A stretch of 64,000 nt of DNA. Origin: an uncultured Anaerolineae bacterium (GTDB lineage Bacteria; Chloroflexota; Anaerolineae; Promineifilales; Promineifilaceae). The stretch is from the NCBI GenBank assembly GCA_937943625.1, contig CALEAD010000041.1, positions 1 to 64,000 on the forward strand, given 5' to 3'. The notes under the pieces were generated by a model that had not been told where the DNA came from, made no database searches, and saw nothing but the letters and a program-made list of their open reading frames with translations. The number at the start of each line of letters is the position of its first letter. The first letter of the stretch is position 1. Made by a program: the position numbers and the translations under genes. Below, piece after piece: positions 1-64,000 of this stretch.

Positions 1-141
1 TTTTCATTCGTGGTGGTGTGACCACTCATAAAGTCTCGCATCATGGCCTATTTTATCATCTTTCACCCGACCTGGCCTTCGTGCAAAAAATGCGATTTGC
101 GTAAACAAACTCTCATTTTTCTTGCAAATTCCCCTTTACAC
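1..141. other. Gene-free left flank with end of mosaic repeat
   Basis: No convincing gene lies here. Bases 1-20 (TTTTCATTCGTGGTGGTGTG) are one end of the mosaic intergenic repeat seen again near 7205, 31708, 33916 and 38975. The 71-codon open frame at 43-258 has no ribosome binding site and runs through the promoter and first half of the RNA gene downstream, so it is not called. Confidence 0.6.
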
Positions 142-171
142 TTGCATTTTTGGCATAGTTTGGGATATGAT
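142..171 (+). promoter_or_regulatory. Sigma70-type promoter of RNA gene 1
   Basis: A -35 box TTGCAT (142-147) and a -10 box TATGAT (166-171) are 18 bases apart. This predicts transcription from about 178-179, just before the first paired stem of the RNA. The second RNA copy has the same arrangement (TTGAAA, 18 bases, TATGAT), which supports both as real promoters. Confidence 0.65.
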
Positions 172-178
172 AGTGGTC

Positions 179-376
179 AGGCTCGGTTAGCTAAAAGGCT
201 GTGGGAAAACTCCTCCCCCCCAAACTGGCACGAGAGAAACGCGACTGGAACAAGCTAACCGGGCTCAGGGCGAAATCACCCTCCCCATAGCCTTGACGTA
301 GCCCGTTGTTCAGTACACTCCCCTCCTGGTGTCTGGACAGACAAGAGCCGCTCCCCCAAGCGGCTCTTGTTCTTTA
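179..376 (+). ncRNA. Structured pseudoknot RNA, copy 1
   Basis: Stand-alone RNA of about 198 nt with its own promoter and terminator. The 5' strand 180-192 pairs with 253-265 (13 pairs including G-U). Strand 197-205 pairs with 284-292 (9 pairs). The order is A-B-A'-B', an H-type pseudoknot. A further pairing 260-265 with 300-305 is possible and competes with the first stem. The loop 206-252 carries a C-rich run and the block AAACTGGCACGAGA followed by AAACGCGA. Copy 2 repeats the stems with different sequence but the same geometry: 4-base linker, 47-base loop, similar spacing. That is covariation. No open reading frame or adjacent controlled gene is evident. I do not recognise the family; it does not resemble RNase P, tmRNA, SRP RNA or a common riboswitch, and a rod-shaped 6S fold is not seen. 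An unknown trans-acting small RNA is most likely. Confidence 0.7.
341..376 (+). terminator. Rho-independent terminator of RNA gene 1
   Basis: A perfect 12-bp stem (341-352 with 359-370) closes a 6-base loop and is followed by TCTTTAT. It ends the first RNA about 198 nt after its predicted start. Confidence 0.85.
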
Positions 377-450
377 TCTGCAACTAATACACCGATGACG
401 TGCAAAATGCCGGTGCCCACACCCTAACTGTAAATGAGAAGGAATGGCTA

Positions 451-480
451 TTGAAACGCACCTGACAGGCGCGCTATGAT
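451..480 (+). promoter_or_regulatory. Sigma70-type promoter of RNA gene 2
   Basis: TTGAAA (451-456) and TATGAT (475-480) are spaced by 18 bases, matching the promoter of copy 1. Predicted start is near 487, immediately 5' of the first stem strand. Confidence 0.7.
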
Positions 481-486
481 TTTTGT

Positions 487-687
487 AGGCTTAGATGGGA
501 AAGAGACTTGTGGAAACCTTCCTCCCCGAAAAACTGGCACGAGATAAACGCGATAAGATACCCATTTGAGCTAAGGGTAATGCCTCCTCCCACGAGTCTT
601 CGCATTACCTGACTGCGTTCTTGCTTCCCCATATAGCAAGGGCGCACAGACGCAAAGCGCCCTCCTCTGCAGGAGGGCGCTTTGTTT
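487..687 (+). ncRNA. Structured pseudoknot RNA, copy 2
   Basis: Paralogue of the RNA at 179-376, again about 200 nt. Strand 488-499 pairs with 561-572 (12 pairs including G-U). Strand 504-513 pairs with 590-599 (10 pairs). This is the same crossing A-B-A'-B' order with a 4-base linker and a 47-base loop. An 8-bp pairing 576-583 with 602-609 adds a second crossing helix. A hairpin at 613-646 precedes the terminator. Stem sequences differ from copy 1 but pairing is kept, while the loop block AAACTGGCACGAGA/AAACGCGA is nearly identical. Several CCTCC tracts (521-526, 583-590) lie in or next to loops and could pair with Shine-Dalgarno sequences; that role is inference. The terminator separates it from the histidine kinase gene, so a cis-acting riboswitch for 788-2008 is less likely than a free RNA. 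Confidence 0.7.
656..687 (+). terminator. Rho-independent terminator of RNA gene 2
   Basis: An 11-bp GC-rich stem (656-666 with 671-681) with a 4-base loop is followed by a T-rich tail TTGTTTG. Confidence 0.85.
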
Positions 688-749
688 GCTGCACGACTGC
701 GCAATCGATAGGGCAACTGTCGGTGACTATGCTATACTTGAGCCGTCTC

Positions 750-778
750 TTGACAGGCTACCAGATCGGTAAGATAAA
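750..778 (+). promoter_or_regulatory. Promoter of the two-component operon, near-leaderless
   Basis: Consensus TTGACA (750-755), 17-base spacer, then GATAAA (773-778). Predicted transcription start is about 785, three bases before the ATG at 788, and no Shine-Dalgarno sequence is visible. The kinase mRNA is probably leaderless or nearly so. Confidence 0.5.
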
Positions 779-787
779 GCTGCCTCT

Positions 788-2008
788 ATGTCGAATCTCA
801 TTTTTCCTTCCCCCAAGCGACAGGATTCCCATCTTTTGCTCAACAGCGTCAATGTTGTGTTGGTTATTATTACGCTGGTAGGGGTGGTGCCCTCTTTCTT
901 TAATCCCGAGTTTGCCACATGGTCAGGAGAGCGCATCACGTTTTACCTGGCAGGTACAGCCTTTTACCTGATTATGGGTATTGCCGGGTGGGAATGGTTG
1001 GTAGAAAAGCGCCGTCGCTTTGGCCGTATTGTGTACTTTGTGGTGCAAATTGCCCTGGTTAGTTTGCTGCAATGGTTAACACTTTCTGTAAGCAATACGG
1101 GCTGGATTTTAATGATGCCCATTGCTGGCCAGAGCATCAACCTGCCCCGTTGGGGTACGCTGCTGGTGACTCTTTCGCTGATTGCCGGATTTACCTGGTC
1201 AATTACGCGCTTTATCTCGCTGGCAAGCGCGTTCAATGCCATTTTGACGATTTCTGCGGGCATGGCGTTTACCCTCATATTCACTTATGTGGCAGTACGG
1301 GAAGAGCAAGCCCGGCAAGAGGTGGAACGCCTGGCGGAAGAGTTGCAAGAGGCCAACCAACTGCTGCGCGCTTATTCGATCCAGGCGGAAGAGCTGGCCA
1401 TCACCAAAGAGCGCAATCGCCTGGCGCGTGAGATTCACGACAGCCTGGGACATTACCTGACGGTGATTAACGTGCAGTTGCAGGCTGCACAAACGCTGCT
1501 GGAAAATGACTTGCCGCGCGCACGGGCAGCGCTGGAAAAATCGCAAGGGTTGGCGCAAGAAGGGCTGCAAGAGGTGCGACGTTCGGTGGCGGCGCTGCGT
1601 GAGTCGCCTGTGGCACAACGGCCGTTGCCCGAAGCAATTGACGCCCTGTTAGCTGAGCAACGCGCCGCAGGCACAGTAGCAGAACTGACAGTGCACGGAG
1701 AGCCGCGCACACTGGATGCGCCGGTGGCGCTGACGCTGTATCGCGTGGCACAGGAGGGGCTGACAAATGTGCGCAAGCACGCGCGCGCCTCCCGGGTAGA
1801 TGTCACGCTCGATTTTCGCCCGGAAACGGCCGTTGCCCTCACCATTCGCGATAACGGCGTTGGTGCAGAGAGTACCCAAGGGGGGTTTGGCCTGCTGGGG
1901 CTGAAAGAACGAATCGCGCTGCTACAAGGGGAAATGCACATCGAAACGGCCGTGCGCCAGGGGTTCACCCTGCACGTCGCGCTACCAGTTTCAAAGAGCG
2001 GTTTATGA
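788..2008 (+). CDS. Sensor histidine kinase, NarL/DesK type
   Basis: Membrane sensor kinase that autophosphorylates and passes phosphate to the response regulator encoded next. About six hydrophobic segments cover roughly residues 20-170. A short coiled linker (EEQARQEVERLAEELQEA) leads to a HisKA_3 dimerisation domain with the H-box REIHDSLGHYL; His217 is the predicted phosphoacceptor. The C-terminal ATPase domain has an N-box around LTNVRKHARA and a G-box DNGVG followed by GGFGLLGLKER. No extracytoplasmic sensor domain is visible, so the signal is probably sensed within the membrane part (inference). The stop overlaps the start of the regulator gene by 4 bases (ATGA), implying translational coupling. 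No ribosome binding site precedes the ATG, consistent with the near-leaderless promoter. The stimulus and targets cannot be told from sequence. Confidence 0.93.
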   Translation: MSNLIFPSPKRQDSHLLLNSVNVVLVIITLVGVVPSFFNPEFATWSGERITFYLAGTAFYLIMGIAGWEWLVEKRRRFGRIVYFVVQIALVSLLQWLTLSVSNTGWILMMPIAGQSINLPRWGTLLVTLSLIAGFTWSITRFISLASAFNAILTISAGMAFTLIFTYVAVREEQARQEVERLAEELQEANQLLRAYSIQAEELAITKERNRLAREIHDSLGHYLTVINVQLQAAQTLLENDLPRARAALEKSQGLAQEGLQEVRRSVAALRESPVAQRPLPEAIDALLAEQRAAGTVAELTVHGEPRTLDAPVALTLYRVAQEGLTNVRKHARASRVDVTLDFRPETAVALTIRDNGVGAESTQGGFGLLGLKERIALLQGEMHIETAVRQGFTLHVALPVSKSGL

Positions 2009-2667
2009 GTAGGCAACCCATTCGCGTTCTGTTAGTAGACGATCAGCCGCTTTTCCGCGAGGGCTTAGCCGTGCTACTGACAAATCACCCCGGCATCGAG
2101 GTAGTGGGCGAGGCGGGCAATGGGCAAGAAGCACTGGCACAGGTCGCAGCGTGCCAGCCCGACGTGGTATTGATGGATGTGCGTATGCCCGTGCTAGACG
2201 GCGTGGCAGCTACGCGCCTGCTGCACCAACAGCAACCACACCTGCCCGTCATTATCCTGACCACCTTTGACGATGATGATCAGGTATTTGAAGGACTGCG
2301 CGCCGGCGCCGTCGGTTATTTGCTCAAAGATGTCTCGTCACAAAAGCTGGTCGAAGCCATTCAAACGGCCGTGCGTGGCGAAACCTTCCTCCAACCCTCC
2401 ATTGCCGCCAAAGTGGTTGCCGAGCTAAACCGCATCTCACAGGCACAACCAACAACCGTCCAGGCCCACCTGATTGAACCCCTCTCCGAACGAGAGCTGG
2501 AAATTTTGCGTCTTCTGGCCACCGGAGCCAGCAACCGTGAAATTGCGCAGCAGCTATTCATCACCGAAGGCACGGTTAAAAATCACGTCACCAACATTCT
2601 TGGCAAACTCAACGTGCGCGACCGCGCCCAGGCCGTGCTGCACGCCAAAGAGTTGGGTCTCATCTAA
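2005..2667 (+). CDS. Response regulator, NarL/FixJ (LuxR HTH) family
   Basis: DNA-binding partner of the kinase at 788-2008. The N-terminal receiver domain (about 1-125) has the acidic pair DD near residues 12-13, phosphoacceptor Asp58 in VVLMDVRMP, Thr in ILTTFDDD and Lys in LLKDVS. A LuxR-type helix-turn-helix fills about residues 158-220 (LSERELEILRLLATGASNREIA ... GTVKNHV). Length (220 aa) is typical of the family. It overlaps the kinase stop by 4 bases. The ACGGCCGT octamer lies within its coding sequence near 2366. Target genes are unknown; the nearest candidate is its own operon. Confidence 0.95.
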   Translation: MSRQPIRVLLVDDQPLFREGLAVLLTNHPGIEVVGEAGNGQEALAQVAACQPDVVLMDVRMPVLDGVAATRLLHQQQPHLPVIILTTFDDDDQVFEGLRAGAVGYLLKDVSSQKLVEAIQTAVRGETFLQPSIAAKVVAELNRISQAQPTTVQAHLIEPLSERELEILRLLATGASNREIAQQLFITEGTVKNHVTNILGKLNVRDRAQAVLHAKELGLI

Positions 2668-2795
2668 CGCCAATCTAATACCCGCCCCGCATGATTAACG
2701 AGTATAATCTGGAAGCTGGCCAACCAGCCAACTGGCTGGCCGGTCACTATTCAGCTGGTCAGGCTGAAATGCTAATGCTCTAATCGGAGATAACC

Positions 2796-3425
2796 ATGTA
2801 CAGACTAATCGAAGAAGAACCGGAAGAAGAACAGGAACCAGAACAAACGCCCCCACCTGCGGAGGAAGCAGCCAGAGAGCAAGGGTCAATGGGGTTGATG
2901 AACAAGCTGCTAGAAACGCGCACGATCCTGATTTTTGGCGAAATTAATATGCGCCTGGCGCAAGAAATCACGCGCCAACTCCTGGTGCTGGATGCAGATT
3001 CACACGAGCCAATCAAAATCTTCATCAATTCCCCTGGTGGGCACGTAGAATCTGGCGACACCATTTTCGACATGATCCGCTTCGTGCAGTCGCCGGTCAA
3101 AATTATTGGTACAGGTTGGGTGGCCAGCGCCGGCGCGCTGATTTATGCTGCGGTCGAACGAGAGAACCGCTACAGCCTGCCTAACACGCGCTTTCTGCTG
3201 CACCAGCCCATGGGCGGCGCCATAGGGCAGGCAACCGATATTGCCATTGAAGCAGAAGAAATTTTGAAGATGCGCCGCCGTCTGAATGAAACCTTTGCCG
3301 CACAAACAGGCCAGCCACTGGAAAAAATTGAGGCAGACACCGACCGTAACTTCTGGATGTCGGCCAAAGAAGCGCAAGCGTATGGTCTGGTAGGGCAAAT
3401 TATCCGTTCAGTAAATGAGCTATAG
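2796..3425 (+). CDS. clpP: ATP-dependent Clp protease proteolytic subunit
   Basis: Serine protease subunit that forms the tetradecameric chamber used by ClpX/ClpA-type unfoldases in the cytoplasm. The catalytic triad is visible: Ser111 in GTGWVASAGA, His136 in RFLLHQPMGG, Asp181 in EADTDRNFWMS. The substrate-strand motif FINSPGGHV is present. The first 30 or so residues are an unusually acidic Glu/Pro tail (EEEPEEEQEPEQTPPP) not found in typical ClpP, possibly a propeptide or a docking tail (inference). The start has a GGAG ribosome binding site 8 bases upstream. A TATAAT at 2703-2708 may serve as -10 box, though no good -35 is seen. No clp ATPase gene is adjacent. Divergence from the GMAASMG form suggests one of several ClpP paralogues. 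Confidence 0.93.
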   Translation: MYRLIEEEPEEEQEPEQTPPPAEEAAREQGSMGLMNKLLETRTILIFGEINMRLAQEITRQLLVLDADSHEPIKIFINSPGGHVESGDTIFDMIRFVQSPVKIIGTGWVASAGALIYAAVERENRYSLPNTRFLLHQPMGGAIGQATDIAIEAEEILKMRRRLNETFAAQTGQPLEKIEADTDRNFWMSAKEAQAYGLVGQIIRSVNEL

Positions 3426-3431
3426 GGGAAA

Positions 3432-3489
3432 GAAGCGTGAAACGTATATAGAACCCGCTCACGCTCTATGCGCTACGTTGTCACGCTTC
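3432..3489. repeat. GCGTGAA/TTCACGC inverted repeat
   Basis: Imperfect inverted repeat between clpP and the HD-domain gene: GAAGCGTGAAACGTA (3432-3446) against TACGTTGTCACGCTTC (3474-3489). The same words recur at 5271-5296, 7115-7130, 20430-20490, 24060-24090 and 42519-42550. It could act as a weak transcription barrier or be a dispersed palindromic element. Confidence 0.6.
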
Positions 3490-3516
3490 ACCCCCCCAAC
3501 TATCCTCAAGAAAACT

Positions 3517-4263
3517 ATGGACGACTACGGCCGTTTACAGCCCCAAACCCGGCAGTATATTCAGCAACTGCGGGAACACCTGGCCCATCTGCAGCCAGAG
3601 GAGCAGGCACGCATTGAGAATGCCCTGCAGCTGATGCTCTATGCCCACGAAGGGCAAAACGGCCGTTTCCCCAACCAGGAATTTGCACAGCACCCACTCA
3701 AAGTGGCCCTGCACCTGATTGAAGCGTTTGGCATCGCCAAACCAGACCTGATCATTGCTGCCCTGCTGCACGACAGCGTCGAAGACCAGCCCGCGCGCCT
3801 GCTTCACGCCACTCCATCCTCCTTGCCTGCTGATTTACCCCTGCGTGAGCAGGCGCTGCGCGCCCTGGCCGCCCGCTTTGGTGAGCGCGTGGCACAGCTT
3901 GTTGGCTGGCTGACCACCCCTGACTTTGCCAGCCTGATGGCGCAACAGCAGGCTGCTGGATACACGCTAGACAAAAATACCCTGTATCAACAACATATCA
4001 TGCACCTCTTTGCCGCAGACCCCGAGGCGTTTACCATCAAGATGGCGGATTTTGCGCAAAACGCGCTGCAGCTAGGTGCATATCCCCAAGACCCGCGCCC
4101 TCCTCATTTCCAGCAAAAGTATGGGCCGGTGATGCTGCAACTGATGGAAAAATTGCGTCTGATAGACGACCCCGAACACCCTCTCTTTGCCCAGCGCAGC
4201 AGTTTAGTTGCCGAACTAACGGCCGTTTATCAGCGCGACTACGCCCCTCAGCAACCTGTATGA
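3517..4263 (+). CDS. HD-domain (RelA/SpoT-like) phosphohydrolase
   Basis: 248-residue protein with the HD signature HDSVED and the preceding MLYAHEGQNG ... HPLKVALHL pattern seen in SpoT-type hydrolase domains that bind a divalent metal and remove phosphate from nucleotides. No synthetase, TGS or ACT domain follows, so it resembles small alarmone hydrolases or generic HD-4 proteins; the substrate is unknown. The open frame extends upstream to 3415, but that extension is read from the inverted repeat; the ATG at 3517 fits the domain start better. Its stop overlaps the trpC start by 4 bases (ATGA), placing it first in the trp gene cluster, which hints at co-expression with tryptophan synthesis. 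Confidence 0.82.
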   Translation: MDDYGRLQPQTRQYIQQLREHLAHLQPEEQARIENALQLMLYAHEGQNGRFPNQEFAQHPLKVALHLIEAFGIAKPDLIIAALLHDSVEDQPARLLHATPSSLPADLPLREQALRALAARFGERVAQLVGWLTTPDFASLMAQQQAAGYTLDKNTLYQQHIMHLFAADPEAFTIKMADFAQNALQLGAYPQDPRPPHFQQKYGPVMLQLMEKLRLIDDPEHPLFAQRSSLVAELTAVYQRDYAPQQPV

Positions 4264-5051
4264 GTATCCTGGACGAGATTTTCGCCCACAAACGCACAGA
4301 GGTGGCGGCCCGGCAGCGCCTTGTATCCCTGGTGGAAATGCGACGGCTGGCAGAGGAAGCAAGCGCGCCGCAAGCGTTCATCACCGCCCTGCGCCAAAGC
4401 CCCTTTCGCCCTGCCCTCATTGCCGAAGCGAAAAAAGCGTCTCCCTCCAAAGGGCTGCTGGCGGCCAATTTTGATCCGCTGGCGCTGGCGCGCACCTATC
4501 GCGAAAACGGCGCGGCGGCTATGAGCGTGCTTACTGACGAACGGTACTTCCAGGGGCATCTGCACTTTTTACGCCAGATTGCCGCCCTACCGGAACGGCT
4601 GCCGCTGCTGCGTAAAGATTTTCTCTACGACCCGTATCAGATTTACGAAGCGCGCGCCGCCGGCGCAGACGCCATCCTGCTGATCGCCGCCAGCCTGGAT
4701 GGGGCGCAGCTACGCGATCTGCATCAGTTGGCGCAAGAGCTGGGCATGGCGGCGCTGGTGGAGGTGCATACGCGGGCAGAGGTGGAGCTGGCACTGGCCT
4801 GCAACCCACCACTCGTGGGCATTAACAATCGGGATTTGCACACGTTTACGGTGAGCCTGGAGGCGACGCGGCAGTTACGGCCGTTGCTGCCACCCCACAT
4901 TTGCGTCGTCGCCGAAAGCGGCATCCACACCCCTGCCGACGTGGCCGCCCTGCACGAAATGGGCGTAGACGCCGTGCTCGTGGGAGAGTCATTGGTGCAA
5001 GCGACGGACGTGGGGGCAAAGGTGCGAGCGTTATTGGCGGTTGGAAATTAG
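4260..5051 (+). CDS. trpC: Indole-3-glycerol phosphate synthase
   Basis: Converts carboxyphenylaminodeoxyribulose phosphate to indole-3-glycerol phosphate in tryptophan synthesis. The 263-residue TIM barrel shows the family blocks AEAKKASPSKG (catalytic Lys), LRKDFLYDPYQIYEARAAGAD, ALVEVHTRAE, VGINNRDL and AESGIHTPADV. The ATG overlaps the HD-domain gene stop, and trpF follows after a 53-base gap holding a small hairpin. The octamer ACGGCCGT at 4877-4884 is read here as part of Leu-Arg-Pro, a different frame from its usual Thr-Ala-Val reading. Confidence 0.97.
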   Translation: MSILDEIFAHKRTEVAARQRLVSLVEMRRLAEEASAPQAFITALRQSPFRPALIAEAKKASPSKGLLAANFDPLALARTYRENGAAAMSVLTDERYFQGHLHFLRQIAALPERLPLLRKDFLYDPYQIYEARAAGADAILLIAASLDGAQLRDLHQLAQELGMAALVEVHTRAEVELALACNPPLVGINNRDLHTFTVSLEATRQLRPLLPPHICVVAESGIHTPADVAALHEMGVDAVLVGESLVQATDVGAKVRALLAVGN

Positions 5052-5056
5052 AGACA

Positions 5057-5087
5057 GGAGACCAGGGACTACCCTTCCCCGGTCTCC
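5057..5087 (+). other. Small hairpin at trpC/trpF junction
   Basis: GGAGACC (5057-5063) pairs with GGTCTCC (5081-5087) between the trpC stop and the trpF start. There is no T run, so it is more likely an mRNA processing or stability element than a terminator. No leader peptide rich in Trp codons was seen. Confidence 0.35.
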
Positions 5088-5104
5088 GGCCCTTGCTCTT
5101 CGTC

Positions 5105-5770
5105 ATGGTCAAAGTCAAAATTTGCGGGATTACGCGATTGGCGGATGCGGAAACGGCCGTTGCCCTGGGCGCAGATATGCTCGGCTTCAACTTTTACCAG
5201 GGCAGCAAGCGTTACATTACCCCGGAAAATGCCGCGGCGCTGATACGACCGTTGCGAGAAAAAATCTCGTACATCACGTATCACGCTTCACGCTCCCCAC
5301 TCCTGGTGGGCATCTTCGTTAACAGCCCGCTAGAAGAGGTAACGCGCATCATGGCCCAGTGCCACCTGGATTTAGCCCAATTTTCCGGCGATGAACCGCC
5401 AGAAATGGTGGCGGCCTTAGCCGAAAAGGCGTTTAAGGCGATACGGCCGTCTCATTCTGCCGAGGCACAAGGGCTGGTGCAGCAATTTGCCCACCTGTCG
5501 CAGGAACCTGCTTTTCTCCTGGACACCTACCACCCGCAGGAATACGGCGGCACGGGGGAGACGGGCGATTGGGCGCTGGCGGCGCAGCTGGCCAGGCAGT
5601 ACCCCATCCTGTTGGCGGGGGGATTGACACCGCAAAATGTGGCAACGGCCGTTGCCCAGGTGCAGCCCTGGGGCGTAGACGTCGCTTCTGGCGTGGAAAG
5701 CACCCCCGGCCGCAAAGACGTGCAAAAAATGGCGCTATTTATCAGGAATACAAAGGAACGTAATCTATGA
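5105..5770 (+). CDS. trpF: Phosphoribosylanthranilate isomerase
   Basis: Isomerises phosphoribosylanthranilate, the step before TrpC. The start KVKICGITRLADAE carries the catalytic Cys, and AQFSGDEPPE and LLAGGLTPQNV match the family. The open frame begins far upstream in the trpC region, but the family start is the ATG at 5105. Gene order C then F reverses pathway order but is common. Between the strand ending IRPLREK and the catalytic strand LVGIFVNSP there is an extra stretch, ISYITYHASRSPL, encoded by a copy of the TCACGCTTCACG intergenic repeat (5271-5296). It appears to be a repeat insertion tolerated in frame within a surface loop. Length (221 aa) is slightly above the usual 200-210. 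Confidence 0.95.
   Translation: MVKVKICGITRLADAETAVALGADMLGFNFYQGSKRYITPENAAALIRPLREKISYITYHASRSPLLVGIFVNSPLEEVTRIMAQCHLDLAQFSGDEPPEMVAALAEKAFKAIRPSHSAEAQGLVQQFAHLSQEPAFLLDTYHPQEYGGTGETGDWALAAQLARQYPILLAGGLTPQNVATAVAQVQPWGVDVASGVESTPGRKDVQKMALFIRNTKERNL
5271..5296. repeat. Intergenic-type repeat inside trpF
   Basis: Bases ACATCACGTATCACGCTTCACGCTCC match the GCGTGAAGCGTGA repeat words otherwise found between genes. The insertion is in frame and encodes YITYHASRSP, absent from typical TrpF. Confidence 0.55.
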
Positions 5771-5784
5771 ACCCTTTCCGTAAC

Positions 5785-5874
5785 CCGTTTTGACCGCCGA
5801 CGTCAGACCGCAGACCGCCACATCCCTCAAAATGCGGTCAGTAGTCGGCAGTCAGCGATCGGCGGGCAGCTTAC
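5785..5874. repeat. GGTCAGC-type repeat tract between trpF and trpB
   Basis: Degenerate, partly inverted units of GCGGTC/GACCGC with GGCAGTC and GTCAGC words. The same vocabulary occurs at 7151-7200, 31740-31805, 38860-38890, 48790-48850 and 49765-49805. No promoter is obvious, so trpB is probably read from upstream. Confidence 0.55.
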
Positions 5875-5917
5875 CATTGACAAACTACATATTGTAGAAA
5901 ACAAACCAAGAGGACCC

Positions 5918-7114
5918 ATGACCACTCAAACCCTCCCCCAAAAATTTGGCCCTTACGGCGGCCAGTTTGTGCCCGAAACGCTGATGCCTGCCCTGGCCGA
6001 GCTGGAAGAGGCTTACCTGGCTGCCCGAAGCGACCCAGGGTTTCAGGCTGAGCTAGACCACCTGCTGCGCACCTACGTCGGTCGCCCCACGCCGCTCTCC
6101 TTTGCGCGGCGGCTGACGGAAAAGCTGGGTGGAGCACAAATCTACCTGAAGCGCGAAGACCTGGCTCACTCCGGCGCGCACAAAATCAACAACGCCCTGG
6201 GGCAGGTGCTGCTGGCAAAGCGCATGGGCAAGCAACGCATCATCGCCGAAACGGGCGCGGGGCAGCACGGCGTGGCCACGGCTACAGCCTGCGCGCTGCT
6301 GGGGCTGGACTGCGTGGTGTACATGGGCACCGTAGATATGGCACGCCAGGCGCCCAACGTCTTCCGCATGCGGCTGATGGGCGCGGAAGTGCGCGGCGTA
6401 GACAGCGGCTCAAGAACGCTCAAGGACGCCATCAACGAGGCAATTCGCGACTGGGTGACCAACATCGCTGACACCTATTACCTGCTTGGTTCCGCCCTGG
6501 GGCCGCACCCCTATCCCACCATGGTGCGAGATTTCCAATCAGTCATTGGACGGGAAACCAGGGAGCAAATGCAGGAGACGGTTGGCCGCCTGCCGGATAG
6601 CATTGTCGCCTGCGTCGGCGGCGGCTCTAACGCCATTGGCATTTTTCATGCGTTTGTTCCCGATGAGCAGGTAGATTTGATTGGCGTGGAAGCTGGAGGC
6701 AATGGCATCCCCTCTGGCCAGCACGCCGCGCGCTTTGCCGATCCGCAAATCGGCCGTCCGGGGGTGTTGCACGGCTGCTACACTTACGTCATGCAAAACG
6801 CAGATGGGCAAATTGCCCTGACGCACAGCATCAGCGCCGGGCTGGATTATGCCGCTGTTGGCCCTGAGCATACTTACTTGCGGGAAACGGAGCGCGCGTT
6901 TTATACGGCCGTTACCGATGACGAGGCGCTGGCTGCCTTCCAAACCCTGTGCGCGCAAGAGGGCATCATTCCCGCGCTAGAAAGCGCCCACGCCGTGGCC
7001 GAAGCCATCAGGCGTGCCCCCACCTTGCCTCAAGAGCATATCATGGTCATCAACCTCTCTGGACGCGGGGACAAGGATTTAGATACGGTTATTTCCACGC
7101 TGCGGCAGGCGTAA
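5918..7114 (+). CDS. trpB: Tryptophan synthase beta chain
   Basis: PLP enzyme joining indole and serine; works as a complex with TrpA. 398 residues, the usual length. Lys89 in [13 protein letters not shown] is the PLP lysine; the [14 protein letters not shown] block closes the active site and GGGSNAIG binds the cofactor phosphate. The start is preceded by AAGAGGA. The ACGGCCGT octamer occurs near 6904. It is separated from trpF by a 147-base and from trpA by a 133-base repeat-filled gap, so the four trp genes look like one unit interrupted by repeats. No trpE, trpG or trpD lies in the window. Confidence 0.98.
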
Positions 7115-7247
7115 AGCGTGAAACGTGCAACGTGATGGCTTGCCCTCCAAGTGAAAATGACTGCCGACGGCTGACCGCACACCGCAGACCGCCGATTTGC
7201 GTAGCATTTTTATTCGTGGTGGTGTGCCACCCTTTGTGAACTCTCCT
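7115..7247. repeat. Compound repeat between trpB and trpA
   Basis: Three repeat families follow one another: AAGCGTGAAACGTGCAACGTG right after the trpB stop, GGTCAGC-type units at about 7151-7198, and the ATTCGTGGTGGTGTG end of the mosaic element at 7211-7226, just before the trpA start. No terminator with a T run is seen. Confidence 0.65.
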
Positions 7248-8024
7248 ATGAAACCAGTAGATGCAATTACGCAAACATTTGTACGGCACAAACCCGCCTT
7301 CATGCCCTACTTTACCCTGGGCTACCCCGACTATGAGACCTCGCTGGCGGTAGTGGAGGCGTGCGCGGCCGCCGGGGCGCACCTGATGGAGCTGGGCGTG
7401 CCCTTCTCTGACCCACTGGCCGACGGGCCAACCATCCAGCAGAGCATGCAGGTGGCGCTGCAAGGAGGCATGACGTTAGAGAAATGTATAACGGCCGTTG
7501 CCACCCTGCGCGCTCGTCAGATTACCATCCCTTTCATGCTCATGGGCTACATCAACCCCATTCTGGCCTACGGCACAGCGCGCTTTGTGCAAGACGCCGC
7601 CCAGGCTGGCGCCAACGGCCTCATTGTGCCCGATTTGCCGCCTGAAGAAGCAGGCGAACTAGAAACATTGTGCCAGCAGCACGGCCTGGCGCTCACATAC
7701 CTGCTATCGCCTAACAGTAGCAATTCGCGTATTAAGCTGGTTACACGAAAAACAACGGGGTTTACTTATCTGGTATCGGTCACCGGCATTACCGGCGCGC
7801 GCACGGCGCTGCCCCCGGAGTTGGGCGACTTTGTCCAACGCGTGCGCGCCCAAACCGAAGGCCCGCTAGCTGTGGGCTTTGGCATCTCCACGCGGGAACA
7901 GGTGCAGGCGGTGGGGGAACTGGCGGATGGCGTAATTGTGGGTTCAGCGCTCATCCGCGCTGTTGGCGACGCGACCGATAAACCAGGGGAGGCTTACCGC
8001 TTTGTGCGGGAGCTAGTAGGGTAG
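7248..8024 (+). CDS. trpA: Tryptophan synthase alpha chain
   Basis: Cleaves indole-3-glycerol phosphate to indole, which is channelled to TrpB. The catalytic Glu lies in [20 protein letters not shown] and the catalytic Asp in [14 protein letters not shown]; phosphate-binding VGFGIST and GVIVGSALI are present. The frame is open from 7197, but those extra 17 codons are the mosaic repeat, so the ATG at 7248 is chosen (258 aa). Only a weak CTCCT precedes the start, so translation may be coupled or inefficient. It is the last gene of the trp cluster and converges on the AMMECR1 gene 12 bases away. Confidence 0.96.
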
Positions 8025-8036
8025 CACAGCACCTGG

Positions 8037-8645
8037 CTACCTGCCCGGCTCCTGATAACCGGCCTCGTGAAAGTGCTGCACGCGGAAGGTGTGCGCCGTC
8101 ACCGTTGGCGGGTAGCTTTCTAATTCGTGCAGCGGGATGCCCGCCTTGTAAGCAATCATGCGTAAAAACTCCGCCGGATCAGGAATGCGCTCCCACACCT
8201 GAGGCAGCAGCAGTCCTCGGTGATGGCCCAGGCTGAGAATGACGCCATCCACACCGGGGCGAATGCTCTCCAGCAGCTCTTCATAGGTGCGGTAGGGCAG
8301 CTCCTTCGGCGGGGTGAGAATCGTTACCTCCAGGCGCACGCTCGCCAATTCCGCAACGGTCACCGGAAAAAAGCGTGGGTCGCGGCTGGCGGCGGCCACG
8401 GCATTGCGCGCCACATCTTCAGCCAGGGGCCAGCGTGCCTGGGTGTTGCCCATGCAGCCGCGCAGCGTGCCAAATTCCGTCAGCGTAACAAAGCTGCAGC
8501 CCGTCTGGCACAGCGCGGCAGGCAGCAAATCGAGTTTGGGCAGGATTTGCTGCCCTTCACGCACGTAGCTTTCCAGGCTTTGGCGAGCAATTTGCACCAA
8601 CCTGGCTCCCGCTTCGGCGTCCAATAACTGAACTTGCTTGGTCAT
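8037..8645 (-). CDS. AMMECR1 domain protein (AmmeMemoRadiSam A type)
   Basis: Family of unknown biochemical role, conserved in archaea, bacteria and eukaryotes. The motif GTLRGCMG is the hallmark, with CSFVTLTE before it and AAASRDPRF plus LEVTILTPPKEL after it. 202 residues from the ATG at 8645; a GTG at 8651 is also in frame, but AGGGA sits 8 bases from the ATG. In many bacteria this domain is encoded with Memo and radical-SAM partners; neither is nearby. A TATAAT on the minus strand around 8675 may be its -10 box. Convergent with trpA. Confidence 0.9.
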   Translation of the reverse strand: MTKQVQLLDAEAGARLVQIARQSLESYVREGQQILPKLDLLPAALCQTGCSFVTLTEFGTLRGCMGNTQARWPLAEDVARNAVAAASRDPRFFPVTVAELASVRLEVTILTPPKELPYRTYEELLESIRPGVDGVILSLGHHRGLLLPQVWERIPDPAEFLRMIAYKAGIPLHELESYPPTVTAHTFRVQHFHEAGYQEPGR

Positions 8646-8846
8646 GATCACATTCCCTGTTCTGTGACTTATTATATAACGAATGAGGGGTGTTGGGCGT
8701 AGAAAGATGGGTAATTGGCAAGGTAAACGGCCGTTTCCCTACCCCTGTGCTATCATCACTCACAAAGGGTTAGCCAGTCAGCGGGTCCACCGTTGGCAGT
8801 CTACGATCGGATGGCGCACGATTGACACAACCCCCAGCCCCAATGC
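8646..8846. other. Intergenic region between two minus-strand genes
   Basis: Contains one ACGGCCGT (about 8725) and a short CAGTCAGCGGGTCCAC tract. No gene or convincing terminator was seen. Confidence 0.4.
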
Positions 8847-11198
8847 TCACCTCCACAGTATAGGAACCAGCAACACCACCAACACCAGCACAATGAACGT
8901 CAGGGGCAAGCCCACTTTGACATAATCGGTGAACCGGTAGCCGCCCGGCCCCATAATCATCACGTTAGCCGGATGGGAAACGGGACTGGCAAAACTGGAT
9001 GAGGCAGCCATCGCCAGGGCCATCATTAATGCCAGCGGCGAGATGCCTAAATCCAAGGCTGTATTGTAAGCGATAGGCGCCATCAGCACTACCAGGGCAG
9101 CCGTAGGGATAAACTGGGTGCCAACGGCTGTCAGGGTAACAATAGCAGCCATGGCCACGCGTGGACCATACCCACCGACGGCCGTAATCACCCCATCAGC
9201 CAGCAGACGCGCCGCTCCGGTCTGTTCCATAGCCAACCCCAGAGGCAGCATCCCGGCAATCAGGAACACGCCGCGCCACTCGATAGCCCGGTAGGCTTCA
9301 TCCATACTCAGGCAGCGCGTCAGAATCATTAACGAAGCCCCGACGACGGCCATGATGGAAATAGGCAGCCACCCCAACAAAACAGGCAGCAGCACGACAG
9401 CCATAATCAACAAAGCAATGGGCGCTTTTTGCAGGCGCAGCGGATCACTTTTCGGTTCGGTGAGCAGCAGAAAATCCGGCTCCGCGCGCAGCAGGCGCAG
9501 CTTATCGCGGGAGCCGTAAACCAGGATGGCATCGCCAAAGCGCAGTGCCATGTCGCGCAGATTCGTGCGGTACGCTTCGCCGCCGCGCCAGATGGCCAGG
9601 ACGCTCAGGCTGTATTTTTCGCGGAAATGGAGCTGGCGCAGCGACTTCCCTTCCAGGCTGGAGTAGGGAGACAGGATAACCTCGGCCAGACCCACCGCCT
9701 CCGACTCCAAACCATTCAAATCTGGCAGGGATTGCGCTTCAATTTCCAGGCTTTGCAGCCCTTGCAGCAGAGCCAGTTCCTCCGGCGCGCCCTTCACCAG
9801 CAGCATGTCATTGGCGGCCAGCACCATATCTGGCCCCGGCATTAGGTGCGTTTCACCGTCGCGCCGGATACCCAGAACTGTCAAATTGAAGGCGTCACCC
9901 AGGCGACTCTCTGCCAGCGTATGGCCCACCAAGGGAGACTCCGCAGGTAGGCTCAGGGCCAAAAACAGGTCACGCAGGTGATAACGGTTCTGGAGATCGG
10001 CTGCATCCAGAAATGCCACGTCGCTAAAGTGGTCTGTTTCTGCCAGAGCTTCCAGACTGGCACGCTCCCCTTGCAGCAGCAGCAGATCACCTGCCTGCAG
10101 GCGGGTATCCGGCAGGTTGGTATAGCGCACCTGGCCCTGACGCAAAATCGCCAGCACGTTGACGTGATATTGGCGGCGCATTTCTGCCTGGAACAAGGTC
10201 TGACCAATCAAGGAAGCGTTGGGCGCCAGCCGTACTTCGGCCACGTCAATTTGTTGTATCACGCTTTCGAACAATTCAGGCAACCCTTCCTCGATCACAA
10301 ATAGCGGCTGCTGGCCAAGCTCTTGCAGCGTCTCTCGCCGCCCCTGCACCACCAGCCGATCGCGTGCTTGCAGTATCTCAGCGGGAGAGGGCGCCAGTTG
10401 GGTCTGGCCATTGCGCAAGATGGCCACAACATGCAAACGCAGGGCAGAACCGAGACGGCTGTCGGCCAGGCTTTTGCCTACCAGGGGGGAATCGGCAGGC
10501 AATTGGATGGTGAAGATACGCTCCCCCAGGTGGTATTGGGTGGTCAGATCAGCGGCGGAGTGTACGGCCGTTTCGCGCACCACGTCACGCGCCGGCAGCA
10601 AATGACGGCCAATGAGCACCATATACAACACGCCGGCAAACAGCAAGGTCAGGCCAATGGGGGCAAAATCAAACATGCGAAACGGCGGCAGGCCAAAAGA
10701 ACGGGCTGCATCGCTGACCAACAAGTTCGGTGGCGTGCCGATCAGCGTGGTCAGCCCGCCCAGCAGCGAGCCAAGGGCCAGCGGCATAAGCAACCGCGAA
10801 GCGGGCCGGCCGGTGCGCCGGGCAATATCTATCACTACCGGCAACAGCATGGCCGCCACGCCCACGTTATTCATCACTGCCGAGAGGCCGCCGGCTGTCA
10901 GCATAATCACCACAATCAGCCGTACCTCGCTTGCGCCCGATAGGCGCAGCACCTGCTGCCCCAGCACCCCAGCTATGCCTGTCAAGGAGAGCCCAGCGCT
11001 GATAATAAACATCGCCCAAACCGTTACCACTGCCGGATTGCTGAAGCCGGATAACGCCTGCGCGGGCGTAACCAAACCCGTAACAGCCAGTAAGCTCAAC
11101 ACCAACAGCGCAACCAGGTCCATGCGCAGCTTCTCGGTGACAAATAAAACAACTGCAACAATTAAAATCAGTAAAACGAGGGCAATAGAGGGGGTCAT
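8847..11198 (-). CDS. SLC13-family transporter with four RCK_C domains
   Basis: Probable sodium-coupled anion (sulfate or carboxylate) transporter in the cytoplasmic membrane. About five to six N-terminal membrane segments (residues 1-210) include the SNPAVVTVWAMF and GTPPNLLVSDAA motifs of the DASS/ArsB fold. A large cytosolic part (about 215-590) holds four copies of a TrkA-C/RCK_C fold, each with the pattern SPLVGKSLADSRLG ... VVAILRNGQ ... DRLVVQG. The remaining membrane half ends the protein (about 600-783). Two RCK_C copies are usual; four is less common. The chosen start (11198) has AAGG at good spacing; an ATG two codons upstream is too close to it. The substrate cannot be told. Confidence 0.88.
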   Translation of the reverse strand: MTPSIALVLLILIVAVVLFVTEKLRMDLVALLVLSLLAVTGLVTPAQALSGFSNPAVVTVWAMFIISAGLSLTGIAGVLGQQVLRLSGASEVRLIVVIMLTAGGLSAVMNNVGVAAMLLPVVIDIARRTGRPASRLLMPLALGSLLGGLTTLIGTPPNLLVSDAARSFGLPPFRMFDFAPIGLTLLFAGVLYMVLIGRHLLPARDVVRETAVHSAADLTTQYHLGERIFTIQLPADSPLVGKSLADSRLGSALRLHVVAILRNGQTQLAPSPAEILQARDRLVVQGRRETLQELGQQPLFVIEEGLPELFESVIQQIDVAEVRLAPNASLIGQTLFQAEMRRQYHVNVLAILRQGQVRYTNLPDTRLQAGDLLLLQGERASLEALAETDHFSDVAFLDAADLQNRYHLRDLFLALSLPAESPLVGHTLAESRLGDAFNLTVLGIRRDGETHLMPGPDMVLAANDMLLVKGAPEELALLQGLQSLEIEAQSLPDLNGLESEAVGLAEVILSPYSSLEGKSLRQLHFREKYSLSVLAIWRGGEAYRTNLRDMALRFGDAILVYGSRDKLRLLRAEPDFLLLTEPKSDPLRLQKAPIALLIMAVVLLPVLLGWLPISIMAVVGASLMILTRCLSMDEAYRAIEWRGVFLIAGMLPLGLAMEQTGAARLLADGVITAVGGYGPRVAMAAIVTLTAVGTQFIPTAALVVLMAPIAYNTALDLGISPLALMMALAMAASSSFASPVSHPANVMIMGPGGYRFTDYVKVGLPLTFIVLVLVVLLVPILWR

Positions 11199-11223
11199 AA
11201 ACATTTACCTTGGGCATGGTTTA

Positions 11224-11253
11224 TTGACTCGGGCAACCATGATTGTCTATAAA
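11224..11253 (+). promoter_or_regulatory. Possible promoter for the secreted hydrolase
   Basis: TTGACT (11224-11229), 18-base spacer, TATAAA (11248-11253), leaving a leader of about 190 bases before the ATG at 11446. The leader shows no clear hairpin. The match could be chance. Confidence 0.4.
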
Positions 11254-11445
11254 GAGGCCAATTAGTCAGCAGGCTGTTCATTGATCGCTTTCACAAATTG
11301 GCTGACTTTTGGGTACATTATAACCAATTTTGTCACGACGCAGCAGGAAGACGAGGGGCGCCAAGTTGCACTCATTCAATGTATCTAGCAATAATTAGTT
11401 GGTTGACGCTTATAACCGTAGTTGGTTTTGATGAGGTACCGTTCA

Positions 11446-12858
11446 ATGAAAAGAGAGCTTCACCTTCTTGTCACTTTTTTGCTTCTTGGCGTGTTGTTGG
11501 TGTTTACGGCCGTTGCTCTGCACGCCCAACCGCAGCCCACCACTGACTACAGTGCCCCCGGTCCCCATGCCGTTGGCACACGCACGGTCACCATCGCCGT
11601 AACGCCCGGCCGTTCTTATCAGGCCACCCTTTACTACCCGGCCGTTGCCCCTGGCGGAGCCAATGCGCCGCTAGACCCCAGCGCAGCGCCCTACCCCGCC
11701 ATCTCTTTTGGTCACGGCTTTCTGCAGGCTGTCTCTTCATATGCCTCCACCCTCAACCACCTGGCAAGCTGGGGCTTCATCGTCATTGCCCCGGCCTCCG
11801 AGTCCGGGCTATTCCCCAGCCATAGCCTCTTTGCCGATGATTTGCGCGACTGCCTGACCTGGTTGACCTGGGAGAACCTTAACCCCAGCTCTTTTCTCTT
11901 CTTAGGCGTGGACGTAAATCAGTTCGGCGTCTCCGGCCATTCTATGGGAGGCGGAGCCAGCCTGCTGGCCGCCGAGCGGGATGATCGCATTCTCGCCATC
12001 TCCAATCTGGCCGCTGCGGAAACAAATCCATCCGCCATTGCCGCCAGCGCACTTATCACGCGACCGGTACAGCTCATTGCGGGCAGCCAGGATGACATCA
12101 CGCCCCCTGCCAATCATCAACTGCCGATGTATGCGGCCGCCAATCCACCGCGGCAACTTCCCATGATTGTGGGCGGCTGGCATTGTGGCTTTCAGGATAG
12201 TAGCTTCCCTATCGGCTGCGACAACGGCTCTCTGCCGCGCGCGCAGCAACTTGCCCTGACACGCCGACTGCTAACGACCTGGTTCTTGCTCTATCTGCGC
12301 GCAGAGGAAGCGCGCTGGTATGAGGTGTGGGGACCGCCGCCGCGCCAGGATGCGCAGGTGCTCTTTACCGGGGACGATGGCATTGAGTTACAGCCGCCAG
12401 CGCAGTCGGGGCAAGTAACGGCCGGGCAGCGGCTCACCTATACGCTCACGATCAGCAACAGCGGCGTGCTCACCACTGCCTATGCGCTGGCGCTGGAATC
12501 CGACTGGACGGCTGAGCTGACGAGTGCGCAAACGCCTCTGCTGGGGCCAGGCACGGCCGTTTCCCTCTCCTTTTGGGTGCAACCAGACATCACAGGACAA
12601 CAAACCCTTACCCTAACAGTGCGCTCGTTGTACGATGGCGGCACAACTGACTGGGCCAATGCCAGCACCCTTTCTCTGGAGCCGGGAGACCCCACCCCTA
12701 CACCCACGCTCACGGCAACGCCAACCCCAAGCGCCACGCCGACAATGACGCCTACAATAACGCCTACGATGACGCCTACGCCTACTCCCTCGGCAACACC
12801 CACGCCTGTACCTGGTTATGCAGTTTATTTGCCTTATGTGGTCAGGTTAGGGGAGTAG
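11446..12858 (+). CDS. Secreted alpha/beta hydrolase with C-terminal YLPYV tail
   Basis: Exported esterase- or lipase-like enzyme, close in layout to the PET-hydrolase/dienelactone hydrolase group. The signal peptide spans about residues 1-25 (LLVTFLLLGVLLVFTAVALHAQ). Catalytic Ser lies in GHSMGG, Asp in GSQDDITPP, His in GGWHCGF; FGHGF supplies the oxyanion region. After the catalytic domain comes a beta-sandwich (QVTAGQRLTYTLTISNSG) like those in the giant protein at 53445, then a PT-rich linker of about 40 residues and the ending YAVYLPYVV. Similar xYLPxV endings are common on secreted Chloroflexota proteins and may be an anchoring or sorting signal (inference from memory). The ATG at 11446, with GAGGT 8 bases upstream, is preferred over 11422. 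The substrate is unknown. Confidence 0.85.
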   Translation: MKRELHLLVTFLLLGVLLVFTAVALHAQPQPTTDYSAPGPHAVGTRTVTIAVTPGRSYQATLYYPAVAPGGANAPLDPSAAPYPAISFGHGFLQAVSSYASTLNHLASWGFIVIAPASESGLFPSHSLFADDLRDCLTWLTWENLNPSSFLFLGVDVNQFGVSGHSMGGGASLLAAERDDRILAISNLAAAETNPSAIAASALITRPVQLIAGSQDDITPPANHQLPMYAAANPPRQLPMIVGGWHCGFQDSSFPIGCDNGSLPRAQQLALTRRLLTTWFLLYLRAEEARWYEVWGPPPRQDAQVLFTGDDGIELQPPAQSGQVTAGQRLTYTLTISNSGVLTTAYALALESDWTAELTSAQTPLLGPGTAVSLSFWVQPDITGQQTLTLTVRSLYDGGTTDWANASTLSLEPGDPTPTPTLTATPTPSATPTMTPTITPTMTPTPTPSATPTPVPGYAVYLPYVVRLGE

Positions 12859-12872
12859 AAAGGGTTGGTTGG

Positions 12873-12914
12873 GTTGGTTAGTTGGTTGGTTTGTTTGCCA
12901 ACCAACTAACCAAC
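12873..12914. repeat. GGTTGGTT perfect inverted repeat
   Basis: A 17-bp perfect inverted repeat (12873-12889 with 12898-12914) with an 8-base loop directly after the hydrolase stop. It belongs to a low-complexity family seen also at about 24137-24210 and 53296-53345. As RNA it would form a long hairpin in either direction and may act as a transcript end, although no T run follows. Confidence 0.7.
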
Positions 12915-12958
12915 TAATCAACTAACCAATTTCCCTATACATTATGTTGATTACCTTG

Positions 12959-12967
12959 TGTTATAAT
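12959..12967 (+). promoter_or_regulatory. Extended -10 promoter of the DUF4377 lipoprotein
   Basis: TGTTATAAT gives a TGn extension plus a perfect TATAAT (12962-12967). No good -35 box is present, as expected for extended -10 promoters. The predicted leader is about 37 bases with an AAAGGAG ribosome binding site. Confidence 0.55.
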
Positions 12968-13010
12968 TCGGCCATAGTTGCTGCAACCACGCTGACTAAA
13001 GGAGTACGAA

Positions 13011-14075
13011 ATGAAAGTCAGATACCTGCGATCCGCCGAAAGCTACTGGAAAGCGCACCATAATCACACACGGCCGTTGCTCATGCTCTTGCTCATTGGC
13101 TTACTAAGCAGCTGCCTGGGGCAGCAAGCGGGAGAAACGGGCAGTGGCGTACTTAAAACCGTTTACGTGGCCCCCACCACCCTGCCTTGTCCTGGCAACT
13201 TCAGCCAGGCCTGTCTGCTGGTGGCCGATGGTGTGCTGACAAGCTGGCAGGCACGGTCGCAGGAGATTGCGAATTTTGTCTACGAGCCGGGCTATTTCTA
13301 CACGCTGGCCGTGCGCGAAAGCGGTGGGCAGGACTGGAGGTTGGCAGAGGTTATCAACCGTGAGCGAGCGCGCATTCGCACTGTGCTTCTGGCGCCGGAG
13401 CGCGTGGCCTGTGCCAGCCCTGGAGGGACGATGTGTTACCTCTACCAGGAAAACGCCACGGAAGCATGGCAATTTTTCCCCGGCGAGATTGGCGGGTTTA
13501 CGTTTGAGCCTGGCTATTTGTATAAAATAACGGTCCTGGAACGCGCCGATGCCCTGGGCGAGGCAACTGCGGTGTTGTGGACGCTGATGCAGGAGGTGGA
13601 CAAGAACCCGATGGCCATCACTGATTTGGAAATCAGGCTGCAAACAGACGCACAGCCCCAGGAAACGGCAGAGCCAACGGCCGTACAACTGGCCTGGCAG
13701 CCGGTGCAAATTACCCCTGTCAACGTGCGCACGGTATTACCACAAACCTGGCAGCCCCTGGGCGACGCCGCCACGGCGCGCGCCTGGAGTGATGGCGCCG
13801 CCAGCTTCATCAACTTCAGTACGGTTCCGGGTACAGACGGCCGTACTGTGCTGGCGCAAATGGCCGGACAACAGGTGCTGACGTCGGGCCAGATCAGCGA
13901 GGGCGCAATTGGTGGGCGAAACTGGCTGGTGTATACGCGCAATGAAGGAGCAGTTTCCTTGCTAACGGCCGTGACCATCATCGGCAGCAACGCCTACATT
14001 GTCACCCTCTCTGGCAACCCAGGCCAGGCAGAGCTGCTGCTGCCCATTCTGGAAAACTTCACCCTGGCGCAGTAA
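13011..14075 (+). CDS. Lipoprotein with two DUF4377 domains
   Basis: Surface lipoprotein of unknown function. The signal sequence (LLMLLLIGLLSSC) ends in a lipobox with Cys at about residue 36. Two tandem DUF4377 repeats follow: PCPGNFSQACLLV ... IANFVYEPGYFYTLAV (about 55-105) and ACASPGGTMCYLYQ ... IGGFTFEPGYLYKITV (about 135-180), each with a Cys pair and an EPGY motif. A C-terminal domain (about 230-354) resembles a PsbP/DUF1795-like fold (LPQTWQPLGD ... LLTAVTIIGSNAYIVTLSG) but this is uncertain. The strong ribosome binding site AAAGGAG lies 6 bases upstream. No operon partner is evident. Confidence 0.8.
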   Translation: MKVRYLRSAESYWKAHHNHTRPLLMLLLIGLLSSCLGQQAGETGSGVLKTVYVAPTTLPCPGNFSQACLLVADGVLTSWQARSQEIANFVYEPGYFYTLAVRESGGQDWRLAEVINRERARIRTVLLAPERVACASPGGTMCYLYQENATEAWQFFPGEIGGFTFEPGYLYKITVLERADALGEATAVLWTLMQEVDKNPMAITDLEIRLQTDAQPQETAEPTAVQLAWQPVQITPVNVRTVLPQTWQPLGDAATARAWSDGAASFINFSTVPGTDGRTVLAQMAGQQVLTSGQISEGAIGGRNWLVYTRNEGAVSLLTAVTIIGSNAYIVTLSGNPGQAELLLPILENFTLAQ

Positions 14076-14156
14076 GTTGGCGAACCGCAGAGATGACGGA
14101 GTGGTAAGGTGGCGAGGAAAGAAAAAACAAGCTGACCGACTGACAGGCAAGCTACC

Positions 14157-14753
14157 ATGACCGCCACCAAGAGCTTACCCCCACAATATGCGCTAAGCGG
14201 CGTCTTTGACATCCACAACGCGCGCCTGGCGCTGCTGTTAAACTTTCTTAGCGTGGCGTTGCTCTTTGTGTTTGGCTGGCTGTTCATGGCGGCTGCGGCC
14301 TGGCTGCGGCACGATTTTGCCATGATGGGAGTCGGGCAATTTGTGGCGCAAATCCGCTGGTGGCAGCTGCTGCTGGCACTGCTGGCGGTTGTGGTGCTGC
14401 ACGAACTGGCGCACGCGCTCTTTTTCTGGCTGTTTACGCGAGAACGGCCGTACTTTGGCATTGGCCCCGGCTACGCCTACGCCGCTGCGCCCGCGTGGTA
14501 CTTTCCACGCAACCAGTTTTTGCTCATTGGCATGGCGCCCCTGCTGCTGCTAAGCGGGTTGGGCATTCTGCTGCTACCCCTGGTACCACAAACGGCCGTT
14601 GCCTGGCTCATTCTCTTCCTCACCGCCAATGCCGCTGGTGCCGTGGGCGACCTGTATGTGTGCGCCTGGCTGCTGCGTCTGCCCCCTACCGCTCTGGCAA
14701 ACGATGAAGGAGCTGTCATTAAGCTGTACGAACGATTGGCGGTCAGTGATTAA
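14157..14753 (+). CDS. Membrane zinc metallopeptidase, DUF3267 type
   Basis: 198-residue integral membrane protein with about four hydrophobic segments. The second carries HELAHALFFWLF, the zincin HExxH motif, placed inside the membrane as in DUF3267 and site-2-protease-like families. GAVGDLYVCAWLL near the C-terminus may supply the third metal ligand (Asp). The substrate is unknown. It starts 81 bases after the DUF4377 lipoprotein and ends 3 bases before the glycosidase start, so it probably shares a transcript with the latter. Confidence 0.8.
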   Translation: MTATKSLPPQYALSGVFDIHNARLALLLNFLSVALLFVFGWLFMAAAAWLRHDFAMMGVGQFVAQIRWWQLLLALLAVVVLHELAHALFFWLFTRERPYFGIGPGYAYAAAPAWYFPRNQFLLIGMAPLLLLSGLGILLLPLVPQTAVAWLILFLTANAAGAVGDLYVCAWLLRLPPTALANDEGAVIKLYERLAVSD

Positions 14754-14756
14754 ACA

Positions 14757-17138
14757 ATGTTAACCTACACAAACTCCTTCGATATTCAATTCGACCCCAT
14801 TGCCAACGCTCAGGCCATTGCCACCGTGGGCAATGCCCGCTTCACCGTGCTCACGCCGCGCCTGCTGCGCCTGGAATACAGCCCAAACGGCCGTTTCGAG
14901 GACCGCCCCGGCCAGACCTTCTGGTATCGCCGCCAGCCCGTGCCGGAGTATGAGACGTGGCAAGAAAACGGCCGTTTCCACCTCCGCACCCCCTACCTCC
15001 ACCTCAGCTATCGGCCCGGCAAGCGTGTCTTTAGCGCCAGAAACCTGCAAATCACGTTAACCCAGAGCGGCACAGTCTGGCATTACGGCCAAGAAGACCC
15101 GCACAACCTGCTGGGCACGTACCGCACGCTGGACGAAACCAAAGGCCCCATCGCCCTGGAAGCGGGGTTGCTCTCGCGCAGCGGCTGGGCCGTCTACGAC
15201 GATACACCGCGCCTGGTTTTCAATGCCACAGGCTGGCTGGAACCGCGCCAGGCACCCCCTGGCTACCGCGACCTCTACTTCTTCGGCTACGGGCAAGACG
15301 CCACCGCCTGCCTGCACGGCTTTGCCCAGGTAGCCGGTCCCGCGCCGCTCATCCCGCGCTGGGCGCTGGGCAACTGGTGGAGCCGCTACTGGGCCTACTC
15401 GGCGGCAGAACTGCTGGGCGTGGTAGACGAGTTCCGCAGCCGCGACGTGCCCCTTTCAGTCTGCATCGTAGACATGGATTGGCACATCACCGACACTGGC
15501 AACGCCTCCTCCGGCTGGACGGGCTACACCTGGAACCGCGACCTTTTCCCCGACCCGCCCGCCTTCATCGCCGAGCTGCACCGGCGCGGCCTGAAAACGG
15601 CGCTCAACCTGCATCCGGCCGATGGCGTCTGGCCGCATGAAGCGCAATACGCGGCCATGTGCGCGCGCCTGGGCCTGGACGCGGCGGCGCAGGAACCCAT
15701 CCCCTTTGACATTGCCAACCCGGCCTTTACGCGCGCGTACTTTGAGCTGCTGCACCACCCCCACGAGGCGGACGGCGTAGATTTCTGGTGGATGGATTGG
15801 CAGCAGGGCACACTTTCGGCGCTGCCGGGGCTAGACCCGCTGTGGTGGCTGAACCATTTACACTTTTATGACCTGGGGCGCAACGGGCAGAAACGGCCGT
15901 TCATCGTCTCGCGCTGGGGTGGATTGGGCAACCATCGTTACCCCATTGGCTTCTCCGGTGACACCCACGTCACCTGGGAGGCACTGGCCTTTCAGCCCTA
16001 TTTCACCGCCACCGCCGCCAACGTCAACTACGGCTGGTGGAGTCACGACATTGGCGGACACATGAGCGGCATCGAAGAGCCAGAGCTGTACCTGCGCTGG
16101 GTACAATTTGGCCTGTTCAGCCCCATCTTGCGCCTGCACAGCACCAAAAACCCGTTCCACGAGCGCCGCCCCTGGGGATACGACGCGGAAATCGAGCGCC
16201 TGGCCAGCCACGCCCTGCGCCTGCGCCACGCCTTCATCCCCTACCTCTACAGCATGGCCTGGCGCAACCACACACAGCACCTGCCGCTGATCCAGCCGAT
16301 GTACCACCATTACCCGCAGGCAGAAGCAGCTTACCACTGCCCGCACCAGTACACCTTTGGCAGCGAGCTGCTGGCCGCCCCCTTCGTCACGCCCCTGGAC
16401 CCGGACACGCGCCACAGCCGTCAGCAGGTTTGGCTGCCCAATGGGCGCTGGTTTGGCTTCTTTGATGGACAGGCTTATGCGGGCGAGGGATGGCTGACAG
16501 TTTACGGCCGTTTGCCGGACATCCCCGTCTTTGCCAGAGCAGGTGCCATTGTGCCCCTGGCGGCGGAGGGAGAAGATGGCGTCAGCAACCCGGCGGCGCT
16601 GGACATTCACCTTTTCCCCGGCGCAGATAACTCATTTTCGCTATACGAAGATGACGGGCTGCACGCGCACAGCCTGACGCCCATTGCGCAAAGCTGGTCA
16701 GCGACGCAGTGGCAGGTGATGATTGGCCCGGCGCAGGGGGCAACGGCGCATTTGCCCGCCTACCGTGCCTATACGCTGCGCTTTCGCGGCGCGGCGGCGG
16801 ATACGGCCGTTTCCGCCAACCATCCCATCATTAGCAAACGCTACCACCCGGAGACGCACACCCTGGCAGTAACGGCCGTGGCCCTGGCTCCTGGCGACAC
16901 CCTCATTGTGACCCTGACCCCCGGCACAATTGCGCAGGCCACAGACGGCCGTTTGGCCACCTGCCAGCGTCTGGTCGCCGCCTTCCGCCTGGAAAGCCGC
17001 ACCAAGCACCGCCTCTATGACCAACTACCCGCGCTGGTTGCCCAACCCAGGCAACTCGAAACTTATGCGCACCAGCTAACCCCCAGCCAGTTGCAAGCCC
17101 TGGCAGAGACTCTAGAGGGTGTGAAGCGAGAAGCATAG
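14757..17138 (+). CDS. Glycoside hydrolase family 31 (alpha-glucosidase type)
   Basis: Retaining exo-alpha-glycosidase, probably acting on alpha-glucosides or alpha-xylosides. The N-terminal galactose-mutarotase-like domain (about 1-190) is followed by a TIM barrel: VCIVDMDWH, nucleophile Asp in DFWWMDWQQG, RWGGLGNHRYPIGFSGDT with the acid/base Asp, WWSHDIGGH. The C-terminal sheets carry VFARAGAIVP and SLYEDDG. 793 residues, usual size. There is no signal peptide, so it is cytoplasmic and would act on imported oligosaccharides. The extra C-terminal stretch after residue 690 (helical, QATDGRLATCQRLVAAF) is not typical. Nine ACGGCCGT-like sites lie in or near this gene. Confidence 0.94.
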   Translation: MLTYTNSFDIQFDPIANAQAIATVGNARFTVLTPRLLRLEYSPNGRFEDRPGQTFWYRRQPVPEYETWQENGRFHLRTPYLHLSYRPGKRVFSARNLQITLTQSGTVWHYGQEDPHNLLGTYRTLDETKGPIALEAGLLSRSGWAVYDDTPRLVFNATGWLEPRQAPPGYRDLYFFGYGQDATACLHGFAQVAGPAPLIPRWALGNWWSRYWAYSAAELLGVVDEFRSRDVPLSVCIVDMDWHITDTGNASSGWTGYTWNRDLFPDPPAFIAELHRRGLKTALNLHPADGVWPHEAQYAAMCARLGLDAAAQEPIPFDIANPAFTRAYFELLHHPHEADGVDFWWMDWQQGTLSALPGLDPLWWLNHLHFYDLGRNGQKRPFIVSRWGGLGNHRYPIGFSGDTHVTWEALAFQPYFTATAANVNYGWWSHDIGGHMSGIEEPELYLRWVQFGLFSPILRLHSTKNPFHERRPWGYDAEIERLASHALRLRHAFIPYLYSMAWRNHTQHLPLIQPMYHHYPQAEAAYHCPHQYTFGSELLAAPFVTPLDPDTRHSRQQVWLPNGRWFGFFDGQAYAGEGWLTVYGRLPDIPVFARAGAIVPLAAEGEDGVSNPAALDIHLFPGADNSFSLYEDDGLHAHSLTPIAQSWSATQWQVMIGPAQGATAHLPAYRAYTLRFRGAAADTAVSANHPIISKRYHPETHTLAVTAVALAPGDTLIVTLTPGTIAQATDGRLATCQRLVAAFRLESRTKHRLYDQLPALVAQPRQLETYAHQLTPSQLQALAETLEGVKREA

Positions 17139-17159
17139 CTCAGGGAGCGCTCCCCATTC

Positions 17160-17996
17160 CTACTCCAACAGCTCCGCGCGCAGCGCCGCCAGCGTTGCCT
17201 GGTCTAGCCCGGCCACGTTCAGGGCATACGCCTCGGCCGAGCCGTGAGTCTGACGCAAATAAGCCAGGGTGGCGCGCATTGTGTCTGGGTGCGCCAGCGA
17301 AATCGGGTAGAGGTGTGACGGCCGTATCCAGGCCCACACCATGGCGCGGCGGAAGTCAGGCTGCATCGCCTTCAGAATTGCCGCGTGATGCCGGTTGCTC
17401 AGGGTGTATTCGGCCACAATTGTCTCCTCGGGCACGTCCAGCAACGCCAGTAACAGGGCAATCACCACCCCCGTGCGGTCTTTACCGGCAGCACAATGAA
17501 TGAGGGCGGGGCGATGAGCCGGGTCAGCCAGGTCACGCAGAACGTCACCCACCAGGTGCGCATTCTCCTGCAACACCACGTGCGTGTAGACATGTAGCAA
17601 CACCTGTGCCATCTGGCGGCGGTAGCGGCGCAGGGTTTGCAGCCGCGAAATGGAGCCATCATAGCTGACCAGGGGCACGTGCCGGTAGACGGGCGCTGGC
17701 TGGGGCAGACGGTCGGGCTGCCTGGCTACCTCCGCCTGAGAGCGTAAATCAAAGACGGTGCGCAGGCCCAACGGCCGTAAAATCGCATGATCGGCAGGCT
17801 GCAACCGCGCCAATGTGCCGGCGCGGAACACCTGCCCCCAACGCAGGAAACGGCCGTCGGCCGTGCGATAGCCGCCCACGTCGCGAAAATTAAAGGCATG
17901 GGGCAGCACAATCTCGCGCTGCCCCGCCTCATTCCTTGCGCCAGGGGGCAGCGGCAAAATCAGACGTATCGGATCAAGCTGATCTTTGCGTAACAT
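17160..17996 (-). CDS. Tyrosine-protein phosphatase (DSP-like)
   Basis: Cysteine-dependent phosphatase with the P-loop HCAAGKDRTG (CX5R) and the upstream FRDVGGYRTADGRFLRWGQVFRAG pattern of bacterial PTP/LipA-type enzymes (Y_phosphatase3 family). 278 residues. The ATG at 17996 is preferred to one at 18029, because TACAAT ends only 7 bases upstream, which suggests a leaderless mRNA. Convergent with the glycosidase gene, 21 bases apart. Targets could be phosphotyrosine proteins or phosphoinositides; sequence does not decide. Confidence 0.9.
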   Translation of the reverse strand: MLRKDQLDPIRLILPLPPGARNEAGQREIVLPHAFNFRDVGGYRTADGRFLRWGQVFRAGTLARLQPADHAILRPLGLRTVFDLRSQAEVARQPDRLPQPAPVYRHVPLVSYDGSISRLQTLRRYRRQMAQVLLHVYTHVVLQENAHLVGDVLRDLADPAHRPALIHCAAGKDRTGVVIALLLALLDVPEETIVAEYTLSNRHHAAILKAMQPDFRRAMVWAWIRPSHLYPISLAHPDTMRATLAYLRQTHGSAEAYALNVAGLDQATLAALRAELLE

Positions 17997-18262
17997 GAGG
18001 CAATTGTATCCTAACCGGCGCGCGCGCAATCAGCCATCAGCCGGGCAGCCTGAGCCTTTTAGCCAAATTCTCATGGTCGGCCAGCAATACTAGACACAGA
18101 GCACACAACGCCGAGCCACAATCCGCGACGATCTACGCACCCCATCACGGTTTTCCTTTTATCTTGGCGTCCTTCGCCCCCCTTGTGGGGAGTAGTTATG
18201 CTACATTTAGTAGATAGAATGACCGGTCCCATCACGCACAAATCGCCAGTCGCTACCGTTGG
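17997..18262. other. Intergenic region upstream of sucC leader
   Basis: No gene seen. It holds scattered words (GGCCAGCAATACTAGACACAGAG, CCCCTTGTGGGG hairpin at about 18178-18190) and a TAGTAGATAGAATG stretch, but no clear repeat family. Confidence 0.4.
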
Positions 18263-18271
18263 TGTTATAAT
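18263..18271 (+). promoter_or_regulatory. Extended -10 promoter of sucCD
   Basis: TGTTATAAT (TGn plus TATAAT at 18266-18271), the same extended -10 as at 12959. No strong -35. The predicted start is near 18278, about 116 bases before the sucC start codon. Confidence 0.55.
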
Positions 18272-18299
18272 GGCAGCGCACATTAAAACCCGTATGAAG

Positions 18300-18330
18300 A
18301 GGCGAACACCCTGTTCGCCTTTCTGTTTGT
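18300..18330 (+). terminator. Leader terminator upstream of sucC
   Basis: AGGCGAAC (18300-18307) pairs with GTTCGCCT (18313-18320) around a 5-base loop, followed by TTCTGTTTGTTC. It lies between the predicted promoter and sucC. It could be an attenuator controlling the operon, or end a short transcript with sucC served by another promoter. A second hairpin, GCGTGGCA/TGCCACGC (about 18335-18367), follows it. Confidence 0.65.
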
Positions 18331-18393
18331 TCAGGCGTGGCACGACAGATACGGCCGTTTGCCACGCACATCCCACTAAAAAAGGAGCTGTCC

Positions 18394-19545
18394 GTGAATC
18401 TACACGAATTTCAGGCAAAACGACTCTTTGCCGCACACGGCGTGCCCATTCCGCGCGGCGACGTTGCCCGCACCCCAGAAGACGCGACGCGCATTGCCGC
18501 TGACCTGGGCGGGCACGTGGTGGTGAAGGCGCAGGTACACAGTGGCGGACGCGGCAAGGCTGGCGGCGTCAAGCTGGCGCACAGCGCCGCCGAAGCAGCA
18601 GCCGCAGCGCAGCAAATCCTCGGCATGCAAATCCGTGGATTGACCGTCCATCAGGTACTGGTAGACGAATTGGCCCCCGGTGGCATTGCTCAAGAAATCT
18701 ACCTGGCGGTGCTCATTGATCGCGCCAGACGCCGCCCCATGATTATGGCCTCGGCCGCTGGCGGCATGGACATCGAACAGGTTGCCGAAGAAAGCCCAGA
18801 AAAAATCATCAAAGTCCACGTTGATCCATTTTTGGGTGTCAGGGCGTACCAATCCAACTTTATTGCCGCCCGCATGGGGCTGCCGCGTGAACTCTGGGCG
18901 CAATTCCACCAGATTGTCACCGGCCTGTACGCCTGCTTCAAGGCCAACGACGCCTCCCTGACAGAAGTGAACCCGTTGGTGATCACCGGGGAAGGCAAGC
19001 TGATGGCGCTGGATGGCAAGATGACAATTGACGACAACAGCCTCTTCCGCCTGCCACACATTGTGGAAATGCGCGACACCAGCGATGAGCCAGAAGCAGA
19101 GCAAAAGGCGCGCGCCGCCGGCATTAACTTCATCAAGCTGGATGGCAACATTGGCTGCATGGTAAACGGCGCCGGGCTGGCCATGACCACGATGGATGTG
19201 ATCAAGCTATATGGCGGCGCGCCGGCAAACTTTCTCGACATTGGCGGCGGCGCTAAGGCGGAGCAGGTGGCAACAGCGCTGCGCCTGATTTTGTCTGATG
19301 CAAATGTGCAGGCGGTATTGATCAACATTTTTGGCGGTATTACGCGCGGCGATGAAGTGGCCAAAGGCATTATTACCGCGCTGGAACAGGTGCAGACAGA
19401 GGTTCCCTTTGTGGTGCGTCTGGCGGGCACCAATGCCGCCGAGGGAATGGCTATCCTGGCTGACGCGAAAATGACAACGGCCGTTACCCTCTCCGATGCC
19501 GCGCAAAAAGCAGTCGCCCTAGCCAAAGGAGGCAACAACTCATGA
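18394..19545 (+). CDS. sucC: Succinyl-CoA synthetase beta subunit
   Basis: Nucleotide-binding, grasp-domain subunit of the TCA-cycle enzyme that makes ATP or GTP from succinyl-CoA. The N-terminus [15 protein letters not shown] and the ATP-grasp region [19 protein letters not shown] are diagnostic; [20 protein letters not shown] and [16 protein letters not shown] complete the family. The frame opens at 18337, but the GTG at 18394 with AAAAAAGGAG 7 bases upstream is the proper start (383 aa). It overlaps sucD by 4 bases. Confidence 0.97.
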
Positions 19546-20429
19546 GTATCCTCATAGACAAACAGACACGCCTGGTCGTTTCCGGCATTACTGGCCGCGA
19601 AGGCAGCTTTCACACCACGCAAATGATGGCTTATGGCACCAACGTGGTAGCCGGCGTCACACCCGGCAAAGGCGGGCAATTCTTTGCTGCAGCCGGGCAG
19701 CAGGTGCCCATCTTCGACACCATTGCCGAAGCGGTATTGGAAACCGGCGCCAATACCTCCATGATCATCGTCCCCGCGCGCTTCGCCGTCGAAGCCATCT
19801 ACGAGGCGGCCGATGCCGGCGTCAGCCTGATTGTTTGCCTGACGGAGTACATCCCCGTGCTAGACATGATTGCCGCGCGCGCCTACCTGGACGCCAAAGG
19901 CGTGCGCCTGGTCGGCCCCAACTGCCCCGGTCTGCTAACCCCCGGACAGGCCAAAGTAGGCTTCATCCCCGGCAATATTGCCATGCCGGGACCGGTGGGC
20001 GTGGTCTCCAAAAGCGGCACGCTGACCTACGAGGTGATTGACGCTCTGACACGCCTGGGCATTGGTCAGACCACCTGCGTGGGCATTGGCGGCGACCCCA
20101 TCAATGGCACAGACTTCATTGACGTGTTGAAGCTGTTTGAGGCTGACGCGGAAACAGAACATATTGTCATGATTGGCGAAATTGGTGGCAATGCGGAAGA
20201 GCAGGCGGCCGTTTTCATCAAGCAGCACGTCTCAAAGCCGGTTACGGCCTTTATTGCCGGGCGCACGGCGCCGCCAGGACGGCGCATGGGACACGCCGGG
20301 GCGATTGTCGAAGGCAAAAGCGGCACGGCCGAAGGCAAAATTGCCGCCCTGCGCGAAGCGGGCATCCCCGTGGCGGAAAACCCGGATGACATCGCCCGCA
20401 TTGTGGCGCAGCGTATGGGCAAGGCATAA
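19542..20429 (+). CDS. sucD: Succinyl-CoA synthetase alpha subunit
   Basis: CoA-binding and phosphohistidine subunit partnered with Suc[15 protein letters not shown] begins the CoA fold; [13 protein letters not shown] and the active-site region [17 protein letters not shown] contain the phosphorylated His. 295 residues, standard. The ATGA overlap with sucC implies translational coupling and equal subunit supply. Confidence 0.97.
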
Positions 20430-20490
20430 AGCGTGAAGCAAAAAATGTGGAGCGTGAGGCGTGAAGAGTCACTTCACGTTTCACGTTTCC
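20430..20490. repeat. GCGTGAAG / TTCACGTTTCACG repeat cluster
   Basis: Directly after the sucD stop: AAAGCGTGAAGC, GGAGCGTGAGGCGTGAAGAG, then the inverted TCACTTCACGTTTCACGTTTC. Opposed copies can form a hairpin between sucD and rsmD. The rsmD ribosome binding site lies right at the edge. Confidence 0.65.
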
Positions 20491-20505
20491 CGTCAGGAGG
20501 GTGGC

Positions 20506-21192
20506 GTGCGCGTGATTGCGGGGCGGGCAAAAGGGCGCAAGCTGAAGCAGGTTCCGGGTGAGGGCACACGCCCGATCATGGACCGTGTAAAGGAGAGCCT
20601 GTTTAACGTGTTGGGCGCAGACGTGGTGGGCACGCGCTGGCTGGACCTGTTTGCCGGCACAGGGCAAGTAGGCATCGAGGCGCTGAGCCGGGGCGCGCGT
20701 GAGGTGGTGTTTGTGGACGTGGCGTATGCCGCTATTCGCGTGGTGAAGGAGAATTTGCGCACCACAGGGCTGACGGCCGAAGCGCGCGTGCTACAGATGG
20801 ATGCATTCGCCTTTTTGCAACAGCCGCAAGGCACGCCGTTTGACGTGATCTACGTGGCGCCGCCGCAGTATATGGGGCTGTGGTTGCAGGTGATGGGGGT
20901 CTTGGGCGAACGGCCGTTGACCTACCTGACTCTCACTGGCATCGTCGTTGTGCAAATTGACCCCAAGGAACACGCCGAACTGGACGGCTTGCCCTTCACC
21001 CTGTATGACCGGCGCAGATATGGCAATACGCAGCTTAATTTTTATGGGATTGGTGCAGAGTGGTTAGTGGGGCGTGGCAATTACCAGTCTCCAGCCTCTC
21101 CTCTCCCGTCTGGCAAAGCGTCGGGGTCTATTCCCACCCCACTATCTACTAATTATTCAGCGTTATCTGAATCACGCAGGAGCCAGTGGTAG
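20506..21192 (+). CDS. rsmD: 16S rRNA (guanine-966 N2) methyltransferase RsmD
   Basis: SAM-dependent methylase of the small ribosomal subunit rRNA. VRVIAGRAKGRKL and TRPIMDRVKESLFNVLG are the family N-terminus, and LDLFAGTGQVGIEALSRGA is SAM motif I. Motif IV reads YVAPPQY in place of the usual DPPY, losing the Asp. The start is the GTG at 20506, 5 bases after AGGAGG; the upstream codons read through a repeat. The last 30 residues (about 21100-21192) are Ser/Pro-rich and unlike the family; the gene tail overlaps the convergent gene end by 44 bases, so the true protein may once have ended earlier. Confidence 0.9.
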   Translation: MRVIAGRAKGRKLKQVPGEGTRPIMDRVKESLFNVLGADVVGTRWLDLFAGTGQVGIEALSRGAREVVFVDVAYAAIRVVKENLRTTGLTAEARVLQMDAFAFLQQPQGTPFDVIYVAPPQYMGLWLQVMGVLGERPLTYLTLTGIVVVQIDPKEHAELDGLPFTLYDRRRYGNTQLNFYGIGAEWLVGRGNYQSPASPLPSGKASGSIPTPLSTNYSALSESRRSQW

Positions 21193-21967
21193 CGCCATCG
21201 CGGTCAACGGCCGTTAATCGGATCAGGTACGGCCCAGACTGCCATTCCCCCAGGTTTGCATTCCCCAAAAAGCTGTTTACTACCGGGCGGTCAATGGTGC
21301 GACCAAGCAGGTTCGCCCATAATCCCTGCGTTTGTGGCCCGTTCGCTTCCAGCACATAATAGCCAAAATTTTCCGTGTTGGCTGTGCCAGTGAAGGCAAT
21401 CAGGCCGCTGACGACGCTGTTGTTTCCTGGCTCGATGATGTTGAGATTCACGCGGCAGCCGACAAAGGGGGTAGGCGTGGCCTGGGGAACGGCCGTTGGC
21501 GTCAGCGTGGCCGTTGCTTCAGCGGGGGGGAAGGGCAAAATTTGCCCCGGCAGCGTCACGGTGGGGGCCATCATGCCGGTGGGGGTGGGTGGAACGGCCG
21601 TGTGCAGAGGCGTAGGCGAAGAAAGCGGCGTGGCAAAAATATCCGGCGTGGATGTGGGGGGGTAAAGCAATTCTGGCGGCAGCGTTTGCGCTACATTGAC
21701 ATTGACGTATGTGACCAAGCCAACAATGGCCGCCAAAACCAGGATAAAGGTCAGCGCCCTGTTACGGATTTGCGTGCCCTTTTCCCGCTCCAGGCCAAAC
21801 AGGGCACGGCGCAAAATTTGCCGCGCGCGCAGCAGCTCTGACCCGTACCAAAACAGGCCAAAGGCACACAAAATGTATATCCAGACATCGTTTCGCAGGA
21901 TAAAAACGTAGAGCCTTTCCATGCCTATGCGCAGTTCTGTTGCCACCCGGTCAATCCGGGCCAGCAC
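21149..21967 (-). CDS. Membrane protein with extracytoplasmic Ig-like domain
   Basis: Unknown function. Two membrane segments (about residues 27-45 and 70-91) lie on either side of a basic cytosolic loop (RARQILRRALFGLEREKG). A Pro/Thr-rich linker of about 75 residues follows, then a C-terminal domain with two Cys (GCRVNLNIIEPGNNSVVSG ... TTGSCVIQITL) of Ig-like or fibronectin-like type. The start codon lies immediately next to the miaB stop, so the two genes are co-transcribed. The 3' end overlaps rsmD on the other strand. Confidence 0.7.
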   Translation of the reverse strand: MLARIDRVATELRIGMERLYVFILRNDVWIYILCAFGLFWYGSELLRARQILRRALFGLEREKGTQIRNRALTFILVLAAIVGLVTYVNVNVAQTLPPELLYPPTSTPDIFATPLSSPTPLHTAVPPTPTGMMAPTVTLPGQILPFPPAEATATLTPTAVPQATPTPFVGCRVNLNIIEPGNNSVVSGLIAFTGTANTENFGYYVLEANGPQTQGLWANLLGRTIDRPVVNSFLGNANLGEWQSGPYLIRLTAVDRDGATTGSCVIQITLNN

Positions 21968-23347
21968 TCAAAGAAGAGCCAGAGGAATGGCGGCTGTTTC
22001 AGGCTCTGGTGGTGGCGCCGGACGGTCAACGGCTGTTCCCGACATGCTCCATGGCCCCGTGTGGTTAATTTTCACCTGCACCAGTTCCCCCCGCAAATTG
22101 CGCGGATCATCAAAAAAGACCAGCTTATTGTGCGGCGTGCGCCCCTGCCAGCGTCCCTTGTGCTGCTCTTCCACCAGCACCTCCACCGTCTCGCCCAGCC
22201 AGCGCTGCATTTTGCGCTGGCTGATCCGTTCATTCAGCGCCTCAATCAGGTGAAAGCGGCGGCGCTTCTCGGCATCGGGCACGTCGTCTACCATGCGCCG
22301 TGCGCTAACGGTGCCGGGGCGCGGGCTGTAGCGCGCCAAATGAATTTTATCGAGCTGAAGCTCATCCAGAATGTCATAGGTGCGCATAAACTGCGCTTCT
22401 GTTTCGCCAGGGAAGCCTACAATAATGTCGGTGTGAATCGCGGCATCGGGCATGATGTCGCGGATGTGATGCACTAGATCACGGTACTGCTCGCGCGTGT
22501 AGCCGCGCTTCATGTTTTCCAGCACCTCGTTATCGCCGGCCTGAATGGGTACTTCTATTTGCGGCATTACCTTGGGCAGATCGCGCACGGCGTAGAGGAT
22601 TTTGTCTGTCATGTAGTTGGGGTGGCTGGTGAGGAAGCGGATGCGCTGCAAGCCTTCAATGTCGTTGATGACGCGCAGCAGGTCGGCCAGGTCGGGGCCA
22701 TCGCCCACGTCGTAGCCGTAGCGGTCTACAATTTGCCCCAGCAGCACCACTTCTTTCACGCCCTGGGCCACCAGCGAGCGCACTTCGGCGGCAATTTCGC
22801 CTACCGGGCGGCTCCGTTCTTTGCCACGCTTTTGGGGAATGATGCAGAAGGTACAGGCGTGAGAGCAACCATAAACTACCGCCACCGGCGCGGAGATGAG
22901 CGTGCCTTGCTGGTGCGCGGGCAAAATCACTTCTTCATCTTGCAGAGCGTGGCGGTGAGTGGTTACGGCCGTTTCATAAGCGTACACGTCCTCTTGCGTC
23001 AGGTGGCTCACCAGCGGCAGCCCATCAGTAGATGGCTCCATAAATACGTCCACAAACGGAAAGCGCTGCTCTAGCGCCTGATTGCCGCGCACGCCAACGA
23101 CGCAGCCCATCACGGCAATGGTCATGTTGGGCCGCTGCTGCTTCAGGTGCGCCAGGTTTTGCAGCTTGCCATACGCCTTGTCTTCTGACTGCTGGCGCAC
23201 GGTGCAGGTTTGCAGCACGACCACGTCTGCTTCTTCGGCGCGGGGGGTGGCGCGATAGCCGAGCTTTTCTAGCTCGGTGGCTACGCGCCGCGCATCGGCA
23301 TAATTCATCTGGCAACCGGTAATCCAAAAGTTGTAGGTTTTTGTCAT
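21968..23347 (-). CDS. miaB: tRNA-2-methylthio-N6-dimethylallyladenosine synthase
   Basis: Radical-SAM methylthiotransferase modifying adenosine 37 of tRNAs that read codons starting with U. The N-terminal UPF0004 domain has three cluster Cys (TGCQMNYADA, QTCTVRQQSEDKA, VMGCVVGVRG). The radical-SAM motif is GCSHACTFCIIPQKRGKE, and a TRAM domain ends the protein (ETVEVLVEEQHKGRWQGRT). 459 residues fits the family. Assignment as MiaB rather than MtaB or RimO rests on overall layout and the TRAM context and is fairly secure. No miaA is nearby. Confidence 0.93.
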   Translation of the reverse strand: MTKTYNFWITGCQMNYADARRVATELEKLGYRATPRAEEADVVVLQTCTVRQQSEDKAYGKLQNLAHLKQQRPNMTIAVMGCVVGVRGNQALEQRFPFVDVFMEPSTDGLPLVSHLTQEDVYAYETAVTTHRHALQDEEVILPAHQQGTLISAPVAVVYGCSHACTFCIIPQKRGKERSRPVGEIAAEVRSLVAQGVKEVVLLGQIVDRYGYDVGDGPDLADLLRVINDIEGLQRIRFLTSHPNYMTDKILYAVRDLPKVMPQIEVPIQAGDNEVLENMKRGYTREQYRDLVHHIRDIMPDAAIHTDIIVGFPGETEAQFMRTYDILDELQLDKIHLARYSPRPGTVSARRMVDDVPDAEKRRRFHLIEALNERISQRKMQRWLGETVEVLVEEQHKGRWQGRTPHNKLVFFDDPRNLRGELVQVKINHTGPWSMSGTAVDRPAPPPEPETAAIPLALL

Positions 23348-23359
23348 GTGATTCGTGAT

Positions 23360-23458
23360 TAGAGATTCAGTAGATCGAAGCCATGTGACGTGCGGCTTGC
23401 TCGTTTATTACGGTCAGGGCTGTCCGCGCCCTACTTCGATCTACTGAGACTAGAGATT
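23360..23458. repeat. Inverted-repeat element flanked by 8-bp direct repeats
   Basis: TCAGTAGATCGAAG (23367-23380) and its perfect inverse (23434-23447) enclose 53 bases containing ACGTGCGGCTTGCTCG. TAGAGATT occurs just outside both ends (23360-23367 and 23451-23458), as a target duplication might. The layout is MITE-like, but TAGAGATT-type words also recur near 49845, so chance or another repeat family is possible. Confidence 0.5.
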
Positions 23459-23497
23459 GGTGAGTGCTGATCCTTGACGGCGACTAACAGTTCACGG

Positions 23498-24202
23498 CTA
23501 ACGGCTCGCACCAGGCCATTGTGCAACAATTGTGGCTTCCCCTAGACGAATGGTGATTCTATCGCCCAGGATTTGTGGCGTCAAGACGGCCGTTACCGGC
23601 TGCGGCGCCTGCACAATCATCGCTTGCAGGCGCAGACGCTGCAACGCGGGCAGATGGGCAGCATAGTCGGCCAGGTGGATGAGCTGGTCGCGCTGCTCAT
23701 GCTGGATGAGGATGAAATCGGCCGTGTGCAGCGCCTCTTGCCACTGCGCCAGGCTCAGCCAACGGCCGTGCTGCGGGTCATACAGGCGCGCCATGGCGTT
23801 CAGGTAAGCGGCCACGCGGCGCGGCGTCTCTCCCTTTTTGCTGCGCAGGCGGCTGCCAGGCACCACCGTCTCCACCAGCGTGAGCTGCCCACCTGGGCGC
23901 AGCAGGTGAGAAACAGCGCGCAAAAATTGGCCAATGTCTGCCCAGGTGCTGGCAACGTGCTGGCAAATAATGGCATCGAAACTGGCAGCGGCAAAAGTGT
24001 CCAGCGAATCGGCCAGCAGCGCAATGGTCTCGAGTGGAAAGCGGGCAGCGGGGGGTGGGAAGCGGGAAACGTGCAGCGTGCAGCGTGATTCGCCTGGAAG
24101 CAGGGTGAGCGCTAAGCGGGTGGTGGGTGGGGGCATGGGTTGGTTGGATGGATGGATGGTTAGTTGGTTAGTTGGTTGGAAATAAACGAACCAACCATCC
24201 AA
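23498..24202 (-). pseudogene. 5'-truncated SAM methyltransferase remnant
   Basis: The C-terminal half of a class I methyltransferase is recognisable: FDAIICQHVASTWADIGQF (motif II/III region) and LRPGGQLTLVETVVPGS (motif IV), then a helical tail. The SAM-binding motif I (GxGxG) and the helices before it are missing. In their place the open frame reads through repeats: the GGTTGGTT tract gives QPTNQLTIHPSNQP and a GTGAAACG-type repeat gives CTLHVSRFP. No ribosome binding site is apparent at the ATG. Replacement of the 5' half by repeat sequence best explains this. A small functional protein is less likely. Confidence 0.6.
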
Positions 24203-24208
24203 CTAACC
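24137..24208. repeat. GGTTGGTT/GGATGG imperfect inverted repeat
   Basis: Tandem GGTTGGTT, GGATGGATGG and TTAGTTGG units are followed by CCAACCATCCAACTAACC. It lies between the 836-residue protein gene and the methyltransferase remnant and is read into the latter. Same family as 12873-12914 and 53296-53345. Confidence 0.65.
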
Positions 24209-24211
24209 TCC

Positions 24212-26722
24212 TTACTTCCTACTCCAAAAAGGTGAATTGCAATTAGACATCTCCGTCATCACCAGCAGAAATGCGTCGTCATCTGGAGCGTAGATCAGGA
24301 TGTAGTTGGTCTGGGGAAGCAGTAGCCAACGGCCGTCTGGCGACCAGGCTTCATGCGGGGGGGATACGCTCTGCGCCAGGATGCGCGATTGCCCGGTTTC
24401 CAGGTCAAGCAGCAGGCTTTCGTTGAGTGTGTTGGACCTGTTGACAGCAAGAAAGATTTGCAAGTAACGGCCGTTGGGGGCAAATACTGCTTCGTATGCC
24501 CTGTCCACGCCTTCGAGGAAAGTCAGGCGCGGCAGCCGCGTCGGGGACTGCTGCCATAAGAAAAAGTATTGCTCTTCACTAGACGACGTAGAAAGCGCAA
24601 CTGCGCACAGTAAATGTTCGCCCGGACGGCCGGGGTTTTGCTTCACCTGGTAAGCAAAGAGCAGATCGGGTGGGCTTTCCAGGTCGGGCGGCAGTGCAGC
24701 GCGCATCTCTGCCGCACTGACCATACGCTGTGGCACGTTTTCACCAACAACGGCCGTCACCATTTGCGGCAGCATCTCTTCGCGGATCGTCTCCTGCTCC
24801 CAAAAAGGCGTGTCGCCCCATTCCGGCCAACGCAAGTAGCCATACACCTCATCATCCAGCCAGAAAGGAAACAGTCCTTCGCCCACCTGGGTCACATTCT
24901 CGCCATTGCCATCTGCCATGTACAGCGGGAATTTTGGCACCCCCTCTTCAACAAACCCACCTTCTGAATACAACAACATATGCGCACCACCAGGTGACCA
25001 GACGGGCGGCGCTGGTAGTTGCCTGTACTGGCAACCATTCGCGGTACAACTTTGCAAGTCTACCAGCCGTATTTCTCGCTGCACCTGGCCGCTTAATCGC
25101 TGTGACATGGTAACCATGAAGGCCAGATAGCGCTGCTGCGGGTCAATGCCAATAAAACTGACCGAATAATAGTAGGCGTTTCGCGCAAGCTGCTCTACAG
25201 AGGGGTCGTAAAGGGGAATTTGCACCCCATTTTGCCACAGAGAAGCATAGCCAATGCCTATCGTCTGGTTATACTCGGAAATAAAGAGAGCATTGGGCAG
25301 GCTAACGGCCGTTACGCCCGGCACCGTGCCGCGATTAGGAAAGTGGATGAGTTCCCGCCACCTGCTGGCTGCAAAATCGTAGCGGTACAACAGATGTTCG
25401 CCGCCAAAGCTGGCGCGGCAAAAGAGGTTCAGGTCGCTTTCGGGTAGAGGGGCGTTGCCAAAGTTCGTGTTGGCGTAGATAAAGCTGACCCAATCGGCAT
25501 ATTGACCCTGAACCTCGAGGCCCGAATCGCGCAGCCAGCCCATCAAGCGCCCACTCACCTCACGCTGCATGGCCCCCATATCTTGCCCATGCACCTCTGC
25601 CAGGTAGTGTACCAGGGCATAAACGGCCGTCCAGTTGCTGCCTCGCCCGCGCAAATCATCACTTTGCCAGCCCATGCTGGGCGTGCTGCGCTCGACGCCG
25701 GCCTGCAAAAGCTGGCCGTACAGTTCTGGTTTCATCGGCCAGGTATTCAGCCCCGCCTGGTAAAGCTGCCAATCTACCAGGGCGCGGAAGAGCAGGCCAC
25801 CCCGACAGCAATTATAATCGGTCAGGTCAGCCGTGAACGCCAGGGCAATGTAGGTGGCATAACCGCGCAGCAACGCCTGGTAACCTGTCTCATCCAATGG
25901 CAAGCCGAAGAGGGTGGGTGTGGGCAACGTAAGCTGCCTGCCGCTTTGCACCACAGCGCGCAGGTCGAACATGGCAATCAGGCTGGCCGGTTCGGTACTA
26001 AAGAATACCTGCATGTACCCGTCTGTGCTGCATTGCAATGCAGGCGAATTGGTGCACAGCCGCAGCATGATGCGATCCAGATCGCGGGCCAGTTTTTCGA
26101 TCAGTTCGGCGTCGCGCTGGCGATAAACCAGGGTCAGGTGCATACCGCGATTGGTCACCTGGCCGCCCCAAAAGTCGTCATCAGGAGGGGCATAAAGCCA
26201 ACGGCCGTCGCCGCGTCGGTAAACGGCCGTGTGCCGCAACAGCGTCTTCTCATCATCTACGCGATAAGGCAGCGTATACATCACTTCTGCAGCAGACAGG
26301 TCTGGGTAGACGACAATTTCGGGTGCAGCGGACAGATCGGCCGCTGCTTCATCGGGCAGAAACGCCAGACCGGATGGCTCACGCTCCCACAGGCGGCCCA
26401 GGCGCATCAGCGTCGTCTGCGTCTCGGCCCATTCCGGTATGCGCCCAGAAAGCCCTATGCGAAAGAGGTCGCTATCTCTGTCCGCTGCCGCGTTACGCAT
26501 GAAAGCGTGCGCGGCCAGTACATCGGCGCTCACCACTGCTTCAATTTCGCGTGCCCGCTCTGCTGCCTGCTGGTAGATGAGAAAGGCGCCAGCAATGGCC
26601 AGTACGGCCGCTATGCCTAACAAAAATGGCCAGCGTGGCAAGGCCGGTTTTGGCGGTGGTGGGGGCGGCTCTGCCTGCCAACGGCCGTCTTCTTCCGAGT
26701 ACCAGTCAAAGTTTTGTGACAT
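24212..26722 (-). CDS. Membrane-anchored protein with C-terminal beta-propeller-like half
   Basis: Unknown protein, 836 residues. A short cytosolic Pro-rich head (EPPPPPPKPALP) precedes one membrane anchor (about 29-50), and the rest lies outside. Residues about 60-420 are homologous over their length to the neighbour at 26804-28129: shared features are AERAREIEAVVSADVLAAHAFM, TAVYRRGDGRWLYAPPDDDFWG and PTLFGLPLDETGYQALLRGYA. The C-terminal half (about 440-836), absent from the neighbour, has TolB/WD40-like blades: PVWSPGGAHML, AVFAPNGRYLQIF, EAWSPDGRWLLL. Conserved Cys residues (CTNSPALQC, YNCCRGG) may form disulfides. The start has AGGAC upstream. Possibly a sensor or scaffold at the envelope; no enzymatic motif seen. 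Confidence 0.7.
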   Translation of the reverse strand: MSQNFDWYSEEDGRWQAEPPPPPPKPALPRWPFLLGIAAVLAIAGAFLIYQQAAERAREIEAVVSADVLAAHAFMRNAAADRDSDLFRIGLSGRIPEWAETQTTLMRLGRLWEREPSGLAFLPDEAAADLSAAPEIVVYPDLSAAEVMYTLPYRVDDEKTLLRHTAVYRRGDGRWLYAPPDDDFWGGQVTNRGMHLTLVYRQRDAELIEKLARDLDRIMLRLCTNSPALQCSTDGYMQVFFSTEPASLIAMFDLRAVVQSGRQLTLPTPTLFGLPLDETGYQALLRGYATYIALAFTADLTDYNCCRGGLLFRALVDWQLYQAGLNTWPMKPELYGQLLQAGVERSTPSMGWQSDDLRGRGSNWTAVYALVHYLAEVHGQDMGAMQREVSGRLMGWLRDSGLEVQGQYADWVSFIYANTNFGNAPLPESDLNLFCRASFGGEHLLYRYDFAASRWRELIHFPNRGTVPGVTAVSLPNALFISEYNQTIGIGYASLWQNGVQIPLYDPSVEQLARNAYYYSVSFIGIDPQQRYLAFMVTMSQRLSGQVQREIRLVDLQSCTANGCQYRQLPAPPVWSPGGAHMLLYSEGGFVEEGVPKFPLYMADGNGENVTQVGEGLFPFWLDDEVYGYLRWPEWGDTPFWEQETIREEMLPQMVTAVVGENVPQRMVSAAEMRAALPPDLESPPDLLFAYQVKQNPGRPGEHLLCAVALSTSSSEEQYFFLWQQSPTRLPRLTFLEGVDRAYEAVFAPNGRYLQIFLAVNRSNTLNESLLLDLETGQSRILAQSVSPPHEAWSPDGRWLLLPQTNYILIYAPDDDAFLLVMTEMSNCNSPFWSRK

Positions 26723-26803
26723 GGGTTTGTCCTATAAGTGATTAGTGGAGAGTGGTTAGCGGGTTACTCTCCAGCACGCCTTACGCTTCCGGCGTTGACT
26801 GCC

Positions 26804-28129
26804 CTACTTTGCCTCCTGTGCTGCCAGATAATGCTGCCAGGCGCGTTCCAACTCTGCCAATGAGTCATACTTCTGGTCGCCCGCCCAGGTTAGCCAATCC
26901 TGCCACGCTACCTGGGAGGATGTGACCAGGCGACGCTGCAACGTCAGTGGGTCAACACCTGCCGTTTCTGACCAGAACGCCACCAGCATGTGCAAAAAGC
27001 GCCGTTCGCCGCGCATGCCCGCCTCATACGCCTGCACCAGGCTTAGGCCGCGCGCTGCGCCATAATCAGCGCGATGCAGCGGGCGAGGACGCAAGCCCAC
27101 CTGCGCCATTTGCCAATCCAGCGCCGCCTGGAGAAATTCTGCCTGCTGGCAGCAGCGCCAGCCCAGGCTCTCCACAATGTATGCCGAAAGCAGGCGCGCC
27201 GCGTAGCCGCGCGCAAGCGCCTGGTAGGCCGCTTCATCTTGTGGCAACCCCACCAGGGTGGGCGCAGGCAGGCTCAAGCCGCCAGAGGTTGGTAGCAGCA
27301 GCGGCATCGTATATTCGCCGGCAAATGTGGCGGAAATGGCCTCTTCGCTTTGGGCATATGGCCGTCTGTTGCTGTGGTACAGCGCTTCTGGGTTGGTTGT
27401 CAGGTTAAGCATCAGGCGCAAACGGGGTGGGCAATCCAGGATGAAACGGCACGCTTCGGCAAGTTTGTCGTCCAGGTCTATGGCCAGTCGCCGCGCTACG
27501 GCCGTATCCCGCGCCGGATAGGCCACTGTTAACCTCGCTCCCTGAATAACCAGGGTGTCGCCCCAAAAGCTGGCGTCAGGCGGGGCCAGCAGCCAGCGGT
27601 CTGGGCCGCTGCGGTAAACGGCCGTTTGTCGCAGTGTCACCGTTTGCGTCAGCCCGCTACCAATGGCAACCGCGTAAACCTGGGTGGTAGTGAGAACGGC
27701 TGTGTTTAGTTCCGGATTCAGGGTGATGGCAGCAACGGCCGTTGTGGTTTCATCTGGCAGCCAGGTCAGGCCAAAGCCGGCGCGGTCATAGAGCAACCCT
27801 TCTTGCACCAATACCTGCTGCGCCTCTGCCCAACCCAGGTCGCGCCCGGAGAGCAGCATCTGCAACAGGTCGCCATCCTGCTGCCGCGCCGCCTGCATCA
27901 CCAGGGCGTGGCTGCTGCGCACCTCCTCCTCCAGTGCTGACGAGATGGCGGCCGCACGTTGAGACAACTGCCGGTATACGGCCGTTGCCCCCAGGCCCAG
28001 CGCCAGCAGGAGCACCCCGGCCAGCAGCAGCCGGCGCCAGGAAAGCCAATGCGGCGGGGGTTCTGGCGACAACTCCGGCGGCTGTTCCCAACCCAGGTTT
28101 TCGTCTTCGTGCCAGGAAAAGTTAGACAT
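26804..28129 (-). CDS. Short paralogue of the anchored protein, no propeller
   Basis: Unknown protein, 441 residues, tandem paralogue of the N-terminal half of the protein encoded at 24212-26722. It has a WYSEEDG-like head (SWHEDENLGW), a Pro-rich patch, one membrane segment (about 31-48) and the extracytoplasmic domain with QTAVYRSGPDRWLLAPPDASFWG and PTLVGLPQDEAAYQALARGYAARL. It also keeps the CC pair (GWRCCQQAEFL). It ends where the propeller-like half of its paralogue begins. Gene order suggests local duplication followed by gain or loss of the C-terminal module. It lies 50 bases downstream of the transglycosylase gene and may be co-transcribed with it. Confidence 0.7.
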   Translation of the reverse strand: MSNFSWHEDENLGWEQPPELSPEPPPHWLSWRRLLLAGVLLLALGLGATAVYRQLSQRAAAISSALEEEVRSSHALVMQAARQQDGDLLQMLLSGRDLGWAEAQQVLVQEGLLYDRAGFGLTWLPDETTTAVAAITLNPELNTAVLTTTQVYAVAIGSGLTQTVTLRQTAVYRSGPDRWLLAPPDASFWGDTLVIQGARLTVAYPARDTAVARRLAIDLDDKLAEACRFILDCPPRLRLMLNLTTNPEALYHSNRRPYAQSEEAISATFAGEYTMPLLLPTSGGLSLPAPTLVGLPQDEAAYQALARGYAARLLSAYIVESLGWRCCQQAEFLQAALDWQMAQVGLRPRPLHRADYGAARGLSLVQAYEAGMRGERRFLHMLVAFWSETAGVDPLTLQRRLVTSSQVAWQDWLTWAGDQKYDSLAELERAWQHYLAAQEAK

Positions 28130-28144
28130 ACGCTTCTTCTTCTA

Positions 28145-28181
28145 AGTGCCAGGCAAGGGGCTATGCACCTTGCCTGGCACT
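28145..28181 (-). terminator. Perfect 14-bp hairpin at the transglycosylase stop codon
   Basis: AGTGCCAGGCAAGG (28145-28158) pairs perfectly with 28168-28181 around a 9-base loop. The hairpin overlaps the stop codon of the lytic transglycosylase. No T run follows on either strand, so it may stabilise the mRNA 3' end or reduce read-through rather than terminate fully. Confidence 0.5.
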
Positions 28182-30741
28182 ATGGAACAACCTCCTCCGC
28201 ATACAAGTAACGATAAAACAGATGACCGCTGTAGATGCGCTCGATGTAGAGGCGCGTTTCGCCAAAGTTGACCGTCTCCACGTACAGGTCATGATCGGGG
28301 CCAGTGAGGTTGTACCAGCGCAAGGCATTGCCCGGCCCGGCGTTGTAGGCCGCCAGCGCCGCCGCGACAAAGCCGTTGAACAGGCCAAGCTGCTCTTGCA
28401 GGTAATAGGCGCCAAAGGCCAGCCCCACGTAAGGCTTGTAGAGGTCGGCATTCTGATAGTTGGGCCAGGCCAGCTTTTGCGCGATATATTCGCCGGTGGC
28501 GGGAATGACCTGGCTCAGCCCCTGGGCAACGGCCGTTGACGTGGCAAAGCTCTCGAACAGGCTCTCTTGCCGCACCAGGGCAAATTGCAGCAGCGGGTCA
28601 TAGCCATACTGCGCCGCCAGCGGCAAAATCAAGTCAGCATAGTAGACGGGGTAAATCAACCGCCCCAAAAAGCGGGGCGCGCTAAAAATAGATTGGCCGG
28701 AGCGCAGCAGCACCGCCTCGGCGGCCAGAATGGAGGAGCGGTACAGGCCCAGGTCGCGGAAGTAAAGCGCCAGCTGGAAGCTGAGCAACGCATTGGTGGC
28801 ATATTCCTGGCGCACCGCTTCCAGCTCGCGCTTAGCCGCTTCGCGCAACCCCAGCCGCCACAATTTGCTGCCTACGACAATGCGCGGGTCATTGGCCAGC
28901 ATGGGGCTGAGCTGGCTGACGGCTACCTCTTCGCCCAGGTTGAGCCAGCCGCGCAACCACGCCTCCGCTTCTTGCTGCGCTACGGCTGTTTCCGGCGGCA
29001 GCGCTATCAGGCCACTGGGCACAAAGGGAGCCTGGCCTTGCGCCAGTTCGCGTGCGCGCAGGGCATAGTAGCCGGTTCCGGGATTGGTCAGCGCCAGGGC
29101 TTGTACCTGTTGCCGCAAAACGGCCGTGCTGGTGAAGGGAATGGTGGGTGTGAGTGCGACCGTCGGCGTAATCGGCAACGTCGCGGCAAACGCCTCATCC
29201 ATCTGTGGCAGAGTGCGCAGCAGCCACACCAGCGTGGCGCCACTGTAGTTGCTGCCAGGGTAGCGATCATTCAGTTCCAGCCATGTGGCAACGGCCGTTG
29301 GCAAATCGCCCCTCTCCTCCGCCAGCAGCCCCACACGGAAAAGCGCCTCTGGTGCATCCTCATGCGCGGGGAAGCTATCGGCAAAGAAGCGGTAGCGCGC
29401 CTGCGCCACAGCCGCATCCCCCAAAACGTTCAGCCACCAGGCTGACCACCAGGCGGCAAACGGCGCATCTGCGCCATTCGGGTAGTTCGCCAGATAGTCA
29501 TTATACGCGGCCAGCGCCGCTGTGCCGTTGCCCGCGCGCGCCATCAGCTTTGCCCGCTCAATGGTGGCGGTTGCGCCATCAACAGCAGCATACAGCGCCA
29601 GCTGCGCCAGCGCCGCCTCAAGGTTACCCGCGCCCTCGTAGCACCAGGCCAGGTAAAGGTGCGTGTCGGTGCGATAGTCGCTGGGGTTGGCCGCCAGGTA
29701 ACGCTCAAAGGCAGCAATGCCGGGCAGGTAGGATTTCGCGTGATAGTTGACTAACCCGCGCTGAAACTCATTAACCGGTACGCCCGCCTCCACCAGCACA
29801 ATCAACCCCAGGTAGCTTTCGTAGGCGCGGGGGAAGTTGTTGACGGCAAACAGGAAACGGCCGTACGCCTCATTCATGCGTCCGGCCGCCATTTCCGCCT
29901 GCCCGGCCAGGTAAGTCATGCGCCCTTTGGTCGCCTCGGTTATTGCCTGTTCGCGAATGGCGTCATATTGGGCGATAGCGGCGTCATAAGCGCCATCGGC
30001 CAGGTAAAAAGCGGCCAGCTTTTCGCGCAGCTCAATTTGTGCCAGGCGAAAGCCTGCGCCAGAAAGCGCGCGCTCATAGGCAGCAATGCCCGCCTGCCGC
30101 TCGCCCAGGGCAAAGTACGCCTCGGCCATGAAGGGGCTGATGTAGGTGGCCATCTCTGGGTTGAACTCCAGGTATTGGCGGTAAGCATCAATGGCGGCCT
30201 GATGCACGCCCAGCGCCGCGTGGGCCTGTCCCAGGAAGAAATAGGCTTCGCTGACGGCAGCACCCTGTGGCAAGGCCAGCAGCTCATTCAGGGCGCCAAT
30301 GGCAGCGGCGGGCTGCCCCGTTTGCAAATAAGCATAGCCCAGGTCCAGGAGAACGGCCGTTGCCTGCGCATCGCTCAACTCGGCACGCTGGCGCAACGCC
30401 GCTTCCAGTTCGCTGATAGCGGCGGGCACATTGCCGTTGTGCAGCGCGGCGCTGCTGCCGGCCAGGCGCTCCTGAGGCAGTGGCGTGGGGCTGGGCGTCG
30501 GCGAAGGTGTAGGCGTCGGCGTGAAGGTGGGTTTGGGGCGCGCCAAGTTAAGCGCTGGTGTGGGAGCAACGGCCGTTGCCACTGCTACAGCCGCCGCTAC
30601 CTCAGGAACCAGTGTGGGCGTAGGCTGCAATGTGGAGGTGGGTTCGATGAGGGAAAAAGATGGGGTTGTGGGTTCCGCTGTGCCGCAGGCGGTGAAAACG
30701 GCCGTGAACAGCAATAGCGCAAGAAAGCCTTTTCTACTCAT
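28180..30741 (-). CDS. Slt-type lytic transglycosylase lipoprotein with TPR repeats
   Basis: Cell-wall enzyme cleaving the glycan strand to 1,6-anhydromuropeptides. The signal peptide with lipobox (TAVFTAC, Cys at about 19) anchors it outside the membrane. A Pro/Thr linker leads to a long alpha-helical superhelix of TPR-like repeats (about 95-690). The C-terminal SLT domain has LVRQESLFESFA with the catalytic Glu, GLSQVIPATGEYIA, and AAYNAGPGNALRW. At 853 residues it is longer than Slt70 but with the same order of parts. The gene is followed by two anchored-protein genes of unknown role, and MltG lies 2 kb upstream, so this stretch is rich in wall-remodelling genes. Confidence 0.9.
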   Translation of the reverse strand: MSRKGFLALLLFTAVFTACGTAEPTTPSFSLIEPTSTLQPTPTLVPEVAAAVAVATAVAPTPALNLARPKPTFTPTPTPSPTPSPTPLPQERLAGSSAALHNGNVPAAISELEAALRQRAELSDAQATAVLLDLGYAYLQTGQPAAAIGALNELLALPQGAAVSEAYFFLGQAHAALGVHQAAIDAYRQYLEFNPEMATYISPFMAEAYFALGERQAGIAAYERALSGAGFRLAQIELREKLAAFYLADGAYDAAIAQYDAIREQAITEATKGRMTYLAGQAEMAAGRMNEAYGRFLFAVNNFPRAYESYLGLIVLVEAGVPVNEFQRGLVNYHAKSYLPGIAAFERYLAANPSDYRTDTHLYLAWCYEGAGNLEAALAQLALYAAVDGATATIERAKLMARAGNGTAALAAYNDYLANYPNGADAPFAAWWSAWWLNVLGDAAVAQARYRFFADSFPAHEDAPEALFRVGLLAEERGDLPTAVATWLELNDRYPGSNYSGATLVWLLRTLPQMDEAFAATLPITPTVALTPTIPFTSTAVLRQQVQALALTNPGTGYYALRARELAQGQAPFVPSGLIALPPETAVAQQEAEAWLRGWLNLGEEVAVSQLSPMLANDPRIVVGSKLWRLGLREAAKRELEAVRQEYATNALLSFQLALYFRDLGLYRSSILAAEAVLLRSGQSIFSAPRFLGRLIYPVYYADLILPLAAQYGYDPLLQFALVRQESLFESFATSTAVAQGLSQVIPATGEYIAQKLAWPNYQNADLYKPYVGLAFGAYYLQEQLGLFNGFVAAALAAYNAGPGNALRWYNLTGPDHDLYVETVNFGETRLYIERIYSGHLFYRYLYAEEVVP

Positions 30742-30786
30742 GATAATCCAGGGAGGCAGATTACAGGTTTCATTTTGCCTCTTGCC

Positions 30787-31653
30787 TCATATCGCTTGCC
30801 CCTTATCGCTTCCTTTTTGCCCCACCATCAAGGTATATCCCAGGTAAAAGGGTACTATCTGAAAAAGCGCCAACCAGATCATAATCCAGGTGAGGCCCGT
30901 TTTAAGACTCTCTAATTGCGCGTTCAGACTGGCGCGGGTCTGGCGGCTGGCATCGTTAATCTCAGTAACGGTGGCAATGTACCCATCCAACAGCGGGTTG
31001 AGGGCGTTTACCTGATCATTTACGGCCGTCAGATCATCGGCAATCAGGAGCACATCACCGCTGAGGGCTTGCAAATTGTCGCTGGTGAGCAAAATTTGCG
31101 CCTCCAGCACGCGCAGGCGTGCCGGCAATGGTTCCAGGCTGTCGCCAATTTGCATCACCGCTTTGTCAAACGGTATGGCCGGGTTGTAAGTCACGCCCAG
31201 GTTCCAGGAGATGGTGTAATTGAGGATGGGGATGGTTTCCTCAAAGCGAAAGCGATTTAGCGTTACCAGGGCGTCGTCAATCACTTTGGCTGCCTGTGTC
31301 ACGTTGGGCAGCGTTTCCTGAATTGCTTCCAGGCTGTTGGGCAAATCCTGGCTGGTAATTTGCGCCAATTCGTCGAACAACGGCCGTGTGTCCACAATCG
31401 CTGCACCCAACCCCTCGGCCGCATGTTCCACCGTCGTCAGGCTCTGGCTGACCACAGCCACCGTGTCTTTCGTGAGCAGCAGCGTCTTCTGCACCGTATC
31501 CAGCGATTGGGAAGTGAGGGTAAGAACCTGGGAAACGGCCGTGCCCATCTCATCCAGCACGCGCTGCCCCTCTCTGTTCCCCACCACGCTGAGCGTAACG
31601 CCTAGCAAACCTACCAGCAACATCATGAAGCCAACGATACGTCGTATGATCAT
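30787..31653 (-). CDS. Membrane protein with long coiled coil between two TM segments
   Basis: Unknown function, 288 residues. The N-terminal TM segment (about 6-25, IVGFMMLLVGLLGVTLSVV) is followed by about 220 residues of heptad-like helix (TAVSQVLTLTSQSLDTVQKTL, LTAVNDQVNALNPLLDG) and a C-terminal TM segment (LTWIMIWLALFQIVPFYLGYTL). The layout resembles methyl-accepting or DUF948-like helical proteins without a signalling domain. The frame opens at 31692, but those codons are repeat; the ATG at 31653 has GGGAGG, supplied by the mosaic repeat, 6 bases upstream. It lies 45 bases upstream of the transglycosylase gene. Confidence 0.75.
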   Translation of the reverse strand: MIIRRIVGFMMLLVGLLGVTLSVVGNREGQRVLDEMGTAVSQVLTLTSQSLDTVQKTLLLTKDTVAVVSQSLTTVEHAAEGLGAAIVDTRPLFDELAQITSQDLPNSLEAIQETLPNVTQAAKVIDDALVTLNRFRFEETIPILNYTISWNLGVTYNPAIPFDKAVMQIGDSLEPLPARLRVLEAQILLTSDNLQALSGDVLLIADDLTAVNDQVNALNPLLDGYIATVTEINDASRQTRASLNAQLESLKTGLTWIMIWLALFQIVPFYLGYTLMVGQKGSDKGQAI

Positions 31654-31868
31654 GAAAGCCTCCCTTGAAAATAACCGCCGACAGACCCCCAACCGTTAAC
31701 CTGCGTTCCATTTTCATTCATCGTGGTGTGCTTCGCTCATAATGACCGCCGACGGCTGACCGCCAACTGCCATCTGCAGACCGCTGTCTACGGTCTGCGG
31801 TCCACCTTGTAAATGGAATCTGCGCTACATTTTCATTCATGGTGGTGCGCCCACTTAACGTGAACGGC
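31654..31868. repeat. Mosaic intergenic repeat, two partial copies
   Basis: CCTCCCTTGAAAATAACCGCCGAC (from 31659) supplies the ribosome binding site of the minus-strand gene at 30787-31653. GTTAACCTGCGTTCCATTTTCATTC with GTGGTGTG follows (31695-31730). Next come GGTCAGC-type units with GACCGCTGTC/GGTCTGCGGTC (31743-31806), then a second ATTTTCATTCATGGTGGTG end (31831-31850). Confidence 0.7.
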
Positions 31869-32564
31869 TTATGGTTTACGGCTAACAACCCCCGTCATCC
31901 CTACATAACTTAGCCCTTCCAGCGCAGCAGCAACGGCCGTTCTGTTGATTTCTCCTTGCTGTGCGGCGGCGGCCAATGCCTGCCACAATAGCTGCATCCC
32001 GTCATAGGCCGGGCCGGCATAGGGGCCAGGCGTCTCGTCAAAGGGCGTCACCGCCTGGTAAGCAGTATGGAAAGCAGGCGGCAATTGTTCCGGCAGGAAT
32101 TGGCCGATGGGTGGCTGTCCGGCAGGCAAAAAGGGCAGGTTGGCCGCAGCGTAAATAGGGGCAGCAACGGCCGTTGTTGGCGTCAGCCAATGCCCAATCA
32201 CCACCACCACTGCCGGGTCTATCGTCAGCGAAGCCGCCACAGCCTGCGCCAACTGCGGGTCGCCGCTATCATCCAGCGCCACCAGCGCCACACGGTAGCC
32301 CCCAATGCCCCCGGCAGCGTTGATTTCGCGCACGGCCAGGCGGGCGCTATAGATCACGTCGTAGCCAATAGCGCGTCCTGCACCCTCAAACGGCCCCACC
32401 AACCCCACCTTGATCACCGGCGCAGTGCTGGTGCAACCCACGAATAAGAGGGTAAAAAAGAGCAGGCTCACAAAAGCCAGGCGGCAGGAGAGAGGTTGCT
32501 GCTTGCCGCTGTTGCCTTGCCCCTTGCCGCTTGCCGCTGCTGTTTTAACGGCAGCGCTGCACAT
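31869..32564 (-). CDS. Shortened LivK-like substrate-binding lipoprotein
   Basis: N-lobe of a branched-chain amino-acid-type periplasmic binding protein: lipobox LLFVGC, then KVGLVGPFEGAGRAIGYDVIYSARLAVREINAAGG, DDSGDPQLAQAVA and a V-V-VIGHW strand. After about 130 residues it skips directly to the C-terminal family segment (GPAYDGMQLLWQALAAAA ... EGLSYVGMTGVV) and ends in repeat sequence. At 231 residues it lacks roughly 150 residues found in full-length relatives. The ATG at 32564 overlaps the mltG end by 20 bases; the longer open frame from 32765 lies wholly within mltG. It may be a degraded binding protein or a minimal one. No ABC transporter genes are adjacent. Confidence 0.6.
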   Translation of the reverse strand: MCSAAVKTAAASGKGQGNSGKQQPLSCRLAFVSLLFFTLLFVGCTSTAPVIKVGLVGPFEGAGRAIGYDVIYSARLAVREINAAGGIGGYRVALVALDDSGDPQLAQAVAASLTIDPAVVVVIGHWLTPTTAVAAPIYAAANLPFLPAGQPPIGQFLPEQLPPAFHTAYQAVTPFDETPGPYAGPAYDGMQLLWQALAAAAQQGEINRTAVAAALEGLSYVGMTGVVSRKP

Positions 32565-33747
32565 TTGCCAGATGCTCCTCAAAAGTAACGCTGAAGACGT
32601 GCGCGCCGGGGGTAACGGCCGTGCAGTCCACCACAAAAAACAGATAACTGCTCGGCGTGGGATTTGCCACCGCCCGCAGCGAAGAAAGGCCAGGGTTAGC
32701 AATGGGGCCAGGCGGCAGCCCCGTAACCAGGTACGTGTTGTATGGGGAATCCGCGCGCAAATCATTCAGCGTCAGCGGCGACTTCCACCAGCTATCGCTG
32801 TCTGCCTGGTACCCCAGCGCATATTGCACGGTCGGGTCCGTCTCCAGCCGCATTCCCAGCGCCAGCCGGTTGTAGAAAACGCCAGCGATGAGCGGCCGTT
32901 CCTCCGCCACCACCGCCTCCCGCTCCACAATCGAAGCCAGCGTCACTGCCTGGTGCAGCGTCAGCCCCTGCGCGCCAAACTGCTGGCGCATGGCCGGGTC
33001 TACGCGACGGTCAAAGTTGCGCAGCATAGCGTCTACCAGATAAGCGGCGTCCGCATCTTGCGGCACGCGATAAGTGTCGGGAAAAAGATACCCTTCCAGC
33101 GAAGCCTCGGCAGGCAACGCCACCAAAAAGGGGTAAGGCGAAAGGTCAAAATGGGTCTGGCGCCGCACGATGGCGCTAAAGGCGGCAGCGTCAATTTGCG
33201 CGGGCGTGGTAGTTGCCAGGTAACGCGCCATCTCTTCGCTGCGCCACCCTTCCAAAAAGCGCAGCTCCACGTCGCGAGCATAGGCAGCGGTGAGGGTTTG
33301 CGCCAGTTGCGGCACAGTCAGATAGGGACTGAGGGTAAATTCGCCCGCTTCTAGCTGCCAATCTAGCCCGTAGTAGCGCAGATAGTTGAGGAAAAGCTGC
33401 CGGTCGGTCAGCGCGCCTGCGGCCACCAGGTTGGCGGCAATGGCACTGGCTGTTTCGCCGGGGGTAATGGTGAAGACGATGGGCACGCTGTTGCGGCCAG
33501 CCGCCTGCGCCAACTGTGGCTCGTGGGTGAGGAGGTAATTATATAGATAGAGACGTTCGATGGGGTTCAGATGAGGGGCAACGGCCGTTGTCTGCCACTG
33601 CTGGTAACGCTGCCACAGCAAAAAGGAGGTTACGCCACAAATGGGTATGAGCATAACAAAAAACGCCAGCCGCCCCAAGGCACGCGCCAGTTTGCCCCGT
33701 TTTGGCGCTGGCTGCTGCTGATGGCTGGGGGGTTGCGGATTTGTAAT
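32545..33747 (-). CDS. mltG: Endolytic transglycosylase MltG
   Basis: Membrane-bound murein transglycosylase that ends nascent glycan strands. The single TM segment (FFVMLIPICGVTSFLLW, about 28-44) is followed by a LysM-like part (VFTITPGETASAIAANL) and the YceG catalytic domain with ASIVEREAVVAEERPLIAGVFYNRL (catalytic Glu), LQTDPTVQYALG-like LETDPTVQYALG, and SPYNTYLVTGLPPGPIANPG. No ATG or GTG lies between the mosaic repeat and the TM segment except an internal Met within it. A GGGAGG lies 6 bases before an ATT codon at 33747, which I take as a rare ATT start (400 aa). The open frame continues upstream through two repeat copies to 33894, so a longer repeat-encoded N-terminus is the alternative. 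Confidence 0.85.
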   Translation of the reverse strand: MTNPQPPSHQQQPAPKRGKLARALGRLAFFVMLIPICGVTSFLLWQRYQQWQTTAVAPHLNPIERLYLYNYLLTHEPQLAQAAGRNSVPIVFTITPGETASAIAANLVAAGALTDRQLFLNYLRYYGLDWQLEAGEFTLSPYLTVPQLAQTLTAAYARDVELRFLEGWRSEEMARYLATTTPAQIDAAAFSAIVRRQTHFDLSPYPFLVALPAEASLEGYLFPDTYRVPQDADAAYLVDAMLRNFDRRVDPAMRQQFGAQGLTLHQAVTLASIVEREAVVAEERPLIAGVFYNRLALGMRLETDPTVQYALGYQADSDSWWKSPLTLNDLRADSPYNTYLVTGLPPGPIANPGLSSLRAVANPTPSSYLFFVVDCTAVTPGAHVFSVTFEEHLANVQRCR

Positions 33748-33753
33748 GGTAAT

Positions 33754-33935
33754 CCTCCCTTGAAAATGACCACCGACGGCCGTCTGTAAGTGTAGCCCAG
33801 GTTGCCAAACCTGGTACTTACCTCCCTTGAAAATGACCACCGACGGCCGTCTGTAAGTGTAGCCCAGGTTGCCAAACCTGGTTGGTAGGTGCAAGTTTGC
33901 TAACCTGCGTTACATTTTCATTCGTGGTGGTGTGC
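33754..33935. repeat. Mosaic intergenic repeat with 62-bp tandem duplication
   Basis: A 62-base unit starting CCTCCCTTGAAAATGACC and ending GGTTGCCAAACCTGGT occurs twice, identically, at 33754-33815 and 33821-33882 (period 67). Each contains the octamer ACGGCCGT and the palindrome CCAGGTTGCCAAACCTGG. The second copy continues into GCTAACCTGCGTTACATTTTCATTC and GTGGTGGTGTG (to 33935), which encodes the last residues of ruvX. Identity of the tandem units points to recent duplication. Confidence 0.85.
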
Positions 33936-34383
33936 CCTGCTCAATTTGCGCGTCCAGGTACGACTGCAAAATGAAGGCGGCAGCCACGGCATCTATACGC
34001 TCTTTAGCCTGTTTCATGCGTCTACCGCGCTGGCGCATACTGTCGTAAGCCTGCACGGTTGTCAACGCTTCATCCCAAAATAGCAGCGGAATGGCCAGGT
34101 TTTGCTCTAACCCGGCAGCATAGTCACGCACCCAGGCCACCTTTTCTCCCTCAATGCCGCTGAGAGGGATGGGTAGCCCCACAATCAGCAGGTTGGCCTG
34201 CTGCTCGGCAACGAGGCGGACAATGGCGGAATAATCTTCCTGGCGCGACTTGCGCTTGAGCACAGTCAGAGCTCTGGCAATGGTGCGCGTGGCGTCGCTG
34301 ACGGCGACACCGATGCGCTTTTCACCTAAATCGAGGGCGAGAACGCGCCCTTTTAGCTCGTCCATCAATCGTGTGCCCCTCAT
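33910..34383 (-). CDS. ruvX: RuvX/YqgF RNase H-fold nuclease
   Basis: Predicted Holliday-junction resolvase or pre-16S rRNA maturation nuclease (YqgF). RNase H-fold residues are visible: VLALDLGEKRIGVAVSD, LLIVGLPIPLSG, LFWDEALTTVQA and KERIDAVAAAFILQSYLD. The ATG at 34383 has AGGAGA 5 bases upstream; another ATG six codons on is possible. The C-terminal residues EQGTPPRMKM are encoded by the GTGGTGGTGTGCC...TTTTC end of the mosaic repeat, so the repeat has replaced or extended the natural end. It precedes mltG, as is common for yqgF/yceG pairs. Confidence 0.92.
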   Translation of the reverse strand: MRGTRLMDELKGRVLALDLGEKRIGVAVSDATRTIARALTVLKRKSRQEDYSAIVRLVAEQQANLLIVGLPIPLSGIEGEKVAWVRDYAAGLEQNLAIPLLFWDEALTTVQAYDSMRQRGRRMKQAKERIDAVAAAFILQSYLDAQIEQGTPPRMKM

Positions 34384-34461
34384 GAACTCTCCTGCCTGGT
34401 TACAGGTCATAGGATGGCACAAAGCGGCTATTTTCACCAGTACATTTTCCCTACGCTACGG

Positions 34462-36012
34462 CTACCGTGTGAGCGTTTCCACCTGGATGCGCGCAGGCAG
34501 GTAGGGGACGCGGCTAAACCAGGTGGGCCAGATGCGCAGCGAGGGAGGCTCACGCAGGGGGAGTTCTTGAAACAAATAGACCAGGGCAGCGTCGGGGGAT
34601 TGTCCGGCAACGGCCGTTAACACCTCCGCCAACGGCAATTCCGCCGCCACATTGCCTTCAGCCAGCATGGTGAAGCGAACACGCCCGGCTTCGTCTACGC
34701 CCAATACCTCACCAATCTGCACGGTCACACTTTCGGGAACCAGCAAATAACCAGCAGGGGAATCAGCGGTAAGGGCGGCCGTCATGATGCCGAGGGCCGC
34801 AGCCTGGTTAACGGCCGTTGCCTGCAACACAGCGCGCATCTCTAGCGTCAGCTTTTCTGTAGCTTCGCCAGGGGCATGGGAGTAGCTCTCCTGCACAATG
34901 CACAACACGCGCAGAGAGGGGCGCGCCAGAAACTCTTGCGGTGTCACCTGCGCCTCCATTTGCGCCAGCGCCAGCGCCTGCAGCGATTGCAGCACCTGTG
35001 CACGCAACCGTGCCTGATCAGCCTCAGAAACGGCCGTGATCTCCTGCACCGCCCCCCCTGCCAACGGCTCCGGGTTGCGCACCGAGAGCCGGCGCCCCAA
35101 AGACCCTTCCACCGTGTCAATTGCCTCAGCCGCCACATTCCCTTGCAGTCCTGGGGCCACCGCCACCACCTCCACTTCGGCCGTGCTGCCCACCACATCT
35201 GCCAGGGTCACCTCCGTCAGTGTGCGAAATAGCACCCCCTCAACGGTGGAAGCACTCAGGCGCGTGCCGGCCGGAATACGCGCCGGAATCGCCTGCAAAT
35301 TGGTGAACAGCACGCGCCCGCGCGCCGGCGCATTCGGCAACGCCAACGCCCCAGTGGGCACAATCGCCGCCTGCCAGCTATTTTCCACCGTCAACAGGCG
35401 CGCGGGCACGGCATCCTGGGTAAAATCAACCATGCTCAGGTAGGGGTCTGCCAGCAGGGTGGCCATCGTTTGAATCGGTTGTAGCGTTGGCTGCAAGGTG
35501 AGGGTAGCGCGGGGTACGGCATAAACAAAAGCCACCCACGCCAGCGCCAGCACAAAAAAGAAAAGAAAAATAGCCGCATAACGCAGCAGCCAGCGCCACC
35601 AGGGAAGCGGGCGCACCAGGCGCGCTTGCAGCAGGGACAAGCCTTCACCTGTGGAATCAGGGGGGCGTAGCAGGTCAATAGCGGAGCCGCCTACGGTGGA
35701 CAAGCCCACGCGCTCACGGCGGCGCACGCGCCAGCTCCGCCGGTGGTGTGTGGCGCGCTGAATGGTGGGAAATGCCGGAATGCCGAGGGCCGTAGCCTGA
35801 CGCTGCACGGCCGTATCGGGCGACACCAGGGCGATCTCCAGGCGCAGCCGGTCGGCGTGACGGCGCAGGCGCACCAGGTCCAGCCCCTGGCGCAACACCC
35901 CGCCTTCTGGGGGCAACACCAGCAGCGCACGTTGCGCCCTCTCCCAGCTCAGGCGATCACAGATGGAGATGATATCATCTTCGCCGTGCAGGTGGATGAC
36001 GCGGGTGTTCAT
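34462..36012 (-). CDS. Baseplate J-like domain membrane protein
   Basis: 516 residues from the ATG at 36012. The N-terminal cytosolic domain (about 1-140: VIHLHGEDDIISICDRLSWERAQRALLVLP) resembles a nucleotide or NTPase-like fold but lacks a Walker motif. One TM segment (about 175-200, AAIFLFFFVLALAWVAFVYAVP) follows. The outside part contains a baseplate J/gp47-like module: RVLFTNLQAIPARIPAGTRLSAS, GTAEVEVVAVAPGLQGNVAAEAI, and NPEPLAGGAVQEIT. It is not part of a phage region: no other phage genes are nearby. Comparable chromosomal proteins occur in Chloroflexota (recollection). The upstream frame to 36174 overlaps the alaS end and is not trusted. Confidence 0.75.
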   Translation of the reverse strand: MNTRVIHLHGEDDIISICDRLSWERAQRALLVLPPEGGVLRQGLDLVRLRRHADRLRLEIALVSPDTAVQRQATALGIPAFPTIQRATHHRRSWRVRRRERVGLSTVGGSAIDLLRPPDSTGEGLSLLQARLVRPLPWWRWLLRYAAIFLFFFVLALAWVAFVYAVPRATLTLQPTLQPIQTMATLLADPYLSMVDFTQDAVPARLLTVENSWQAAIVPTGALALPNAPARGRVLFTNLQAIPARIPAGTRLSASTVEGVLFRTLTEVTLADVVGSTAEVEVVAVAPGLQGNVAAEAIDTVEGSLGRRLSVRNPEPLAGGAVQEITAVSEADQARLRAQVLQSLQALALAQMEAQVTPQEFLARPSLRVLCIVQESYSHAPGEATEKLTLEMRAVLQATAVNQAAALGIMTAALTADSPAGYLLVPESVTVQIGEVLGVDEAGRVRFTMLAEGNVAAELPLAEVLTAVAGQSPDAALVYLFQELPLREPPSLRIWPTWFSRVPYLPARIQVETLTR

Positions 36013-36142
36013 GGGATAGATAGCCAGAGGCCGCACATAAAAAGCAGTGTGCGCGGCCGTACCTGCTGCGCCAGCCGTTGTTCCGCCTCGGCCAGGGGCA
36101 GGTATGTTTTGAAAGTGAAGCGCGTATAGGGGATCAGCAAAG

Positions 36143-38839
36143 TCATGTGAGTGCTTTATCAACCAACGCGACAACGGCGTTCAAGGCTGCTGGCAATCTG
36201 ACAGCGTCACGGCCGCCAGCCTGCGCCAGACGGGGTTGACCGCCGCCGCCACCGCCCACCAGTTTTGCCACCTCGCGTACCAGGTCGCCCGCTTTTAGCC
36301 CGCGCTGAATCAGGTCATCGGTGACAGTGGCCACAATGAGTGGTTTGTCGTTGATGACGGCGGCGAAAACGGCTGTACCTGACCCCACTTTGTCTCTAAA
36401 CCAATCTGCCATTTCGCGCAGCACGTCTGCATCGGGAGCGTTCACCTGCGCCGCCAGCACGTTTACCCCTTTTATCTGTTGCACCTGCGCTAGCAGCGCG
36501 TCGAATTGTGCTTTAGCCGCCTGCCGTTGCAGCTTTTCCAACTCCTTTTGCAGGGTGCGATTTTCTGCCAGCAGTGCTTCCAGGCGCGCCTCCAATTCAC
36601 TCACAGGGGCATTTAACCTGCCCGCCAGACGCTCCAGCGTGTCCAGCCGCTGCGTCACGTACTCTGCTGCGCCGCGCCCTGTCACTGCCTCCACACGGCG
36701 CACACCTGCCGCCACTGCCCCTTCATGCAAAAAGCGGAAAGAGCCGATTTCGGCCGTTTCTTGCACGTGCAACCCCCCACAAAGCTCAAAGCTGTAGGGA
36801 TGATTGGGATCGCCAATTTTGATTGTACGCACGACGTCACCATATTTTTCACCAAACAGCGCCATCGCACCCGCCTCAATTGCCTCTTTTTGCCCCATGT
36901 GGGTAACGGTAACAGGGCAATTGGCCAGGATGACTTTGTTGATGTGTGCCTCGATGGTTGCCAACGTTTCCCTGTCTACAGCCCGATCGTGCGTAAAGTC
37001 AAAGCGCAGGCGGTCAGGTGCAACCAGTGAGCCAGCCTGCTGCACGTGGTTGCCCAGGTGGCTGCGTAGCTCCTTGTGCAAAATGTGGGTGGCAGTGTGG
37101 TTGCGGCGAATGTCCCAGCGTCGGCTATCGTCCACACGCAGTTTCACCACCTGCCCCCCCCTCAATTCGCCCGACTCGACCGTGCCCACATGTACAATCA
37201 GGCCGTTCAGCGGCTTGTGCATCTCTGCAACACGAAATTTCCCTTGCTCAGCAAAGATATAGCCGGTATCACTGACTTCGCCGCCCGCCTCTACGTAAAA
37301 GGGAGTAACGGCCGTTGCCACCTCCCCCATTTCGCCCGCGCGCAAAGAAGCCACACGCTGCCCCTCGCGGAAAAGCGCCACAATCTCTGATTCTGCCTCT
37401 GGGCCGGAATAGGGGTCATATTCCACGCCACCGTCTAGCTGCCCAGACTCAAGTAGCTGGTGCAGCGCGTCGGCATAGGCATTTGTGCCCGTTTCATATT
37501 GGCCAAAGCGTCCCGCGCCGCTGGCCTCGGCGTGCGCGTCACGTGCGCGCACGAAGGCGGGTTCATCCACAGTTAGACCAAGCTCTTTGGCCACATCGCG
37601 GGTAATTTCCAGCGGCAGGCCATAGGTGGCGTACAGGTTAAAGGCCGCATCTCCGGCAATTTCTGTGCCGCCGCTGGCGCGCAGGTCGGCGATCAGTTTG
37701 TCTAGCTGTGCCAGGCCGCTATCTACGGTGCGGGCAAATTTCTCTTCTTCCTGGGTCAGCACGCGCATAATGTGTTCGCGGCGCAGCTTGAGTTCAGGGT
37801 AAGCCTCACCCATTTGCGCAATATAAACGGCAGCTACGTCGGCGAGAAACGGCCGTGTAAAGCCAATTTTACGTCCAAAGCGCGCGGCACGGCGGATGAC
37901 CATGCGCAGCACGTAACCTGCACCGGTGCTGCCGGGGCGCACCCCATCGGCGATCATAAAGGTTGCCGCACGGCCGTGATCGGCAATAACACGGTAGCCG
38001 ACGTACTTTTCCTGCCGCTGCGCATCCGAATCCCCCAACAGCTCCTGCACCCTATCCATAGCGGGGCTAAAGAGATCGTTGTCATAATTGGCCTGCGTTT
38101 GCTGCATCACGCTAGTCAGGCGCTCCAGCCCCATGCCCGTATCTACACCTGGTTTTGGCAGCAGTGTGCGCGTTTTGTCCGCCGCCTGGTCAAACTGCAT
38201 AAACACCAAATTCCACACTTCCAGCCAGCGGCCGCAATCATTATCCAATGCAACCGAGCAGTCAGGACGGCCACAGGTACATGCTTCTGGCCCCCAGTCA
38301 TAGTGCAGTTCACTGGTAGGCCCACAAGGGCCAGTATCGCCCATCATCCAAAAATTGGTTTTGTCTCCCATGCGCAGCACCCGCTCCGCCGGCACACCCA
38401 CATCCTCCACCCAGTAGCCATACGCCTCGTCATCGGTGTAGTGGACGGTAAAGTAGAGGCGGTCGGCGGGAATGGCGCACGTTTCTGTCAGGAACTCATA
38501 AGCATAGCGGATCGCTTCTTTTTTGAAGTAGTCGCCAAAGGAAAAGTTGCCCAACATCTCGAAAAAGGTGTGGTGGCGGGGCGAAGGACCGACATTTTCC
38601 AGATCGTTGTGTTTGCCCTGCACACGCATACACTTTTGTGCCGTGACGGCGCGGCTGTAGCTGCGCTTTTCTTTGCCCAGGAACACGTCTACAAACTGGT
38701 TCATCCCGGCGTTGGTAAAGAGCAGCGTGGGATTGTCTTGCTGCGGCAAAGGGGCGCTGGGCACAATTTCGTGCCCCCGCTGCTGGAAAAATTGCAAGAA
38801 TGCCGCGCGGATTTCATTGCTGGTGCTCGGTTTTTTCAT
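36143..38839 (-). CDS. alaS: Alanyl-tRNA synthetase
   Basis: Class II synthetase charging tRNA-Ala. 898 residues with the usual order: catalytic core (MKKPSTSNEIRAAFLQFF ... FTNAGMNQFVDVFLG, HTFFEMLGNFSFGDYFKKEAI, FMQFDQ), tRNA-binding helices, editing domain with HTATHILHKELR and CGGLHVQETAEIGSF (metal ligands), coiled coil and C-Ala domain (GGGGGGQPRLAQAGG). The frame opens at 38944, but the first 35 codons read the mosaic repeat; the ATG at 38839 matches the family. The repeat provides GGGAT upstream of the start. It appears to be the first gene of the minus-strand block. Confidence 0.97.
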   Translation of the reverse strand: MKKPSTSNEIRAAFLQFFQQRGHEIVPSAPLPQQDNPTLLFTNAGMNQFVDVFLGKEKRSYSRAVTAQKCMRVQGKHNDLENVGPSPRHHTFFEMLGNFSFGDYFKKEAIRYAYEFLTETCAIPADRLYFTVHYTDDEAYGYWVEDVGVPAERVLRMGDKTNFWMMGDTGPCGPTSELHYDWGPEACTCGRPDCSVALDNDCGRWLEVWNLVFMQFDQAADKTRTLLPKPGVDTGMGLERLTSVMQQTQANYDNDLFSPAMDRVQELLGDSDAQRQEKYVGYRVIADHGRAATFMIADGVRPGSTGAGYVLRMVIRRAARFGRKIGFTRPFLADVAAVYIAQMGEAYPELKLRREHIMRVLTQEEEKFARTVDSGLAQLDKLIADLRASGGTEIAGDAAFNLYATYGLPLEITRDVAKELGLTVDEPAFVRARDAHAEASGAGRFGQYETGTNAYADALHQLLESGQLDGGVEYDPYSGPEAESEIVALFREGQRVASLRAGEMGEVATAVTPFYVEAGGEVSDTGYIFAEQGKFRVAEMHKPLNGLIVHVGTVESGELRGGQVVKLRVDDSRRWDIRRNHTATHILHKELRSHLGNHVQQAGSLVAPDRLRFDFTHDRAVDRETLATIEAHINKVILANCPVTVTHMGQKEAIEAGAMALFGEKYGDVVRTIKIGDPNHPYSFELCGGLHVQETAEIGSFRFLHEGAVAAGVRRVEAVTGRGAAEYVTQRLDTLERLAGRLNAPVSELEARLEALLAENRTLQKELEKLQRQAAKAQFDALLAQVQQIKGVNVLAAQVNAPDADVLREMADWFRDKVGSGTAVFAAVINDKPLIVATVTDDLIQRGLKAGDLVREVAKLVGGGGGGQPRLAQAGGRDAVRLPAALNAVVALVDKALT

Positions 38840-39060
38840 GATTTTATCCCTTGAAAATGACCGCCGACAGCCGACTGCCGACCGCTGTATGTAAATATAA
38901 GACGGCCGACCGTGGACGGTCGTACATGTATGCCAGGTTGCCAAACCTGGTATGCGCAGGTTCGATAACCTGCGTTACATTTTCATTCGTGATGGTGCGT
39001 CTACGCATGCAGCCTCCTATGAAATGTAGCCCAGGTTGCTAACTTGGGTTACGTTTGATG
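38840..39060. repeat. Mosaic intergenic repeat upstream of alaS
   Basis: CCCTTGAAAATGACCGCCGAC (from 38848) sits next to the alaS start. Next come GACGGCCGACCGTGGACGGTCGTAC (inverted GACGGTC words), then CCAGGTTGCCAAACCTGG, GATAACCTGCGTTACATTTTC and ATTCGTGATGGTG. A second partial unit, CCTATGAAATGTAGCCCAGGTTGCTAACTTGGGTTACG, ends near 39053. Confidence 0.8.
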
Positions 39061-39447
39061 CATAGTGATGGGTCCCTGTCATGGGAAGCCTGGACCAATG
39101 GGCACCAGCTGAGGTGAGGCCGATGGCGTGACGCTTATTTTAGATGAGAGAGGCCAGGTTTGCCAAACGGGGTGTGATCTGGTCTTGCATCTGAGAGCGA
39201 TGTTTGCCCGGCGATGTCCACGCGGCGATGAATCGCCGGGCTATCAAGCAGCGCCCCGTAAACGGGGCTTGTTGCCATGCCGGCACCCGTATTCGCGCCC
39301 ACACCTGCAGTTGCGCCAGCCTGGTTTACCGGGTGCCGTTCCGTTTGCTAAAGCGTCGGGCTGTCACCGCCTGGTCAAACACCTTGCCAGCAACTCACAA
39401 ACCCGACCCAAATTATTGAGAACGGCTGAGTGGACATACAGCAGAGT
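39061..39447. other. Gene-free region with palindromic hairpins
   Basis: No protein gene is supported. Two stable palindromes stand out: GCCCGGCGAT/ATCGCCGGGC (39206-39215 with 39232-39241) and GCCCCGT/ACGGGGC (39253-39259 with 39262-39268). Their GGCGATGAATCGCC and CCCCGTAAACGGGG words look like REP-type elements, possibly the remnant of a mobile element. The rest shows words like GCCTGGTTTACCGGG but no coding signal. Confidence 0.5.
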
Positions 39448-39476
39448 TTGACCAGGTTAATTGGGCGGGCTATCAT
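39448..39476 (+). promoter_or_regulatory. Promoter of the S9 peptidase gene
   Basis: TTGACC (39448-39453), 17-base spacer, TATCAT (39471-39476). The predicted leader of about 134 bases contains AAGGGTTTT (39492-39500) pairing with AAAACCCTT (39532-39540). GCTCACT (39479-39485) and AGTGAGC (39525-39531) cross with it, though the first lies partly upstream of the likely start. Confidence 0.5.
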
Positions 39477-39616
39477 TGGCTCACTAACCAAAAGGGTTTT
39501 TATAGCCGCAGCGCTACAGCAACCAGTGAGCAAAACCCTTCAACTTTGAAGTAAACAGCACAAGGTTCCGAATTTACAAAACGACAATCCAAAATTATCG
39601 TGGGAGGTCTGTTTGG

Positions 39617-41641
39617 ATGCCGGCAAAAAACAAGCGCCTGATAAGTGCCGATGATCTGTACCGCATGGAGTTGCTAACCGATGCGCGAATTTCGCCAGAC
39701 GGCCGTTTCGTCATCGCCTCTGTGCAGCGCGTGGAGCGCAAAACAGAAAAAAAGTATAGCAACCTGTGGCTGTACCCAACAGACGGCGCCAAACCGCGCC
39801 AGTTCACCTATGGCGATTGGTCAGACGCACACCCGCGCTGGTCTCCGGACGGCCGTACCATTGCTTTCATCTCCAATCGCAAAGAAGAAACGCAGGCGCA
39901 AATCTACCTGATCCCCAGCGATGGTGGTGAAGCACGGCCGCTAACGACGCTCAAGGGCAGCATTCGCGGTTTTTCCTGGTCCCCAGACGGCAAGCGGCTG
40001 TTGTGCAGCTTTCGCAAGCGCGATAAAGAGAGTCTGGCACGCGAGGAGGATGAGCAAAAGAAAAAGCTGGGCGTTGTGGCGCATCACTACGTCAACCGCA
40101 CCTTCTTTAAGATGGATGGCGCAGGCTACCAGCCTGACGACGAATTCTGGCATCTGTGGCTGATTGACGCCGAAAGCGGCAAAGCAACGCAACTAACGCC
40201 AGACAGCCGCTACAACGAAGGCGGCCTGGCCTGGTCACCAGACGGCCAATCTATTGCTTTCCTCTCTAACCGCACCGCAGACCCCGACCTGGACCCCTAC
40301 GCCGACGAGCTTTACCTGGTGCCTGCCACTGCTGGGGCCACAATGCAGCGCATCCCCACCCCTGTTGGGCCTAAAGGGTTGCCCGTTTTCTCGCCAGACG
40401 GCCGTTGGTTGGCCTACATTGGCGTGGAGGGCAAAGGCTTGTGGTGGCAAAACGATAGCCTGTGGATTGTGCCCGTGGATGGCAGCGCGCCGGCGCGCAA
40501 CCTCACCGGTCACGCTGATTTGCACGTCAGCCATGTCACCAGCGGCGACATGGGCACAGCGGATTTTATGCCACCCACCTGGTCACCAGACGGCCGTACC
40601 CTCTACTTCCAGGCCAGTCGCCATGGCGACACGGCGCTGATGGCCGTAGATGTGGCCAGCAGCCACATCAGCCGCGTGTTAGAAACCCCTGGCACGGTGG
40701 AAAATTTCACCCTCTCGGCCGATGGCCAGCGACTCGCCTACATCTTCAACAACATAGAAAGCCCCTCGCAGCTATACGCCCTTAACCTGGGCACCGCGCA
40801 GCCACGCAAGCTAACGCGGCTGAATGAAAGCTGGCTAAAACGCACAGATCTGGGCGCGCTGGAGGAGGTGTGGTTCACGGCGCGCGATGGCTATAAGCTG
40901 CACGGCTGGATTCTCTTTCCGCCCGATTTTGACCCCAACCAGCAGTACCCTTCGATTTTGCAAATTCATGGCGGGCCACAGGTACAGTACGGCCGTTGCT
41001 TCATGCACGAATTTTACTTCCTGGCAGCTCAGGGGTACGTCGTCTACTATAGCAACCCACGCGGTGGGCAGGGCTACGGCAGCGAGCATTGCAAAGCCAT
41101 CTGGCACGCCTGGGGCACAGTAGACTACAACGACATAATGGATTGGGCAGAGTACATGAAGCAGCAACCCTACATTGATCCGGCGCGCATGGGCGTTACC
41201 GGTGGCAGCTACGGTGGCTACATGACCAACCTCATCATTGGCCGCAGCAACCTCTTTGCCGCAGCCGTTACGCAACGCAGCCTTAGCAACCTCATCAGCA
41301 TGTGGGGCAGCAGTGATTTCAACTGGACATTTCAGCAAACGTTTGGCAACGACCTGCCTCCCTTCAAAAACCTACAGCAATACTGGCAAGGTTCGCCCCT
41401 GAAAGATATTGGCAACTGCCGCACGCCGACCCTGGTCATCCACAGCCAGATGGATTTACGCGTGGCGCAGGAGCAGGGTGAGCAAATTTACGTGGCGCTG
41501 AAGACGCTGGGGGTAGATACGGAACTGGTGCTATTCCCCAATGAAGCACATGGCCTCAGTCGCAACGGCCGTACGGACCGCCGCATTGCCCGTCTCAACC
41601 ACATCCTGCGCTGGTTTGACAAATATCTAAAACAGGCATAG
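39617..41641 (+). CDS. S9-family prolyl oligopeptidase/acylaminoacyl peptidase
   Basis: Serine peptidase with a beta-propeller gate. The N-terminal part has repeated PD40 blades, each with SPDGR: SPDGRFVIAS, WSPDGRTIAFIS, WSPDGKRLLC, FSPDGRWLAYI, WSPDGRTLYFQ. The catalytic domain (about 410-674) has Ser in GGSYGGYMT, Asp in HSQMDLRVAQEQ and His in FPNEAHGLSR. 674 residues, typical; no signal peptide, so cytosolic. GGGAGG lies upstream of the ATG. Several SPDGR motifs are encoded with the octamer (gac ggc cgt), showing the palindrome used in the Asp-Gly-Arg frame. Confidence 0.95.
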   Translation: MPAKNKRLISADDLYRMELLTDARISPDGRFVIASVQRVERKTEKKYSNLWLYPTDGAKPRQFTYGDWSDAHPRWSPDGRTIAFISNRKEETQAQIYLIPSDGGEARPLTTLKGSIRGFSWSPDGKRLLCSFRKRDKESLAREEDEQKKKLGVVAHHYVNRTFFKMDGAGYQPDDEFWHLWLIDAESGKATQLTPDSRYNEGGLAWSPDGQSIAFLSNRTADPDLDPYADELYLVPATAGATMQRIPTPVGPKGLPVFSPDGRWLAYIGVEGKGLWWQNDSLWIVPVDGSAPARNLTGHADLHVSHVTSGDMGTADFMPPTWSPDGRTLYFQASRHGDTALMAVDVASSHISRVLETPGTVENFTLSADGQRLAYIFNNIESPSQLYALNLGTAQPRKLTRLNESWLKRTDLGALEEVWFTARDGYKLHGWILFPPDFDPNQQYPSILQIHGGPQVQYGRCFMHEFYFLAAQGYVVYYSNPRGGQGYGSEHCKAIWHAWGTVDYNDIMDWAEYMKQQPYIDPARMGVTGGSYGGYMTNLIIGRSNLFAAAVTQRSLSNLISMWGSSDFNWTFQQTFGNDLPPFKNLQQYWQGSPLKDIGNCRTPTLVIHSQMDLRVAQEQGEQIYVALKTLGVDTELVLFPNEAHGLSRNGRTDRRIARLNHILRWFDKYLKQA

Positions 41642-41719
41642 CGCATGGCAAGAGCGTGGGCGCGTGGCAATTAACCGTTCCCAAGCGCCCATCTCCACAC
41701 CCTATTTCCCCTCCTCCCT

Positions 41720-42526
41720 ATGCAATACCACGAGTTTCAACATATCCTGTTCGAGAAGCGCGAGCCACACATCCTCTGGCTGACGCTCAATCGCCCAGAG
41801 GTACTCAACGCTGCCAACGCCCGCCTGCACACCGAGTTGGTTGAGGTGTGGCAAACCATTGACCGCGACCCAGGCGTGCACGTGGCCGTCGTCACCGGCG
41901 CCGGGCGCGCCTTTTCCGCAGGTGGCGACCTGCAAATGGTCGAAGACGCCTACCGCAACTACGACGAAGTGCTGCGCATCCTTGATGAGGCGCGTGACCT
42001 GGTGTACAACATGCTGCACTGCCGCAAGCCGATCATTTCCGCCATCAATGGCGCTGCTGTCGGTGCAGGGCTGGTGGTGGCGCTCCTGGCCGACATCAGC
42101 ATTGCCGCTGAGAGCGCGCGCCTGGCGGATGGGCACGTGCGCATGGGTGTGGCTGCTGGCGACCACGCTGCCATTATCTGGCCACTGCTGGTGGGTATGG
42201 CCAAAGCCAAGTATTACCTGATGACCAGTGACTTTCTCTCCGGCAAAGAGGCGGAGCGCCTGGGACTGGTGAGCCTATGCGTGCCCGATGCAGAGGTGCT
42301 GGCCAGGGCGGAGGCGATTGCACAAGAGCTGGCAACAGGGCCGCGCCATGCCATTTGCTTCACCAAGCGGGCCCTAAATCAGTGGCTGCTGCAAGCAGCA
42401 CCAATTTTTGATCATTCCCTGGCGCTGGAGATGCTGGGCTTCTTTGGCGAGGATATGATGGCGGGGGTAAATGGGTTGCGCGCACGGAAACGGCCGTTGT
42501 ACCCATCGAGCAATCGCGAAGCGTGA
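41720..42526 (+). CDS. Enoyl-CoA hydratase/isomerase family protein
   Basis: Crotonase-fold enzyme. [17 protein letters not shown], the oxyanion-hole motif [13 protein letters not shown], and [41 protein letters not shown] match the family. 268 residues. The typical catalytic Glu positions appear altered ([12 protein letters not shown]), so it may be a hydratase, isomerase or other crotonase. It starts 79 bases after the peptidase gene and precedes a URO-D family gene; the three may be one transcript. A GCGTGAAA/TTTCACGC hairpin lies across its stop (42519-42548). Confidence 0.9.
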
Positions 42527-42597
42527 AAACCCCCTCTTTCACGCCTCACAACCTCCCTATTTCCCAAACTGAACCAGACATACAAGGAGACAGATGT

Positions 42598-43584
42598 ATG
42601 GCTAATTGGAGTAAGCGCAGGCGGCTGGAGGCCGTCATTGCCGCCGAAAAAGCAGACCGCCCACCGGTAGCGCTTTGGCGGCATTGGCCCGGAGACGATC
42701 AATCCGTGTCCAGCATGGTGGCTGCCCACCTGAAGTGGCAGCAAGATTATGACTGGGATTTGCTGAAGGTCAGCCCCGCCAGCAGCTATTCGGTGGCTGA
42801 TTGGGGCGTGCGCGACCGCTGGGTGGGACACATTGAAGGTACGCGCGAAGTCACCTATCATCCCGTTCAGCAGCCAGAAGATTGGACAAAGCTGCCTGTG
42901 CTAGACCCCACCCAAGGGGCGCTGGGGCAGCACCTGGCCGTGCTGCGTCACATTGGCCAGGCCATTGGCCAGGAAACGCCGTTCATTCCAACTATTTTTT
43001 CGCCGCTGGCACAGGCCAAGCACCTGGCCGGGCAAGAGAAAATGCTGACGCATCTGCGCGAATACCCGGATGAATTCTATCGCGGCATCGAGACCATTAC
43101 TGAAACCACAATTCGCTTTATCGAAGCGGCTAAAAAAATGGGCATCAGCGGCATCTTTTATGCTGTGCAGCACGCGCGCTACCCGCTGCTGAGCCGTGAT
43201 GAGTTTGTGAGCTTTGGCCGCGTGTATGATTTGCGCATCCTGGGAGCAGTGCAGGATTTGTGGTGCAACATGCTGCACGTGCACGGCAAGGATATTATGT
43301 TTGACCTGACGGCCAACTACCCGGTACAGTTTGTGAACTGGCACGACCGCGAAACAACGGTGAGTATTGCGCGGGGGCTAAACCGCATTCGCAAGGCTGC
43401 CAGCGGTGGCGTCAGCCAGTGGACTATTCACCAGGAAGACTCGACTAATACGCTGGCAGAAGCGCATGACGCGCTTACGGCAGCCAACGGCCGTTTGCTG
43501 TTGGGCACGGGCTGCGTCATTATGGTCACCACGCCCACGCGCAACATTCGCGCCCTGCGGGAATGTGTGGAAAATAGCTGGTGA
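42598..43584 (+). CDS. Uroporphyrinogen decarboxylase family protein
   Basis: URO-D-fold protein, 328 residues. Family traits: the start WSKRRRLEAVIAAEKADRPPVALW, a metal- or substrate-binding LHVHGKDIM after FGRVYDLRILGAVQ, and the C-terminal LLGTGCVIMVTTPTRNIRALREC. It lacks the RQAGRY signature of true HemE, so it is more likely a methyltransferase-like or other URO-D relative than a heme enzyme. The frame opens at 42523, but the ATG at 42598 with AAGGAG 8 bases upstream is the start. Confidence 0.85.
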   Translation: MANWSKRRRLEAVIAAEKADRPPVALWRHWPGDDQSVSSMVAAHLKWQQDYDWDLLKVSPASSYSVADWGVRDRWVGHIEGTREVTYHPVQQPEDWTKLPVLDPTQGALGQHLAVLRHIGQAIGQETPFIPTIFSPLAQAKHLAGQEKMLTHLREYPDEFYRGIETITETTIRFIEAAKKMGISGIFYAVQHARYPLLSRDEFVSFGRVYDLRILGAVQDLWCNMLHVHGKDIMFDLTANYPVQFVNWHDRETTVSIARGLNRIRKAASGGVSQWTIHQEDSTNTLAEAHDALTAANGRLLLGTGCVIMVTTPTRNIRALRECVENSW

Positions 43585-43631
43585 GCCAAAGATTGACGCC
43601 TGGCGATTGACGACTGTTCAATCGCCAATTT

Positions 43632-44774
43632 TTAATCACTCATCTCAGCGCGCGCGTCTGGGTCTGTTTCCTGGCGCAGGGCACGCGCTACGGCCGTTTC
43701 TGCTTCATGCCCGCCAATTTGCCGCAGCGCCCAGGCGGCGTGGCCCCGCAGCAGGGGGGCTGGGTCGGCTAAAAGGGAGGTAAGATAGGGAACGGCCGTG
43801 ACGCTGCCCCAGTTCCCTGCCGCCACGCACGCATTGCGCAGCAGCCCCTCCCGCTTGATGCGACGAATAGGGGTGTGTCCAAAACGTTGCTCAAAGGTAG
43901 CTTCCGTCAGGGTCAAAATTTCTGGCAACGGGGGCGCGGCCGCATCCCAACTGACCGGGGCAAAAGCACGCTCCGCTGTAGGCGCAGCAAAACGGTTAAA
44001 GGGACACACCTCCTGGCAGATGTCACACCCATAAATCCAGCTCCCCAGCAACGGCCGTAGCGCCCGCGGAATCCACCCTTTATGCTCAATCGTCAGGTAC
44101 GAAATGCAGCGCCGCGCATCCAGCACGTAGGGCTGGGGAAATGCGTGGGTGGGGCAGGCATCCAGGCAACGATGACAGCGACCGCAATTGGGCAACGGCC
44201 GTTTCTGGTCTGGCTCTATCTCTGTCAGCGGCAACGTCGTCAAAATTTCGCCTAAGAAAAACCACGAACCACTCCGCGGCGCAATCAGCATCGTATTTTT
44301 GCCTACAAAGCCCAATCCAGCCCTTTCCGCGTGGTCACGTTCCAAAATAGCACCTGTGTCCACATAGACGCGCTGCCGCACCGGTTCGGCCGTTTGTGCC
44401 TCCAGCCAGCCAGCCAGAGCCTCCAGGCGCGGCATCATCAGGTCGTGATAATCCACCTGGCCCCAGGCATAGTTCGAGATACGCCCTCGGCCCGGGTCAT
44501 TGGCAATGTGCGGCGGCATTTCCCCCGTATAGTAAGCCAGCCCCACGCACACCACTGTGCGCACACCCGGCAAAATAAGCTCCAAATCCTGTCGCCGCGC
44601 CACGCGGTCCGGGCGCGCCAGGTAAGCCATGCTGCCGTGCATTTGCTGATCAATCCAGCGCAGGTAGGCTTCCAGGCGGCGCGCTGGCTGCGCCGGCACA
44701 ATCCCCAGCATAGAAAACCCTAGCTGCTGCGCCTGCTGCCACAACTGCCTGACGAATGCCTCATCTGCAACCAT
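43632..44774 (-). CDS. queG: Epoxyqueuosine reductase
   Basis: Cobalamin and Fe-S enzyme for the last step of queuosine synthesis in tRNA. DUF1730 domain (VRTVVCVGLAYYTGE, YVDTGAILERDHAERAGLGFVGKNT) followed by two [4Fe-4S] motifs: CGRCHRCLDACPT and CDICQEVCPFN. The C-terminal HEAT-like repeats (NACVAAGNWGSVTAVPYLTSLL) bind tRNA. A minus-strand TGCTACAAT (extended -10) ends 8 bases before the ATG at 44774, so this ATG would sit at the transcript 5' end (leaderless). ATGs at 44783 and 44819 are alternatives. No other queuosine gene is nearby. Confidence 0.93.
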   Translation of the reverse strand: MVADEAFVRQLWQQAQQLGFSMLGIVPAQPARRLEAYLRWIDQQMHGSMAYLARPDRVARRQDLELILPGVRTVVCVGLAYYTGEMPPHIANDPGRGRISNYAWGQVDYHDLMMPRLEALAGWLEAQTAEPVRQRVYVDTGAILERDHAERAGLGFVGKNTMLIAPRSGSWFFLGEILTTLPLTEIEPDQKRPLPNCGRCHRCLDACPTHAFPQPYVLDARRCISYLTIEHKGWIPRALRPLLGSWIYGCDICQEVCPFNRFAAPTAERAFAPVSWDAAAPPLPEILTLTEATFEQRFGHTPIRRIKREGLLRNACVAAGNWGSVTAVPYLTSLLADPAPLLRGHAAWALRQIGGHEAETAVARALRQETDPDARAEMSD

Positions 44775-44825
44775 GAGTCTCATTGTAGCAGGTTTGTCCG
44801 GGTAACGAACAAAACCCATTCTTAC

Positions 44826-44935
44826 TGAAGACTATCTTGAAAATGAGCGCCGACTGCCGAGGGCAAGTGTAACCCAGGTTGCCAAACCTGGTACTAGCTC
44901 CCTTGAAAATGACTGCCGACCGCAGGCGGCGCCTG
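44826..44935. repeat. Mosaic intergenic repeat between queG and the IS
   Basis: ATCTTGAAAATGAGCGCCGACTGCCGAGGGCAAGTG, then the CCAGGTTGCCAAACCTGG palindrome, then a second start CTCCCTTGAAAATGACTGCCGACC followed by GCAGGCGGCGCCTGC. This is a tandem pair of partial units like 33754-33882. No gene start is adjacent, so the Shine-Dalgarno-like part is unused here. Confidence 0.75.
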
Positions 44936-45090
44936 CGATCTGTCTCTAGAAGTTATCTCAAAAATAGTGACTCTCCCGAAAAAAGGTCAACTCGTTCAAA
45001 AAGTGGCATTGCTTGACATAATGTGATAAAATAGAGGCATATTCTTTAAACTCTACTTTCCGCTAACTGGTATGTGACAAAAAACAGAAA

Positions 45091-45149
45091 TGGTGGCATG
45101 TTAATAGGAAACACCTTCCATCACAAAGGAGACCAAAAACATGCCACCA
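45091..45149 (+). promoter_or_regulatory. Start-codon-sequestering hairpin of the IS
   Basis: TGGTGGCATGTT (45091-45102) is perfectly complementary to AACATGCCACCA (45138-45149), which contains the transposase ATG (45141). The 35-base loop holds the AAAGGAG ribosome binding site. mRNA entering from outside the element would hide the start codon, whereas a transcript starting inside (a weak GTGACA/GTTAAT promoter would start near 45111) would not form the stem. IS10 and IS50 use the same principle. Confidence 0.65.
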
Positions 45150-46010
45150 GTAGCCGAACCAACCATGTCGGCCCTGACATCAATTGTATCTGGCTTATAT
45201 GTGGGTACAAATTTAGCCATGCTTCATTTTCTCTGGATGTTAGTTAACGGTTCACTTTTGCCCCATAGAGGCGCTGTTTTCCCTGCTCTGCAATCAACGG
45301 GTATTGGCGAACAGGCCGTTTGTCGCGCCTGGAAAGCCTTTCATAGTGGCATGTGGCAAGTGAGCGAACTCATCGTTGCCTGGAACCGATACATACAGGA
45401 GCAGCAACAATGGCGACCACGCCGTTATGAAAGGTATGGTGCGGTGGCTGTTGACACGACACCTTTCTGGTGGCCCAAACTGGAGGGCTTGCAATCCAAG
45501 TACTATCACAGCATTGCTGAGAAAGCCTTACCAGCCGTCATTCTCGGATTGGTCGCGCAGATTGGCGAGGTGGCCGGTAAACGGGTGGCTTTACCTTGCT
45601 CTATTTTGCGGGTTGACCCTAAAGACCCCAGTGAAGCTGCGCTCAAAAAAGAGTTGCTCGGCCAGATGAGTCGTACCCTGAATGACGTGGAAATCATGCT
45701 GGTAGACGCCGGCTTCAAAATAAAGGCGTGTCACGAAGCTGATGTGCCCCGCTTTCTGCTACGGTTGGCCAAGAACTTCACCGCCCGGCGCAACTATCTG
45801 CAGGACACAACGGGCAAAAAAGGCAAGCCGCCCACTAAAGGAGACCCCGTTCGTCCCCTGGCTCGCAAGCATAAGGAGAACCTTCCTTTTCCGCAAACTT
45901 ACCCTTTACCGGCGGAACTTCGCCAAAAAGCCTCGGTGACCGACCATCTGCCTAAGGGGATTTTGGCTCATCGGCGGTCAAAACAGGCAGTTGCTGCTGT
46001 AACGACCTGA
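45141..46010 (+). CDS. Putative DDE transposase, possibly C-terminally truncated
   Basis: 289 residues, function inferred from the terminal inverted repeats around it. Two Asp in beta-strand contexts (VAVDTTPFWW near residue 110 and IMLVDAGFKI near 190) fit the first two acidic residues of an RNase H-fold transposase. The second is followed by the usual basic strand-helix (RFLLRLAKNF). I see no convincing third Glu before the end, so the C-terminus may be shortened. The N-terminal part (SGLYVGTNLAMLHFLWMLVNG) could be a helical DNA-binding part. Ribosome binding site AAAGGAG lies 8-10 bases upstream. A short hairpin, ACCTGAAAACAGGT, followed by TGTTTTTG (46007-46027) may terminate its mRNA. 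Confidence 0.65.
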   Translation: MPPVAEPTMSALTSIVSGLYVGTNLAMLHFLWMLVNGSLLPHRGAVFPALQSTGIGEQAVCRAWKAFHSGMWQVSELIVAWNRYIQEQQQWRPRRYERYGAVAVDTTPFWWPKLEGLQSKYYHSIAEKALPAVILGLVAQIGEVAGKRVALPCSILRVDPKDPSEAALKKELLGQMSRTLNDVEIMLVDAGFKIKACHEADVPRFLLRLAKNFTARRNYLQDTTGKKGKPPTKGDPVRPLARKHKENLPFPQTYPLPAELRQKASVTDHLPKGILAHRRSKQAVAAVTT

Positions 46011-46124
46011 AAACAGGTTGTTTTTGTCACATTTTTAAGGTTCTTTGTTGGGGATGCCAGCGTCCAAAGGGTACTGGCTTCCCGTGATATAATATTTATG
46101 TCAACAATTTTAGCGGAAAGTAGA

Positions 46125-46311
46125 AAATATTAATAAATGGCTGAATGAGCCATCCCCAGGAGCCACAACCAGATACAATCAAGCTCGGAGTCAACCTGAC
46201 AAGGTGCCAAAGTGAGCGGATGACAAAATGTCAGCTTGCACCTGTTAACCTATATAAACGTAGCGAAGCCAGGCTTCTTGATAATAGCCTGGCTTCTGAT
46301 TGAACGGAGCC
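46125..46311. other. Region between IS and exporter operon, with hairpin
   Basis: GAAGCCAGGCT (46265-46275) pairs with AGCCTGGCTTC (46286-46296), an 11-bp stem ending 15 bases before the permease start. There is no T run. Smaller hairpins (TGACAAAATGTCA, AGGTGC/GCACCT around 46203-46243) precede it. It could shield the operon from IS transcription or act as a leader structure. Confidence 0.45.
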
Positions 46312-48699
46312 ATGGTGCCAACACGCTGGCGCAAAGTGATACTTGATCTGTGGATGCACAAGGCGCGCACCCTGCTGGTAATAGCCGCCATTGGCGTTGG
46401 TGTGTTTGCCGTTGGCCTGGTAGCTGGCGGGCAGGCTATTTTGCTGCGTGAGCTAAACCGGGGCTACGCCGCCACCAATGCCTCATCAGCCACGCTTACT
46501 ACTACCCCTTTTAGCAGCGAATTGGTCGCACGCCTGGGGCGCATCCCCGGCGTGGAGGCGGTCGAGGGGCGGCGGCGCATTCCTGCACAGGTGGAAATTC
46601 GCCCCAACGAAACGCGTGCCCTGCTGATTACGGCCGTTGCCGACTTCCGCGCACAGCAGCTAGACAAAATCTACCCCATCGGCGGCGCCTGGCCGCAGCG
46701 CGATGGCCTGCTCATCGAACAGCTCTCTCTGGAGTTCCTCAACGCCAGCGTCGGCGACAAAATCAGCGTAGACCTGGGCAACGGTCTGCGCAAAGAGCTG
46801 ACCATCACCGGCCTGGTGCACGACGCCAACGTGCCCAACGCCCGCGTCACCAATCGCGCCTTTGGCTACGTCACCATCCACACCCTCAACAACCTGGGGC
46901 TAGGCGACTACTTTACCGAACTCCGCTATCGCGCTGTAGAAGCTGACAACCTGAGTGCCATTTACGCCCTCAACGACGCCCTGAAAAGCCAGATTGAGCG
47001 CAGCGGACACACCGTCTTTGCCACAGACACCCCCACCCCCGGCGAACATTGGGCGCAAGAGATCATCGAAACGCTGGTGCTGCTCTTTATCCTCTTTGGC
47101 GTGCTGATTATGGTGCTTTCTGGCTTTCTCGTCGTCAACACCATCACGGCGCTAATGGCGCAGCAAATCAAGCACATTGGCGTGATGAAGCTGGTGGGCG
47201 CGCGTCGCCGCCAGATTATGGGTATGTACTTTGTCATGGTGGCCGCGTATGGGCTGCTGGCGGTGCTGCTGGCGGTGCCCGCCAGCATGCTTGCGGCGCA
47301 GCGTGTTGTCCTCTTTGCCACCGATTTGCTGAATACGCAAATTGTCAACAACAGCGTGCCGCTCTACGTGATTGGCCTGCAAGTGGCGGGCGGCCTGGGC
47401 ATTCCCCTGGCGGCAGCGCTTTGGCCGGTCATTAACGGCGCGCTGATCACCACACACAAGGCGCTAAACAGCATCGGCATTGACCAATCGAGCGTGGGAC
47501 GAGGGTTTTGGGAGCGGCTGTTTGCGCAAATGCAGCAGATGCTGCCCCTGCAACGGCCGTTACTCATCTCCTTGCGCAACACCATCCGCAAAAAGGGGCG
47601 GCTGGCGCTGACCCTGGCCACGCTCATTCTCGGCACGGCGCTCTTCATTGCTGTTCTCAGCACCCGCGCCTCCGTGCAGCAAACACTGGATGACTTCTTG
47701 CGCTACCACCGCTACGACGTGAGTGTGGTCTTTGCCCGCCCCTACCGCACCGCGCAAATCGAACCGCTGGCGCAGCAGCTTCCTGGCGTCGTCGCCGTCG
47801 AAAGCTGGCTGACCGGCAGCGCCCGTCGCGTCTTTGCCGACGCCAGCACCAGCGAAAGCGTCAGCCTTGTTGCCGCCCCTGCCAACTCTGCCTTTATGGA
47901 CCCAAAACTAGAAGCAGGGCGCTGGCTCCTGCCCACCGACGCCAACACCCTGGTCGTCAATACCGACTTTGCCGACGCGCACCCCGATTTGCGCCTGGGA
48001 GATGAGGTGGTGCTGGAGATAAACGGCCGTAATCACCCCTGGCAACTCGTCGGCATTGTGCCCACCGCTGCTGCCGGCCCCACGCTTTATGTCAACTATA
48101 ACTTCTATGCGCGCCTGGCGCGCAGCATCGGTCAGGCCACTACGCTCAAAGTCGTCACCGCCCAGCACGACGCCGCCCACCAGGCAGAGATGGCCGCCCG
48201 CCTGACCGGCCACCTGGAAAGCGCCGGCATTCGCGTCAGCAGCACCCGCACCACTGAAGGCATCCGCGAATCAAATCAGTACGCCTTCAACATTATTATC
48301 GGCTTTCTCGTGCTCATGGCTGTGCTGCTGGCAACCGTCGGCAGCCTGGGTCTCACCACCACCATGAGCATCAACATCCTGGAACGCATTCGTGAAATTG
48401 GTGTGCTGCGCGCCATTGGCGCCTCAGATAATGCCGTGCGCGTCATTGTGCTGACGGAAGGCATGACGATTGGTCTGCTAAGCTGGGTGTTTGGCAGCGT
48501 AACGGCCGTTCCCCTCAGCCAGCTCCTCAGCCACACCGTCGGCATGGCGCTGTTGGGCATTCCGCTCAACTATACCTTCGCCCTGGATTGGACCTTCATC
48601 TGGCTGGTAATGGTCATTTTGCTTGCCGCTGCCGCTTCGCTTGGCCCAGCACACAGCGCCAGCCGGCTAACCATTCGTGAAGTCTTGGCATACGAGTAG
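46312..48699 (+). CDS. FtsX/MacB-type ABC transporter permease
   Basis: Membrane subunit of a type VII (MacB-like) ABC system that uses mechanical transmission to export peptides, lipoproteins or drugs. 795 residues with two FtsX-like halves: first TM (HKARTLLVIAAIGVGVFAVGL), extracytoplasmic domain, three TM (LVLLFILFGVLIMVLSGFLVVNTI, MVAAYGLLAVLLAVPASML). A second half starts near residue 425 (ISLRNTIRKKGRLALTLATLILGTALF) and ends IWLVMVILLAAAASLGPAHSASRLTIREVLAYE. With two extracytoplasmic domains it is a fused dimer-like permease, unlike single-half MacB. Start choice is uncertain: ATG 46312 has GGAG close by; TTG 46300 is in frame. ATPase and adaptor genes follow. Confidence 0.88.
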   Translation: MVPTRWRKVILDLWMHKARTLLVIAAIGVGVFAVGLVAGGQAILLRELNRGYAATNASSATLTTTPFSSELVARLGRIPGVEAVEGRRRIPAQVEIRPNETRALLITAVADFRAQQLDKIYPIGGAWPQRDGLLIEQLSLEFLNASVGDKISVDLGNGLRKELTITGLVHDANVPNARVTNRAFGYVTIHTLNNLGLGDYFTELRYRAVEADNLSAIYALNDALKSQIERSGHTVFATDTPTPGEHWAQEIIETLVLLFILFGVLIMVLSGFLVVNTITALMAQQIKHIGVMKLVGARRRQIMGMYFVMVAAYGLLAVLLAVPASMLAAQRVVLFATDLLNTQIVNNSVPLYVIGLQVAGGLGIPLAAALWPVINGALITTHKALNSIGIDQSSVGRGFWERLFAQMQQMLPLQRPLLISLRNTIRKKGRLALTLATLILGTALFIAVLSTRASVQQTLDDFLRYHRYDVSVVFARPYRTAQIEPLAQQLPGVVAVESWLTGSARRVFADASTSESVSLVAAPANSAFMDPKLEAGRWLLPTDANTLVVNTDFADAHPDLRLGDEVVLEINGRNHPWQLVGIVPTAAAGPTLYVNYNFYARLARSIGQATTLKVVTAQHDAAHQAEMAARLTGHLESAGIRVSSTRTTEGIRESNQYAFNIIIGFLVLMAVLLATVGSLGLTTTMSINILERIREIGVLRAIGASDNAVRVIVLTEGMTIGLLSWVFGSVTAVPLSQLLSHTVGMALLGIPLNYTFALDWTFIWLVMVILLAAAASLGPAHSASRLTIREVLAYE

Positions 48700-48784
48700 A
48701 AAATGGGGCATCGTTCACGCTTTCTAAAAACAGCGCGTTACAATTTCCTGACCACCGGCGGCAGACGGTAAACCACCAATCACT

Positions 48785-48855
48785 GGCAAAATCGCGGTCA
48801 GCAGTCAGCAGTCAGCAGTCAGCGGTTAGCGGTCGGCGGTCAGCGGTCATTGGAA
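48785..48855. repeat. GGTCAGC heptamer array
   Basis: CGCGGTCAGCAGTCAGCAGTC continues as near-exact 7-base units (GGTCAGC, AGTCAGC, GGTTAGC, GGTCGGC) for about 50 bases. It lies between the permease and ATPase genes. Same vocabulary as 5785-5874 and 49765-49805. Confidence 0.7.
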
Positions 48856-48905
48856 ATTAACGATTTGCCATTCTTTACGCTCTACTTCTCAATCGTGGTA
48901 AAACC

Positions 48906-49667
<762 letters not shown>

Positions 49668-49874
49668 CGCTTGAAGATTGGCAATCCTGGCACGGTTCAC
49701 CCTCTCTGGAAACAGTGCTTCACAAATTTCCGTCCGCAGACAACCAACGCCGAGCCACCCATCACCGGCAAAACCGCCATCGGCGGTCAGCCGTCAGCGG
49801 TCAAATTTCACAGCTTACTTGAACCAGGCCACAATCCTCAATCCCTAATCTCTTAATCTCTAACCGAAAAAACT
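49668..49874. repeat. Repeat-containing gap between ATPase and adaptor genes
   Basis: AAAACCGCCATCGGCGGTCAGCCGTCAGCGGTC (about 49769-49801) is a GGTCAGC-type unit. CAATCCCTAATCTCTTAATCTC (49840-49861) is the AATCTCTAATC word also near 23351-23460. GGCAAAACCGCCATCGGCGG can form a hairpin. No promoter is evident. Confidence 0.5.
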
Positions 49875-52550
49875 ATGAACTGGAAGCGCATCATTTTGAC
49901 TCTCATCATTCTCACCGCGCTGGTTAGCGGGGGATATTGGGCCTATCTACAATTTTTAGCGCCAACGGCCGTTGTCACCCCCACTGCCGCCGACGCCAAC
50001 GCCATTGCCCTCGACATCGGCCCGCGTACTATCTCCGCCGAGGCGCAGGTTGTGCCCCGTGCCTACGCTGCCTTATCCTTTGAGCTGGGCGGCCCCATTG
50101 CCGACATCCTGGTCAGCGAAGGGGATGTGGTCGCAGCGGGCGCGCCCCTGCTGCGCCTGGACAGCCGCGAGCAGGAGTTGATTATGCGCCAGGCAGAAAC
50201 GGCCGTGCAGCAAGCCCAGGCCAATCTTTCCGCGGCGCAAACTGGCCGCGCAGCCGCCCTGGTCGGGCTGGCGGCGGCACAAACGGCCGTTGCCGCCGCC
50301 GAAGCAGAACTGGCTCTAATTGCCGCTCCCCCCACCCCGGCACAAATTGCTCTGCAAGAAGCGCTGCTGGCCGCCGCCGATGCGCGCAGCCAGCAGGCCG
50401 AAGCGCAGCGCAGCGTGGTGCTAGAAGGCAGCAGCAGTGCTGAAATTCGCGCCGCCGAAGCGGAACTGGCCGCTGCCCAGGCGCAGTTGACAGCCGTGCG
50501 CCTGCAAAACGAGCCAATTGTACAAAATGAATCCGCCAGCACCAGCGCGCGCGAGCAGGCACAGCTGCGGCTAAACGCCGCCAACGCTGCTGTTACCGCA
50601 GCACAGGCCCGGGTAAATGAGCTGCGCGCCGGGGCCAGTAGCGCCGAACGGCTGGCGGCTAGCGGCGCAGTTGCCGCCGCCAGCGCCCAGCGAGACGCTG
50701 CTGCGGCACAGCTTGAGCTGCTGCTGGCCGGCCCCCACCCAGAGGCGCTAGCCGTGGCGCAGGCCAATCTGGCACAGGCGCAGCGCGCCGTGCGCGAGGC
50801 CGAACTGGCAGTACAACAGGCAGAAACGGCCGTTACCCAGGCCACTGCCGGCGTCACCGAAGCAGAAACGGCTGTGCAACAGGCGCAAGCATTGCTGGCA
50901 AAAATGACCCTCACCGCTCCCTTCAGTGGCACGGTTGCCAACCTGCCCGCACGTGTGGGTGAAGTGGCGCAGCCCGGTCGCCCCATCCTCACCCTGGCCG
51001 ACCTGAGCGTCTGGGAGATTGAAACAACCGACCTGACCGAGCTAAACGTCGTTGCCATCAAGGTCGGCGATGCCGTGGAAATCAGCCTGGACGCCTTCCC
51101 CGGCCAGCGGCTGCGCGGCCGCGTCAGCGACATTGCCCGCAACGCCACCCTGGTGCGCGGCGACGTGACCTATGTGGTAACTATTACACCAGAAAACGTG
51201 ACCCTACCGCTGCGCTGGGGCATGACCGCGTTTGTGACCTTTGGCCCAAGTGGGGCAATGGCCGCTGTGCCCAGTCCCGCCCCAGAAATCCCCAACAGCG
51301 TGCTGGCCGAAGGCGTGCTGGAGCCAATTACCCACGTTGCCCTCTCCTTCCAGGGGGGCGGGCGCGTGGCGCAGGTGTTCGTAAGCGAAGGGGAGCGTGT
51401 GGAGGCAGGCGCACCCCTGATCACGCTGGCGCCTGGCGACGCCGACATTGCCGTGCAGCAGGCAGAAGCGCGCCTGGCAACGGCCGAAGCGGGATTACAG
51501 GTGGCCGAAAGCCGGCTGGCGCTGGCGCGCGCCGGCCTGACTACGGCCCAGGAGCGCGTGGCCGTCGCCCAGGCACAGCTGGCGCTGGCACAGTCTGACC
51601 CGCTGCCGGAGGAATTGGCCGCCGCCCAGGCAAACGTGGCCGCTGCCCAGGCCGGCATCACGCAAGCGATAGGCAGCCGTGATGCGGCGCTGGAAATTGC
51701 CACCGACGCCAACGTGCGCGCGGCGCAGGCGGCCCTGGCTGCTGCCGTCGCCAATCGCCGCGCCATCGAGGAGCAGTACGATGCCGTTCTCACCAGTTGT
51801 ATAGACACGCCTGCGGGTGAGGTGTGCCCGCTCCTCGGCACCACAGAGGAGGCGGTGCGCGCCCAACTTGAGGCGGCGCACCAGGGGGAAGCAGCGGCGC
51901 AGACGGCACTGAATCAGCTTTTGGCCGGGCCAACAGCGGCGCAACGGCGCGCCGCGGGCGCGGCTGTGTCCCTGGCAGAGGCAAATCTGGCAATTGCCGA
52001 AGCGCAGTTGGCGCTGTTGCAGGCGGGCGCTACAGCGGAACAGATTGCACAGGTGGCGGTGGGGGTGCAGCAGGCGCAGGTGGGGGTGCAGCAGGCAGAA
52101 GTGGCCATCCAGGAGGCGGAAACGGCCGTTGCCCTGGCAGCGGCGCAGGTAGCCGCAGCGCAAACGGCCGTCGAGGTGGCACAGCTTGCACGTGAACGCC
52201 TGACCCTGACCGCGCCGTTTGCCGGGGTGGTTACGACCGTTGCCGTGCGCGCCGGCGAAATTGCCGCTCCTGGCCTGCCCGTGCTCACCCTGGCCGACCT
52301 GAGCGCCTGGCAGGTGAAGACCACTGACCTGACAGAGCTAGACGTGGCGCACATTCGCCCAGGAACGGCCGTTTCGGTCACATTCGACGCCATCCCGAAT
52401 ACGGCCGTGCGTGGCACCATCACCCAAATTGCCCTCACGCCCGGTTTTAGCCAGGGCGACGTCGTATACACCATCACCGCCCGTCTAGAGCCAGCCCCCA
52501 CCCTACCCCTGCGCTGGGGCATGACCAGCTTCGTCAGCGTTAACAACTAA
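49875..52550 (+). CDS. Tandem-duplicated HlyD/MacA-type adaptor protein
   Basis: Membrane-anchored adaptor for the exporter, 891 residues, about twice the usual 380-450. TM anchor at about 5-27. First unit: lipoyl half LSFELGGPIADILVSEGDVVAAGAPLLRL, a long Ala/Gln-rich coiled coil (to about 340), return half LTAPFSGTVANLPARVGEVAQPGRPILTL, then a beta-barrel ending LPLRWGMTAFV. Second unit from about residue 475: VALSFQGGGRVAQVFVSEGERVEAGAPLITL, a second coiled coil, LTAPFAGVVTTVAVRAGEIAAPGLPVLTL, ending LPLRWGMTSFV. The halves share motifs end to end, so the gene arose by internal duplication. This could double the adaptor stalk and match the two-halved permease (inference). Eight ACGGCCGT sites lie here. 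Confidence 0.88.
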   Translation: MNWKRIILTLIILTALVSGGYWAYLQFLAPTAVVTPTAADANAIALDIGPRTISAEAQVVPRAYAALSFELGGPIADILVSEGDVVAAGAPLLRLDSREQELIMRQAETAVQQAQANLSAAQTGRAAALVGLAAAQTAVAAAEAELALIAAPPTPAQIALQEALLAAADARSQQAEAQRSVVLEGSSSAEIRAAEAELAAAQAQLTAVRLQNEPIVQNESASTSAREQAQLRLNAANAAVTAAQARVNELRAGASSAERLAASGAVAAASAQRDAAAAQLELLLAGPHPEALAVAQANLAQAQRAVREAELAVQQAETAVTQATAGVTEAETAVQQAQALLAKMTLTAPFSGTVANLPARVGEVAQPGRPILTLADLSVWEIETTDLTELNVVAIKVGDAVEISLDAFPGQRLRGRVSDIARNATLVRGDVTYVVTITPENVTLPLRWGMTAFVTFGPSGAMAAVPSPAPEIPNSVLAEGVLEPITHVALSFQGGGRVAQVFVSEGERVEAGAPLITLAPGDADIAVQQAEARLATAEAGLQVAESRLALARAGLTTAQERVAVAQAQLALAQSDPLPEELAAAQANVAAAQAGITQAIGSRDAALEIATDANVRAAQAALAAAVANRRAIEEQYDAVLTSCIDTPAGEVCPLLGTTEEAVRAQLEAAHQGEAAAQTALNQLLAGPTAAQRRAAGAAVSLAEANLAIAEAQLALLQAGATAEQIAQVAVGVQQAQVGVQQAEVAIQEAETAVALAAAQVAAAQTAVEVAQLARERLTLTAPFAGVVTTVAVRAGEIAAPGLPVLTLADLSAWQVKTTDLTELDVAHIRPGTAVSVTFDAIPNTAVRGTITQIALTPGFSQGDVVYTITARLEPAPTLPLRWGMTSFVSVNN

Positions 52551-52595
52551 TCCTTCCACGTGCGCGTGTCACGGCGCAAACATGACCTTTTTCAC

Positions 52596-52624
52596 TTTAC
52601 AACTTTTCATAAATCATTTACATT
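52596..52624 (+). promoter_or_regulatory. Promoter of the pilin gene
   Basis: TTTACA (52596-52601), 17-base spacer, TACATT (52619-52624) in a locally AT-rich stretch. The leader of about 118 bases holds AGCTGGTCAGTCAG ... GGGCTGAAATGCC, similar to the sequence before clpP (2750-2771). Ribosome binding site AAAGGAG precedes the pilin start. Confidence 0.5.
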
Positions 52625-52749
52625 CTAGCTTGAGCTGTGTCTATTTTTAGCTGGTCAGTCAGTTGGTCAGCGGATCAGCCAGAAAGCTGATGGGCTGAAA
52701 TGCCGCGATGCTGACAATCATCCATTCTATTCATTCAAAGGAGTTTTTC

Positions 52750-53211
52750 ATGGACAAACAGCACAAGCATAAGGAAGAAGGCCAGGGTCTGGTTGAGTAT
52801 GCGTTGATACTCGTTCTGGTGGCTGTGGTCATCATCATCATTCTCACTATCCTGGGCACATCGGTGGGGCTGGTGTACGTGCGCGTGATAGGTGGACTAA
52901 ATGGCCAATCTATCACTGGCAGCGGCACAGAGTACGTGGTGCTGAGCGCAGACGTGACCGTGACCGGTGGCACGGTGTGCAACGTGAGCATTACCAACGC
53001 CTCGGTAGCAGTGGTTGAGAATGGCGCTTTGCTGCAAAATGGCAGCAGTGGCGCGATTACCGTCTCTGCACCGGGGGGATCAACCACCATGTCGGGCGGT
53101 ACCAATAACATGGGTATTGTCAGCGGTCTTTCGGCCACATTGAGTGGGGTCACTTGTGGCGGCAACCTGACCATTGGTAACACCGGTTTTAGTAAACCTA
53201 TTACTCCTTAG
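52750..53211 (+). CDS. Flp-type pilin with C-terminal Gly/Ser/Thr domain
   Basis: Class III (Flp/Tad) prepilin-like protein. KEEGQGLVEYALILVLVAVV carries the prepilin-peptidase-type junction (Gly before the hydrophobic helix, Glu at +5). Typical Flp pilins are 50-70 residues; this one has 153. The added 100 residues (TGSGTEYVVLSADVTVTGGTVCNVSITNASV ...) are Gly/Ser/Thr/Asn-rich beta-type sequence with two Cys, which may display an adhesive face. The ATG at 52750, with AAAGGAG 9 bases before it, is the start; the frame from 52708 is not. No tad assembly genes are in the window. Confidence 0.8.
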   Translation: MDKQHKHKEEGQGLVEYALILVLVAVVIIIILTILGTSVGLVYVRVIGGLNGQSITGSGTEYVVLSADVTVTGGTVCNVSITNASVAVVENGALLQNGSSGAITVSAPGGSTTMSGGTNNMGIVSGLSATLSGVTCGGNLTIGNTGFSKPITP

Positions 53212-53214
53212 CCG

Positions 53215-53258
53215 CAACACTGCCAGGCCAGGGCCGCGCCAGTTTGCCCTGGTGTTGT
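53215..53258 (+). terminator. Stem-loop after the pilin gene
   Basis: CAACA ... CCAGGGC pairs with GCCCTGG ... TGTTG in an extended hairpin just after the stop at 53211. No T run follows, so termination is a guess. Confidence 0.45.
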
Positions 53259-53295
53259 ATGATAAAGAGATTTGAGACTGGTTGTAACGACGAAG

Positions 53296-53380
53296 GGTCT
53301 TTGGGTTGGTTGGTTTGTTGGTTAGTTTGTTTGTTGGTTGGTTCCTAACCACTAGCTATCAAACTAGCCAACTAGCTAAC
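53296..53380. repeat. GGTTGGTT imperfect inverted repeat
   Basis: TTGGGTTGGTTGGTTTG, TTGGTTAG and TTGTTGGTTGG units on the left, CAAACTAGCCAACTAGC and TAACAACC on the right. It separates the pilin gene from the giant gene. Third member of the GGTTGGTT family in this window. Confidence 0.6.
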
Positions 53381-53444
53381 AACCCGTTAGATACAAGCGG
53401 TACACACCCGCTCTCCAATTGCTAATCGCTTCTCGAGGTGAAGT

Positions 53445-56400
53445 ATGCCGCAATCTGACCGCTTTTCCCGTTCTTTGACCAACCCTGTTCGCGTGTCCTG
53501 GCAGCGCCTGGGCGCCGTGGGAACGCTGCCGCTGGCAGCGTTGTTGTTTCTGACGCTGCTTTTCTGGCTGATGGGCGCGCCGCAGTCACAGGCGCAGCCG
53601 GACACAACGCCGCTGTATGTAACGGCGAATGGAACGGGTACAGCCTGTACGCCGGCGGCTCCTTGCGCGCTGCAAACGGCCGTTTCCCAGGCTATTCCCG
53701 GCCAATCTATTTACGTGGCCGGCGGAACCTACACGGGCAGTGGCATAGACCCGGTTGTGCGCGTGACAACGGCCGTTACCCTGACGGGCGGTTTTGATGC
53801 GGCAAACTGGGGCGCCTCCCCCAACCCCATCGTCAACCCCACCATTCTCGACGGGCAGGCAACGCGGCAGGTGGTGCGCATTGAGGGAGCAATCAGCCCC
53901 ATCATCGAGAATTTTGAAATTGTCAACGGCCGTGCGCCCTCTGGCGCCGGTATCTTTAATCAGAACGGTTCCCCCATCATTCGCCACAACAAAATTTACG
54001 GCAACCAGACAAACGCCAACCCGCGCACGGGCAGCGGCATCTTTGATGGCGGCTCAGCGCTCATTGTGGCCAACGAAATATACAACAACAATGACAACCC
54101 AGGGCAGGGAGGCGCTATCTGCATAGACAACAGCAGTGGTCTTAGCACCATTCGCCTCAACCGCATTCACAACAACAGCGCGACACTGGGTGGCGGCATA
54201 GCCCTGCGCGGTGGGGGGCAGGCTTTTTTGGAAGCCAACATGATTTACGACAACACCGGCAATGGCGGCGGCTTCATTAACATCAATGGCACGGCCACGC
54301 TGTACAGCAACCTCTTCTACGGCAACAGCGGTACGAATGGCGGCGCGTTGAGTCTGCTGGCAAACAGCACCCTCTGGAATAACACCATTGCCGACAACAG
54401 CGCCACCTCATCTGGCGGCGGCATCTACGTGGAAAGTGGCACCATTGCCGTACACAACACGATTATTGCCTTCAACAGCAGCGGCAGTGGTAACGACGGC
54501 ATTCACGTGACAGGCGGGACGGTCAGTGGCGGCTACAACAACGTGCACGACGATACGCTTAGCGCCAGCGTGAGCTTTAGCAACCCCATTTCGGGGAATC
54601 CCGCTTTTGTCAGCCGCGGTGCGCCGGACTTTGACTACCACCTGACTCCCGGCAGCCCCAACGTGAACGCGGGTGACCCCAATACGCCAACGGCCGTTAA
54701 CCTGGACATAGATGGCCAGGAACGCCCCTTCAACAACCGGCACGACGTGGGCGCCGATGAGTATGGTAACCTGGTGCGCTTCACGCTGCAGCCGGAGCAA
54801 ATTCGCAACGATTTTCAGGAACGAGGCACAATTGCCACCTATAACCACACGCTACGCAACACGGGCAACGTGCCTGACGGGTACACCTTCTCGTGCAGCA
54901 ACACGCTGGGCTGGCAGGTAACCTGCCCCGGCAACATCAGCAATCTGGCGCCGGGGCAGCAGGTGCAGTTGAGCACGCAGGTGGCCGTCACCGGCACGGC
55001 ACTGACGCGCGCGCGCACCTTCCTCACGGCCGTTTCCGTCACCTCGCCTACCATTTCGCACACGGCCGTGATTGAAACCATCGTCAGTCCGCGGCCCGGC
55101 CTGGAATTCGCCCCTTCCTACAACGCCACCGTGCTGCCGGGCGACGTGCTCACCTACACGCACACCCTCACCAACACTGGCGACGCTGTGGAAACATTCA
55201 ACATTGCCCTGTTGCCAGGGAGCAGTTGGGCCACCCTGTTGCCAAGCAACAACTTCTCCATCGAGTTGCTGCCTGGGCGCAGCGCCACCGTGCGCGTGCG
55301 GATGGTGGTTCCACCAACGGCGCCGGCAGGCCTGGCAGGCGTGGCGCGCATTCAGGCCAGCTCTAGCTTCGACCCTAGCGTTGCCCAGGTGGTCACAAAT
55401 ACACTGGTAGCGCGGCCAACGGTTGGCACGCGCTACGTCTCGCAGGATGGCAACAACAGCAACAACAACTGCACACAAAGCACCCAGCCCTGCCGCACCA
55501 TTGCCCACGCCGTAGGCCAGGCTTCTTTTGGCGACGAAGTGCGCATTGCGCGCGGCACGTACACCGCCAATGGCGTACCCGTGAACGATACGGTGATTCT
55601 TTCCGGCGGCTGGACGCCCGGCTTCCTCAGTCAGGGAGAACCGCACGAAACGCGCATCAGCGGCAATAACAGTGGCCTGATCTTTAACATCGCCCCAGGC
55701 AGCGCCGTGCGTCCGCTCTTCAGCAATCTGACGCTGGAAAACGGCCGTAATCAGGTCGGTCCCGGCGGCGCTGTGGTCGTGGGCAACGCGGCGCAACCCC
55801 GCTTCGAGCGGGTGATTTTCCAAAACAATGAGGCGACCGGCGGGGGGGGCGCCCTTTATACGGCCAGCAATGCCGTGGTGATCATTCAAAGCAGCCGGTT
55901 TCTCGGCAACAGCGTCACAGGGGGCAGCGGTGGCGCGTTGCAGAGCGTGAACGGCGTCATCACAATCAGGCAAAGCGAGTTTGTGGCCAACACGGCCGCT
56001 TCCGGCGGCGCGCTGGCAATCAATGGTGGGCAGCTTCTGGTGGAAAACACCCTCTTCCACCTGAACCAGGCCAGCAGCAACGGCGGCGCCATCTTCCTGG
56101 GCAGCGGCCAGATGACGCTGTGGAACAACACGCTGGTAAGCAACACGGCCGTTGGCAACGGCGGCGGCATTTACAATCAGGCAGCTAGCGTACTGGTGAG
56201 CAACGCCATTCTGGCGCAAAACAGCGCCAGCAGCGGCGGCCCTCTCTTCAGCAACAGCGGCAGCTTCACCCTCAGTTACAGCAACCGCTGGCAAAACAGC
56301 CCCAACGACGCCCCAGGCATCACCCTCGGCAGCGGCAACATCATTGCCGACCCGCTCTTCCGCGACGGCCGTTTCCGACTGGAGCGCGGCTCCCCCTCGC

Positions 56401-59400
56401 TGGATACAGGCAACCCGGCCACCCCTCTGACAGTAGACTTTGAAGATGATTTCCGCCCGGCCGACAACGGCTTTGACATGGGCTGGGACGAGCTGGCAGG
56501 CTGTCGCGCCCAGCGGGACGGCGTCACCTACGCCAGCATCCAGGAGGCGGTTAACCGCGCGAACGCCGTCAGCAACCTGATTCGCGTCACGGGAACCTGC
56601 CGCGGCGTGAACAGCATTGTGGTCAACGGCCGACCCATCAGCCAGACGGTGGTGCTGACGCAGTCGCTAACCATCCAGGGCGGCTGGAACAACGACTTTA
56701 CGCGCTGGGAAAATCTGCCCACATATGTGGACCCAGAAGGGCGCGGTCGCGGTTTTTACCTCAGCGGCAACGTGGCGCCGGTGCTGCAAAGCCTGATCAT
56801 CGTCAGCGGCAACGCAGCAGGGCTGGGCGGTGGACCGGCTGGCGAGGATGCGGGCGGCGGCATCTATAACCTGAATACGCAGGTGGTGCTGCAAGACGTG
56901 CGCATTTTGACGAATACGGCCGTTCTGGGCGGCGGCTTCTACAATCACAGCGGCGCGTCCAGTTTCCGCTCCACGCCGCCCACCAGCACCCTGGAACGAG
57001 CTGATTCCCCCTTTACACATGTGGCTGGCAACACGGCCGTTTCCGGCGGTGGCCTCTACAACCATGCGGGCGTTCTGCAACTGGACAGCGTGCGCGTTTA
57101 TAGCAACACGGCCAACCTGGGCGGCGGCTTGTTCAACCAGAGCGGTACCAGCGTGGTCACCAACACCCTCATCTACCAGAATCAGGCGCAGCGCGGCGGC
57201 GGCGTCTATCACCAGGGGGGTACGGCCGTTTTCTGGCACCTCACCTTCTTTGGCAATCGTGCCACCATCCAAGGGGGCGGCTTCTACAGCGCTGCCGGCA
57301 ATCCACTGGTGCGCAGCAGCATCTTCCAGAGCAATCTAGCCCCAACTGGTCCTGCCTTCTTTGCCGCCAGCGGCATTCCCACCCTGGATTACAACTATTA
57401 CCACGACTATGTGGGCACGGCCGTTGTTGGCGCAAACCCCGGCGCCAACTCCATCCTCAGCAACGTCATCCCGCCAGGGCTACAAAACCCGGCACAGGGC
57501 GATTTCCACCTGACGGATACGGCCGCCGCCATTGACGTAGGCGACCCGGACGGCCCGGCGCGGCGCGACTTCGACGGTGAACCCCGTCCCGGCAATCAGG
57601 CGCCAGACATCGGCGCCGATGAGGTCATCGGCTGCCTGGTAAACCTGAATGGCGTCCTCTACGGCAGCATCCAGGCGGCGCTGCGCAACGCTCGCCCCGG
57701 CGACGAAGTGAAAGTTGCCGGCGTGTGTAGCGGCGTGCACCCATTCAACACTGCCAGCGTGGGCGGCAGCGGCGCTTGCGGCGGGCAAATTCAGGTGACG
57801 GTGCACCTGACCAGGAGTGCCCACCTTTCCGGCGGCTGGAATGACACCTTCACCGCGCAAAGCGAGGAGACGCCCACGCTGCTAGACGCGCGTGGATTGG
57901 GACGGGTGATGTACATTGCCCCTGGCATTACCTCCACCGTTTCTGGCTTCCACCTGCTCAATGGACAGGTGACGGGCAATGGTGGCGCTGTTTGTATAGA
58001 TAACGCCGCGCCTACCATCCAGCAAAATCAGTTCTACAGCAACACCGCCAGCGTGGGGGGCGCGCTGTATAGTGCCAACAGCGCCGCGCGCGTTACCGGC
58101 GGCAATCGCTTCTTCCAAAACACGGCAACCAGCGGCGGCGCAATGGCAGCGGCGGGCAACACGGCTGTTACCCTGCAAAACAACTTCATCTATAGCAACA
58201 CGGCCAGCAATGGCGGCGCTTACCACAACGTGGCGGGCAATCACAACTTCTGGCACAACACCCTGTTCAACAACAGCGCCAGCGGCAATGGCGGCGCGGT
58301 ACACGTGGCGGCAGGTAGCCCTTCCATTCGCAGCAACCTGTTCATTAGCAATACGGCCGTGAGCGCAGGGGCAATTTTTGCCGTCACCGGCGCCACGCCC
58401 AGCCTGGGTTACAACAATTACTTTGGCAACGCGCCCACCGACCTGAGCGGCAATTTGAGCTACGGGCCGGGCAACCTGTTTGTGGACCCGCGCTTTAACG
58501 ACCTGAGGGCGCTGAACTTTACCCTGCCCATTACCTCACCAGTGGTAGACCGGGGCGACCCGACACTGCCCGTCACGGCCGACTTTGAGGGAGATATACG
58601 GCCGTCGCACCAGGGCTTTGACATGGGCGCGGACGAGTTTGGCGGCTGCTTTGCGCGCGTGCTCAGCACCCCAGAGGTCATTTACGGCCGTCCGCAAACG
58701 GCCGTAGATGTTGCGCCAGCCAACAGCGTGGTGCAGATCAGCGGCGTCTGCTACGGCGTCAACGCGCGCATGCTCAGCAGCAGCATTGTCGTCACGCAGA
58801 CGCTCTTCCTCGACAAAAACCTGACGGTAACAGGCAACTGGAATTACAACAATGCCGGCAGAGGCACGCTCGACGCGCTCCTGCGCGGACGTGCCCTGTA
58901 CGTAGCTGCCGGCGCCACGGTGACGGTGACTAATCTGACCTTGCAGCAAGGCGACGGCGCAACGGCGGGGCTGCAAAACGGCAGCGGCGGTGGCCTGTTT
59001 AATGATGGCACGCTGCTGCTGCAAGAAAGCCGCATTCGCCAAAGTCGCGCTACGCTAGGCGGCGGTGTGTACAATGCCGCTTCACTGACGCTACGGGCAA
59101 CGGACGTGATCAGCAATCAAGCTACCCAGGGCGCCGGGCTGTACACCAACGTCACGGGCACGGGCGGCGTGCTGGCCACAGGCGGCAGCCGCTTTAGCGG
59201 TAACACGGCCACGCAGCAGGGCGGCGGCGTCTACCGCCAGAGTGGCGCGCTGGTGTTGGATGGCAGCACCCTAAACGACAACAGCGCCAACCAGGGTGGC
59301 GCCATTTACCTGCGCGGTGGCGGCGGCACAGCCGACGTGTGGAATAACTTCATTTATGCGAACGTGGCCATCAATCGCGGCGCGGGGGTGTATAACTTTG

Positions 59401-62400
59401 ACACAAACGGCCGTATCTGGCACAACACCTTTGTGGGCAACCGCGGCGATGGCCTGTTTAGTGGCGCCAGCAACAACGAAATCCGCAGCAACATCTTCGA
59501 CGGCAACCTGGGCACGGGCATCCACACTCAGGCCGCCAACCCCACCATTCGTTACAACATCGTCTATAGCAACGGCGTAGATTATGGCGGTACGGCCGTT
59601 GGCGCCGCCAGCGATCCCACCAACCTGAGCGTCAGCCCCGTTTACCGCAACCGCAGCCAGCAAGATTATCACCTGATTGGCGAATCCCCAGGCGTAGATG
59701 CGGGTGACCCCAGCCTGCCCATTGCCGGCCTGAATCATGACTACGACGGCCACCTGCGGCCCACCAACGCCGCACCCGACATTGGCGCCGATGAAGTCAA
59801 CTCCTGCTACATCCGCGTGGTCAACCCCATCACAAGCGCGCCCACCTACTTTGGCAAGCTGCAAGACGCCATTGACTATGCGCAATCGTTCCCCAACCCC
59901 AATCCAAAGGTGGAAATTGCGCGCGGCACTTGCAGCGGCGTCCAACTGCGTGATGGCACATTACAGGTAGCCTATGTCTCGGAAAATCTGCACATCATCG
60001 GCTCCTTGCGCCGCAGCAACTTTAGCAACCCGTACGATTACGAGAGCCGTGATATTGGCGCGCTCAGCACGGCGATTGACGCACAGGAAGCCGGGCGTGT
60101 CTTCAAGATCGCCCCTGGCGTCAGCATTACCCTGGAACGGGTGGCGCTGGTGAACGGCAACGCCCTGGCTGCAGGTGGCGGCAACAGCGATGGCGGCGCG
60201 CTTTACTTCCCCGGCCCCGGCCATTTACAGCGCAATACCAGCCAGGCTTGCCAGAGTACGGCCGTTAACGGCGGCGGCTACTTTGTCGGCAGCAGCGCCA
60301 CCGCCCACATCACCGGCGCCAGCACCGGTGTCTGCTTTGTAGCGCTCTTCGACGATCAAGATCGTTTCTTACAACTTTACGACTTTTACGGCGGCAACGA
60401 AGCCAGCGGCAACGGCGGTGGCGCTTACTTTAGCAGCGGCGCAACCGTGGAGATTGTCAATCACGGTCATAGCGGCAACAGCGCCACAGGCAGCGGCGGG
60501 GCGCTGTACATTGGTGCACCCACCCTCATCATCAACGGCGTTTTTGGCCTGAACGAGGCCGGCGTGCATGGCGGCGCCATCTACAATGCCAGCAACCTGG
60601 CCATGTACCACAACACCCTGCGCGACAACCTGGCCACCCAGCGCGGCGGCGGCATCTACCACGCAGGCAGCAGCCTGACGCTCAACAGCAACATCATCTA
60701 CAGCAACCTGGCACAGGGCGACACGGGCGGCGGCCTCTACGTCGGCGGCGGCAACCTCACGCTGGCCTACAACAACTTTAACAGTAACTTACCCAATGAA
60801 ACCAGCACCGGCAACGTAGGCAGTAACCCCATCTTCGGCGACCCGCAGTTTATCTTCGGCTATGTGCTGTCGCAATACTCACCCAACATAGACCGCGCCG
60901 ACCCTACACTGCTGCTAGACGACAACAATGGCGGCGTCTGGCCCGGCGGCATTAATTTCGACGCCGGCAACTGGCGTCGCCCAGACGTGCATCCCGTTTA
61001 TGCTAACCTGAATCCGGCCATCTCTGGTTACGCCAGTGACGTGGGCGCCGATGAGTATTGGAAGGAGTTTGGCTGTGACGTGCGGCCAAATGAAAACCAG
61101 AGCACCGTCTTCCCCGGCGACGTCGTGACGTACACGGTCACGGTCTACAACGTTGGCTTCCCCAACCGTCTGCAAGACCCGATCTATTCACACGGCTTTA
61201 CCGACACCATCACCATTACCCTGAGTAGCCCGCGTGGCTGGGCCGAGATGTCGGGTGGCCCACTGCAGGTGGTGACGCTGGATTACTGGGATGACGTGGA
61301 GGAGGATGACCGCGTGTCCCTGGTGGTCACGGTCACGGTTCCCATTACCGCCAGCTTCGGCGTGCAGGAGGTGTCGCGCGTGGAGTGTCGTTCTGCTTCT
61401 CTGCCCACGCGCACCGACGCGACGCGCCTGACCACCAACGTGGGGTTGGTCAGTAGCCTGGTAGTGGCGCCAGAATATGTGACGCGCGCTTTCCCCGGCC
61501 AGGTGCTCACCTTTACGCACCATGTAACCAACACGGGAAATCAGGCGGGCAGCTTTTATATGGTGTCTAGTGCAGGGGCGGCAGGGCTGTCAACGGCCGT
61601 TGTCACACGCATTGAGGACGCCAATGGCAACGTCTACAGCGACCCGCTAGGGGTGAGCGACGTGCCCATCGCTATCGGCGTAGGCGAAACCATCACCACG
61701 TCGCTGCAAGTGCAAATCTTGCCCACCGCCCCTGCGGGCGAAACGGCCAATCCCGGTCTGATTGCGCGCGCCGTCAACGACCCAACCGTTCAGGCGCAGG
61801 TTATCAACCAGATTGTGATCAGCCCGGCCATTGGCACCCGCTATGTGGCCCCGGCCGGCAGCGACCTGAACAACAACTGCCTGGTCAGCACGCAGCCGTG
61901 CGCCACGATCCAGCATGCGGTCAGTGAGGCTGCCGACGGCGATACCATCCTGGTGGCGGCAGGGGTGTACACCGGCACCGGCCCGGAACTGCTGCGCCTG
62001 CAAAAGTCGCTGCAAATTATGGGCGGCTATAGCACGGCCGATAACTTTGCCAGTGCTCAGCCAGCCATCAACCAGACGGTGCTAGACGCGCAAGAGCTGC
62101 GGCGTGTGATCACGCTGGACGCAGGACACACGCTGTTGCTGCGGGGGCTATTTGTGCAGAACGGCCGTGCTGATGAAGGCGGCGGCATCTACAATGCCGG
62201 CTCTGACCTGACGCTGCAAGGAACCTGGGTGCTATCAAACACGGCGAACTACGGCAGCGGCATTTACCATGTGGACGGTGAACTGGCGCTCTATAGCAGC
62301 GTGCTGGCCCATAACAAAGGTAGTAATGGGCCTTCCGGTTTGGGTACGGGTGGCGCGCTGTTTGTGTCCGCGGGAACGGCCGTGATTGAAAACAATACCT

Positions 62401-64000
62401 TTGCCGACAACGACGCCCCCAGCAGTAGCAGTCGCCTGCCCAGTCAGCCAGTCGCGGGGCTGGGCGGTGCAATCTATCAAGAAGCAGGCAGTATCTCCCT
62501 GCTTAACAATATCTTCAGCGAAAATGGTGCTGACGAAGGGTTTGCCGTTTACCTGACCAACACGCAGATTATCACCGCCAACTACAATCTCTACTTCGGC
62601 AACTATGAAAACAGCGGCTCTAACGGCGGCGACGATACAACCTTTAGCAAAGGGCCAAACAGCATTAGCGGCGCCGACCCCCGCTTTGCAGACGCCCTCT
62701 TCCACATTGGCCCGACCTCCGCAGCCAAAGAGAGCGGCACAGACCAGGTCAGCGCCGCTGCCAGCGTAGATTTTGAAGGAGACGTGCGCCCACAAGGGCT
62801 GGCCTATGACATCGGCGCCGATGAGCGCGTGCTACAGGCTATCTTCTCTTTCACGCCACCAACGCGCACGGCAACGATAGAACCCAACACGCCGCAGGTG
62901 TACACGCATACCCTGGCCAACACGGGCGACTTCACCGGCACCTTTACGCTCACTTATGTGAATGCGCCCCTCTCTGGCAATAACGACGCCTGGAGCATCA
63001 ACCTGACGCCGGCGCAGGTGCAGCTAGACCTGGGCGAGCAGCAGGAGGTGACGTTGACCATCAGCGGCACGCTGCGCGGTGACGTGGCCGTGACCACTCT
63101 CATTGCCACACCCTCTTTTGCCGGCGACGCCGTTACCGTGGTGGATACGACCACCATCAGCAGTACGGCTGGCGTGGCCATTGGCCCCCCGCGAACCGGG
63201 TCTGGGGCACCAAACACAACGTTGCAGTACAGCCATACGCTGACGAACACGGGGAATGGGTTAGACCTGTTTACCCTGAGGGTGCTCAGCAGCACGCCGC
63301 CAGGCTGGATGGTGACGGTGCAGCCGACGCAAACGGCCGTCTTGCCTCCTGGCGCTGTTGTGCCCTTTACCGTGAGCGTCACCATTCCACCCGGCACGCC
63401 CGCCAACACCCAACACGTGGCCGAGATTGAAGCCATCTCTGGCAGCAATAATACGGTACGCGCCACGCTGAGCGACACGACCACGGTGGTGGCGGCTTAT
63501 GGCTTTGTGCTAGAACCAACAGCGCAGACGCAAAGTGTGGTCGAAGGGGAAACGGCCGTTTTCAACCACACCCTGAGCAACAGTGGCAACATCAGCGACA
63601 CCATTACCCTGAGCCTGGCGGAAAGCCAGCCCTGGGGAGCAACCGTGCAGCCCCTCAGCGTTACGCTGGCGCCAGGGGCAAGCGTGCCGGTTGTGGTGAG
63701 CGCGCCTACGCCGCCAGGTAGCGCCGGGCAGACGCACGTGGCCACGATCACGGCCGTTTCTACCGGTTCCGGTGCGATGGCAACGGCCGTTGACACCACC
63801 CAGGTGACGGCTGCAGGCGCACAATATGGCGTCACCATTGCCCCCGACGGCGCACAAGATGCCCTACCAGGGGAAACGCTCATCTACTCGTTCACCGTCA
63901 CCAACACCGGCAACCAGAATGACACCATCAACCTCACGCTCAGCAGCACAACGCCAGGCTGGGGCAGCAGCCTGAGTGTGAACGCCCTTACGCTGGCGCC
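53445..64000 (+). CDS. Giant beta-helix surface protein (3' end beyond window)
   Basis: Open from the ATG at 53445 (GGTG upstream) to the window end, at least 3518 residues; I checked the frame at many points and saw no break. A signal/membrane segment at about 28-52 ends in AQ. Seven right-handed beta-helix modules follow (about 57-441, 662-1019, 1020-1394, 1395-1730, 1731-2115, 2118-2537, 2799-3127). Each starts with a pattern like TQPCRTIAHAV or YASIQEAVNRA, is rich in NNTxxxNSAxxGGGIY repeats, and closes with [IVM]GADE[VYF] (one GWDEL). Beta-sandwich units of NEW3/DUF11 type (YTHTLTNTGD) occur after modules 1 and 6 and at least four times after module 7. The fold is that of polymorphic adhesin-like proteins; ligand unknown. 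It lies downstream of a pilin gene, so both may serve surface attachment. 27 ACGGCCGT sites were counted. Confidence 0.88.
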   Translation, partial: MPQSDRFSRSLTNPVRVSWQRLGAVGTLPLAALLFLTLLFWLMGAPQSQAQPDTTPLYVTANGTGTACTPAAPCALQTAVSQAIPGQSIYVAGGTYTGSGIDPVVRVTTAVTLTGGFDAANWGASPNPIVNPTILDGQATRQVVRIEGAISPIIENFEIVNGRAPSGAGIFNQNGSPIIRHNKIYGNQTNANPRTGSGIFDGGSALIVANEIYNNNDNPGQGGAICIDNSSGLSTIRLNRIHNNSATLGGGIALRGGGQAFLEANMIYDNTGNGGGFININGTATLYSNLFYGNSGTNGGALSLLANSTLWNNTIADNSATSSGGGIYVESGTIAVHNTIIAFNSSGSGNDGIHVTGGTVSGGYNNVHDDTLSASVSFSNPISGNPAFVSRGAPDFDYHLTPGSPNVNAGDPNTPTAVNLDIDGQERPFNNRHDVGADEYGNLVRFTLQPEQIRNDFQERGTIATYNHTLRNTGNVPDGYTFSCSNTLGWQVTCPGNISNLAPGQQVQLSTQVAVTGTALTRARTFLTAVSVTSPTISHTAVIETIVSPRPGLEFAPSYNATVLPGDVLTYTHTLTNTGDAVETFNIALLPGSSWATLLPSNNFSIELLPGRSATVRVRMVVPPTAPAGLAGVARIQASSSFDPSVAQVVTNTLVARPTVGTRYVSQDGNNSNNNCTQSTQPCRTIAHAVGQASFGDEVRIARGTYTANGVPVNDTVILSGGWTPGFLSQGEPHETRISGNNSGLIFNIAPGSAVRPLFSNLTLENGRNQVGPGGAVVVGNAAQPRFERVIFQNNEATGGGGALYTASNAVVIIQSSRFLGNSVTGGSGGALQSVNGVITIRQSEFVANTAASGGALAINGGQLLVENTLFHLNQASSNGGAIFLGSGQMTLWNNTLVSNTAVGNGGGIYNQAASVLVSNAILAQNSASSGGPLFSNSGSFTLSYSNRWQNSPNDAPGITLGSGNIIADPLFRDGRFRLERGSPSLDTGNPATPLTVDFEDDFRPADNGFDMGWDELAGCRAQRDGVTYASIQEAVNRANAVSNLIRVTGTCRGVNSIVVNGRPISQTVVLTQSLTIQGGWNNDFTRWENLPTYVDPEGRGRGFYLSGNVAPVLQSLIIVSGNAAGLGGGPAGEDAGGGIYNLNTQVVLQDVRILTNTAVLGGGFYNHSGASSFRSTPPTSTLERADSPFTHVAGNTAVSGGGLYNHAGVLQLDSVRVYSNTANLGGGLFNQSGTSVVTNTLIYQNQAQRGGGVYHQGGTAVFWHLTFFGNRATIQGGGFYSAAGNPLVRSSIFQSNLAPTGPAFFAASGIPTLDYNYYHDYVGTAVVGANPGANSILSNVIPPGLQNPAQGDFHLTDTAAAIDVGDPDGPARRDFDGEPRPGNQAPDIGADEVIGCLVNLNGVLYGSIQAALRNARPGDEVKVAGVCSGVHPFNTASVGGSGACGGQIQVTVHLTRSAHLSGGWNDTFTAQSEETPTLLDARGLGRVMYIAPGITSTVSGFHLLNGQVTGNGGAVCIDNAAPTIQQNQFYSNTASVGGALYSANSAARVTGGNRFFQNTATSGGAMAAAGNTAVTLQNNFIYSNTASNGGAYHNVAGNHNFWHNTLFNNSASGNGGAVHVAAGSPSIRSNLFISNTAVSAGAIFAVTGATPSLGYNNYFGNAPTDLSGNLSYGPGNLFVDPRFNDLRALNFTLPITSPVVDRGDPTLPVTADFEGDIRPSHQGFDMGADEFGGCFARVLSTPEVIYGRPQTAVDVAPANSVVQISGVCYGVNARMLSSSIVVTQTLFLDKNLTVTGNWNYNNAGRGTLDALLRGRALYVAAGATVTVTNLTLQQGDGATAGLQNGSGGGLFNDGTLLLQESRIRQSRATLGGGVYNAASLTLRATDVISNQATQGAGLYTNVTGTGGVLATGGSRFSGNTATQQGGGVYRQSGALVLDGSTLNDNSANQGGAIYLRGGGGTADVWNNFIYANVAINRGAGVYNFDTNGRIWHNTFVGNRGDGLFSGASNNEIRSNIFDGNLGTGIHTQAANPTIRYNIVYSNGVDYGGTAVGAASDPTNLSVSPVYRNRSQQDYHLIGESPGVDAGDPSLPIAGLNHDYDGHLRPTNAAPDIGADEVNSCYIRVVNPITSAPTYFGKLQDAIDYAQSFPNPNPKVEIARGTCSGVQLRDGTLQVAYVSENLHIIGSLRRSNFSNPYDYESRDIGALSTAIDAQEAGRVFKIAPGVSITLERVALVNGNALAAGGGNSDGGALYFPGPGHLQRNTSQACQSTAVNGGGYFVGSSATAHITGASTGVCFVALFDDQDRFLQLYDFYGGNEASGNGGGAYFSSGATVEIVNHGHSGNSATGSGGALYIGAPTLIINGVFGLNEAGVHGGAIYNASNLAMYHNTLRDNLATQRGGGIYHAGSSLTLNSNIIYSNLAQGDTGGGLYVGGGNLTLAYNNFNSNLPNETSTGNVGSNPIFGDPQFIFGYVLSQYSPNIDRADPTLLLDDNNGGVWPGGINFDAGNWRRPDVHPVYANLNPAISGYASDVGADEYWKEFGCDVRPNENQSTVFPGDVVTYTVTVYNVGFPNRLQDPIYSHGFTDTITITLSSPRGWAEMSGGPLQVVTLDYWDDVEEDDRVSLVVTVTVPITASFGVQEVSRVECRSASLPTRTDATRLTTNVGLVSSLVVAPEYVTRAFPGQVLTFTHHVTNTGNQAGSFYMVSSAGAAGLSTAVVTRIEDANGNVYSDPLGVSDVPIAIGVGETITTSLQVQILPTAPAGETANPGLIARAVNDPTVQAQVINQIVISPAIGTRYVAPAGSDLNNNCLVSTQPCATIQHAVSEAADGDTILVAAGVYTGTGPELLRLQKSLQIMGGYSTADNFASAQPAINQTVLDAQELRRVITLDAGHTLLLRGLFVQNGRADEGGGIYNAGSDLTLQGTWVLSNTANYGSGIYHVDGELALYSSVLAHNKGSNGPSGLGTGGALFVSAGTAVIENNTFADNDAPSSSSRLPSQPVAGLGGAIYQEAGSISLLNNIFSENGADEGFAVYLTNTQIITANYNLYFGNYENSGSNGGDDTTFSKGPNSISGADPRFADALFHIGPTSAAKESGTDQVSAAASVDFEGDVRPQGLAYDIGADERVLQAIFSFTPPTRTATIEPNTPQVYTHTLANTGDFTGTFTLTYVNAPLSGNNDAWSINLTPAQVQLDLGEQQEVTLTISGTLRGDVAVTTLIATPSFAGDAVTVVDTTTISSTAGVAIGPPRTGSGAPNTTLQYSHTLTNTGNGLDLFTLRVLSSTPPGWMVTVQPTQTAVLPPGAVVPFTVSVTIPPGTPANTQHVAEIEAISGSNNTVRATLSDTTTVVAAYGFVLEPTAQTQSVVEGETAVFNHTLSNSGNISDTITLSLAESQPWGATVQPLSVTLAPGASVPVVVSAPTPPGSAGQTHVATITAVSTGSGAMATAVDTTQVTAAGAQYGVTIAPDGAQDALPGETLIYSFTVTNTGNQNDTINLTLSSTTPGWGSSLSVNALTLA

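What the first reader, a model, noticed from the sequence alone, without database searches (positions are those of the whole stretch)
179..687. Two tandem small RNA genes with a covarying pseudoknot
Both RNAs have a TTGnnn-18-TATGAT promoter and a strong terminator, and both are about 200 nt. Each folds into the same crossing stems (180-192/253-265 with 197-205/284-292; 488-499/561-572 with 504-513/590-599), with the same 4-base linker and 47-base loop. Stem sequences differ between copies while pairing is kept; the loop block AAACTGGCACGAGA/AAACGCGA is conserved. That is evidence for selected RNA structure. I do not recognise the class.
Basis: partly seen in the sequence, partly recalled or inferred. 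Interest (0 to 1): 0.85.

Follow-up and report, generated by a model that had tools for sequence, protein, structure and literature searches.

The report
New pseudoknot small RNA in Promineifilaceae
This is a previously uncatalogued family of free-standing ~200-letter RNAs that fold into an interlocked knot around an almost unchanging 31-letter core; nearly every genome of one Chloroflexota family carries one to eight copies, some of its phages carry them too, and they probably switch off messages by covering ribosome-binding sites.

Summary
Both copies fold as described. A third helix (P3) crosses the second, so the order is P1a-P2a-core-P1b-P3a-P2b-P3b, often followed by a C-loop hairpin (P4) and a terminator.

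The family occurs in 47 of 52 genomes and all 22 genera of the window's family (it includes Promineifilum), with 1-8 copies each, and in none of about 280 other genomes of its class or about 300 of its phylum. It has no Rfam match.

Covariation is strong. P1+P3 have 19/19 pairs with two-sided changes. P2 pairs in 92.7% of cells across 72 sequences; no shuffle reaches these values. Of 66 non-redundant full-length copies, 61 have a -10 box just before P1 and 57 end in a terminator. Flanking genes vary and about 44% point the other way, so it is a trans-acting RNA gene, not a leader.

CCUCC beside the core (68/71) and a CCCUCCUGG loop (38/66) suggest anti-Shine-Dalgarno seeds on a knotted scaffold; the core probably binds a protein. 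That mechanism is inferred. Tailed-phage contigs and mobile elements carry full or core-only versions. It works like ar14/CcsR anti-SD sRNAs but is not a member.

The parts
142..171 (+). sigma-70-like promoter of copy 1 (TTGCAT-18-TATGAT)
   Evidence: sequence; a -10-like box within 22 nt 5' of P1a in 61/66 relatives, most often 6-8 nt away
179..372 (+). RNA copy 1, about 195 nt
   Evidence: CM R1 match 180-305, 117 bits
180..192 (+). P1 5' strand, copy 1 (pairs with 253-265)
   Evidence: covariation
195..205 (+). P2 5' strand, copy 1 (pseudoknot, pairs with 284-294)
   Evidence: covariation
210..221 (+). C-tract CTCCTCCCCCCC in the pseudoknot loop, putative anti-SD seed
   Evidence: CCTCC beside the core in 68/71 non-redundant copies
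222..252 (+). ultraconserved core AAACTGGCACGAGAGAAACGCGACTGGAACA, copy 1
253..265 (+). P1 3' strand, copy 1
268..271 (+). P3 5' strand, copy 1 (short; pairs with 301-304)
284..294 (+). P2 3' strand, copy 1
301..304 (+). P3 3' strand, copy 1
307..339 (+). P4 hairpin with CCCTCCTGG loop (321-329)
   Evidence: fold; motif in 38/66 relatives against 0.24 expected from shuffles
341..372 (+). intrinsic terminator, copy 1
   Evidence: 57/66 relatives, 1/66 when shuffled
451..480 (+). promoter of copy 2 (TTGAAA-18-TATGAT)
487..687 (+). RNA copy 2, about 200 nt
   Evidence: CM R1 match 488-611, 88 bits
488..499 (+). P1 5' strand, copy 2 (pairs with 561-572)
503..513 (+). P2 5' strand, copy 2 (pairs with 590-600)
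531..553 (+). core of copy 2 (AAACTGGCACGAGATAAACGCGA; lacks the CTGGAAC end)
561..572 (+). P1 3' strand, copy 2
575..583 (+). P3 5' strand, copy 2 (pairs with 602-610)
590..600 (+). P2 3' strand, copy 2
602..610 (+). P3 3' strand, copy 2
613..646 (+). P4 hairpin of copy 2 (loop CTTCCCC, without CCTCC)
   Evidence: fold
652..687 (+). intrinsic terminator, copy 2
   Evidence: fold, sequence

Best explanation
A lineage-specific, multicopy, free-standing small RNA. It is transcribed from its own sigma-70-like promoter (start at P1a) to its own terminator and folds into an interlocked pseudoknot (P1 crosses P2, P2 crosses P3). The knot presents one long loop with a C-tract (CUCCUCCCC) and an invariant 31-nt core; a second CCCUCCUGG loop often follows. 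Inferred mechanism: the C-rich loops pair with Shine-Dalgarno regions (GGAG/GAGG) of target mRNAs and block translation, as anti-SD sRNAs do, while the core is the docking site of a dedicated RNA-binding protein (KhpA/KhpB are candidates; Hfq was not found). Phage and mobile-element copies would use or titrate the same machinery. Shown: gene anatomy, structure, distribution, independence from neighbouring genes. Inferred: targets, protein partner, phage role.
For: Covariation of P1, P2 and P3. Promoter, terminator, CCUCC and P4 statistics. Diverse flanking genes, with the downstream gene reversed in about 44%. Found in 47/52 genomes of the family and none outside. 16S 3' end is CACCUCCUUU, and GGAG/GAGG is about 3-5 times enriched 5' of starts in these genomes. 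The C-tract is not selected to pair with the neighbouring P2a strand, so it is probably exposed. Hfq not detected in six genomes; KhpA-sized KH proteins found in all six and KhpB-sized ones in five. Known anti-SD sRNAs work this way (PMC10746234, PMC3927594).
Against: No transcript data. Predicted pairing of the C-tract with translation starts is barely above control regions (6.7% against 5.4%) and no target was identified. Anti-SD action does not explain why 31 nt of core are invariant. P4 and its CCUCC loop are missing in many copies, including copy 2.
Confidence: 0.45

Rival explanations
1. A protein-sequestering or RNP-scaffold RNA, like 6S or CsrB in logic: the core plus C-tract is the binding site of an abundant RNA-binding protein, and copy number and expression set the free protein level. 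mRNA pairing is incidental.
For: Far more sequence is conserved in the core than an mRNA seed needs, and it stays unpaired in the model. Mobile-element versions keep only C-tract plus core in a simple stem, or with a terminator (L036, L064, L071, L137), as a decoy would. Multicopy.
Against: The CCCUCCUGG loop of P4, separate from the core, is itself conserved (38/66), which suggests a second, RNA-directed contact. No partner protein is linked by position except a YacP-like NYN gene at one ancestral locus.
Confidence: 0.33
2. A ligand-binding or catalytic RNA that acts as a free-standing gene: the knot and invariant core form an aptamer or ribozyme active site.
For: Interlocked pseudoknot with a long invariant unpaired segment resembles aptamer and ribozyme anatomy.
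Against: No association with a particular downstream gene or expression platform; core-only versions lack the knot; diverged copies tolerate 2-nt deletions in the core.
Confidence: 0.12
3. A cis-regulatory leader (riboswitch or attenuator) whose terminator controls the next gene.
For: A terminator follows the structure; in the window a histidine kinase gene lies about 100 nt further on.
Against: The downstream gene is on the opposite strand in about 44% of loci and unrelated between loci; the two window copies each have promoter and terminator; window neighbours are not conserved with the RNA.
Confidence: 0.03
4. A guide or mobility RNA of a transposon, such as an OMEGA or bridge RNA.
For: Multicopy and present in some mobile elements.
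Against: No recurrent nuclease or recombinase gene beside it that would fit; chromosomal copies have sigma-70-like promoters and terminators.
Confidence: 0.04

Closest known systems
ar14 / NfeR1 / SmelA075 sRNA family (RF02344), Rhizobiales
   Same: Free-standing sRNA with several C-rich CCUCC loops that pair with ribosome-binding sites; loops conserved while stems vary (PMC3927594, PMC10746234).
   Different: ar14 is three simple hairpins with CCUCCUCCC loops. This RNA has a double pseudoknot and a 31-nt core absent from ar14, and scores 21-26 bits against a gathering score of 58.8.
CcsR1-4 / cuckoo RNAs, alphaproteobacteria
   Same: Tandem homologous sRNAs linked to an RNA-binding protein (PMC10253847); that they are named for C-rich anti-SD loops is from general knowledge.
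   Different: CcsRs are processed from one transcript by RNase E; here each copy has its own promoter and terminator and a knot, and no DUF1127 link was seen.
6S RNA (RF00013)
   Same: About 180-200 nt stable RNA of similar gene type.
   Different: A separate 6S gene exists in the same genome (G000:C3:70640-70816) and in most relatives.
Chloroflexi-1 RNA (RF01698)
   Same: Candidate structured RNA from the same phylum (PMC2864571).
   Different: Reported from Chloroflexus aggregans; no Rfam match here.

Membership tests
ar14 anti-SD sRNA (RF02344) | Covariance-model score at or above gathering (58.8 bits) | tested here: not met
   25.6 and 21.4 bits
ar14 anti-SD sRNA (RF02344) | Three hairpins, each with CCUCCUCCC in the loop | tested here: not met
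   P1/P2/P3 pseudoknot instead; C-rich segments lie in the P1/P2 loop and in P4
ar14 anti-SD sRNA (RF02344) | Silences mRNAs by base pairing at the ribosome-binding site | not testable with these tools
   needs reporter assays; prediction gives little enrichment
6S RNA (RF00013) | Match to the 6S covariance model | tested here: not met
   no match in the window; a distinct 6S locus lies elsewhere in the genome
Any of 4227 Rfam families | Score at or above gathering threshold | tested here: not met
   window and seven relatives
cis-regulatory RNA (riboswitch/attenuator) | Lies 5' of, and in the same direction as, a functionally coherent set of genes | tested here: not met
   about 44% of downstream genes reversed; neighbours unrelated
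New Promineifilaceae pseudoknot RNA family (defined here) | P1 x P2 x P3 interlocked helices with compensatory change plus core AACUGGCAC-n-AAACGCGA | tested here: met

The most novel reading that the evidence does not exclude
A new class of RNA whose invariant core docks a dedicated, still unknown protein (a global post-transcriptional hub in bacteria without Hfq), and which tailed phages and mobile elements copy, sometimes as core-only decoys, to seize or titrate that hub.
Probability: 0.3. Interest if true: 0.88.

Novelty: new variant of a known kind. Interest (0 to 1): 0.75.

Why it matters
It is a near-universal, multicopy, strongly structured RNA family in a whole bacterial family known mainly from environmental metagenomes, with no entry in Rfam. 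Core conservation across 22 genera implies an essential or central partner, in genomes where no Hfq was found, so it offers a handle on how post-transcriptional control works in Chloroflexota. Phage and mobile-element copies imply that parasites find it worth carrying. The covariance model makes it directly searchable and testable.

Tried and rejected
Rfam at low stringency: only weak, scattered hits (BTnc231 27.6 bits, ar14) driven by C-rich loops and terminators. Complementarity of the core to 16S/23S rRNA: runs of 9-11, no better than shuffled cores. A conformational switch in which P2a pairs with the adjacent C-tract: own pairing is no better than swapped partners (z +1.7). 6S homology: a separate 6S gene is present. 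Cis-regulation: contexts do not agree. Acinetobacter core matches (L050, L063, L066, L096, L112) do not show the flanking structure; the two of them scanned with the model (L050, L063) gave no match; they look like chance or coding matches. Viral contig L208 matched a loose pattern but lacks the rest of the core. No match in INPHARED phages or PLSDB plasmids.

Full report
Observation. Window 142-687 holds two promoter-RNA-terminator units. A third helix, P3, encloses the 3' strand of P2, so P2 crosses P3 as well: the order is P1a, P2a, C-tract plus core, P1b, P3a, P2b, P3b, then hairpin P4 and the terminator. Both RNAs fold better than shuffled sequence (z -4.0 and -5.6). No Rfam family reaches its gathering score anywhere in the 64-kb window.

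Homologues. The block AAACTGGCACGAGANAAACGCGA (up to 3 mismatches) occurs in nearly all of the 52 genomes of the window's family, while the reversed control pattern matches almost nowhere. Scanning 84,980 species genomes for the near-exact core gave 104 stretches; all the titles shown are Anaerolineae/Chloroflexota MAGs, some named Promineifilum, except five Acinetobacter matches that lack the flanking structure. A covariance model (R1, built with P1 and P3 only) finds the RNA in 47/52 family genomes, 22/22 genera, 1-8 copies each. Of 298 genomes of the class, only members of the same family match; of 301 across the phylum only the window's own genome matches. These large scans use stricter filters, so very diverged relatives could be missed. 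The own genome has a third copy at C34:23211-23333, locus L158.

Structure evidence. (i) Free of any alignment: among 66 non-redundant full-length copies, a sequence's own 5' and 3' windows pair better than windows swapped between sequences: P1 -18.5 against -12.5 kcal/mol (z -16.8), P2 -24.6 against -19.9 (z -11.0), P3 -14.7 against -12.3 (z -7.8), control z -0.1; 0 of 5000 permutations reach P1, P2 or P3. (ii) P1+P3 on 97 matches: 87.4% of cells paired, all 19 pairs with two-sided changes, 424 such cells against 118 shuffled; sliding the partner by one column drops pairing below 50%. This alignment was fitted to P1 and P3. (iii) P2 on a sequence-only MAFFT alignment of eight sequences: 96/96 cells paired, 11/12 pairs with two-sided changes, 0/500 shuffles. 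The eight were chosen because P2 fell in one register; in 19 of 20 sequences of the wider set a run of at least 8 consecutive P2 pairs exists. (iv) P2 on 72 matches of a P2-only model: 92.7% paired, 315 two-sided cells against 93 shuffled.

Gene anatomy. A -10-like box lies within 22 nt 5' of P1a in 61/66 copies, most often 6-8 nt away, so transcription should start at or just before P1a. A terminator follows the core in 57/66 (1/66 shuffled). CCTCC adjoins the core in 68/71. A CCCTCCTGG-type motif downstream occurs in 38/66 against 0.24 expected (all). Flanking genes differ between loci, and downstream genes are reversed in about 44%; the window's kinase/regulator/ClpP neighbours are not conserved with the RNA. 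One locus looks ancestral: a YacP-like NYN-domain gene just 5' of the RNA in about 14 loci of several genera. YacP is present in the own genome but not beside the RNA.

Phages and mobile elements. IMG/VR contig L136 carries a full-length copy between an HNH gene and a terminase large-subunit gene, with what looks like a portal gene following. L137, which has terminase- and portal-like genes and an HNH gene, carries a core-only form followed by a terminator (the portal calls and the L137 terminase are my reading of the sequences, not Pfam results). In genus g5, short forms with the core in a GUGGCC/GGCCAC stem lie beside P22-type antirepressor, ParA-like and family-B DNA polymerase genes. Host assignment of the viral contigs is inferred from the RNA.

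Mechanism. The RNA is trans-acting by context. Its C-rich loops complement the Shine-Dalgarno sequence: the 16S 3' end in two relatives is GGATCACCTCCTTTT, and GGAG/GAGG is found at -18..-3 in 26% of long ORFs against 6-9% in controls. The C-tract is not selected to pair with its neighbour. I therefore favour anti-SD silencing, as shown for NfeR1 (PMC10746234), plus a protein bound to the core. Against this, bulk duplex prediction hardly separates start regions from controls, and the invariant core needs another explanation. A protein-sequestering or RNP-scaffold role is nearly as likely. No Hfq was detected in six genomes; KH proteins of KhpA size occur in all six and KhpB-sized ones in five.

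Novelty. The gene type (structured bacterial sRNA) is known. The family, its double pseudoknot and its core are not in Rfam, and the open-access literature searches found no description. That library omits most subscription journals, so earlier description cannot be excluded. I rate it a new variant of a known kind. That the RNA family and its structure are real I hold at about 0.97; the anti-SD mechanism at about 0.45.

Noticed in passing
L136:3343-3465 (IMGVR_UViG_3300030397_001184): A full-length copy of the RNA lies between an HNH endonuclease gene and a terminase large-subunit gene of a tailed-phage contig.
   Followed up: partly
L137:11780-11897 (IMGVR_UViG_3300037470_000663): Core-only version followed directly by a terminator on a 57-kb viral contig with terminase- and portal-like genes and an HNH gene.
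   Followed up: partly
L064:4888-4990, L036:7250-7360, L071, L035, L037: Short forms with the core inside a GUGGCC/GGCCAC stem, beside P22_AR antirepressor, ParA-like or family-B DNA polymerase genes: probably mobile elements of genus g5.
   Followed up: partly
L100, L126, L125, L110, L120, L160 and others, gene just 5' of the RNA: YacP-like NYN-domain nuclease gene (PF05991) on the same strand about 80-160 nt upstream in about 14 loci; may be the ancestral locus or a functional link.
   Followed up: partly
L046, L078, L083, L129 and genus g22 relatives: Subtype with core AAACTGGCACAAAAGAAACGCGA, several copies per genome; some subtype copies carry an extra hairpin between P2a and the C-tract and most lack the CCCUCCUGG P4 loop.
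   Followed up: no
L190:2668-3024 and L193:2316-2673: Further tandem pairs, about 250 nt apart, with shortened cores: diverged or decaying copies.
   Followed up: no
window 788-2667: Histidine kinase (HisKA_3) and LuxR-type response regulator genes downstream of the RNAs; not conserved with them.
   Followed up: yes
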